Below, in pieces: positions 1 through 42,702 of a stretch of DNA of 42,702 nucleotides (the first letter of the stretch is position 1; the number at the start of each line of letters is the position of its first letter). Under the pieces are notes generated by a model. It had not been told where the DNA came from. It searched no databases and saw only the letters and a program-made list of their open reading frames with translations. Origin of the DNA: an uncultured Sphingomonadales bacterium (GTDB taxonomy: Bacteria > Pseudomonadota > Alphaproteobacteria > Sphingomonadales > Sphingomonadaceae); the NCBI GenBank assembly GCA_937881525.1, contig CALGEE010000385.1, forward strand, positions 1-42,702. The letters are read 5' to 3'. A program made the position numbers and the translations under genes.

Positions 1-159
1 TGAATACCCTCATCATTGGCTTCAGATCCTTCGCAAAGACGGCGCCCATGCCCTTTTTCTTCAAAGCGACCGCTTTAATAAAAAAGGTTTCTGCATCCAT
101 GGCATTTGCAGGGATTGAAGTTAGCAACACGCCAGTTGCTAATAGCAACGCGAATTTCA
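1..159 (-). CDS. Partial secreted/periplasmic protein (N-terminal part only; runs off the window)
   Basis: Minus-strand reading from ATG at 159 gives MKFALLLATGVLLTSIPANAMDAETFFIKAVALKKKGMGAVFAKDLKPMMRVF..., a signal peptide with an AxA-type cleavage site. Open to the window edge; not in the supplied ORF track. Confidence 0.6.
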
Positions 160-168
160 TATTGGTGA

Positions 169-205
169 CCTCAACTCTCTCACCCCAAAGGTTAAAGAGT
201 TGAGG
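169..205. promoter_or_regulatory. 10-bp perfect inverted repeat (CCTCAACTCT / AGAGTTGAGG, 17-nt loop)
   Basis: Read directly: CCTCAACTCT at 169-178 and AGAGTTGAGG at 196-205. Lies between the ftsH stop and the start of the partial gene, both minus strand. Confidence 0.6.
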
Positions 206-225
206 CCGCGAATGATAGCCGGAAA

Positions 226-2178
226 TTAAGCGCCTTGGGGCGTCGCGCCTCCAACTGGCGTGGACTTGCCCCGTCCTGCCTTAGGTATCGCTGTACCAAC
301 TGTCGGGATAGGCGAAGGCTTGATGACCTTGCCGTCATCCCGCTCAAACTTACCTTTTTCTAACAACTGGTTAATCTCTTCGCCGGAGAGCGTTTCGAAC
401 TCAAGCAACGCATTGGCCAACAGGTGCAATTGATTGTTATGTTCGGTCAAAAGGTCGGTAGCACGCTTATGGCCGCCCTCGACCAGCTTACGGATTTCTG
501 CATCAATCTTCTGTGCAGTTTCGTCAGACATGGCCGAACGTTGCGACATGCCATAACCGAGATAGCCTTCCTGACGCTCTTCATATTGTAGGGGCCCCAT
601 GGCGTCCGACATGCCCCATTGCGTGACCATGTCGCGCGCAAGGCTCGTTGCATATTGAATGTCGCTTGATGCGCCCGAGCTGACCTTATCATACCCAAAG
701 ATCAGTTCTTCCGCCACGCGGCCACCCATCGATACAGATAGGTTGGCGTGCATTTTGTCACGGTGGTAGCTGTAGTTATCGCGCTCTGGTAGACGCATGA
801 CCATACCCAAGGCGCGACCACGTGGAATGATAGTTGCCTTGTGTATTGGGTCAGACGCGACCTCGTGTATCGAGACGATTGCATGGCCAGCCTCATGATA
901 GGCCGTCATCTTCTTCTCGTCTTCGGTCATGACCATGGACTTACGCTCGGTGCCCATCATTACCTTGTCCTTGGCATCCTCAAACTCTTGCATGGCGACC
1001 AAGCGTTTGCCGCGACGTGCGGCAAGCAACGCCGCCTCATTCACAAGGTTTGCAAGGTCAGCGCCCGAAAAGCCTGGAGTTCCGCGTGCGATCACGCGCC
1101 CATCGACGTCGGGAGCCAATGGTACCTTCTTCATGTGCACTTCGAGGATCTTAACGCGGCCATCTATGTCAGGGCGCGGAACAACAACCTGCCTGTCAAA
1201 ACGGCCGGGACGCAGCAAGGCTGGGTCAAGGACGTCGGGCCGGTTGGTGGCAGCAACGATGATGACGCCTTCATTGGCTTCAAAACCGTCCATTTCGACC
1301 AGCAATTGGTTCAGCGTCTGTTCGCGCTCGTCATTTTGGTTACCAAGGCCTGCGCCGCGGCTACGTCCAACTGCGTCGATTTCGTCTATGAAGACAATGC
1401 ATGGCGCATTTTTCTTCGCCTGTTCAAACATGTCACGCACGCGGCTTGCGCCAACGCCTACGAACATTTCAACAAAGTCAGAACCCGAGATTGAGAAGAA
1501 CGGAACGCCAGCTTCACCGGCAATGGCGCGCGCCAGCAAAGTTTTACCTGTACCCGGTGAACCAACGAGCAATGCGCCTTTTGGAATCTTACCACCAAGG
1601 CGGCTGAACTTTTGCGGATCCTTTAGAAACTCTACGATTTCCTGCAGTTCATCGCGGGCCTCATCAATACCGGCAACATCGTCAAAGGTAACCTTGCCAT
1701 GCTTTTCGGTAAGCAATTTCGCTTTCGACTTACCAAAGCCCATTGCCCCGCTAGCGCCGCCACCCTTTTGCATCTGGCGCAGAACGATGAATGCGATGCC
1801 CAGGATCAGCAGGAACGGAAGCGCCTGATAAATCAACAACAGCAAGAGGCTTGGTTGTTCCTCCGCCTTCGCCGCTACGACCACACCCTTTTCATCAAGT
1901 AGGGGATATAGGCTCGTGTCGTTGGGGATCGGAACCGTGACGAAAGTTTCGTCATTTTGAAGCTTGCCGGTGATGCGTTCTGGCGCAATGGCAACGGACT
2001 TAACCTCACCCGCCTCAACTTTGTCCCGGAAAGACGAATAGGTGATGCCGTTGGTTGGCACCGAGGAGCCGCTGAATATCGAGGCAACAAGCAAAAGCGC
2101 CACAATGATCGCTGACCAGATAGCCATATTGCGGAGCATCGGGTTGCCTTTTGGTTCTTGTTCGTCGTTCATCATCAC
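226..2178 (-). CDS. ftsH: ATP-dependent zinc metalloprotease FtsH
   Basis: Walker A GSPGTGKT, Walker [16 protein letters not shown] zinc motif, SRH region, N-terminal TM segments. Confidence 0.98.
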
Positions 2179-2284
2179 TGCCTTGATTAGCGCCCGTGCA
2201 AAATGCGCGGGAGTACGACGCTAATGTAGGCGCGAATATGTGAATGACAATATAGGGATTGGCAAATTTATAGTCTGTGGATGT

Positions 2285-3232
2285 TTACGTTCGCCGAGGG
2301 CGCGCGATAGAAAACTGCCACTGTTTTCCGCCCGTGCATTTGACGTTGCCAATTGTTGCGGTGCGCATGTCGGTCAGGGCAATCAGCAATCGGTCGATAG
2401 CGTCGCCACGTGTCGTAATGTCAGGGTCTAACGCCTCAAGGCAGCGCAATAAAAGACGCCTTCTTAAAGCATTCGGCAGGTCTTGCGCGTCGCAAAAAAC
2501 CATACCAGCTTCGCGGGTAATTCTGTGTTCTGCAAGCTCGTCCGTCATCCAGGTCAGGGCGTCGGCTGCTTCGGCCAAAGCGGCTGCGGTGCGTCCCGCC
2601 CGGTCGGTACGAAAGGGATGCGCCGTGCTGGCCAGCCAGTTCCGCATGGCGACGCGGTCAAAGGCTGCGTTGGCGTTGCTAGGATCATCGACTGTCTGCA
2701 CAGCAGCATGTGCGCAGATGTCGATGAGCTCAGCCTTGCTAAAATCTAAAAGTGGACGGACAACGCGACCATTGCGGGCCCGAATGGCGGATAATCCGTC
2801 GACGCCGCTGCCTCTTGCCAGCCGCATCAACAGGGTTTCCAATTGATCATCCGCATGGTGTGCGGTGGCGATATATTTGCAGTTTTCCGCATCAGCGGCG
2901 CGCTCTAACAATGCATAGCGCGCAACCCGCGCCGATGATTGGATATTGCCACTTATGGCGGCATTTGGCGTCAGAATGACATGTGGAACGCCCAAATCCT
3001 CGCAAACGCTGTGGACATATCGCGCCTCATCCGCTGCCTCTGGCCGTAATTGATGATCAACTGTCGCGGCCACCAATTTTCCAGGCAACACCGCCTGCGC
3101 CAGCAAAAGCAAAGCCAAGCTGTCCGGTCCACCAGACACGGCGCAGAGCAGCCTGTCTCGCTCGGCAACCTGCACAGTGCCTAAGGCAGTTCTAAACCGG
3201 TCAAGAATGACCGGATCGAGGGTTACTTGCAC
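2285..3232 (-). CDS. tilS: tRNA(Ile)-lysidine synthetase TilS (GTG start)
   Basis: PP-loop SGGPDSLALLLLA, TAHHADDQLETLLMRLARGSGVDGLS; overlaps the end of the ybgF-like gene by 10 bp. Confidence 0.95.
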   Translation of the reverse strand: MQVTLDPVILDRFRTALGTVQVAERDRLLCAVSGGPDSLALLLLAQAVLPGKLVAATVDHQLRPEAADEARYVHSVCEDLGVPHVILTPNAAISGNIQSSARVARYALLERAADAENCKYIATAHHADDQLETLLMRLARGSGVDGLSAIRARNGRVVRPLLDFSKAELIDICAHAAVQTVDDPSNANAAFDRVAMRNWLASTAHPFRTDRAGRTAAALAEAADALTWMTDELAEHRITREAGMVFCDAQDLPNALRRRLLLRCLEALDPDITTRGDAIDRLLIALTDMRTATIGNVKCTGGKQWQFSIARPRRT

Positions 3233-4140
3233 TTCGCCCGTGTTTTGCCCGCCGCGATGCGTTCTACCAGCCGACTGGGGACAGCATCAGGATAAGCCCT
3301 TTCCAGTTCGCCAAAGGCTTCACAGGCTTCGGCTGTTTTGCTGAGATCCGTCAACGCAGAGCCAAGGAAAAACAGACTGTCGGGTGCGCGGTTGCCGCGC
3401 GGTTCGGTGTTGTAATTGTCGAAGAATACCTTGGCAGCAGTCGCCGGTTTTTTGTCATCCAACCATGCGCGCCCTAACAAATTGCGCGCATAGCTGGCGC
3501 GCTTGTGTTTCGGAAATTTGGTTAAGGTTTCTTCCAGGGTCGCTTGCGCTTCAGGATAGAATTTGGCTTCCCACAATCTGTATCCATAGGTGTAGCCGTC
3601 CTCGAACATATCGCCTGTGGCGGGGCGTTCTACGGCAGTAACCGCAGCGATGCGCGCTGGATTTGGCTTAGCGGTCACAGCGGGCTTGCCCGTCGCAACA
3701 ACTGGCTTGGGTTTTGGTAGCGTGACTGCGGCAGCGGCTGGCGCAGCCGCGGGCATAACAGCTTCTGTCTGCGCTGCATGCGCTGCATGCGCTGCCATTT
3801 GCGTTTCGATAGCTTTCAACCTGCCCTCAAGTCCACGCATACCATTGCCTTGCAACTCTACTTGCCCGGTCAAGGTTGCAAGCTGTGCCTCAAGTGCATC
3901 GACCCGTGCAGTTAAATCAGCAGTGGCGCTTGTGGAACTTGTGGTTGGCGCGGGTGCAGTTTGTGATGGAATTTCAGGTTCGACAAATTTACCGGCGCCA
4001 TTTGGGAATACCTGACGCTGCACAGCGCGCATTTCTTTCTCGAGCTTGCCGACGCGCCCATCGATGTTTGCGTCTTGCGCAAATACAGGCGTGCTGAGTG
4101 CCAATGTTACGCTGCTGATGATGGCGAACCGATAATTCAT
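3223..4140 (-). CDS. ybgF: Tol-Pal system protein YbgF/CpoB-like
   Basis: Signal peptide MNYRFAIISSVTLALSTPVFAQ, coiled-coil N-terminal part, C-terminal TPR region (DMFEDGYTYGYRLWEAKFYPEAQATLEETLTKFPKHKRASYARNLLGRAWLDDKKPATAAKVFFDNY). ATG at 4140 preferred over the longer ORF. Confidence 0.88.
   Translation of the reverse strand: MNYRFAIISSVTLALSTPVFAQDANIDGRVGKLEKEMRAVQRQVFPNGAGKFVEPEIPSQTAPAPTTSSTSATADLTARVDALEAQLATLTGQVELQGNGMRGLEGRLKAIETQMAAHAAHAAQTEAVMPAAAPAAAAVTLPKPKPVVATGKPAVTAKPNPARIAAVTAVERPATGDMFEDGYTYGYRLWEAKFYPEAQATLEETLTKFPKHKRASYARNLLGRAWLDDKKPATAAKVFFDNYNTEPRGNRAPDSLFFLGSALTDLSKTAEACEAFGELERAYPDAVPSRLVERIAAGKTRAKCK
3770..3796. repeat. 9-bp tandem repeat (TGCGCTGCA x3, last unit with one change)
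   Basis: tgcgctgca tgcgctgca tgcgctgcc, encoding (Ala-Ala-His)n in the YbgF linker. Confidence 0.8.
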
Positions 4141-4267
4141 TGTGTTACTTCCATTTACCAAACGTCGACACCTTATAGCTGACTGGAACTCTGCAATAAA
4201 GGCCCATCGCTTAATTTCGGAGTAACCAACTTCAAATTTATCGGAGTTTCGGCTTCTATGACTAAAT

Positions 4268-5068
4268 TCAGGGGTCCGATGGGGCTGGGATTGATGCATG
4301 GGCAAGCAGATCCTGTGCACTTATACCAATGTCGGCGATGGTTTTATCGGGTGCGCCAAGCTGCGGCACTGCTTTCCCGCCAACGGTGATGTCCAGCAGT
4401 TGCGGACGTCCCGTCACGATCATTGGCTTGTTGACATCCTGAGGAACAGTGAAACTGTCGCCTTTTACCATTTCTTTTTCAAAAAGCCGAGTTTGGTCTG
4501 CATCGTAGATTTTAACCCACACATTTCCTGTCGCGGTCAAAACCACAGCGCCGTTGCGGCTGGTCCCCGCAGGCTTCGGCTGAGCCACGGTTTGCCGCGC
4601 GACTGGCTGAGGCGAAGTCACAGCCTGCGTTAAGGTCACGCTTCTGAATACCAGATAAGCAGCCAGAACAACGGCCGCAATTGCAGCGGCCGTCCATGCT
4701 AATGTTTTGGATGGGACGCGTGCTGGGTCCGCCGGTTTGTAATTTTGAAGTGGCGCTTGATATCCCTGATGCCCGCTGCGCGAGAATTCGGCGCGCAATG
4801 CGTTGACTGTCGCGATCTCGTCAAGGTCCACGGCGCGGGCATATGACCGCACGAAACCAATCGTATATGTTTGACCGGGCAGCGCGCCGAATTGAGATTG
4901 TTCAATAGACTCCAAATGACGCATGGGCACACGCGTCTTTGCCGCAACGCTGGAAAGGGTAATGCCTAACTGTTCGCGGGCAGACTTAAGGAGTTCGCCG
5001 ACCGTTTTTGGTACAGCTTCGACAGGGGGGATTTCGTCTACTGCATTCTTCACGACCTGATACCCCAC
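4268..5068 (-). CDS. RodZ-like helix-turn-helix membrane protein with C-terminal DUF4115 domain
   Basis: N-terminal HTH (VGELLKSAREQLGITLSSVAAKTRVPMRHLESIEQ), single TM (AWTAAAIAAVVLAAYLVF), C-terminal beta domain (VWVKIYDADQTRLFEKEMVKGDSFTVP). Confidence 0.85.
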   Translation of the reverse strand: MGYQVVKNAVDEIPPVEAVPKTVGELLKSAREQLGITLSSVAAKTRVPMRHLESIEQSQFGALPGQTYTIGFVRSYARAVDLDEIATVNALRAEFSRSGHQGYQAPLQNYKPADPARVPSKTLAWTAAAIAAVVLAAYLVFRSVTLTQAVTSPQPVARQTVAQPKPAGTSRNGAVVLTATGNVWVKIYDADQTRLFEKEMVKGDSFTVPQDVNKPMIVTGRPQLLDITVGGKAVPQLGAPDKTIADIGISAQDLLAHASIPAPSDP

Positions 5069-5154
5069 CTTTGCGCGCAGTCATGCAGATAATGGGCATC
5101 CTACGCATAATGTCAACGTTGATTGCGGAAACTCATCATTCAAAATCAATTGGT

Positions 5155-7428
5155 TCAGCCTATTTCGATACCTTGACTATTTGCCCATGCTGTTAGCGAT
5201 TCGCGCAGGTTTTCGGTGGGAGCATTCAGCAATTCGTCCATCTTCGGCCGAATGTCCGAATGGTTGGTAGAGCGTATCATGGCTTTGATTGGGCCAACCG
5301 CAGCAGGCGTGATCGATAAACGGTGAATACCAACCCCGATTAGGGCAAGTGCCTCAAGTGTTCGCCCGCCCATTTCCCCGCATACGGCGACATCAACGTC
5401 ATGGCCCTCCGTCGCTTTGACGACCCGCCGGATAAAGCGTAAAATGGCAGGGCTTAACCAATCATAACGTTCGGCCAATCTGGGATCGGCCCGATCTGCG
5501 GCAAACAGAAACTGGGTTAGATCATTTGTGCCAATCGACAGAAAGTTGATCTTCGGCAGCAAGATATCCAAAGTCTCCGCCAGTGCCGGCACTTCAAGCA
5601 TTGCACCGTATCGGATTTTGTTGGGCAACAGTTTCTTTTGCTTGCTTAGAAACGCAATCTGTCCTTCGAAAATAGCCTTAGCCGCATCGAATTCCCAAGG
5701 TTCGGACACCATTGGAAACATGACATTCAGTGTGCGACCAGCTGCGGCCTCGATCAAGGCGCGTGCCTGTGCCTTCATTAAACCGGCGTGATCAAGCGAC
5801 AGGCGGAGTGCGCGCCAGCCAAGCGCGGGATTTTCCTCTTCGCTGGCCTCATCTTTAAGATAAGGCAGCACCTTGTCGCCGCCGATATCCAGTGTACGAA
5901 AAATAACGGGTTTGTCGCCAGCCGCGTCCAACACATCGCGATAGAAACGCTGCTGCCGTTCACGTTGTGGCAACGTGGCGGAGATCAGGAACTGGAACTC
6001 GGTCCTAAACAAGCCAACGCCTTCGGCCCCCGTTGTCGCCAAAGCTGACATGTCATCGCGTAAGCCAGCGTTGATCATTAAAGTAACCGGCACGCCGTCC
6101 GTGGTGACCGATGCCGCGTCGCGCATCGAAGCATAACGCGCTTTTTTCTTTTGCCGATCAATCAGGTCGTGCTGAAAAATCTCTTCGGCGGCTGAAGATG
6201 GCCGTACAATTACGCTTTTGTCATCCGCGTTCAGCAAAAGCATGTCGCCGTCGTGTACTTTATGGCGAATGCCGCGCACTCGGCCAAGAACGGGAATGCC
6301 CATCGCTCTGGCAACAATTACCACATGGGCCGTGAGCGAGCCTTCTTCGAGAACCACACCGCGCAGCCGCCGTTTGTCATATTCCAGCAATTCGGCTGGC
6401 CCCAGATTCCGCGCAATCAGGATCGAGTCTCTTTTCAAACCAAGCTGCGCCGCAGTACTCATCTGGCCAGACACGATGCGGAGCAATCTGTTGGAAAGAT
6501 CCTCTAGGTCATGCATGCGATCCGCAAGCAGCGGATCATCAATCTGACGCATGCGCATGCGGGTGCGTTGCTGAACGCGTTCAATGGCTGCCTCGGCAGT
6601 TAGGCCACTGTCGATTGCCTCATTAATCCGGCGGCTCCAGCCTTCGTCATACGCAAACATCTTGTACGTCGCGATGACCTCTTCATGCTCGCCACCCGTA
6701 CCGAAATCAATTTGGCTCGCAATGCGGTCAATTTGTTCACGCATTTTGTCAAAGGCTGAATATACGCGCTGGCGCTCTGCCTCAACATCTTCGGCAACGG
6801 TGTGTTCGATGCGCACATTGGGCTGATGGAAAATCGCAACGCCAGCGGCTGCCCCCTTAACAAGTAGCAGGCCAGTGAGACTAATAGTACCAGTCTCATT
6901 GCCACCACGTGCGCTTGGTTCGTCAATTAAATCAGCATTTGCGATTAGCTCAGACAGGACCATTGCGACGGTCTGCAACGCCTCAATTTCGATTTCCTCA
7001 TATTTGCGCGGCTCGACATGTTGAACCGCGAGCACGCCCACCGCGCTTTCGGAACGGACAATCGGGACACCTGCAAAGCTGTGAAAACGCTCTTCGCCGG
7101 TTTCGGGCACATACCGAAAATTGGGATGTGCCGCCGCTTCATCAAGGTTTAGCGTTTCGACATTTTCGGCAATAGTGCCGACAAGACCTTCGCCCAGTTC
7201 CAAACGGGTAACGTGAACGGCTGCTTGGTTCAACCCGCGCGTAGCGAACAACTCAAGCGCGCCATCCCGCAACAAATAAATCGAACAGACCTCACTAGAG
7301 ACCGCCTCACCAATAATATTGACGACATGGTTCAGCTTTCCCTGAGCATGGTTCTTTGAGGCCATCACCTCATGAAGACCAGTCAGGATGTTACGGGCAG
7401 AACGGGTAGCGTTTTCCATAAACGGCAC
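5155..7428 (-). CDS. ptsP: Phosphoenolpyruvate-protein phosphotransferase PtsP (GAF + EI)
   Basis: N-terminal GAF domain, swivel His motif GSLTAHVVIVARAMGIPVL, PEP-utilising TIM barrel (LFRTEFQFL, SIGTNDLTQFLFAADR). Confidence 0.95.
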   Translation of the reverse strand: MPFMENATRSARNILTGLHEVMASKNHAQGKLNHVVNIIGEAVSSEVCSIYLLRDGALELFATRGLNQAAVHVTRLELGEGLVGTIAENVETLNLDEAAAHPNFRYVPETGEERFHSFAGVPIVRSESAVGVLAVQHVEPRKYEEIEIEALQTVAMVLSELIANADLIDEPSARGGNETGTISLTGLLLVKGAAAGVAIFHQPNVRIEHTVAEDVEAERQRVYSAFDKMREQIDRIASQIDFGTGGEHEEVIATYKMFAYDEGWSRRINEAIDSGLTAEAAIERVQQRTRMRMRQIDDPLLADRMHDLEDLSNRLLRIVSGQMSTAAQLGLKRDSILIARNLGPAELLEYDKRRLRGVVLEEGSLTAHVVIVARAMGIPVLGRVRGIRHKVHDGDMLLLNADDKSVIVRPSSAAEEIFQHDLIDRQKKKARYASMRDAASVTTDGVPVTLMINAGLRDDMSALATTGAEGVGLFRTEFQFLISATLPQRERQQRFYRDVLDAAGDKPVIFRTLDIGGDKVLPYLKDEASEEENPALGWRALRLSLDHAGLMKAQARALIEAAAGRTLNVMFPMVSEPWEFDAAKAIFEGQIAFLSKQKKLLPNKIRYGAMLEVPALAETLDILLPKINFLSIGTNDLTQFLFAADRADPRLAERYDWLSPAILRFIRRVVKATEGHDVDVAVCGEMGGRTLEALALIGVGIHRLSITPAAVGPIKAMIRSTNHSDIRPKMDELLNAPTENLRESLTAWANSQGIEIG

Positions 7429-7478
7429 TTAGCAGAGACCTTAAAGGCAAGCGATACCCTGCATGAAATTATTCGTAG

Positions 7479-7679
7479 TCAGCCAGTTAAGGAAGACTCA
7501 TGCATAAGCACATCTTTAAGATGTAGTTTCTGCTTTTTCAGATTGAGAATAATTTTGCTGTCGGGAGACGGTCTGCTCTCTTCACGCTCTAGTTTTTGTT
7601 CGAGTGCGGCATGCTTGTTACGAAGCGCGGACAGATGATTATTAATCACATCATTCTCCTTCGGTATGAGACTCGGCAA
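7479..7679 (-). CDS. YdcH/DUF465 family small coiled-coil protein
   Basis: 66 aa, NNHLSALRNKHAALEQKLEREESRPSPDSKIILNLKKQKLHLKDVL; DUF465 pattern with terminal LKKxKLxLKD. Confidence 0.75.
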   Translation of the reverse strand: MPSLIPKENDVINNHLSALRNKHAALEQKLEREESRPSPDSKIILNLKKQKLHLKDVLMHESSLTG

Positions 7680-7819
7680 TCTGCAGCTACGAGTAAATCA
7701 TGAAACCAAACACGAGTCTTGCCCAAAATGATCGTTCTGGCCCGCTAAAAAACCAACTCTCGCCAAACTACCCGTTTTTTAACGATGACTTGTTTGCTGC
7801 ACTCTGTTTAGTAGGGCTC

Positions 7820-8017
7820 ATGAACGATGACGGTTATCAGCAGCAGCTTGAACAATTGAAGATTGAACACCGGGCTCTCGACGATGCCATCCGAGCACTC
7901 ACTGCGCAAACCTTGGTCGACCAACTTCAGATCGCCCGACTTAAAAAGAAAAAACTGATATTGAAAGACCGCATCATGCGCCTTGAAGATCAGTTGGTGC
8001 CCGACATCCTTGCTTAG
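7820..8017 (+). CDS. YdcH/DUF465 family small coiled-coil protein
   Basis: MNDDGYQQQLEQLKIEHRALDDAIRALTAQTLVDQLQIARLKKKKLILKDRIMRLEDQL; LKKKKLxLKD signature. The ORF extends upstream to 7700, but ATG 7820 fits the family better. Confidence 0.75.
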   Translation: MNDDGYQQQLEQLKIEHRALDDAIRALTAQTLVDQLQIARLKKKKLILKDRIMRLEDQLVPDILA

Positions 8018-8139
8018 GCCGCTGGCTGCGTGGTTACTAAATCGGAAGGCGCTGCGTGCAGGCGAAAGTTCTGAGGCGGAACCTTCAGAGACTCAACGGA
8101 CCTTGGTCATGCGATGCGTGAACGCTTGCAGTCGCCCTC

Positions 8140-9945
8140 TTAAGCGTCAAATTGAAGACTAGCGAGGCGGGCGTACAAGCCGCCTGCCGCGCTTAGCGTT
8201 GCATGGTCGCCTTCTTCGACGATCCTCCCCTGATCCATGACGATAATCCGGTCAGCGGAGCGAACGGTCGCGAGCCTGTGCGCAATGACAATTGTGGTGC
8301 GACCGACCATCAAGCGCTCGAGAGCATCCTGAACCAGTTTTTCGCTTTCGGCGTCCAGTGCGCTTGTCGCCTCATCAAGCAACAAAATAGGTGAGTCTCT
8401 CAGCAATGCGCGGGCAATCGCAAGCCGCTGCCGCTGACCACCCGAAAGCCGCGCGCCGCCTTCGCCCAAATATGTCTCCAGACCTTCGGGAAGCTCACGC
8501 AGGAAACCTGCTGCATTGGCCTTTTCCGCGGCGGCCCAAATCGCGTCGTCGCTCGCATCCCATTGACCGTAGCGCAGATTGTCGCACGCTGAGGCTGCAA
8601 ACAGCACAGTATCCTGAGGAACCAACGATATCCGCTGGCGGAATTCTGCGGGGTCTGCACTGGTCAGTACCACACCGTCAATGCGCACGGTGCCGATTTC
8701 GGGATCATAAAAGCGCTCTGCCAATTGGAATAATGTTGATTTGCCGGCGCCCGATGGCCCAACTACGGCAACCGTTTCACCCGGCGATACTTTAAGGCTG
8801 AAATCTTCAAGTGCGGCCACATCCGGCCGTGTAGGATAGCGAAAACGTACGTGTTGGAATTCCAACTGGCCACGCGCGGGTGGCATGATAACTGGGCTGG
8901 CCGGCGACGCTATTTCAGGTGCTTCATTCAGCAATTCGGCCAACCGCGATGCCGCGCCCGAAGCACGGACCAAGTCACCATATACTTCGGTCAACGCGCC
9001 AAATGAACCCGCGACAAGCGCGCCATATAAGACAACTGCGAACAGCGTGCCCGACGATATGACTCCTTCCTTCACTTGGTCGGTACCTTCCCAAACGAGC
9101 AAGGTGATGCCGCCAAATATCAAGGCCATTACCAAAGCGGTTAGAAATGCCCTCAACCGGATGCGCTTTTTGGCAGCAACAAATGTGCGTTCAACGGCGT
9201 CAGAAAATCTTACGCCTTCGCGGTTTTCTTGCCCAAAGGCTTGAACGATTTTGATCGCCGCAAGCGCTTCTGAAATGATCGTACCAATACTCGCGACATT
9301 ATCCTGACTATTACGCGACGCCTTTTCCAACCGTCGTCCCAGGAACACTATCGGCAGCACGACGGCCGGAATACCCGCGAGCAGCCATATCGTCAGGCTT
9401 GGCGCAAGTCCGAACAGTAACGTCACGCCGCCTACACCGATAAAAATATTCCGGAGTGCCACCGACACCGTGGTGCCGACAATTTGTTCGATAATCGCCG
9501 TGTCTGCCGTCATCCGGCTAGCGATTTCGCCAGGTCGGTTTTCTTCGAAAAAACGCGGGGCCAGTCGTAACAAATTTTGCTGCACGGCCACGCGGATGTC
9601 GCCAACTACACGTTCGCCAAGCCAACTTACGAAGTAAAAACGGAAAGCTGTTGAGATGCCTATGATGACGACGATGCCCAACAGCAGATAGAAATACGGC
9701 GCTGGGTCGCCGCCATTTTTGGCAAAGCCTTCATCGATAATGAGGCGCAGGCCATAGGGGATGGCAAGTGTAGACCCCGCTGCTGCAATCAGCGCGAGCA
9801 GGGCATAGGTGATCTGGCGGGGATAGCGGATCGTGAAATGCCCGATCATCCGCAAACTGCCGAAATTGGGTTTTGGCTTTGCCGCAATGGTTTCTGCTGT
9901 TTCGGATGCGTTGAGGGTTGGCGCGTCGGTAGTTTCGATTGTCAT
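8140..9945 (-). CDS. ABC transporter, fused TM and ATPase (MsbA/exporter type)
   Basis: Six-TM domain plus Walker A GPSGAGKST, signature LSGGQRQRLAIARALL, Walker B ILLLDEATSALD. Confidence 0.95.
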   Translation of the reverse strand: MTIETTDAPTLNASETAETIAAKPKPNFGSLRMIGHFTIRYPRQITYALLALIAAAGSTLAIPYGLRLIIDEGFAKNGGDPAPYFYLLLGIVVIIGISTAFRFYFVSWLGERVVGDIRVAVQQNLLRLAPRFFEENRPGEIASRMTADTAIIEQIVGTTVSVALRNIFIGVGGVTLLFGLAPSLTIWLLAGIPAVVLPIVFLGRRLEKASRNSQDNVASIGTIISEALAAIKIVQAFGQENREGVRFSDAVERTFVAAKKRIRLRAFLTALVMALIFGGITLLVWEGTDQVKEGVISSGTLFAVVLYGALVAGSFGALTEVYGDLVRASGAASRLAELLNEAPEIASPASPVIMPPARGQLEFQHVRFRYPTRPDVAALEDFSLKVSPGETVAVVGPSGAGKSTLFQLAERFYDPEIGTVRIDGVVLTSADPAEFRQRISLVPQDTVLFAASACDNLRYGQWDASDDAIWAAAEKANAAGFLRELPEGLETYLGEGGARLSGGQRQRLAIARALLRDSPILLLDEATSALDAESEKLVQDALERLMVGRTTIVIAHRLATVRSADRIIVMDQGRIVEEGDHATLSAAGGLYARLASLQFDA

Positions 9946-10092
9946 TGGCCTCGCCTAGCAGTGCGCAGATGCAGTAACAATCCGCCATGGATCGGGTAAA
10001 TGCTTTTCTTATGGTGCAATGCACAACAAATGCGTAAAGCAGAGGACAATCGCGAATTCATTTCGCCGGCTCGAATATTTAAAGGCCCCAAT

Positions 10093-11325
10093 ATGCTGTA
10101 TACTGGATACGACCTTCAACGTGGCTGGCTTGCCGGCGCAGGCTGGGTTGCGCAAAAACAGGCAGAATGGCTTAAAACGCTTCCTTCGACCTTCAATTAT
10201 GGTGGCATGGCACCTGTGGCCGCTTCTGCGCTTGAGGTTTTTGCGCATTCCGTTCTACCGCGCGGAAAGCCTACCTTCGGGTTGAATGAAGTTATAATCG
10301 ATGGCAAAACCTTGGTGGTTCAAGAGGAAAATGCGGCCCGCAAGCCATTCGGCCAGTTGAAGCGTTTCGTCTACGAAGGCAGCAGCGAAAAGCCACGGTT
10401 GCTCATCTGCGCACCGATGTCCGGGCATTTTGCAACGCTTTTGCGTGGCACAGTCGAGCGCATGATGATCACGCATGATGTCTACATTACCGACTGGAAA
10501 GACGCCCGCGAAGTTCCGTTGACGGGTGGTGGCTTCGACCTTGAAACCTACATCGACTATCTCATTGAGTGGCTCGAATTTCTCGGCCCCGATGCAGGCG
10601 GGCGCGGTGCGCACATGCTCGCGGTCTGCCAGCCGTCGGTTCCGGCCTATGCAGCCGCAGCCGTAATGGCCGCGAAGCAGCACCCGCTGCGTCCGCGCAC
10701 ACTGACGATGATGGGTGGTCCAATCGATACGCGCGAAGCGCCGACCGCGGTGAACAACCATGCAACGCAGCGGCCACATGCATGGTTCGTGCAAAATGTG
10801 ATTGCAACTGTCCCGTCATATTACAAGGGTTCAGGCCGCCGTGTGTACCCCGGGTTTCTGCAGCTTTCGGGATTCATGTCGATGAACTTAGGCAACCACA
10901 TGATGAGCCATTGGTCCATGTTCTCCGACCTTGTCATAGGCGACGGCGAAAGTGCGGATCGGCAAAAGGAATTTTACAACGAATATCGGGCAGTGTGCGA
11001 CATGACGGCGGAATTCTATCTGCAAACCGTTGATACCGTGTTCCAACGCCATTTGTTGCCCAGGGGCGAATTCAACTATCGCGGCCAGCTGGTCGATCCA
11101 GCCGCCATTAGCGATATTGGTTTGCTCGCGATTGAAGGTGAGCGTGATGATATCAGCGGCCTGGGGCAGACGAAGGCAGCGCTGAACATCGCAACTGGCT
11201 TGCCTGGAGCGTTTAAGAAATATCATATGGCGCCTGAAGTTGGCCATTACGGCATTTTCAACGGCAGCAAATGGCGTGAAACAATTGCGCCAGTCGTTGA
11301 AGACTGGATATCCAGCCACAATTGA
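10093..11325 (+). CDS. phaZ: Intracellular polyhydroxyalkanoate/poly(3-hydroxybutyrate) depolymerase
   Basis: PhaZ-like architecture: MLYTGYDLQRGWLAGAGW..., VCQPSVPAYAAAAVMA, MMGGPIDTREAPTAVN, TVDTVFQRHLLPRGEFNYRG, VEGERDDISGLGQTKAAL-type C terminus. Confidence 0.92.
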   Translation: MLYTGYDLQRGWLAGAGWVAQKQAEWLKTLPSTFNYGGMAPVAASALEVFAHSVLPRGKPTFGLNEVIIDGKTLVVQEENAARKPFGQLKRFVYEGSSEKPRLLICAPMSGHFATLLRGTVERMMITHDVYITDWKDAREVPLTGGGFDLETYIDYLIEWLEFLGPDAGGRGAHMLAVCQPSVPAYAAAAVMAAKQHPLRPRTLTMMGGPIDTREAPTAVNNHATQRPHAWFVQNVIATVPSYYKGSGRRVYPGFLQLSGFMSMNLGNHMMSHWSMFSDLVIGDGESADRQKEFYNEYRAVCDMTAEFYLQTVDTVFQRHLLPRGEFNYRGQLVDPAAISDIGLLAIEGERDDISGLGQTKAALNIATGLPGAFKKYHMAPEVGHYGIFNGSKWRETIAPVVEDWISSHN

Positions 11326-11401
11326 GCGGCGAAATGTCCTGCGCAATTTGGACCTGCCTAATAGCATTTTGCGCAGTACCGATTTCTGCGGGTTTTCACG
11401 G

Positions 11402-12385
11402 ATGACCTTGCATATTACAGCCACTATCGAACGCTGGCCGGTGGATGGCCATTTCACCATCGCGCGCGGGGCGAAGCAATTTGTCGACCTGTTGGTCGTC
11501 ACCGTCAGTGATGGCACGCACATCGGTTATGGCGAAGGCGCCGCGATTTATTACCAAGGCGAAACAGCCGAAAAATGCTTGGGGCAGGTCGAGCGCTTCA
11601 GTGACGAACTTGGGGGCCACCCCGTCCCAATTGCGCGTGAGATATTGCAATCCATCCTGCCGCCCGGCGCTGCGCGCAATGCGCTTGATTGTGCGCTTTG
11701 GGATTTGGAGGCCAAGCAAGCCGGAGTCGCGCTTTGGGCATTGGTTGGCATGGCAACACCTCCGCTACCTTTGCAAACCGCCTTCACCATATCGCTGGGT
11801 GCGCCTGAGGCGATGCATGCCGATGCCCGCAGCGCGGCGGACAAAGGCTATGGCTTGCTCAAACTTAAATTGAACGGAGAAGCCGACCGCGACCGTGTGG
11901 CTGCGGTTCGGGCAGGGGCTCCAAACGCGCAAATCATCGTCGATGCGAATGAAAGCTGGGGCGGGATAGATATCGCTGCTGAAGCTGAAGCGCTCAAAAA
12001 TCTTGGCGTTGCGATGATCGAGCAGCCTTTGCCCGCAGGACGCGATGCCGCGCTTGCAGATATATCATCGCCGCTGCTCATTGTCGCCGATGAAAGCTGC
12101 CATATCGCGGCGGATGTTGCGCGACTGCGCGGCCTATATCAGGGCGTGAACATCAAGCTGGATAAGGCAGGCGGTCTGACTGAGGCTCTGGCGCTCCGTA
12201 AGGCTGCTGAGAACGCAAAGATACAGGTCATGGTCGGATGTATGCTGTCGACCAGCCTTGCCATCCAGCCGGCGTTTCTGGTCGCCCAAAAGGCTGAGTG
12301 GGTTGACCTGGACGGGCCAGCCTTGCTCCTAAACGATAGGCCGTTCGGCTTTGTTTTTGCAAACGGGTGCCTGTCTCCGGCCTAA
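11402..12385 (+). CDS. N-acetyl-D-Glu racemase/dipeptide (L-Ala-D/L-Glu) epimerase, enolase superfamily
   Basis: KLKLNG (catalytic Lys motif), IVDANESW, MIEQPLP, VADES, VNIKLDKAGGLTEAL. Confidence 0.88.
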   Translation: MTLHITATIERWPVDGHFTIARGAKQFVDLLVVTVSDGTHIGYGEGAAIYYQGETAEKCLGQVERFSDELGGHPVPIAREILQSILPPGAARNALDCALWDLEAKQAGVALWALVGMATPPLPLQTAFTISLGAPEAMHADARSAADKGYGLLKLKLNGEADRDRVAAVRAGAPNAQIIVDANESWGGIDIAAEAEALKNLGVAMIEQPLPAGRDAALADISSPLLIVADESCHIAADVARLRGLYQGVNIKLDKAGGLTEALALRKAAENAKIQVMVGCMLSTSLAIQPAFLVAQKAEWVDLDGPALLLNDRPFGFVFANGCLSPA

Positions 12386-12389
12386 GAGC

Positions 12390-12893
12390 TTACAAGATAA
12401 CCTTTGCGACCTTGTCTTTAGTATCCTGTTTCGGATTGATACCCATCAGTATTTTGAAGCCAGCGACCATGCTCGACGCATCTATCCAGATTTCGGCGTT
12501 TTCGGGATCAAGCCTGATCAGCGCAACGTCGGGGTCGTCTTTTCCGCCTTCATACCAAGCAGCAACGAAGCGGTTCCACAAACGGTCAATGGTTGCCTGG
12601 TCGGTTGATTGGGAGAGCCTGCCGTGTACGGTGGCCCAGATATCATGCTCCTTTGACGCGAAATGCGCCATGGCGCGGCCGCCGGAACCAGTGTGTTGAT
12701 ATAGCTCACTTGAGCGGGAAGTGAAAAACCAGATTGGGCCTTCATATTGGCCGTCTTGGAAACCGTCGTCATCCAATTGCGCGGTCATTGGACGTGCATG
12801 GCCATCTTCGCCCTCGGCCAGCCCCAAGAACATCGTCCTGTCCGACTTTAGGGACTTCCAGAATTTTGCTTTGATTTCGGTATCGCTCGCCAT
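12390..12893 (-). CDS. Pyridoxamine 5'-phosphate oxidase family / general stress protein 26-like
   Basis: MTAQLDDDGFQDGQYEGPIWFFTSRSSELYQ...AHFASKEHDIWATVHGRLSQSTDQATIDRLWNRFVAAWYEGGKDDPDVALIRLDPENAEIW. Confidence 0.88.
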   Translation of the reverse strand: MASDTEIKAKFWKSLKSDRTMFLGLAEGEDGHARPMTAQLDDDGFQDGQYEGPIWFFTSRSSELYQHTGSGGRAMAHFASKEHDIWATVHGRLSQSTDQATIDRLWNRFVAAWYEGGKDDPDVALIRLDPENAEIWIDASSMVAGFKILMGINPKQDTKDKVAKVIL

Positions 12894-12976
12894 TGTGTCA
12901 CTCCTTATGGAAGTGAAGGTAACAAGCGATACCGATTGGTGTTTCAGTATAAAGCCGACTTAATGCCCCAATGGCG

Positions 12977-13270
12977 TTAAACCGCGTCGAGATACTCAAT
13001 GTCGGGTGCGCCCGCGAGGCAGGGACCAAGCTTTGGTCCTGCGGCTTGGAAATAGTCGCTGGCACCATGCGCAGTGAGCGCGTCTTGATCGACATATTGT
13101 TCAAGCACTTTGTAAACCTGCGGGTTCGACCGTGACCGGGTCAACGCATAAAATACGTTCCCCGGTTCATTGGCCCGAACGACCGCCGCGAGTTCGGCAA
13201 AAACAGCCTCAAAATCTTCGTTCTTGCCTTCTGCGACGGTGAGGGTCGCGATAACGCCAATAGCTGCCAT
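12977..13270 (-). CDS. Antibiotic biosynthesis monooxygenase (ABM)-domain protein, putative quinol monooxygenase
   Basis: MAAIGVIATLTVAEGKNEDFEAVFAELAAVVRANEPGNVFYALTRSRSNPQVYKVLEQYVDQDALTAHGASDYF. Confidence 0.88.
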   Translation of the reverse strand: MAAIGVIATLTVAEGKNEDFEAVFAELAAVVRANEPGNVFYALTRSRSNPQVYKVLEQYVDQDALTAHGASDYFQAAGPKLGPCLAGAPDIEYLDAV

Positions 13271-13291
13271 GCGGCTGCTCCTTAAATATAA

Positions 13292-14470
13292 CTAAAAGAT
13301 TTCGAACAGGCCGGCTGCACCCATGCCACCGCCAACGCACATGGTGACAACACCATATTTCGCACCGCGGCGCTTGCCTTCGATCAAAGCGTGGCCGGTG
13401 CAACGTGCGCCAGTCATGCCATAAGGATGTCCAACCGAAATCGATCCGCCATTGACGTTCAAAAGCTCGTTTGGAATGTCCAATTTGTCGCGGCAGTAAA
13501 GGACTTGCACCGCGAATGCTTCGTTCAGTTCCCAGATGCCGATATCGTCCATCTTTAGGCCAAAACGCTGAAGCAATTTGGGGATGGCGAACACGGGACC
13601 AATGCCCATTTCATCGGGCTCAGTGCCCGCAACTGCCATGCCGACATAACGGCCAAGTGGGGTCAGCCCCTTTTTCTCGGCCAGCTTGGCTTCCATCAGG
13701 ATGGATGCCGACGAACCGTCGGACAGCTGGCTTGCGTTGCCGGCAGTGATGGTCATGTCCGGGCCAAGGACCGGCTGAAGCGCCTGCAGACCCGAAAGTT
13801 GGGTATCCGCACGATTGCCTTCATCCTTTGCGATCGTCACTTCCTTCTGGCTGACTTCGCCCGTTTCCTTGTTCACGACGTTCATCATCGTGGTTACAGG
13901 AACGATTTCCGCATCAAAATGTCCAGCAGCTTGCGCCGCGGCAGTGCGTTGCTGCGATTGCAGGGCATATTTGTCCATGGCGTCGCGGCCGATGTTATAA
14001 CGCTTCGCTACGACTTCGGCAGTCTGCAGCATCGGCATGTAAATCGAATTGTGCATTTCTACCAATTCACGGTCAGGCTGAACGCGCATTTCCTTGGTTT
14101 GCACCAACGAAATCGATTCTTGTCCGCCAGCGGCCATGACATCGACATTGTCGACGATGATGTGCTTTGCAGCCGTAGCAATCGACATCAGGCCCGACGA
14201 ACATTGGCGGTCCATCGTCATGCCAGATACAGAAACAGGCAAACCAGCGCGCAGCGCAACTTGGCGTGCAAGGTTACCGCCTTGCGTGCCCTGCTGAAGC
14301 GCGGAGCCCCAGAGCACGTCGTCGATTTCGCCGCCTTCGATGCCAGCGCGCTCAACAGCGGCCTTAAGTGAGTAGCTGCCAAGTGTTGGCCCGAGTGTTG
14401 CGTTAAACCCGCCGCGATAGGCTTTGCCGATGGCGGTACGGGCGGTGGATACGATTACTGCGTCACGCAT
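13292..14470 (-). CDS. Acetyl-CoA C-acyltransferase (thiolase)
   Basis: Active-site Cys [48 protein letters not shown]. Confidence 0.95.
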
Positions 14471-14494
14471 GGGAGTAGTTCCTTGAAGTAAAAA

Positions 14495-14953
14495 TTATAC
14501 GAAAAACTGGCTGATCCATTCAGCCTGAAGTGCTGGCTTTTCCTCGCCCTCAATCTCAACGGTGAATTCAAGCGTTTGTTGCCATTGGCCAGGGCGCTTT
14601 TCAACAAGCTCAAGCAGCTTGAAATGGCCACGCACGCGTTTGCCCGAACGGACAGGGGCGAGAAAACGTGTTTTGTTGCCGCCATAATTGACGCCCATTT
14701 TCACGCCTGCAACCTTGGGGCAATCGGACTTGGCGCTCATCACGGGGAAAAGCGATAAGGTAAGAAAACCGTGGGCGATCGTGCCGCCAAATGGTGTTTG
14801 CTTGGCCATTTCTTCGTTGATGTGAATGAACTGATGATCGCCTGTGGCATCAGCGAACTTGTTGATCATGTCCTGATCAACCAAAATCCACTCGGATACG
14901 CCAATATTCTGGCCAACTTTCGTCGCGAATTCGGCGGGTGTAATTGGGGTCAT
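14495..14953 (-). CDS. MaoC family dehydratase
   Basis: FADATGDHQFIHINEEMAKQTPFGGTIAHGFLTLSLFP. Confidence 0.93.
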   Translation of the reverse strand: MTPITPAEFATKVGQNIGVSEWILVDQDMINKFADATGDHQFIHINEEMAKQTPFGGTIAHGFLTLSLFPVMSAKSDCPKVAGVKMGVNYGGNKTRFLAPVRSGKRVRGHFKLLELVEKRPGQWQQTLEFTVEIEGEEKPALQAEWISQFFV

Positions 14954-15086
14954 ATAGTCTCTCCTGCATCTTTATTTGATAACTTCGTGGCGGTTTCAAA
15001 CGCGCAATACAAGCCCTGCCTGTTTGCCGTTACGGCATCCTGGCGGCCTTTCACCCCATAAGCTGCGAATCAGCTTTTGGAAGGCG

Positions 15087-16241
15087 CTACTGCGGGCCTG
15101 ATGGCGTCGCATATGGCATCACCATCTCGCCATCGGGCGCCGCTGTAAACGTCGTCAGCGTAGGATAGGCAAAGGATATCCCCTCGCGGGCAAAGCTCTC
15201 GATGATCGCGATGCCGACATCATGGCGGGCCTGAAACATCTGTTCGACATCATCGCTCTCAATATCGAACACCAGATGGAAATCGAGCGCGCTTGGGGCA
15301 AAATCGTTGAACCCCGCGCGGATGAATTGCGCGCCGTTCGCTTCAACTGCCACGCGCAAAATCTCTGGCACGCGTCGCGCCAGGGCAGGGGGCGTTTGAT
15401 ACACAAGCGTCAGAACAAACGTCACGCGCCGGTATAAAGTCAGCGTGTTATTGGTAATTTCCTTTTCCAGCAATTTGCTGTTCGAAATAATCTTCTCTTC
15501 ACCCGTCAGCGCCCGCAGCCTTGTGCTTTTCATGCCGATGACTTCAACACGCGCAGTTGTGTTGTCATACGACACGGTATCACCGCGCCGGAATGGCTTG
15601 TCGAATATGATCGAGATTGCGGCGAACAGGTCGGAAAAAATACCCTGGGCCGCAAGACCAATGGCAATACCGCCAACGCCAAGGCCCGCAACCAGGCCAG
15701 TGACATTGACTCCCAAATTGTCGAGCACCACGATGGCCGCGACAGAAAACAAGACAAAGCTGACAAGCAAGCGGATCAAGACCATCGCGCTTTGTAGCGT
15801 TTCATTTTCATGCAAGCCTTCGCCAGCGCGCCGCTCGATCAACCCCAAGATGATTTCACGCAGCCAGATCGCGACTTGCACGACGATGGCGATAGTAAAC
15901 AATATATCGATAAAATGGTTCAGCGCGGCTGGCGCGCTGGCGATCTGGTTCACCAGCTCAATCGACACCATGACACGGAAAAAGTTGCTGGTACGCGCAA
16001 GGGTCCGCGCGATGATGGATTTCAAATGCGCACGATGTTCGCTCTCCCGCGCGATTTTCGACGCGATCCGTTTCAGCCAGCTGAGCGTAAGAAAGACGAT
16101 GACGGCCGCAGTGATTGCAATGCCAAGTTCGACAGAGTTGCTGTGTACCCAATGCGTCAGCGCCTCCCAATAAACTTGGATGCGTGGGCCAATGAATTCG
16201 GTTTCAATGCGCGGCAGGGCGGATGCGTGTTGTGCAGTCAT
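15087..16241 (-). CDS. Small-conductance mechanosensitive channel (MscS family)
   Basis: TM segments followed by LGVNVTGLVAGLGVGGIAIGLAAQGIFSDLFAAISIIFDKPFRRGDTV. Confidence 0.95.
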   Translation of the reverse strand: MTAQHASALPRIETEFIGPRIQVYWEALTHWVHSNSVELGIAITAAVIVFLTLSWLKRIASKIARESEHRAHLKSIIARTLARTSNFFRVMVSIELVNQIASAPAALNHFIDILFTIAIVVQVAIWLREIILGLIERRAGEGLHENETLQSAMVLIRLLVSFVLFSVAAIVVLDNLGVNVTGLVAGLGVGGIAIGLAAQGIFSDLFAAISIIFDKPFRRGDTVSYDNTTARVEVIGMKSTRLRALTGEEKIISNSKLLEKEITNNTLTLYRRVTFVLTLVYQTPPALARRVPEILRVAVEANGAQFIRAGFNDFAPSALDFHLVFDIESDDVEQMFQARHDVGIAIIESFAREGISFAYPTLTTFTAAPDGEMVMPYATPSGPQ

Positions 16242-16333
16242 GCCCCTTGTTTACGGTCGATGGCGACAGTGCACAAGGTCTGTGGTGCGTAGCGGGTTTA
16301 TGGGTGTTCGCACCGCATGACTATCAACACGCT

Positions 16334-16639
16334 TCAGTCATCCAGCAGCAGGGCATCGATTATCAAGCAGCGCGCACCATCGGCAACGACCGCCTGTGTT
16401 AGGGCGATGTCGGCGACGATATGACCGGGCACATGAAATTCATGTTCTGACAATATGGCCGAGAGCTTGCCCACAAAATCCTGCGTTGTTGGATGGGCAG
16501 CCTGCATCGACAGGCATATTTGCGCCCTAGAGAAGGTAAGGCTGTGCCACGGGCGTTCATGAATGACGCTGATGTCGGCAGCGGGAACGAGCGTCCGCAA
16601 CACGCGCAGTAAGGCACCTGAACCTGTACGCCCAATCAT
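16334..16639 (-). CDS. Conserved-looking hypothetical protein, second gene of a two-gene operon
   Basis: 101 aa; its start overlaps the stop of the upstream small ORF by 4 nt (ATGA, 16636-16639). No family recognised. Confidence 0.65.
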   Translation of the reverse strand: MIGRTGSGALLRVLRTLVPAADISVIHERPWHSLTFSRAQICLSMQAAHPTTQDFVGKLSAILSEHEFHVPGHIVADIALTQAVVADGARCLIIDALLLDD

Positions 16640-16833
16640 GTTGGGTGCCGATCGGTTTGGTTGCCATAATTGGACATGAACTGCCGCAATCTCGATTCCA
16701 TTTCTGGCCGAATTTCGCGCCCCATCCTGATGTCCAGCACAAGCCGCGGGTCACCCGCCGCCAAGCAACCGAATTTCGTGGGTGGCAACTCCTGATCCTC
16801 TAAAAACCGTTCAACCTGGCGTGTGATATGCAT
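16636..16833 (-). CDS. Small putative HTH (Cro-like) protein, 65 aa
   Basis: MHITRQVERFLEDQELPPTKFGCLAAGDPRLVLDIRMGREIRPEMESRLRQFMSNYG; spacing resembles a short lambda-repressor-type HTH. Good SD (AGGAGG-CATT-ATG) upstream. Confidence 0.65.
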   Translation of the reverse strand: MHITRQVERFLEDQELPPTKFGCLAAGDPRLVLDIRMGREIRPEMESRLRQFMSNYGNQTDRHPT

Positions 16834-16880
16834 AATGCCTCCTGCGTCATTGACTCGGATGGGCTTGCCCGAATCGGTAA

Positions 16881-16895
16881 GAACAAATATAGAAC
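16881..16895. promoter_or_regulatory. Candidate LexA/SOS box, GAAC-N7-GAAC (= GTTC-N7-GTTC on the minus strand)
   Basis: GAAC 16881-16884, AAATATA 16885-16891, GAAC 16892-16895; matches the known alphaproteobacterial LexA consensus GTTC-N7-GTTC. Located in the divergent intergenic region, 48 bp upstream of the 65-aa ORF. Confidence 0.65.
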
Positions 16896-16903
16896 AAAGT
16901 TGA

Positions 16904-16917
16904 TAGGATAAATCCTA
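16904..16917. promoter_or_regulatory. Perfect palindrome arms TAGGAT-AA-ATCCTA (candidate operator)
   Basis: Read directly; 6-bp arms separated by 2 bp, upstream of the S24 regulator. Confidence 0.45.
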
Positions 16918-16925
16918 CATGTCTA

Positions 16926-16935
16926 GGAAATTTCC
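16926..16935. promoter_or_regulatory. Perfect 10-bp palindrome GGAAATTTCC (candidate operator)
   Basis: Read directly; centred about 20 bp upstream of the S24 regulator ATG. Confidence 0.45.
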
Positions 16936-16950
16936 AATTAAACCAGAGGG

Positions 16951-17589
16951 ATGATTATGGAGGAAGAACCCAGAACAGTTTTGGAGCGCCTGATTGCGCA
17001 GAATGGCGATGATTTCGCGGGCCTGTCCAAGCTCATCGGACGAAATCCAACATATATTCAGCAGTTTATAAAACGTGGCTCCCCGAAAAAATTGGCTGAG
17101 GTGGAGCGTGGCATATTGGCGCGCTATTTCGGCGTCGCAGAAAATATGCTGGGCGGGCCACCGGCGAACGGGGCCAAAACGGGCATTCGCCTCATCCCAA
17201 AACTTGCTGTTGGCGCGTCGGCCGGTCCGGGGGCCATTCCTGATCATGAAACGCCTGCCGGCAAGATTGGTTTTGATGAAAAATGGCTGCGCAAGCAGGG
17301 GCTGGACCCATCCAAGCTCTCGCTTATTCAAGTGGATGGTGATTCGATGTCACCAACGCTGAATCACGGCGACGATATCATGGTGGACAACCGTGTGGCA
17401 GGGGCGATGCGCGATGGCATCCACGTTATCAGGTTCGACGATGTGTTGATGGTCAAACGGCTTGCCAGCGGCCCTGAACGGCGGCTGTCGGTGCTGTCTA
17501 ATAATCCGGCCTATCCGGGGTGGCCAGATGTCGATGGCGCTGCCGTCACGATAATTGGCAGGGTTGTGTGGGCAGGGCGACGGCTCTGA
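16951..17589 (+). CDS. S24 (LexA/CI-like) family peptidase with N-terminal HTH
   Basis: HTH-like LSKLIGRNPTYIQQFIKRGSPKKL; Ser motif VDGDSMSPTLNHGDDIMVD; Lys region IRFDDVLMVKRL; Ala-Gly in the linker (VGASAGPGAIP). Confidence 0.9.
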   Translation: MIMEEEPRTVLERLIAQNGDDFAGLSKLIGRNPTYIQQFIKRGSPKKLAEVERGILARYFGVAENMLGGPPANGAKTGIRLIPKLAVGASAGPGAIPDHETPAGKIGFDEKWLRKQGLDPSKLSLIQVDGDSMSPTLNHGDDIMVDNRVAGAMRDGIHVIRFDDVLMVKRLASGPERRLSVLSNNPAYPGWPDVDGAAVTIIGRVVWAGRRL

Positions 17590-17629
17590 AGGCTTGCCTC
17601 TGTTGTACTTGTCCGCCACATAAGAGGGC

Positions 17630-18316
17630 ATGTCGCATGTCACATCCACGCCCGCCAAAACGCCGCCGCTTAAGGCCGCGATCATCCCCGTCACACCGCT
17701 GCAGCAAAACTGCACGCTTTTTTGGTGTACCGAAACCAATAAGGGCGCCTTAGTCGACCCGGGCGGTGATCTCGACAAGTTGAAAGCAGCCGTCGCGCAA
17801 ACGGGCGTTCAACTTGAAAAATTATTGGTGACGCATGGCCATCTCGACCATTGCGGGCAAGCTGGAATGCTGGCGCAAGAACTTGGGCTAAAGATTGAAG
17901 GCCCGCATGAGGACGACCGTTTCTGGATTGAGAAGCTGGACGATGACGGCGCGCGCTATGGCATGGAAGCGCATAGCTTCGAGCCCGACCGCTGGTTGGT
18001 TGACGGCGACACCGTGACTGTCGGCAATCTGACGCTCGACGTTATTCACTGCCCCGGCCACACGCCTGGACATATCATTTTCCATCACGGACCCAGTCGC
18101 CTTGCGATTGTCGGCGATGTCTTGTTCCAAGGGTCGATTGGCCGCACAGATTTTCCGCGCGGCAATCACGCCGATCTGATTAATGCGATCACGACGAAAT
18201 TATGGCCGTTGGGGGATGATGTTACGTTCATCCCCGGTCACGGCCCCACTAGCCAGTTCGGCTATGAGCGCCAGCACAACGCCTTTGTGGCAGACGATGT
18301 GCTGGCTGCCCGTTGA
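17630..18316 (+). CDS. MBL-fold metallo-hydrolase (glyoxalase II/YcbL-like)
   Basis: THGHLDHCGQAG, HCPGHTPGHIIFHH, VGDVLFQGSIGRTDFPRG, FIPGHGPTSQFGYER. Confidence 0.95.
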   Translation: MSHVTSTPAKTPPLKAAIIPVTPLQQNCTLFWCTETNKGALVDPGGDLDKLKAAVAQTGVQLEKLLVTHGHLDHCGQAGMLAQELGLKIEGPHEDDRFWIEKLDDDGARYGMEAHSFEPDRWLVDGDTVTVGNLTLDVIHCPGHTPGHIIFHHGPSRLAIVGDVLFQGSIGRTDFPRGNHADLINAITTKLWPLGDDVTFIPGHGPTSQFGYERQHNAFVADDVLAAR

Positions 18317-18317
18317 T

Positions 18318-18713
18318 TTAAAGCGCGGTGTAGACGCTCCACAGGGCCCAGCCGGCTAGACCAAGCAAAATGACCATCGTTGTCAGCGTGCCAACCATCC
18401 GGCCCTTGCCAAGCGATCCGCCATCCATGCCTAAGCCATGGGCGAGACGACCGATGATGTAAGCGATGCCAAGGCCCCACAGCCAGTTATTCGTTCCGCT
18501 GGTCGCCTCGAGCGCGGCAATCAGAACCAAGACGAAAGGTGCGCTCTCGACGAAATTTGCGTGCGCCCGCATCCGGCGGATGACAAATTCATTGCCGCCA
18601 TCGCCAATCGAGACGCTCTCTTTTGTGCGTGCCTGGCCGCAACGGATCATCATCCAGATATTCACTAACGCTGCTCCTGCGGCGATTGTGAGGGTTACGG
18701 GTAAACTCAACAT
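18318..18713 (-). CDS. MAPEG family membrane protein
   Basis: RMRAHANFVESAPFVLVLIAALEATSG...GRLAHGLGM; four hydrophobic segments. Confidence 0.9.
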   Translation of the reverse strand: MLSLPVTLTIAAGAALVNIWMMIRCGQARTKESVSIGDGGNEFVIRRMRAHANFVESAPFVLVLIAALEATSGTNNWLWGLGIAYIIGRLAHGLGMDGGSLGKGRMVGTLTTMVILLGLAGWALWSVYTAL

Positions 18714-18911
18714 ATATTCTCTCCCTGTTTGTGCTGGCGTGCTTAACTGCTATCTCTCGGCTTGCAAAGCACCGAAAAACAAGTATAGCGCGCCGCTCAC
18801 ACAGACATGTGCGGATGAATGAGGCGGATTCTGGCGATTGCTTGCCACGACCATCTCTTTCGCCTAGCATGGCATAGAATTTATTGATTTTGAAATGGAA
18901 CAGGTGCCGAA

Positions 18912-19088
18912 ATGGCTGTCCCCAAAAGAAAAACATCTCCTTCGAAGCGCGGTATGCGCCGCAGCCATGATTCGCTTAAAGTTGCTGCCTATCAAGAATG
19001 CGCCAATTGTGGTGAACTGAAGCGTCCGCACCATTTGTGCGATGCTTGTGGTCATTATAATGGCCGCGAAGTGGTGGCAGTCGCCTAA
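18912..19088 (+). CDS. rpmF: 50S ribosomal protein L32
   Basis: Manual translation [58 protein letters not shown]; CxxC...CxxC zinc motif. Below the ORF-track length cut-off. Confidence 0.97.
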
Positions 19089-19116
19089 TCCTTTTACAGG
19101 AGAATAGCTGGTGTCA

Positions 19117-20136
19117 ATGAAACCGCGTATCGCCATTGACGCGATGGGCGGCGATGAAGGTGTCCCTGTGATGATCGCAGGTGCGGCTTTGGCACGTCAC
19201 CGGCACGAAAGCTTTGAGTTCCTGCTGGTGGGCGATGAGACGCAGATTAAGTCCGCGCTCGACAAGCATCCCAATCTGCGCGCTGCTTCCGAAATCCTGC
19301 ACAGCGATATTGTCGTCACCCCTGACGACAAGGTCAGTGCGGCCTTACGCAAGGCAAAGACCAGCTCAATGGGCATGGCAATTAACGCCGTGAAATCTGG
19401 CGATGCCAGCGCGGCTGTCAGCGGCGGCAATACCGGGGCGTTAATGGCAACGGCCAAGCTTGCCCTGCGCACCATGCCCGGTATCGACCGGCCAGCGCTT
19501 TCTGCTTTGTTGCCGACACTGGAAGACACCGATGTGGTGATGCTCGATCTGGGCGCGAACACCGAGTGCGAAGCCAAAAATCTTTTGCAGTTCGCTATCA
19601 TGGGCGCCGCATATTCGCGTATCATTTTTGGATTTGATCGTCCGCGTGTCCGGTTGTTGAATATCGGGACCGAGGAAATGAAGGGTACAGAATCGCTTCG
19701 TGATGCGGCCCAGCACCTGCGTGATGCCACTGGGCTGCATATGGATTTTCAAGGTTTTGTTGAGGCTGATAAGATCAACCGCGGTGAATGTGATGTTGTC
19801 GTGTGCGATGGCTTCACCGGCAATATCGCCTTGAAATCTATTGAGGGCACCGCACGCTTTGTAACAGACCTTTTGCGCCGGGCATTCACCAGCTCTATCC
19901 GTTCTAAATTCGGGTTCCTTGTGTCGCGACCAGCGACGGAGTTGCTGCGGCATCATCTTGACCCCAACAACCATAATGGCGCGGTTTTCATGGGTTTGAA
20001 TGGTGTCGTCGTAAAAAGCCATGGCAGCGCGAATATCAAAGGTGTGGCGCATGCAGTCGAGGTCGCGGCCCGGCTCGTTGAAGAGGATATCACGGCACGT
20101 ATCACGCAAGATCTGGCGCGGGTGCAGGCGGGGTGA
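19117..20136 (+). CDS. plsX: Phosphate acyltransferase PlsX (GTG start at 19111 also possible)
   Basis: [56 protein letters not shown]. Confidence 0.97.
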
Positions 20137-21101
20137 CTGAAGTCGCTCTTCGCGCCGTTATCAAAGGCACTGGGTCGGCGCTTCCACGCAACCGCGTGTC
20201 TAACGCCGATCTTGCGGCGAAGGTTGATACCACTGACGAATGGATCACCGAGCGCACGGGCATAAAGTTCCGACATATTGCAGAGCCCGATGAAACGACA
20301 TCCACGCTCGCTACGCAAGCTGCCCGCAATGCGCTTGATGCCGCCGGCATGCAGGCAAGCGACATTGACCTCATCATCCTTGCGACCGCAACGCCCGATC
20401 AGACCTTTCCTGCATCTGCCACGCTGGTGCAGCACGCGCTTGGCTGCAATGGCGGCGTTGCCTTTGACGTGGCGGCGGTTTGCTCTGGCTTTCTGTATGC
20501 CTTTTCAGTCGCCGAAAGCATGATCCGCGCGGGGTCCGCCACCAATGCATTGGTCATCGGCGCGGAAACTTTCAGCCGCATCCTTGATTGGGAAGACCGA
20601 ACTACCTGTGTGCTGTTCGGTGATGGTGCTGGCGCCGTTGTTTTATCAGGCGAAGTGGGCATTCGCGGCGCGCTGGCGACGAAATTGCATGCCGATGGGC
20701 AACATAACGAATTGTTACATGTTGATGGCGGCCCGTCCACCACGGGCACTGTCGGCAAATTGCGGATGAAGGGTCGGGAAGTTTTCCGTCACGCCGTAAC
20801 CAATCTTACCAGTGTCCTTCATGAGGTTCTGGCATCCACCGACCTTACCGCAGAGGATATAGACTGGGTCGTGCCCCATCAGGCAAATGCCCGGATTATA
20901 GAGGCAACAGCCAAGAAACTTGCGCTTGATCCAAGCAAAGTGGTTATGACTGTCGACCAGCATGCAAACACATCTGCGGCGTCTGTTCCTCTCGCTCTGG
21001 ATGTCGCCGTGCGCGACGGACGGATCAAACAGGGTAACATAATCGTTATCGAAGCCATGGGTGGCGGGTTTACATGGGGGGCGTCAATCGTCCGAATGTA
21101 G
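20133..21101 (+). CDS. fabH: 3-oxoacyl-ACP synthase III FabH (GTG start overlapping the plsX stop)
   Basis: [61 protein letters not shown]. Confidence 0.97.
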
Positions 21102-21123
21102 CAAGTTTTACGATATGGTGGTT

Positions 21124-21147
21124 TTACAATTATGAATTTTATTGTAA
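21124..21147. repeat. AT-rich inverted repeat TTACAAT-N10-ATTGTAA upstream of ihfA
   Basis: Perfect 7-bp arms at 21124-21130 and 21141-21147, between fabH and ihfA. Confidence 0.5.
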
Positions 21148-21190
21148 GTAAATGCCAAATCCATCAGAAGTCGCAGGTCCGGAGACGAAA

Positions 21191-21481
21191 ATGGTTGATA
21201 CAGGTACTTTAACGCGCGCCGATTTGGCCGAGATGCTTAACCGTCAAATAGGTTTGTCGCGTGCAGATTCCGCCGCGATGATTGAGTCCATACTTGATCA
21301 TATGACCGCTGCATTGCTAGGCGGTGACAATGTTAAAATTTCTGGTTTCGGAACCTTTGTTCTTCGGGACAAGGGGCAGCGCATTGGCCGCAACCCGAAA
21401 ACCGGTGTTGAAGTGCCAATCACGCCGCGCAGAGTGCTTACATTTCGGGCCAGCCAAGGCATGCGACAAAAGGTAAAATAA
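21191..21481 (+). CDS. ihfA: Integration host factor subunit alpha (ORF extends upstream to 21152)
   Basis: [32 protein letters not shown]...[41 protein letters not shown]. Confidence 0.95.
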
Positions 21482-21487
21482 CAGTCT

Positions 21488-21853
21488 ATGCGCGAAAAAT
21501 CGGCCGACGCCTTTCGAACAATTGGTGAAATGGCAGAGGCCTTGGGCGTTCGCACGCATATATTGCGGTATTGGGAAGAGCAGTTTCCGATGCTGAAGCC
21601 GCTCACGCGCGCTGGCGGTCGGCGCCTGTATCGCCCTGAAGATGTCGCTTTGCTGCATAACATTCATCGCTTGCTCTATAGCGAAGGCTATACGGTAAAA
21701 GGCGCACGGCGCTTTCTGACAGTGGGTGAAGCCCATATTGCAGCGCCCGCTGCTGTAGACGCGCCTGCGCCCTTTACCTCAGCGCCGGTTTTTGGCGTCG
21801 CAGCGCTCCGCGCTGTGCGCGATCGGCTCGCGGCAGCTTTGGCCGCAGCCTGA
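21488..21853 (+). CDS. MerR family transcriptional regulator
   Basis: [69 protein letters not shown]. Confidence 0.93.
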
Positions 21854-22374
21854 TTAATCCATATTTCGGACGTAGACCAAGTCTCGGAAAGGCACTGAGC
21901 CTACCATGAAGACCGTTTCGCCAATAGCCGCAAAGCCGGCCCTTTCGTAAAAGCCGATGGCGCGGACATTTTTTCATAGACGGACAGCAGCAGACGTTTC
22001 GCTCTGCGTTTCTCGGCCACCGCGAAAACGAGTTCTAACAGTCCTTTGCCGTTCCCGCTGCCCTGCCATGGACCCAGCAAATAGATTCGTTTCAGTTCGA
22101 TGTCGCAATCTTGCTGCAACGCAGGATGTGCAGCTGGCGTGATCATGGCATAACCGACAGGCGCGCCCAGCGGGGTTTCGCCCATCAATATATCGTTGGC
22201 CGGATCACGGAGCGCCTGTGCGTAATATTCGGCACTATGTTCTTGCCGCAAATGCTCGATCATCGGTTGGCCGGGATGGTCAAAGGCGAAGGTTGCCATG
22301 AAAGTTGCCGCGCCAAGATAAGCGAGCGCTTCTGCATCACCCACATCCGCATCGCGCCAAATAATGGGCGTCAT
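21854..22374 (-). pseudogene. GNAT family N-acetyltransferase with a -1 frameshift in an A6 run
   Basis: The ORF track ends at 21901 in ...RLLLSVYEK-MSAPSAFTKG*. Adding one A to the run (plus-strand T6 at 21969-21974) restores RLLLSVYEKNVRAIGFYERAGFAAIGETVFMVGSVPFRDLVYVRNMD*, a typical GNAT C terminus. Total length 521 nt is one short of a multiple of 3. Confidence 0.85.
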
Positions 22375-22916
22375 TCGTCTTCAGGTCCAAGGTCGGGGTC
22401 AAGATCGCGTGGACGGATAAAGTGTGTGAGTTGCCCGCACCGGCGCTCGACGTCCGCCCAGTGCGCGATGTTCAGCTCCATCCGCGCGATAGCTGCGGTG
22501 GGATATTTCTCCCATACCAGATCGCGCAAGGGCGATGTGCCATCGTCAGGGCACAGATCGAATACCAAGTCTTCGAGCCCGGGATTGTGACCGACCATCA
22601 GCATGTTTTTATGTTCGTCGGCTTGATCGTGCAGCACATCCATTAATGTCGCGGATGACGCTAGATAAATCCGGCGGTCCCAGTTTGGATCCACCTGCGC
22701 GCTAGCTCCCTTAACGAACTCGTCAATCGTTTCAATCACCCTCACGGCAGGACTGGCAACCACATGATCGAAGGTCAGGCCGTTGCGTTTTACCCAAATG
22801 CCCATCGTCAAGGCCGCCTTTTCACCGCGTTTGTTTAGCGGGCGGTCGAAATCGCGCGGTCCGGCGTCATCCCAACTCGACTTTGCGTGGCGAAACAAGG
22901 TGAGGGTCAATGTCAA
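22371..22916 (-). CDS. SixA-like histidine phosphatase
   Basis: LTLTLFRHAKSSWDDAGPRDFDRPLNKRGEKAA (RHAKS), MLMVGHNPGLEDLV. Confidence 0.95.
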   Translation of the reverse strand: MTLTLTLFRHAKSSWDDAGPRDFDRPLNKRGEKAALTMGIWVKRNGLTFDHVVASPAVRVIETIDEFVKGASAQVDPNWDRRIYLASSATLMDVLHDQADEHKNMLMVGHNPGLEDLVFDLCPDDGTSPLRDLVWEKYPTAAIARMELNIAHWADVERRCGQLTHFIRPRDLDPDLGPEDE

Positions 22917-25648
22917 ATCGGGTTGATCTCTTCCAACTGGTTCCCCACCTCCTGCCGCAAATTTGTGTCAGACGAAAGTCCAGATTTTATCGAACGGACG
23001 GCTTCTTCCAAGGTAACGCGGCGAATGGGGGTGCCGGCCGGGAAAGCAGACAAAAGCCGGCTAGGCACTGCCGATGACAAAAGCACGAAATGCCCCTTGT
23101 CACCAGCGCTGCGGATAAGGCGGCCAAAGGCCTGCGCCATTTTTGCGCGGATGATCCGATCATCAAAATCAATTCCGCCATTTTTCAGCCGGCGGGCGCG
23201 GTGCAATATGTCGGGGCGCGGCCACGGAATTTGCTCCATGACAACCAACCGCAGCGAATGGCCCGGAACATCCACCCCGTCGCGCAGTGCATCGGTTCCA
23301 AGTAAACTTGCATGCGGATCATCGCGGAAAATATCGACGAGTGTCCCGGTGTCTATGGGGTCGACATGCTGCGCATAGAGCGGCAAGCCATCACGCGCCA
23401 AGCGGTCCGCGATACGGGCATAAGTTGAACGCAATCGCAGTATGGCTGTAAACAGGCCAAGCACACCGCCGCCCGACGCGGTGATCAACGCGGCATAGGC
23501 ACCGGCCAAGGCGGCAGGGTCGCCCTTTTTGACATCAGTGACGATCAACACCTCCGCCTGCGCGGTGTAATCAAACGGGCTGATGGCGGAGAAATGCGTG
23601 GCTGGCTTTTCAAGATGTGCAGCGCCCGTCCGCGCTTCCGCATTTTTCCAGTCGCCGCCACTGCGCAAGGTGGCCGATGTTGCGAGCACGCCATGGCTTG
23701 GCTTAAGGACGATTTCGGCCACGGGCTTCATGGGGTCAAGCCAGCGCCGGTGCATGCCGATGTCGATTTCGCGTCCTTCAAACCGTTCAATGCCAAGCCA
23801 GTCGACATATTCGGGGTCAACCGGGCCGACGGCGCGCGCCAACATGGAAATCCATGAACGCAATGTGTCAATGCGCCAGCTTAGGCTCGCCGTTGCGCCC
23901 TCAACGCGCGCGCGCGCGCTGCCATCGAGCCAATCGGGTGGATCGGCTATCATTGCCTCCAACCGTTGCCCAAGCACCGTAAGCGGCCTTGCCAGAGCCT
24001 CAAGCGCGATGGCAGCATCTGCCGCCGCGTCGACAACGCCAGCGTCGGGATCAGCAAGTTCCGTTTCCAGACCATAGCCGCTTTCGGTGGCGTTGGTTTC
24101 GTCGCGGGCAAATACCATCGCGCGGATCGCGGCAAGCAAGCGCTCCACAGGGCCAGACGGGGTGCCTTCGCCCAAGCGGGCAAGCCAGCCTTCGCCGGGC
24201 AGCGCTTCGGCAGCGACGCGGGCCATCTCAATGGCAAGGCCGCCTTCTTCATCATAAGATGCCACATCTGCAAGGCGCGCCGAAAGCCCGCGCCGCCGTC
24301 CCCGTGCTTTGCCTTCGGGGCCAATGACCCAGCGGCGCAACTCAATGTTCTCCTGCCCTGTCAGTGCTGCGGCGAACATGGAATCTGCGGCATCAAACAA
24401 ATGATGGCTTTCATCAAAGATGATGCGGCTTGGCCGGTTTTGTTCGTCACGGCCACGCGCGGCGTTGACCATCATCAGCGCGTGATTGGCAATAACAATT
24501 TCCGCCTGAACCGACGCACGCGTGGCGCGCTCAATAAAGCATTTTTTATAATGTGGGCATCCTGCATAAATGCATTCGCCCCGCCGGTCGGTCAAAGCGG
24601 TGGAGCCATTGCGCCGGAATAAGGTCGGCAGCCAACCGGGCAAATCGCCGCCGATCATATCGCCGTCATGCGAATACGCCGCCCAACGCGCTACCAGATG
24701 CGCAAGGATTGCCGCACGTCCGGCAAAGCCGCCTTGCAACGCGTCCTCCAGGTTCAGCAGGCAGAGATAATTTTCGCGCCCCTTGCGCACCACGACCTTG
24801 GATTTGAATGTCTCATGGTCGGGGTAAAGGCGCTTTGCCTCGCGCACCAACTGGCGCTGGAGCGCTTTAGTAAAGGTGGAAATCCACACCGTTCCGTCGG
24901 CGGCGGTCGCCCAAAGGCTTGCGGGCGCCAGATAGCCAAGCGTCTTACCAATGCCTGTGCCAGCCTCAGCCAGCAGCATATTGGGTTCGCCCTTGCGCGA
25001 ACGCGGCGCGAAAATTTGCGCTGCTGCTTGCGCAAAATCCCTTTGCCCTTGGCGCGTTTCGGCAGAACCGCCGACCAGCGACGCGAGCCTTTCCTGCACG
25101 GCATCGGCCGCAAGCGTTACCACGCGGGGTGGCGTGCGGGGCGGCGCCACTTCCCATTCGGGCAAGCGGCTGAACAGCCATCGTTCGGGGCGCTCGGGCT
25201 TTTTAAGCTGCGCCAATACCAGATTTGCCCACGGCCAGCGCAGCCGCATCAGTGCTTGTGCTGAATCCCAAGCGCCTTCGCGTTCGGCCCATGCCGCATC
25301 GCCCAGCACCGACAGCAAACAGCGCGTCGCCACGAGGAGAAACGGCGGAACCTCCTGATCGGTTGCCGGTGCAGTCAGGCCCAAGGCCTTCGCCAAACCT
25401 TTGGGTGTGGGCACAGCAAACCGCGCGGGATATATAAAAGCGTATAACTCCAAAACGTCGAAGCCCGACAAATCAGCATAGCCAAGCCGCTGCGCAACCA
25501 AGGGCGCATTCAGCATGATCATTGGCGTTTCTGCCGCACGACCGGCCGCCTCGCCCTTGCCAATTGTTTTTACAGGCCCGTCTCTGGTGCCCATCCAAAT
25601 ACCGGCATGGCTTGCATGGAGCGCAGGAAAGGCTAGGGGAGTTTCCAT
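22913..25648 (-). CDS. DinG-family ATP-dependent DNA helicase
   Basis: AEAGTGIGKTLGYLAPA (Walker A), CPHYKKCFIERA region, IFDESHHLFDAAD (DEAH-like), C-terminal QAFGRLIRSAGDKG. 4-nt overlap with sixA. Confidence 0.93.
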   Translation of the reverse strand: METPLAFPALHASHAGIWMGTRDGPVKTIGKGEAAGRAAETPMIMLNAPLVAQRLGYADLSGFDVLELYAFIYPARFAVPTPKGLAKALGLTAPATDQEVPPFLLVATRCLLSVLGDAAWAEREGAWDSAQALMRLRWPWANLVLAQLKKPERPERWLFSRLPEWEVAPPRTPPRVVTLAADAVQERLASLVGGSAETRQGQRDFAQAAAQIFAPRSRKGEPNMLLAEAGTGIGKTLGYLAPASLWATAADGTVWISTFTKALQRQLVREAKRLYPDHETFKSKVVVRKGRENYLCLLNLEDALQGGFAGRAAILAHLVARWAAYSHDGDMIGGDLPGWLPTLFRRNGSTALTDRRGECIYAGCPHYKKCFIERATRASVQAEIVIANHALMMVNAARGRDEQNRPSRIIFDESHHLFDAADSMFAAALTGQENIELRRWVIGPEGKARGRRRGLSARLADVASYDEEGGLAIEMARVAAEALPGEGWLARLGEGTPSGPVERLLAAIRAMVFARDETNATESGYGLETELADPDAGVVDAAADAAIALEALARPLTVLGQRLEAMIADPPDWLDGSARARVEGATASLSWRIDTLRSWISMLARAVGPVDPEYVDWLGIERFEGREIDIGMHRRWLDPMKPVAEIVLKPSHGVLATSATLRSGGDWKNAEARTGAAHLEKPATHFSAISPFDYTAQAEVLIVTDVKKGDPAALAGAYAALITASGGGVLGLFTAILRLRSTYARIADRLARDGLPLYAQHVDPIDTGTLVDIFRDDPHASLLGTDALRDGVDVPGHSLRLVVMEQIPWPRPDILHRARRLKNGGIDFDDRIIRAKMAQAFGRLIRSAGDKGHFVLLSSAVPSRLLSAFPAGTPIRRVTLEEAVRSIKSGLSSDTNLRQEVGNQLEEINPI

Positions 25649-25686
25649 TAGCCCTGATAGGCGTATTTGGAACGAAAGAGCAACAC

Positions 25687-27252
25687 GTGACTGACCTTCG
25701 CGATATAGCAATGGCATCAAAAGCCTGGCCTTATGAAGAGGCGCGGCGTTTGTTGAAACGCTATCCCAATGGCAAAGCCGATGGTCAGGCGATTATTTTC
25801 GAATGTGGCTATGGTCCATCCGGCCTGCCGCACATCGGTACCTTCAATGAAGTGCTGCGCACGACGATGGTGCGCAACGCGTTTCAGGCATTGTCCGATG
25901 CGCCAACACGGTTGATCGAATTTTCGGACGATATGGACGGCCTGCGCAAGGTTCCGGACAATGTGCCGAACCATGCGATGCTCACCGAACATTTGGGCAA
26001 GCCCTTGTCGCGTATCCCGGATCCGTTTGAAAAGTTTGAAAGCTTCGCTGCGCACAATAACGCAATGTTGCGCGACTTTCTGGATCAGTTCGGTTTTGAA
26101 TATGAATTCATCTCGTCCTCGTCGCAATATGAAAGCGGGGCATTTGATGATGCGTTGAAAAATGTGCTGCGCAGTTATCAGGGCATATTGGACATCATGC
26201 TGCCGACCCTGCGCAAAGAACGCGCCGCCACTTATTCGCCCATTTTACCCATCAGCGAAAAGACCGGCATTGTGCTTCAGGTGCCGGTTGAGGTTGTCGA
26301 TGCCGAAGCTGGGCTTGTCCGCTTTGACGACGATGGCGACATGGTGACGCAGTCGGTCTTGGGCGGCAAGTCAAAGCTGCAGTGGAAGGTCGATTGGGCG
26401 ATGCGCTGGGTCGCATTGGGCGTCGACTATGAAATGTACGGCAAGGACCTCACCGACAGCGGCGTGCAGTCGGGTAAGATTGCGCGTGTTCTTGGCGGAC
26501 GCCCGCCTGAAAGCCTAATTTACGAAATGTTCCTCGACGAAAAGGGCGAGAAGATTTCCAAGTCCAAGGGCAATGGCCTCGCGCTTGAAGACTGGCTGAA
26601 ATATGGCACCGAAAACAGCGTTGCCTTTTACGCCTTTCGCGAACCCAAAAGCGCAAAGCAACTGCACTTGGGCGTAGTCCCCAAAGCGGTGGACGAATAT
26701 TTCCAGTTCCGGGCGCAATGGCATGAACAGCCGGTTGAAAAGCGCTTGGGCAACCCCGTGCACCATGTCCACAATGGTAAAGTCCCAAGCGGGCAGCCAC
26801 CGGTCACGTTCGGCCTTTTGTTGAACCTTGTTGGCGTGATGGGCGCAGGTGCGACCGAAGAACAGGTTTGGGCCTATCTTGGCAATTATGCTCACAATGT
26901 CTCGCCGGAAAACGCGCCCGAGCTTGCGGAGCTTATTCCAATCGCTTTGGCCTATAACCGGGACTTCGTTGCGCCGACCTTGCAAAAGCGCAAGCCCGAA
27001 GGCGTTGAGATTGCAGCCTTGCAGGCGCTTGACGCGCGGCTTGCCGCATTGCCTGCCGACGCAACGGCGGAAGACATTCAAAACATCGTCTATGAAATCG
27101 GCAAAGAGGGCGGATTTGAAAATCTGCGGGATTGGTTCAAGGCCTTGTACGAAACGCTTTTGGGCTCAAGCGCTGGCCCGCGCATGGGCAGCTTCATCGC
27201 GCTTTATGGCTTGGCCAACAGCCGCACTTTAATTGCAGAGGCGCTTGCATGA
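25687..27252 (+). CDS. lysS: Lysyl-tRNA synthetase, class I (GTG start at 25687, or ATG 25711)
   Basis: HIGH-type motif PSGLPHIGTFNE, KMSKS-type motif GEKISKSKGNGL; class I LysRS architecture. Confidence 0.95.
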   Translation: MTDLRDIAMASKAWPYEEARRLLKRYPNGKADGQAIIFECGYGPSGLPHIGTFNEVLRTTMVRNAFQALSDAPTRLIEFSDDMDGLRKVPDNVPNHAMLTEHLGKPLSRIPDPFEKFESFAAHNNAMLRDFLDQFGFEYEFISSSSQYESGAFDDALKNVLRSYQGILDIMLPTLRKERAATYSPILPISEKTGIVLQVPVEVVDAEAGLVRFDDDGDMVTQSVLGGKSKLQWKVDWAMRWVALGVDYEMYGKDLTDSGVQSGKIARVLGGRPPESLIYEMFLDEKGEKISKSKGNGLALEDWLKYGTENSVAFYAFREPKSAKQLHLGVVPKAVDEYFQFRAQWHEQPVEKRLGNPVHHVHNGKVPSGQPPVTFGLLLNLVGVMGAGATEEQVWAYLGNYAHNVSPENAPELAELIPIALAYNRDFVAPTLQKRKPEGVEIAALQALDARLAALPADATAEDIQNIVYEIGKEGGFENLRDWFKALYETLLGSSAGPRMGSFIALYGLANSRTLIAEALA

Positions 27253-28217
27253 CAACCATTGCCGCGCGCCTCTATCACGATGGTAAGGCCGCGCAGGAAA
27301 TCGACCTAAGCAAACCGATACAGCACATCACGCTGCCCAATGATTTTATCTGGATCGGGTTGCACAAACCCGATGATAGCGCGCTTAAGCGGGTGCAGGA
27401 CCATTTCGGCCTTCACCCTTTGGCGGTCGAAGACGCGCTTGACCCGAAGCATTTGCCGAAAGTTGACGCATATGGGGATCATCTTTTTCTGGTGATCCGA
27501 ACGCCGCAATTGGCGGGTGACTAGATTATCTACGGCAACACGGCCATATTCATGGGGCGGCAGTTCATCATTACCGTGCGTCATGGGTCGGAGCGGTCGC
27601 ACAGCCCCGTTCGGGATCAGCTTGAGGCGACACCGTGGCTGTTGCGGCAGGGTGCGGATTATGTCCTCCACGCCATATTGGACTTCATCGTTGATGGCTA
27701 TGGTGACTTGGTCGATGTGATGGAGGAAAAGGTGCTCGTTATGGAAGAGCGCGCGATCGACAATTTCCTGCGTTCCGCCGAAACCAGACGCATTTTCATG
27801 CTGCGCCGCGAGCTGTTCCGTTTGCAACAGATATTGGGACCAACCGAAGATCTGGCCAGCCGCTTCATCAACCTTGAGCTGCCCCAGGTGGACGCGAACA
27901 TTTATCCTTATATGCGCGACCTGCTCGACCATATTCGGCGCTTGGTCTACCGCGTTGAGGGGCTGCGTGATACGCTGACCTCCGTCATTGAAACCACTGG
28001 GCTGTTGGAGCAACAACGGCAGGGGGCAATTACCCGTCAGTTGGCCGCTTGGGCCGCGATCCTTGCCGTGCCGACCGCGATTGCGGGTATTTATGGCATG
28101 AACTTCGTACATATGCCTGAGCTGAATTGGGAATATGGCTATTTTCTGATCGTCGGTGTCATGGCGAGTATTTGCCTAACATTATATGTGAAATTCAAAC
28201 GATCAGGCTGGCTGTAA
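27249..28217 (+). pseudogene. corA: CorA-like Mg2+/Co2+ transporter interrupted by an in-frame TAG (27522-27524)
   Basis: ATG 27249 (ATGA overlap with the lysS stop). Reads ...LFLVIRTPQLAGD-TAG-IIYGNTAIFMGRQFIITVRHG... in one frame to the GMN motif (IAGIYGMNFVHMPELNWEYGY). The two ORF-track entries at 27132 and 27552 are the same frame. Confidence 0.88.
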
Positions 28218-28218
28218 T

Positions 28219-29178
28219 CTAGCGCACAACCTGCGCGAGGACATCGCGGTAATTGGGTGAGACTGTCATCCGAGGATAAAAGCCGCCAGTGCCGAGCAAG
28301 CGGTGCGTCGCTGCTAAATTATAGCAGGGCACGCCCATGAACAGATGATGTTCGCTGTGATAATTGACCCAATAAGGCGCGACCGTCATGCGCGCAATGA
28401 CGCCGGCTTGCGTGGTCCGTGCATGGGTGAACGGATCCCCACTACCCGTCGGCGTGCAGGCATGTTCCGCGATGTTGCGGATACGCAGGAACAATTGAAA
28501 CGTCGTCGCGAGCGCGGTGAGCCAAAGCAAAAATGGCGTCCAGCCCCAGACGACCAAAGATATTGCCAGCAAGATTGTCTGCACGAGCAGAAACCGCTCC
28601 ACTGTGCGCGCGGCCGTCTTTGCGCCGTCGCCGCTTTGGGAGGTCAGCATAAATTGCGCACCGCGCAAGGCCACCGGGAATTGCGCACGGCGTTGCTTGT
28701 AAAAAGTCTGCCCCGTCAGATCACGGAAAAACTTGCGGCGCAGGCTGTCGCGGCTGGTCGGGAAGGGCGCGGATAAAGCGAGATCGGGGTCCTCGGCCTG
28801 CTGGGTGAATTTGTGGTGCGTCAGATGATAAGCGCGATAGGCATGCAAATCGCTCCCCGTTGCCGCGCCTGTTGGCCATTGGCCAAGCCAGTTGTTGGTC
28901 TTGCGGTCGGGGTGCAGCAGACCATGCGCGCCGTCATGCATCAGGATCGAAAGCCCCAATTGCCGGCCGCCCAAGATCGCCAGCACAAAGGGCGTCACCA
29001 AAAGCCCCGTGCGCCAATCATAGTTCCACGCCGCCGCGCCGCCAAAGGTGGCAAGCGCAACAACCATCCAGCCATGCAGCACAAGCGATATCCCACGCCA
29101 ACGCGACAGCGTGGTGATCGCGCGCCAATCCTCTGCGGCGAAAACTTCGCGCGGGTTGGCTGCCTTCACAGCCGGCAT
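28219..29178 (-). CDS. Membrane fatty acid desaturase family protein
   Basis: Histidine boxes HDGAHGLLH, HLTHHKF, NYHSEHHLFMGVP. Confidence 0.93.
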   Translation of the reverse strand: MPAVKAANPREVFAAEDWRAITTLSRWRGISLVLHGWMVVALATFGGAAAWNYDWRTGLLVTPFVLAILGGRQLGLSILMHDGAHGLLHPDRKTNNWLGQWPTGAATGSDLHAYRAYHLTHHKFTQQAEDPDLALSAPFPTSRDSLRRKFFRDLTGQTFYKQRRAQFPVALRGAQFMLTSQSGDGAKTAARTVERFLLVQTILLAISLVVWGWTPFLLWLTALATTFQLFLRIRNIAEHACTPTGSGDPFTHARTTQAGVIARMTVAPYWVNYHSEHHLFMGVPCYNLAATHRLLGTGGFYPRMTVSPNYRDVLAQVVR

Positions 29179-29235
29179 GATGCGTCCCGTGTCATCTGGG
29201 CAATATAGCGCGCCATGCGGGCGGCCGCAAACGCG

Positions 29236-30123
29236 CTACGTCGCCGCCTGTGCAACGAAGTCGGCCATCTGCGCCTGGGCCTTGCGCGACTCGCTGAAGC
29301 TAAAGATCGGCCAGTCGTGCATCATGCCCGAAAGTTCCGTAACCTCCACCGAAGGCAGCTTGGCTTTTAGTGCGCGCGAGTCTGTTACCAAGATATCGTC
29401 GCCGCCGGCAAAGGCCAAAATGGAGGGTAAGCCATCCCAATTGCCAAAGATCGGGCTGCACCGTGGGTCCGTGCGCGGCAAGTCGCCGGCGTACAGCGTG
29501 CCGCCTTCGGAAATGCCGCTGATGGTCAATATCCCGTCGCGCGGTTCCGTTTTCAACTGATCGGGATGGGCCGGATCCAAATTGAGCCAAGGGCAAATGA
29601 GCAACAGGGCAGCAGGCAAGGGCTGCGCTGCATCGCGTGCCATTTGCGCCACTGCTGCGGTCAGGCCGCCGCCCGCGGAATCGCCACCCATGACAAAAGG
29701 CTTATGGCCGATCCCATCCCTGTAAGCGGCGTAATAATCATTAGCCCAAGATGTGATATGGTCGGCGGCATTTTCGGGCGCGAGCGGATAGAGCGGGGCG
29801 GTTACCGACCAGCCATATTGCGCGGCCATATGCGACAGAAATTTCCAGTGGACGGAGGTTGCAGGATACACATATCCGCCGCCATGCCAGAACAGAACAT
29901 GCGCGCTTGGCGCGCGGCCCTTGGGCGCTATATGCCAGATAGTCCGGCCCTGAAACGTGCTTTGCCGCACGTCGAGACCAGCCTTTACAACTGGTGCCGG
30001 CTGCGATCCCGAACGGACCTTAGAAATGTTTTTCTGAAATTGCGGGCCACCTGTATACATCCGGCGATAATGGCCTGTGGAGCGCAACATAAATCCAACG
30101 AAGCTGGCGGCAAAACTTGGCAT
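29236..30123 (-). CDS. Alpha/beta hydrolase (HSL-type esterase)
   Basis: LFWHGGGYVYPATS (HGGG), VMGGDSAGGGLTAA (GDSAG). Confidence 0.95.
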   Translation of the reverse strand: MPSFAASFVGFMLRSTGHYRRMYTGGPQFQKNISKVRSGSQPAPVVKAGLDVRQSTFQGRTIWHIAPKGRAPSAHVLFWHGGGYVYPATSVHWKFLSHMAAQYGWSVTAPLYPLAPENAADHITSWANDYYAAYRDGIGHKPFVMGGDSAGGGLTAAVAQMARDAAQPLPAALLLICPWLNLDPAHPDQLKTEPRDGILTISGISEGGTLYAGDLPRTDPRCSPIFGNWDGLPSILAFAGGDDILVTDSRALKAKLPSVEVTELSGMMHDWPIFSFSESRKAQAQMADFVAQAAT

Positions 30124-30179
30124 AAATATACTCCCCTTAATCGAGCGCTATATTAACGCGTTGAACCAATCAAGTCGTT

Positions 30180-30211
30180 CGCTTCCCGGCAAGCAATCTC
30201 ACCGGGAAGCG
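30180..30211. terminator. Candidate stem-loop CGCTTCCCGG-N12-CCGGGAAGCG downstream of the DUF885 gene
   Basis: Perfect 10-bp arms at 30180-30189 and 30202-30211, just past the minus-strand stop at 30219; no clear T tract. Confidence 0.5.
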
Positions 30212-30218
30212 TATGCGC

Positions 30219-32033
30219 TTACTTCGATGCTGCAATCCAATCATCGATTTTCTTTTCAAGCACAGTCAGCGGCAATGCCCCTGTATTCAGAACTTGGTTG
30301 TGGAATTCGCGGACATCAAATTTGCTGCCCAGTTCCTTCTTCGCTTTGTCCTTCAGGCGCATAATCGTAAGCGCGCCGATTTTATAGGCCAATGCTTGCG
30401 ATGGAATGGCGATGTACCGCTCAACTTCGGCCGTGGCGTCGGTTTTGCCCATGTCGCTATTGGCGAGCATATATTCGATGGCCTGTTCGCGGGTCCATCC
30501 CTTGCTGTGGATACCAGTGTCAACCACAAGGCGCATGGCGCGCAGCATCTCGTCCGACAATGTTCCGAAGCGCTGATAGGGGTCCTTAAACAGCCCCATC
30601 CCATAACCCAAGGTTTCAGAATAAAGCGCCCAGCCTTCGACATACGCCGTGTTGCCGCCGAAACGCATGAAAGCAGGCAGCTTCTCATTTTCCTGCGCGA
30701 CGCTGATCTGGAAATGATGTCCCGGCGCACCTTCATGCAAATACAGCGTGGTCATGCCCGGCGTGGTGCGGCTTGGAAGGTCATAGGTGTTGAAGTAAAA
30801 TGTCCCAGGGCGCGAACCGTCCGGCGTGCCTTGCTGATAGCTGCCGCCCGCTTCATATTTTTCGCGGAATTCTTCATAGGGTTTAATCTCAAGCGGTGCC
30901 TTTGGCAGATATTTGAACTGCATTGAAATGGCCGCATCAACCTTTTTGCCGATATCGTAATAGCCCTGAGTCAGCGACGCGCGACTCGTTGGCTTCAACT
31001 TGGGATCACTGCGCAGATGTTCGAAAAATGCGCCTAACGTACCTTTGAAGCCAACTTCTTTTTTTATGGCCTCCATGCCCGATGCAATCCGCGCAACTTC
31101 CGATAGCCCAAGATTGTGAATGTCATCGGCCTTTAACGGCAGGGTCGTCGTTTGCTCGATGAGATATTGATACAGGGCTTCGCCGCCCTTCATCGCCGAC
31201 AGGCCGACCTGCTCGCGCGCCAATGGCAAATAGCTGTCACGCAGAAAGTCGCGCAACCGAGCATTGGCTGGATACAGTCCGTTTACAATGATGTCGCGAT
31301 ATTCGGACGTCAGGCGGGCTTTGTCCGCATCACTGAAGCTTTCCGGAAACATCAGAATCGGCCCGTAATAAGGCGATTCCTCGGTTTTCTGTGCCAACTG
31401 CGTATTGAGTTGGTCAACAACATTCGCAATGGTCATTTTCGTTTCAAAAACGCCAGTCGCCATGCCCTGACGGAACCGGTCAATTGACCTATCCATCAAC
31501 AGGATGAACTCTTTGTGCCGCTTCAGATTGTTGTCATAATCTTCGACTGTCTTGAAAGGCGCTGCACCCTGACCGCTGGCAAAAGTGGGATAAAAAGTTT
31601 GATAGCCGAAAAAGTGGTTGAGCGGGCGGACCACGGTGAGGTCCATGATGTCCTTGGAGAGACCCTTTAGCGCATCTGTCTGCACCTGCTTAAACACGTC
31701 ATAGGCGATTTTGTCGGTGGCATTCAGCCTGTCGCGGTCAATAGTATTCAGGCCTTCCAGATTTGCCTGCGCAGCGCTCCGTTCATTATCGAAATAGGCG
31801 TCGGTAATCATGTCGCCAAAGCGGTCCGCATAGCGCATGTCGCCTCGGAAAAGGGCGTTGAGCGGGTTGCGCTTAAGGCTTGCTTCGTCATCGGCGGCAA
31901 ATAATGCAGCCAGTCGCTGGCTTTCTGTGGCCGCAGATTGCGCCGCCTCTGTGGCCTGCGCATGTACGACCGTTGCACCAAAAGGTGTAACCAAGGCCAC
32001 GCTTGCAAGAAGAATGAGTGCAGTTTTATGCAT
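30219..32033 (-). CDS. DUF885 family secreted protein (putative metallopeptidase-like)
   Basis: Signal peptide MHKTALILLASVALVTPFGATVVHAQ; TTLYLHEGAPGHHFQIS (HExxxGHH-like), YVEGWALYSE. Confidence 0.92.
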   Translation of the reverse strand: MHKTALILLASVALVTPFGATVVHAQATEAAQSAATESQRLAALFAADDEASLKRNPLNALFRGDMRYADRFGDMITDAYFDNERSAAQANLEGLNTIDRDRLNATDKIAYDVFKQVQTDALKGLSKDIMDLTVVRPLNHFFGYQTFYPTFASGQGAAPFKTVEDYDNNLKRHKEFILLMDRSIDRFRQGMATGVFETKMTIANVVDQLNTQLAQKTEESPYYGPILMFPESFSDADKARLTSEYRDIIVNGLYPANARLRDFLRDSYLPLAREQVGLSAMKGGEALYQYLIEQTTTLPLKADDIHNLGLSEVARIASGMEAIKKEVGFKGTLGAFFEHLRSDPKLKPTSRASLTQGYYDIGKKVDAAISMQFKYLPKAPLEIKPYEEFREKYEAGGSYQQGTPDGSRPGTFYFNTYDLPSRTTPGMTTLYLHEGAPGHHFQISVAQENEKLPAFMRFGGNTAYVEGWALYSETLGYGMGLFKDPYQRFGTLSDEMLRAMRLVVDTGIHSKGWTREQAIEYMLANSDMGKTDATAEVERYIAIPSQALAYKIGALTIMRLKDKAKKELGSKFDVREFHNQVLNTGALPLTVLEKKIDDWIAASK

Positions 32034-32173
32034 ATAATACTCTCCGGAATTTATACAGGGCATCAACATGATGCTGCGTGCTTTTGTTCCTTCCTGTCGT
32101 CTTTGGACAGAGCGGGCGCAAACGGGTTTCGACATACTACAAACACCATAAGGCGGGCGATGCGCTGTGCGTA

Positions 32174-32884
32174 TTATGAAGGCTTGGGCGTGTTAATTTC
32201 CAGCCAATCATTCTGCCGGTACCATTTGGTGATAACGTGCTTCACCCCGCGCACAACGGGCGTGCCTGTGTGCAATGTTTTGTAGTTGAGCGTCCCGTCA
32301 GGCTTCACATTGTTCCATATCAGCATCATCCCCGCCTGCGGCCGAACGCCAAGGCCAAGGTGTGGAAATTCCGTTGCGCCGCCCTCTTCGGGTTCGTTCA
32401 GGAAAATCATCGCGGTCCAGCTGCGTTGCCCACCCGATGGACCTTCATGCGCCCAATAGCTTTGCGTGGGGTGGAAGAAATCGTGATGCGCCTTAAACTC
32501 TTGCCCGACCTGATAGCGTTGCCCCTGCATCGTTTCGGCATAGGTGTTATCGATGCCCAGAACATCGCTCATCCGTGCCTCGACCTTGGCGATGAACGCA
32601 TCCCACCGGTTGAGATGGCAGCTATAGCTGGTACGAAAGCCTTCCTGCTCGGTGCCCTTGTACAATGTCGATGGTACGGCATCGGCGTCTATTTTTGCGA
32701 TCAGGGCTTTGCAATCGGCTGCACTCAGAAACCCCTCATACAGATACAACTGTGCCTCTGCATGGTCGACCTGCTGCACAAGCGGATTGGCATCCAGACG
32801 CTTTGTGACAAGCGTGCCAATGCGCGCAAGCTTTGCAGGATCGTTATTGGGATCAAACTCTGGGGCGGTTGTATCTGCTTGCAT
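32174..32884 (-). CDS. 2OG-Fe(II) oxygenase / prolyl 4-hydroxylase-like
   Basis: GQRYQVGQEFKAHHDFFH, AMIFLNEPEEGGATEFPHLGLGVRPQAGMMLIWNN, LHTGTPVVRGVKHVITKWYRQ. Confidence 0.93.
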   Translation of the reverse strand: MQADTTAPEFDPNNDPAKLARIGTLVTKRLDANPLVQQVDHAEAQLYLYEGFLSAADCKALIAKIDADAVPSTLYKGTEQEGFRTSYSCHLNRWDAFIAKVEARMSDVLGIDNTYAETMQGQRYQVGQEFKAHHDFFHPTQSYWAHEGPSGGQRSWTAMIFLNEPEEGGATEFPHLGLGVRPQAGMMLIWNNVKPDGTLNYKTLHTGTPVVRGVKHVITKWYRQNDWLEINTPKPS

Positions 32885-32896
32885 GAGGTCACCGAA

Positions 32897-34165
32897 TCAT
32901 GGAACGATACGACCTCTTACCATGACCCAGTCCGCCTTTTCGAGGGTGCGAATGTTGGTCAGCGGATTTTCTTCGACGGCAACCATATCGGCAGAATAAC
33001 CAACCGCGATCCGGCCGATTTCATTTTCCATCCTAAGCGTTTTTGCGGCAACTGTGGTTGCGCTTGCCAGCGCCTCCGTTGGGGTCATGCCCGCTTTCAC
33101 CAACAAGGCAAACTCGCCGCCATTGCTGCCATGTTCGAACACACCGGCGTCGGTTCCAAAGGCGATAGTTACGCCCATGGCCTTAGCGCGCGTGACCTGC
33201 CGCCCTGCCGCTTCAAGCGCTTGCTTTGCCTTTACTTCGACAGTGGGGGTGTAGATGCCCTTGCCAAGGCGTGCGCGCACGCCTTCTAATGCCATAAGCG
33301 TCGGTACCAAAACCGTGCCTTTGGCTTTCATAACCATCAACGCGGCTTCATCGGCAAATGTCCCATGTTCGATAGAGCCGATCCCAGCTGCGGCCGCTGC
33401 CTCAATGCCGCGCGCGCCGTGGGCATGCGCCATAACCTTTAGCCCAAGCGAGTGGGCAGTGTTGGCGATGGAGACCATTTCTTCATTGGTGAAATGCGCT
33501 TCCAATCCTCTGCCCTGTTGCGACAAAACGCCGCCCGTGGCGGTAATTTTGATAACGTCCGCGCCGGATTTAGAGGATTTGCGCACCTTTTCGGCGCATT
33601 CGACTGGGCCGGTGCAGGTATATCCCGAAGCTAGCGCAGTAAGCACATCTGTACGGAAACCGGTAACATCGCCATGCCCGCCGACAATGGACAAAGCAGG
33701 CCCAGCGGCGATTATCCGTGGTCCAACGATCCGTCCTTCCGCCGTGCCACGGCGCAAGACAAAAGCCGTATTTTGCGCAGAGCCAGCCTCGCGGACCGTA
33801 GTAAAGCCAGCCTTGACCGTTAGTGCCGCGTTCTTAACGCCCATGACCACACCCCATTCGTCGGGATTAACCGCTTCATCGCGGAAATCATCGCCCGGGT
33901 CGCCGGTTAAATGGACGTGTAAATCAATGAGGCCAGGGACCAATGTCTTAGTAGACAAGTCGACAACCGTATCCGCTTGAAACGGATTTTTTGTGCCTTT
34001 CGCAATGTCTTTGATACGCCCATCTTCAATAAGGATCACGGCTGGACCTGTGGGGCCGGTTGCAGCATCGGGAATGAGGTTGCCGACGATGATGGCTTGA
34101 GTCGCTGCCAAAGTGGGCGCTGAAACCAATGCAGCTGCGCCTGCGAGCAATAGATACCGTGACAT
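32897..34165 (-). CDS. Secreted amidohydrolase family protein (Xaa-Pro dipeptidase/imidazolonepropionase-like)
   Basis: Signal peptide MSRYLLLAGAAALVSAPTLAA; VPGLIDLHVHL, HAHGARGIEAAAAAGIGSIEHG, IAFGTDAGV. Confidence 0.92.
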   Translation of the reverse strand: MSRYLLLAGAAALVSAPTLAATQAIIVGNLIPDAATGPTGPAVILIEDGRIKDIAKGTKNPFQADTVVDLSTKTLVPGLIDLHVHLTGDPGDDFRDEAVNPDEWGVVMGVKNAALTVKAGFTTVREAGSAQNTAFVLRRGTAEGRIVGPRIIAAGPALSIVGGHGDVTGFRTDVLTALASGYTCTGPVECAEKVRKSSKSGADVIKITATGGVLSQQGRGLEAHFTNEEMVSIANTAHSLGLKVMAHAHGARGIEAAAAAGIGSIEHGTFADEAALMVMKAKGTVLVPTLMALEGVRARLGKGIYTPTVEVKAKQALEAAGRQVTRAKAMGVTIAFGTDAGVFEHGSNGGEFALLVKAGMTPTEALASATTVAAKTLRMENEIGRIAVGYSADMVAVEENPLTNIRTLEKADWVMVRGRIVP

Positions 34166-34363
34166 CAAAACCTCTCCCATTTTTATGAAACGGAGATTGG
34201 TCAGGTTGTCACGATGTTACAAGGAAAAAGGCCGGGTTTATTAATCCAGTGCCGTGACTCACGACAAACTGCACCCGAAGTCATCAGCATGAGTTTTTAT
34301 TGTGATGTCACCGTGTCGGAGGTGCAAGCCTGCTATGATAATGTGTTTCGATAACGGTGGGTT

Positions 34364-35089
34364 TTAGGGGATTTGGTTAAACGGGATATCCATGACCGGA
34401 AATTGCTCCCATCCGGTAAAATCAAAATGCCACCACTCATTGGATAAACCTACAAAACCCTCCGCCTCCAGATAGCGGGCCAAACGGGCACGGTTCGAAA
34501 CGGCTGTGGCAGATGCGCCCATATAATCACGATGCGCTTTTTCCGAAAAATCGTCAAACTCGGTTGGCATTTCGACAAGTCGCCCATCGCGCAAGTCATG
34601 CAAGGTCAAGTCGACGGCACAACCGCGATTGTGTTTGGACCCTCTTTTGGGGTCCGCAACATATTCTTTCTTGGGACTGAGGGGTGTGGCCTCCCAAAGT
34701 TTTTTGGTAATGCGCCACGGGCGGTAGGCATCTTAAATCGTTAGACCGAAACCATCGGCTTGCGCGGCTTTGCTGGCGCGCGCGACGGCGTGCGCGGCGG
34801 GTGCGGCCAAAAACGCGCAGGCTTCGTCATACAACACCCCACCAGTAAAATTGTTGGCGGTCGCATACCGCATATCGAGCCTGATCGTGGGATCGAGATT
34901 TATGAGCTCTAACAACCTTTTGGGGTCATCAGGCTTAAGCGCTGCGGCTTTGTTCGCTGGAATGAATGCCACATCGCGGTCGGGACCAACCGCCGCGCAG
35001 CCGACCAGTGGCAGAGCAGAAAGCCCAAACGCCACCTCACGGCGGGAAAGGATTATTCCGTGTCCTTCGCCAACCATTCTTCGAGCCAT
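34364..35089 (-). pseudogene. VanX/DdpX-like D-alanyl-D-alanine dipeptidase interrupted by an in-frame TAA (34733-34735)
   Basis: One continuous frame: ...IRLDMRYATANNFTGGVLYDEACAFL...QADGFGLTI-TAA-DAYRPWRITKKLWEATPLSPKKEYVADPKRGSKHNRGCAVDLTLHDLRDG...SNEWWHFDF. VanX motifs SxHxxGxAxD and ExxH both lie after the stop. N terminus has an RR motif and lipobox (LSRREVAFGLSALPLVGC). Confidence 0.88.
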
Positions 35090-36402
35090 TTGATGGTGTA
35101 ATCGCCATTCTGGAAACCGGGCTCTTCCAACAAGCGTTGGTGCAACGGAATGGTGGTCTTCATGCCCTCAATCACAAACTCGCCAAGCGCACGGCGCAAG
35201 CGCATCAGGCAGCCTTCACGTGTTTGGCCATAAACAATCAGCTTTGCGATCATGCTGTCATAATAAGGCGGGACTTTATAGCCATGATACAGGCCGCTAT
35301 CGACGCGCACATATAATCCGCCGGGCGGGTGATACCAGGTAACGGTTCCAGGCGAGGGCATGAACGTGCGCGGGTCTTCGGCGTTGATCCGGCATTCAAC
35401 CGCATGGCCCGTGAAGGTCACGTCTTCTTGCTTAAACGAAAGCGGTTTGCCTTCGGCCACGCGGATTTGTTCGCGTACCAAATCAATACCAGTGATCATT
35501 TCGGTGACAGGATGTTCGACCTGCAACCGTGTGTTCATTTCGATGAAATAGAAATCACCATCTTCCCAGAGGAACTCAATAGTACCAGCGCCGCGATAGC
35601 CCATGTCGGCCATCGCCTTGGCGCAAATATTCCCCATGCGGTCGCGCTCGGCAGTTGCGAGTACAGGTGACGGTGCTTCTTCGAGTACCTTTTGATGCCG
35701 CCGCTGCAGAGAGCAATCGCGTTCACCCAAATGCACCGCATTGCCATTGCCATCGCCGAAAATCTGGAATTCGATATGGCGCGGGTTGCCGAGATATTTT
35801 TCGAGATACACGGTCGCATCACCGAATGCCGCTTTCGCTTCGGACCCGGCTTGCTGCATTTGGGTCTCAAGCTCCTCTTCGCTGTTCACGACCTTCATGC
35901 CGCGGCCGCCGCCGCCTGACGCAGCCTTGATGATGACAGGATAGCCGATGTCGCGTGCGATCGCCTTGGCCTCATCCACATCCTCAATCGCGCCGTCGGA
36001 GCCGGGCACAAGCGGAAGACCCAATGCGCCGGCCGAACGCTTGGCTTCGACCTTGTCTCCCATGGTCCGGATATGCTCGGGCTTCGGGCCAATCCATGTG
36101 ATATCATGGCTTTCAACGATTTCGGCAAACTGGGCATTTTCCGACAAGAAACCATAGCCGGGGTGAATGGCGTCGGCATGGCTAATTTCGGCCGCAGAAA
36201 TAATCGCTGGAATATTTAGGTAGCTGTCAGTCGCCGATGGCGGCCCGATGCAAATTGCTTCGTCGGCAAGCCGCACATGCATGGCGTCTGCATCGGCCGT
36301 TGAATGGACGGCAACCGTCTTGATCCCCATTTCATGCGCAGCGCGGTGAATACGCAGCGCAATCTCGCCGCGGTTGGCGATAAGGATTTTTTCAATGGCC
36401 AT
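35053..36402 (-). CDS. accC: Acetyl-CoA carboxylase biotin carboxylase subunit
   Basis: [59 protein letters not shown]. Confidence 0.98.
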
Positions 36403-36404
36403 GT

Positions 36405-36878
36405 TTACGCAATCGCCAACAATGGCTGGTCATATTCGACTGGCTGACCGCTTTCGACATAAATTTCGGTGACTGTCCCTGAACTGGCGGCGACGATCGG
36501 GTTCATGACCTTCATCGCTTCGATAATCAGGACAGTGTCGCCAGCTTTCACTTGCTGACCAATGCTCACAAAAGGTGCTGCTTCGGGGTCAGGCGTGAGA
36601 TATACCGTACCGACCATTGGTGACTTCATGGCATTGGCAGAGATAGCAGAGGCGCTTGGTGCAGCAACGGCCGCAGCCGGTATCGCGGCTGGTGCTGCAA
36701 CGGCCGCAGCCGCCAAAGGTGCCGCCACCGCGGTCATGGTGCGCGACACGCGAATTTTGCGTTCGCCGTCCGCAACCTCGATTTCGCTGAGACCAGTGTC
36801 GTTCAGCATCGCCGCCAATTCGCGGACAAGGTCCGTGTCGACTTGCATGCTGCCAGTAGTTCCTGTCTTCACCGCCAT
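36405..36878 (-). CDS. accB: Acetyl-CoA carboxylase biotin carboxyl carrier protein
   Basis: C-terminal biotinyl domain with [13 protein letters not shown]; Ala/Pro-rich linker. Confidence 0.96.
36664..36712. repeat. Two exact 16-bp direct repeats GCAACGGCCGCAGCCG, 33-bp period
   Basis: Copies at 36664-36679 and 36697-36712, within the Ala-rich accB linker. Confidence 0.7.
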
Positions 36879-36922
36879 GTAGTACTCCTTGGGCACCTGA
36901 AATTATATTGAAGCGCCTAATG

Positions 36923-37363
36923 TCAAAGTTGTAACGCTACGTCCAGCGCCAGTTCGTACGACTTTGCGCCATGTCCCGCAAAGACCGCCTTAGCGGCCAT
37001 GCCAACATAGCTCAAATGCCGGAAAGATTCCCTTTTGTGGGGATCGGATAAATGCACTTCGAATACCGGCACGGTAATTGCCTTGATCGCGTCCAAGATT
37101 GCGACTGACGTGTGGGTAAAGCCAGCAGCGTTCAATAACACGGCCTTCGCGCCAACGGCTTGCGCCTCATGCAGCCAGTCAATCAAATGGCCTTCATGGT
37201 TGGACTGCCGAAAATCGATACAGGCACCGGCGGCGCGTGCATGGTCGTCCAACCTGCCCGCGATATCATCAAGGGTGTCGGTGCCGTAAATTTCAGGTTC
37301 GCGTGTACCAAGCAAATTGAGATTTGGTCCATTCAGAACAAAGATTGTTGGCTGGTCAGCCAA
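36923..37363 (-). CDS. aroQ: Type II 3-dehydroquinate dehydratase
   Basis: VLNGPNLNLLGTREPEIYG, FRQSNHEGHLIDWLHEA, LNAAGFTHTSVAILDA. Confidence 0.97.
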   Translation of the reverse strand: MADQPTIFVLNGPNLNLLGTREPEIYGTDTLDDIAGRLDDHARAAGACIDFRQSNHEGHLIDWLHEAQAVGAKAVLLNAAGFTHTSVAILDAIKAITVPVFEVHLSDPHKRESFRHLSYVGMAAKAVFAGHGAKSYELALDVALQL

Positions 37364-37450
37364 AATACGCCCCCCAATATTATCAAAGCAGCGGTTGCAC
37401 TCCGCGTCCGGGAAGCACTATATGCCTCTCGACAAAAATAGCGAGATGAA

Positions 37451-38458
37451 ATGACCTCTTCCCTATCAACCGATTCTATCTCCCTGACGCTTAATGGCGA
37501 TCTGCGCCGCTTTCCTAAGTCTGCCACTGTTGCCGATCTTGTCCGCGACATTGGCCTGGATCCGAGCAAAGTGGCGGTGGAGCGCAACCTTGAAATCGTC
37601 TCGCGTTCGACGCTGGAAGACGTTGTCTTGGTGGATGGCGACAGGTTGGAGATCGTCCATTTTGTTGGTGGCGGGCAAGACAGCGCCCCGCATGATAGTT
37701 GGACCGTGGCGGGACGCACGTTTCATTCGCGGCTGATTGTGGGGACGGGCAAATATAAGGATTTTGAACAAAACGCCGCTGCGCTTGTGGCATCGGGTGC
37801 AGAGATAATCACGGTTGCTGTCCGGCGCGTCAATGTGTCGGACCCCAAGGCGCCGATGCTGACGGATTTTATCGACCCTAAAAAATATACTTATTTGCCC
37901 AATACCGCTGGCTGCTTCACCGCGGACGACGCGATCCGCACCTTGCGCTTGGCGCGCGAAGCTGGTGGCTGGGATCTTGTAAAGCTTGAGGTATTGGGCG
38001 AGGCCAAGACGCTATACCCCGATATGCGCGAAACATTAAAGGCGACTGAGGTCCTGGCTAAGGAAGGCTTCTTGCCTATGGTCTATTGCGTCGATGATCC
38101 GATTGCGGCCAAGCAATTGGAGGACGCAGGTGCAGTCGCGGTGATGCCATTGGGTGCGCCGATTGGTTCGGGTCTTGGCATTCAAAACCGCGTTACCATC
38201 CGCTTGATTGTCGAGGGCGCTAAGGTTCCCGTTTTGGTGGATGCAGGCGTTGGTACTGCATCCGATGCAGCAGTGGCGATGGAGTTGGGCTGCGATGGTG
38301 TGCTCATGAACACCGCGATTGCCGAGGCCAAGAACCCCATTGCCATGGCAACCGCGATGAAGCTTGCGGTCCAGTCCGGCCGCATGGCCTATCTGTCGGG
38401 CAGAATGGGTCGGCGCATGTATGCGGACCCCTCCAGCCCGCTTGCTGGTTTGATCTAA
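37451..38458 (+). CDS. thiG: ThiS-ThiG fusion (sulfur carrier protein + thiazole synthase)
   Basis: N-terminal ThiS ([65 protein letters not shown]) continuous with ThiG ([60 protein letters not shown]). Confidence 0.95.
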
Positions 38459-38506
38459 ACTTCCTCGATAGATTGAGCAAATGGCCTTAGCTTTTGCCGC
38501 AGCCTG

Positions 38507-39250
38507 TTATTTACCAGCAAGGCGTTTGACGTCCGCCAGATATTTGCGCCCGATGCGCATCGCATGGTCTTCACCCAATATCGCGTGCCAGACGCCGCCA
38601 CCTTCATGGCGCAGCCCGATAATCAGGTCCCGGCGCACAATATGGCTGCGGTGGATGCGCTGAAATTGTTCCGGGTCCAAACGCTGCTCAAGCGTTGAAA
38701 TGGTTTGGTGCAGCAGATAGCTGCGCCCTGCCGTATGCAGCCGCATGTAATCCCGCTCTGCTTCAATCCGTTCAATGTCTATCGCGGCAATGCGGATAAG
38801 CTCAGCGCGATGCGACACCCAGAATTCATGCGCATATCTGCCGTCGGTTTTTGAAGACGGAATTGCTGACTGCGCCTCGGCGTCATGGGTGCCGCACGCG
38901 CGGGCTATAGCGCGGCCAAGCCGTTCTCTCGACACGGGCTTTAACACATAGTCTACAACGTCCAAGTCAAAGGCTTCGACCGCAAAATTGTCGTACGCAG
39001 TGATCAGAATGATCGCTGGCTTTTTGTGCATTAATCCCAAGGCGCGCGCAGCGTTGATGCCGTCCATTTTCGGCATGCCTATATCCAGAAAGATGAGGTC
39101 GGGCATCAATTGCTCTGCGATCTGGAGCGCTTCGATGCCGTCACCTGCGGTGCCGACAATGTCGATAACGGGATGGCCGGCGCTTAAGGTTACAAGGCGC
39201 TCGACGGCGAGTGGTTCGTCATCAACGATTAACGTCCGCAAGCGTTTCAT
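38507..39250 (-). CDS. LytTR family DNA-binding response regulator
   Basis: Receiver (TLIVDDEPLAVERLV, LIFLDIGMPKMDGI) plus LytTR domain (IERIEAERDYMRLHTAGRSYLLHQTISTLEQRLDPEQFQRIHRSHIV). Confidence 0.95.
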   Translation of the reverse strand: MKRLRTLIVDDEPLAVERLVTLSAGHPVIDIVGTAGDGIEALQIAEQLMPDLIFLDIGMPKMDGINAARALGLMHKKPAIILITAYDNFAVEAFDLDVVDYVLKPVSRERLGRAIARACGTHDAEAQSAIPSSKTDGRYAHEFWVSHRAELIRIAAIDIERIEAERDYMRLHTAGRSYLLHQTISTLEQRLDPEQFQRIHRSHIVRRDLIIGLRHEGGGVWHAILGEDHAMRIGRKYLADVKRLAGK

Positions 39251-40374
39251 GCCGCTACCCTATGGCTTAAAGGCAAAGTAAGCATCGCCACAAATCCGCC
39301 GCCATCCGACAGTTTTGTATCGAGGCGCGCGGCTGATCGATAGCGGGCCTCCAATCTGTCACTCACATTGGCAAGGCCAATGCCGCTGCCGCCGACATGA
39401 TCGGCATCCATTACCTCGCCATCGTCAACGACACACAGTACAAGGACATCACCTTCGCTTTTGGCGTTGATGATGATTTCAACCGGACGTGTGGTGCGCG
39501 ATACTCCATATTTGATCGCATTTTCGACAAGGGGCTGCAGGATTAAGGCAGGCACATGCTGACCCATTAACGCATCGGGAATATTGATTTTGACGCGCAG
39601 CCGTTTGGGGTAACGCACGCTTTCGATTTCCAGATATAGCCTTTGAAGTCCAACCTCTTCGGCAAGTGTGACATCCTCAAGCGGATCAGATGACAGGCTT
39701 GTCCGATAGAAATTGGACAGATTCTGGATTATCGCCTCGGCCTCTTTGGGTTTTCCGGTAAGGACAAGGCTTGAAAGCGAATTCAGTGTGCTGAACAGAA
39801 AGTGGGGATTGACCTGATAACGCAGTGAACGCAGTTCGGCATCCTGCGCCGCTTGCGCAAATCGAGAGGTTTTGCGCTCGGCCTCCCGAACTTCGCGCGC
39901 ATAGCCGATGGCGACGTACAGCGAGCTCCATGCGATCAGGAAGAAATAATGGGTGACCGAAATGTCGGCAATTTCTTGCCAGAAGGACAGCCCCAGTTGC
40001 ACCTTCAAATCCTCAACCGTCCGACCGACGCTTGGGTCTTTAAAAAGGCTAATAGGGTCGTACAGATTGAAAATATAGAAATTGGCAGATGCCAAGACGA
40101 TAGCGCACGGGATTGCACCGGTAAACGCCACGCTCACGCGAGAACTAAGTGACCGGCGGTCCGCAACCCGCAGACAGAAATACAATATCCACGTCACGAG
40201 CACACCCACTAACCCCACCATCAAGCGGCGTTCGAACAGCACCGTCTGTGCCGGAAAATCGAGCAGTGCCGCGCGCAGTGACAATATAAGCGTGTAAAAC
40301 GCCCAGAAGCCAATGATGGTCAGCAGGGCCATCTGATGGCCGATAAGTGCATTGCGGGGCGGGGATTTATCCAT
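39247..40374 (-). CDS. LytS/YehU-type membrane sensor histidine kinase
   Basis: TM segments, LRYQVNPHFLFSTLNSLSSLV, VPALILQPLVENAIKYGV, GSGIGLANVSDRL. 4-nt overlap with the response regulator. Confidence 0.95.
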   Translation of the reverse strand: MDKSPPRNALIGHQMALLTIIGFWAFYTLILSLRAALLDFPAQTVLFERRLMVGLVGVLVTWILYFCLRVADRRSLSSRVSVAFTGAIPCAIVLASANFYIFNLYDPISLFKDPSVGRTVEDLKVQLGLSFWQEIADISVTHYFFLIAWSSLYVAIGYAREVREAERKTSRFAQAAQDAELRSLRYQVNPHFLFSTLNSLSSLVLTGKPKEAEAIIQNLSNFYRTSLSSDPLEDVTLAEEVGLQRLYLEIESVRYPKRLRVKINIPDALMGQHVPALILQPLVENAIKYGVSRTTRPVEIIINAKSEGDVLVLCVVDDGEVMDADHVGGSGIGLANVSDRLEARYRSAARLDTKLSDGGGFVAMLTLPLSHRVAA

Positions 40375-40424
40375 GTCTTGCTATAGCCGATTTTACGCCA
40401 GCTGCACCACGTGCTGCGTCTCTC

Positions 40425-40453
40425 GTCGAATGCCGCGTTAATTTGGTCGAATG
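40425..40453. promoter_or_regulatory. Direct repeat GTCGAATG x2 with 21-bp period (candidate LytTR-type binding site)
   Basis: GTCGAATG at 40425-40432 and 40446-40453, in the divergent intergenic region between the histidine kinase and the gene at 40537. Confidence 0.4.
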
Positions 40454-40536
40454 TTTATCCACTGCATCGATTGTTAATCCTTCGCTAAACATGTTGGAGC
40501 GATTATGTTATTCTTGGGAATGAGAGGGATATCGGC

Positions 40537-41091
40537 ATGACGAAAGCAACGCATGAAGGTCCGGGCAGCTTAACATTGGCCGAAATGAAAGAATTTGCTG
40601 GTTTTAGCGCTGCGACACAGCGGTATATCCGGCGGTCATTGGATGTTGCGTTTGATCGCAAGGATGCCATTGCCCTGTGGTCACGCGACGCGGTCGAGGT
40701 TACGTCGATTGATGCCCAATATCTATTTTACGCACGTTTGCCGGATATCAAGGCGTTGGTTCCAGATTCGGCTGTGCTGCAAGATGCCGAGCCCTTTCTG
40801 GCGCAACTGATTACCGTGTCCGCATTTGATTTGGGGCAGGGACCGATTGCATGCTTTGCGGCATATCGGTTTTTGTACGAGCGGTTGCTTGGCCCCGATG
40901 CGCGGCCGTGGCTGCCCGCAGCATTCTGCGCGGCCGCATCAATGCCACATGTGCCGCCCAGCAAGCGCAAGATCTTGCTGCAATCGATCAGTGAGGCTGC
41001 GGTGACCGCGACGGGTTGGTCAAAGCGTCCACCAAGCTTTTATCCGGAATGGGTGGACAAGGTCGAAGCCGGCAGTAGTCGCGCTTATTAA
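40537..41091 (+). CDS. Hypothetical protein, divergent from the LytTR two-component operon
   Basis: 184-aa ORF with plausible start and SD-like GAGAGGG upstream; no family recognised. Confidence 0.7.
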   Translation: MTKATHEGPGSLTLAEMKEFAGFSAATQRYIRRSLDVAFDRKDAIALWSRDAVEVTSIDAQYLFYARLPDIKALVPDSAVLQDAEPFLAQLITVSAFDLGQGPIACFAAYRFLYERLLGPDARPWLPAAFCAAASMPHVPPSKRKILLQSISEAAVTATGWSKRPPSFYPEWVDKVEAGSSRAY

Positions 41092-41100
41092 GCAGTCGGT

Positions 41101-41805
41101 CTAAGCTGGCTTTCGCTGATAGCGGAAATACCAAACCTCGTGTCCCTGGCGGCGTGCCTTGGCCTCATAACGAGTTTCGGGCCAGCCGCCGGGACGGTTC
41201 TGAAAATCCGGCGCGCTTTGGCATAGCCAGTCGAATTGCTGCCGATGCCGCTGCATGACCATCAACGCATGGCGGACATATACGGGGTGGTCCGTGCCGA
41301 ACCGGAATTCGCCGCCGGGCTTTAATTTCGCTGCGATCAAATCCAATGGCCCATCATTCATCATCCGGCGTTTTACGTGCCGTGCCTTTGGCCAAGGGTC
41401 CGGATGCAACAGATAGACAAAAGATAATGACCCATCGGGAACGCGGCGCAGCATCTCCAAGGCATCGCCCATATGCAGGCGGACATTGTGCAGTCCGCCC
41501 TCGCGGATATGGAATAAAGCTTGGGCAACGCCGTTGAGAAACGGCTCGCATCCGATAAAGCCATGATCGGGCAGCATGTCGGCGCGGTAGGCCATATGCT
41601 CCCCGCCACCAAAGCCGATTTCAAAGTGCATGGCGCGGTCGTCGCCGAACAGATCCATGCTGCCAAGCGGGCCTTCGTCTGGAACCGCGATTTGCGGCAA
41701 CAGATTCTCAACTAACTCATTGTGCTCGGAACGCAGCTTTTTGCCCTTTGAACGGCCATATAGGCGGTTCAGCGTCGTTGGGTCCCCGGTCTTGTTCGCA
41801 GTCAT
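41101..41805 (-). CDS. trmB: tRNA (guanine(46)-N(7))-methyltransferase (GTG start at 41835 also possible)
   Basis: LYGRSKGKKLR, EIGFGGGEHMAYRA, GCEPFLNGVA, VYLLHPDPWPKARHVKRRM. Confidence 0.95.
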   Translation of the reverse strand: MTANKTGDPTTLNRLYGRSKGKKLRSEHNELVENLLPQIAVPDEGPLGSMDLFGDDRAMHFEIGFGGGEHMAYRADMLPDHGFIGCEPFLNGVAQALFHIREGGLHNVRLHMGDALEMLRRVPDGSLSFVYLLHPDPWPKARHVKRRMMNDGPLDLIAAKLKPGGEFRFGTDHPVYVRHALMVMQRHRQQFDWLCQSAPDFQNRPGGWPETRYEAKARRQGHEVWYFRYQRKPA

Positions 41806-41807
41806 AG

Positions 41808-41837
41808 GCGTGGCGGCTAAACTTTCAGCCGCCACGC
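41808..41837. promoter_or_regulatory. Perfect 11-bp hairpin between metK and trmB (GCGTGGCGGCT-N8-AGCCGCCACGC)
   Basis: Arms at 41808-41818 and 41827-41837, 8-nt loop; ends 2 nt before the trmB ATG (minus strand). Confidence 0.65.
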
Positions 41838-41859
41838 TGCAAGTGTAATCAAGTGGTCC

Positions 41860-42702
41860 TTACCCTAAAGCGGCCTTCAAATCTTCGACGAGATCGGTGC
41901 GCTCCCATGGGAAGAAATCACCTTCCGGCTTACGACCGAAATGGCCATAAGCGGCGGTCCGGCGGTAAATGGGCTTGTTCAGGCCAAGATGGGTGCGGAT
42001 ACCGCGGGGGGTAAGGCCACCCAGTTTTTCGATGCCCATGATTGCCGTTTCAATTTGGTCATCGCCGACAACGCCGGTGCGGTGCGTGTCGACATAGAGC
42101 GACAATGGCGTGGACACGCCGATGGCATAAGCAAGCTGAATGGTGCAGCGCGTGGCGAGGCCAGCGGCGACGATATTCTTGGCAAGGTAGCGCGTGATAT
42201 ACGCGGCGGAACGGTCGACCTTTGTTGGGTCCTTACCCGAAAACGCGCCGCCACCATGCGGGGCTGCGCCGCCATAAGTATCAACGATGATCTTGCGTCC
42301 TGTCAGGCCAGCATCGCCATCCGGTCCGCCAATTTCAAAGCTGCCGGTCGGGTTGATGTGATACTCGGTTTCGGTCAGCAGGCTTGCTGGAAGCAGGTCG
42401 GCGATGACGCTCTTCACATAATTGTGCAGCTGCGCCTCTTTTTCGCCTTGGTCATATCCCGGTGCATGCTGGGTGGAGACGACAATCGCGGTTGCAGCTT
42501 CAGGCTTGCCTTCGCTGTTGTAGCGCAAAGTGACCTGGCTTTTGGCGTCCGGCTCCAGAAACGGTGCTGCGCCCGAATGACGGTCAGCGGCCATGCGCTC
42601 GAGGATCTTGTGGCTGTAATCCAGCGTGGCGGGCATCAGGTCAGGCGTCTCTGTCGATGCATAGCCAAACATGATGCCTTGGTCGCCAGCGCCCTCATCC
42701 TT
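41860..42702 (-). CDS. metK: S-adenosylmethionine synthetase, partial (N terminus beyond the window)
   Basis: [68 protein letters not shown]. Confidence 0.97.

Follow-up and report, generated by a model that had tools for sequence, protein, structure and literature searches.

A conserved LexA-type box in a probably domesticated CI/Cro-type switch of the Sphingomonadaceae

Introduction

Two-repressor circuits that respond to DNA damage are known from prophages, in which both LexA and the repressor of the phage undergo cleavage. In lambdoid CI/Cro switches and in transposable phages with a D3112/MP38-type c repressor alike, an S24 repressor gene lies divergent to a small Cro-like helix-turn-helix (HTH) gene. 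The locus described here, from an uncultured member of the Sphingomonadales, shares this arrangement, along with two or three evenly spaced predicted operators between the genes and intact autocleavage residues. Unlike the phage switches, it has ordinary chromosomal neighbours, occurs in 143 of 151 family genomes, carries a LexA box in the switch region and includes a second gene, ORF101, whose product is only distantly tail-completion-like.

Among characterized proteins, the closest in type to the S24 protein of this locus is RogA of Caulobacter crescentus (CCNA_00080), the repressor of gafYZ (PMC9632790). Both are HTH plus S24-like repressors (RogA, about 212 aa) encoded by core chromosomal alphaproteobacterial genes, with very few targets and with paired GGA...TCC inverted-repeat operators, which for S24 are predicted. 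RogA, however, lacks the catalytic residues for cleavage, uses a GGAA-N4-TTCC operator and targets gafYZ (PMC9632790), whereas the S24 protein has an invariant dyad and Ala-Gly site, TAGGA-N4-TCCTA and TCCTA-N6-TAGGA sites, a divergent HTH65–ORF101 operon and a LexA box. The UmuDAb/DdrR system of Acinetobacter is similar in combining an S24-family damage-responsive repressor, a divergent region and a small partner (PMC11332147); in that system, LexA is absent and UmuDAb replaces it, whereas here LexA is present and both repressors seem to act at one region.

The published LexA motif of Caulobacter is GTTCN7GTTC (PMC12700426). The box in our locus resembles the alphaproteobacterial LexA regulon in sequence, in spacing and in an intergenic placement like that at lexA, recA, uvrD, mmcB, rmuC and radA, but its predicted target is a second, S24-type repressor switch and not a repair gene.

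A divergent S24–HTH65 locus with chromosomal neighbours

The locus was found in a window of 42,702 nucleotides, the whole stretch of DNA that was analysed. Its main features are as follows.

16334–16639, minus strand: ORF101, resembling phage tail-completion/terminator proteins; 4-bp overlap with HTH65
16636–16833, minus strand: HTH65, a small protein predicted to be Cro-like and to bind DNA; leads the divergent operon
16881–16895, minus strand: LexA (SOS) box, GTTC-TATATTT-GTTC, written GAACAAATATAGAAC on the plus strand
16957–17589, plus strand: S24 (CI/LexA-like) repressor, 210 aa, predicted autoproteolytic (PF00717, 1.2e-15; phrog_4 transcriptional repressor, 8.6e-34)
17630–18316, plus strand: MBL-fold hydrolase (PF00753), a syntenic neighbour outside the switch

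The S24 gene most likely starts at 16957 and not at 16951, giving a protein of 210 aa, because the sequence GAGGG at 16946–16950 is well spaced from this start and the upstream position lacks an ATG in several relatives. In this numbering, the protein comprises an N-terminal HTH, which has no Pfam match and is predicted from the phrog_4 match, followed by Ala89-Gly90, Ser130 and Lys167. It thus combines an HTH with an S24 domain bearing a Ser-Lys dyad and an Ala-Gly site, as expected of a CI-type repressor. The dyad is kept in all 110 S24 loci and the Ala-Gly cleavage site in 109 of them. Among phage proteins, the c repressors come closest, for example those of D3112/MP38, at around 33% identity.

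HTH65 has the codon-position pattern of a real gene and lies divergent to S24 in 104 of the 110 loci; elsewhere in the order, beyond the family, it turned up in 1 of 47 genomes. The top folds for its structural model (pLDDT 84) are HipB, 434 Cro and HigA, all with E>0.5, and we call the protein Cro-like, provisionally, by its layout and this weak fold match only. ORF101 follows HTH65 in 86 of the 110 loci. Its model (pLDDT 76) has an alpha-beta-beta-alpha-beta-beta order and is matched by Foldseek to tail terminator and neck proteins (monocin cap, Listeria antigen B, GTA virion and lambda gpU) and to DUF3168 proteins, with E values no better than 1.8e-3 in the PDB and 2.5e-4 in a viral library. 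The ORF101 of the window does not match PF11367 (Tail_completion_gp17), whereas 1 of 55 homologues reaches 29.4 bits against a cut-off of 24.5. These matches are no more than suggestive of a tail-completion-like protein.

The first-pass annotation had described this region as an S24 protein with GDSMSP, a catalytic Lys and an Ala-Gly linker facing a 65-aa HTH frame that leads a two-gene operon, all of which we find; the HTH frame and the 101-aa frame after it overlap by 4 bp. Its further statement that no other phage genes are visible holds for the neighbours, which are ordinary chromosomal genes, but not for ORF101, with its resemblance to phage tail-completion proteins. Overall, the layout is that of a CI/Cro switch, with a divergent Cro-like gene and shared predicted operators in between; housekeeping neighbours and family-wide conservation do not fit membership of a phage or prophage. 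The presence of S24 in nearly all family genomes (143/151), beside ordinary chromosomal genes, agrees with the earlier suggestion of a domesticated or core function. The MBL-fold hydrolase adjoins S24 in at least 42 of the 110 loci read. No anti-phage defence model matches the locus, and the open-access literature that we searched contains no description of a sphingomonad S24/HTH65 module. Some genomes carry two S24/HTH65 loci, and one paralogue lacks ORF101 and has a LexA box.

The box matches the genome's own SOS sites

A perfect GAAC-N7-GAAC had been reported at 16881–16895, and GAACAAATATAGAAC is found exactly there, between the divergent S24 gene and HTH65, the leader of the two-gene operon. 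The box is upstream of both genes, at a distance of 47 nt from the start of HTH65 (16833, minus strand) and 61 nt from that of S24 (16957), in an intergenic region of 123 bp, from start to start, that serves both promoters. The pattern occurs twice in the window, against 1.12 matches expected from shuffling, and so is not significant by itself; the other match, at 1309–1323, is intragenic. The significance of the box therefore comes from its context, namely the SOS sites of the genome and conservation, and not from window-only statistics.

The genome encodes its own LexA (TIGR00498, PF01726), and its lexA gene has two overlapping boxes. Further boxes, intergenic or start-proximal, are found at recA, pcrA/uvrD, rmuC, radA (which has a divergent patatin gene) and mmcB, and one lies at the start of a probable imuA, recognized by reading only. 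A GTTC-N7-GTTC in the promoter region, in a genome whose own lexA has a double box and whose recA also carries a box, is what an SOS operon would display. The genome contains 93 GTTC-N7-GTTC matches, most of which, among those read in context, are intragenic. A comparison of such a genome scan with the lexA and recA promoters, as the first-pass annotation had proposed, recovers the same motif there, and a spacer matrix built from eight other SOS sites of this genome, with the GAACAAATATAGAAC site left out, places GAACAAATATAGAAC first among the 93. The matrix is small and noisy: the recA and uvrD sites, left out in turn, rank 22 and 24. In half-sites, spacing and spacer, GAACAAATATAGAAC agrees with the genome's own lexA and recA boxes. 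On these sequence grounds, GAACAAATATAGAAC is a true LexA box.

Beyond the switch, the LexA-type box between radA and the divergent gene for a patatin-like protein (TIGR03607; C350, position ~8092) marks an unexpected possible SOS target, and four more GTTC-N7-GTTC sites with SOS-like, AT-rich spacers (C28:2879, C451, C474 and C110) occur besides the boxes of the named SOS genes.

Conservation of the box across genus and family

Within the genus (Sphingorhabdus and relatives), 37 of 45 genomes, and 31 of the 34 good ones, contain the box together with the adjacent S24 operator core. Across the genus, the seven spacer bases vary and both GAAC half-sites are constant. Among 12 close genomes, none of the 15 bases of the box varies, although the flanking genes show differences at 40–49% of their third codon positions.

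For the family, we read 104 intergenic regions, out of 110 S24 loci, and compared them with 50 shuffles. The LexA box occurs in 39 of the 104, against 0.34 expected and a maximum of 2 in the shuffles; control spacers of 3–6 and 8–13 bases give 0–3 intergenic regions, compared with the 39 for N7. Loss of the motif from orthologous regions had been named as grounds for rejecting an SOS box, and neither the genus nor the family bears this out. The exact box is missing from 65 of the 104 family regions, all of which keep S24 and HTH65, and from 31 of the 39 that have the MBL-fold neighbour. On the S24 tree, box state changes around 15 times, with at least six gains or losses forced by well-supported branches. 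This absence and these repeated changes imply that LexA control is a layer added or lost by lineage and does not define the switch. Loci without ORF101 have the box in 17 of 19 cases, compared with 22 of 85 loci with ORF101; most belong to one clade. In some relatives, GTTCATGAAATGTTC within HTH65 also matches the pattern; it is coding sequence and was excluded for that reason.

Predicted operators and promoters

The region between the two genes holds four further elements.

16864–16875, minus strand: conserved element CTTGCCCGAATC with a GANTC (CcrM-type) site, invariant in the genus alignment
16904–16917, strand not assigned: predicted S24 operator palindrome TAGGA-TAAA-TCCTA, the sole exact TAGGAN4TCCTA copy in the genome
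16913–16928, strand not assigned: core inverted repeat TCCTA-CATGTC-TAGGA, overlapping the probable −35 region of the S24 promoter
16924–16937, strand not assigned: second predicted operator palindrome TAGGA-AATT-TCCAA, 20 bp from the first and conserved in the genus

The two palindromes, 20 bp apart, flank the TCCTA-N6-TAGGA core, whose exact pattern has a single copy in the genome, at the switch region. With one mismatch allowed, ATCCTACTTGTCTAGG is found in 105 of 151 family genomes, as a single copy in each and at the S24-promoter position in the loci read. The TAGGA-N4-TCCTA motif occurs in 53 of the 104 family intergenic regions, against 0.08 expected. The TAGGA/TCCTA sites are probably the operators of S24 itself. 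No convincing S24 operator was found at other intergenic sites of this genome, and an operator-like site near a tRNA gene was rejected for want of a plausible target gene; class-level relatives of S24 have no matching TAGGA-N4-TCCTA or TCCTA-N6-TAGGA operators.

In many relatives, a TTGTCT in the core and a TATGAT-like sequence 17 bp downstream would make a good S24 promoter, and the position of these elements over the operator core suggests that S24 represses its own promoter. A consensus search called no promoter with confidence; for this reason, we assign the gene controlled by LexA from position. The CTTGCCCGAATC element is probably part of the leftward promoter region. A GANTC site is present in 98 of the 104 S24–HTH65 intergenic regions, against 57 expected and at most 65 in the shuffles, and cell-cycle or GcrA control of the HTH65–ORF101 operon is possible.

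In 12 family loci, a third S24-type operator lies 15 bp from the core, in approximately the slot that the LexA box holds elsewhere. It is found in none of the 39 box-bearing loci (Fisher p=0.003), a difference that is not significant on independent pairs, when relatedness is counted; mutual exclusion of the LexA box and the third operator is thus only suggestive.

Alternative explanations

With 93 pattern matches in the genome, mostly intragenic among those read, and 1.12 expected in the window, a coincidental match between two ordinary divergent regulator genes is an obvious thought, but the strong genus and family conservation and the best spacer score leave it a negligible probability; the conservation refutes chance, short of the site being kept for some other factor. 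One such factor would be S24 itself or HTH65, with the locus outside the SOS regulon. The site does lie between both regulators, and the third S24-type operator of the 12 box-less loci falls in about the same slot. Set against this, the motif matches the genome's own lexA and recA boxes and not the TAGGA/TCCTA sites, 65 of the 104 loci retain S24 and HTH65 without it, and the slot exclusivity loses significance once relatedness is counted, all of which makes binding by S24 or HTH65 quite unlikely. The box may otherwise control S24 instead of HTH65–ORF101, such that damage would raise the repressor and shut the operon off. A shared region of 123 bp, in which the box is 61 nt from one start and 47 nt from the other, leaves room for this; the probable −35 and −10 elements of S24, however, sit over the core and second operator, well downstream of the box, so that LexA bound there would be upstream of the S24 promoter and nearer the leftward start. 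We regard control of S24 by the box as unlikely.

S24 could also be the sphingomonad counterpart of RogA, its real target being the GTA activator gafYZ/gafA. RogA is described as a 213-aa LexA-like HTH–S24 repressor with two GGAA-N4-TTCC inverted repeats and only two ChIP peaks (PMC9632790); here too there is approximately one operator locus per genome, and ORF101 resembles tail-completion proteins, a type that GTAs also have. But the cleavage residues that RogA lacks (PMC9632790) are invariant in S24, the operator spacing differs (GGA-N4-TCC and TCCTA-N6-TAGGA), and the surroundings of the genome's own DUF6456 (GafZ-like) gene lack both the S24 operator and the LexA box, which makes this counterpart role very unlikely. 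One GGAA-N4-TTCC is inside another gene, far from the DUF6456 gene. The latter (C124:4022–4411), which encodes a protein similar to the C-terminal part of GafZ/GafA, is divergent from an XRE regulator and is a possible GTA activator.

Discussion

The explanation that we favour, at a probability of roughly 0.72, is that of a domesticated CI/Cro-type switch, core to the Sphingomonadaceae, with LexA control added in the genus and in some other lineages. In this switch, the CI-like S24 protein would bind the TAGGA/TCCTA operators between the two genes and repress its own promoter and, probably, the divergent HTH65–ORF101 promoter. The slot nearest the HTH65 promoter, occupied by the LexA box in the genus and, on several occasions, in other parts of the family, would let LexA repress HTH65–ORF101 as well. 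Once damage to DNA has activated RecA, LexA would be driven to cleave itself, and S24 would probably do the same, as its Ser-Lys dyad and Ala-Gly site are intact; with both locks open, the Cro-like HTH65 and ORF101 would be made. The suggested link to damage comes from the LexA box and from the intact dyad of S24.

A further-reaching picture, which we find doubtful though conceivable, is that LexA has repeatedly been wired into the third operator slot of a family-core phage-type switch, so that two self-cleaving repressors would jointly gate Cro-like and tail-completion-fold proteins that have come to serve the host, for instance by controlling phage, GTA or tailocin assembly.

In almost all of the sphingomonads examined, the parts known from prophage circuits form a conserved locus of the host, detached from any phage. 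The LexA box in the switch region suggests that the switch is thrown by DNA damage, and the genomes with and without the box offer a natural series for testing directly how a switch already in place came under SOS control. As read from sequence, the locus reveals an operon, so far uncharacterised, that probably responds to damage in a family of environmental importance.
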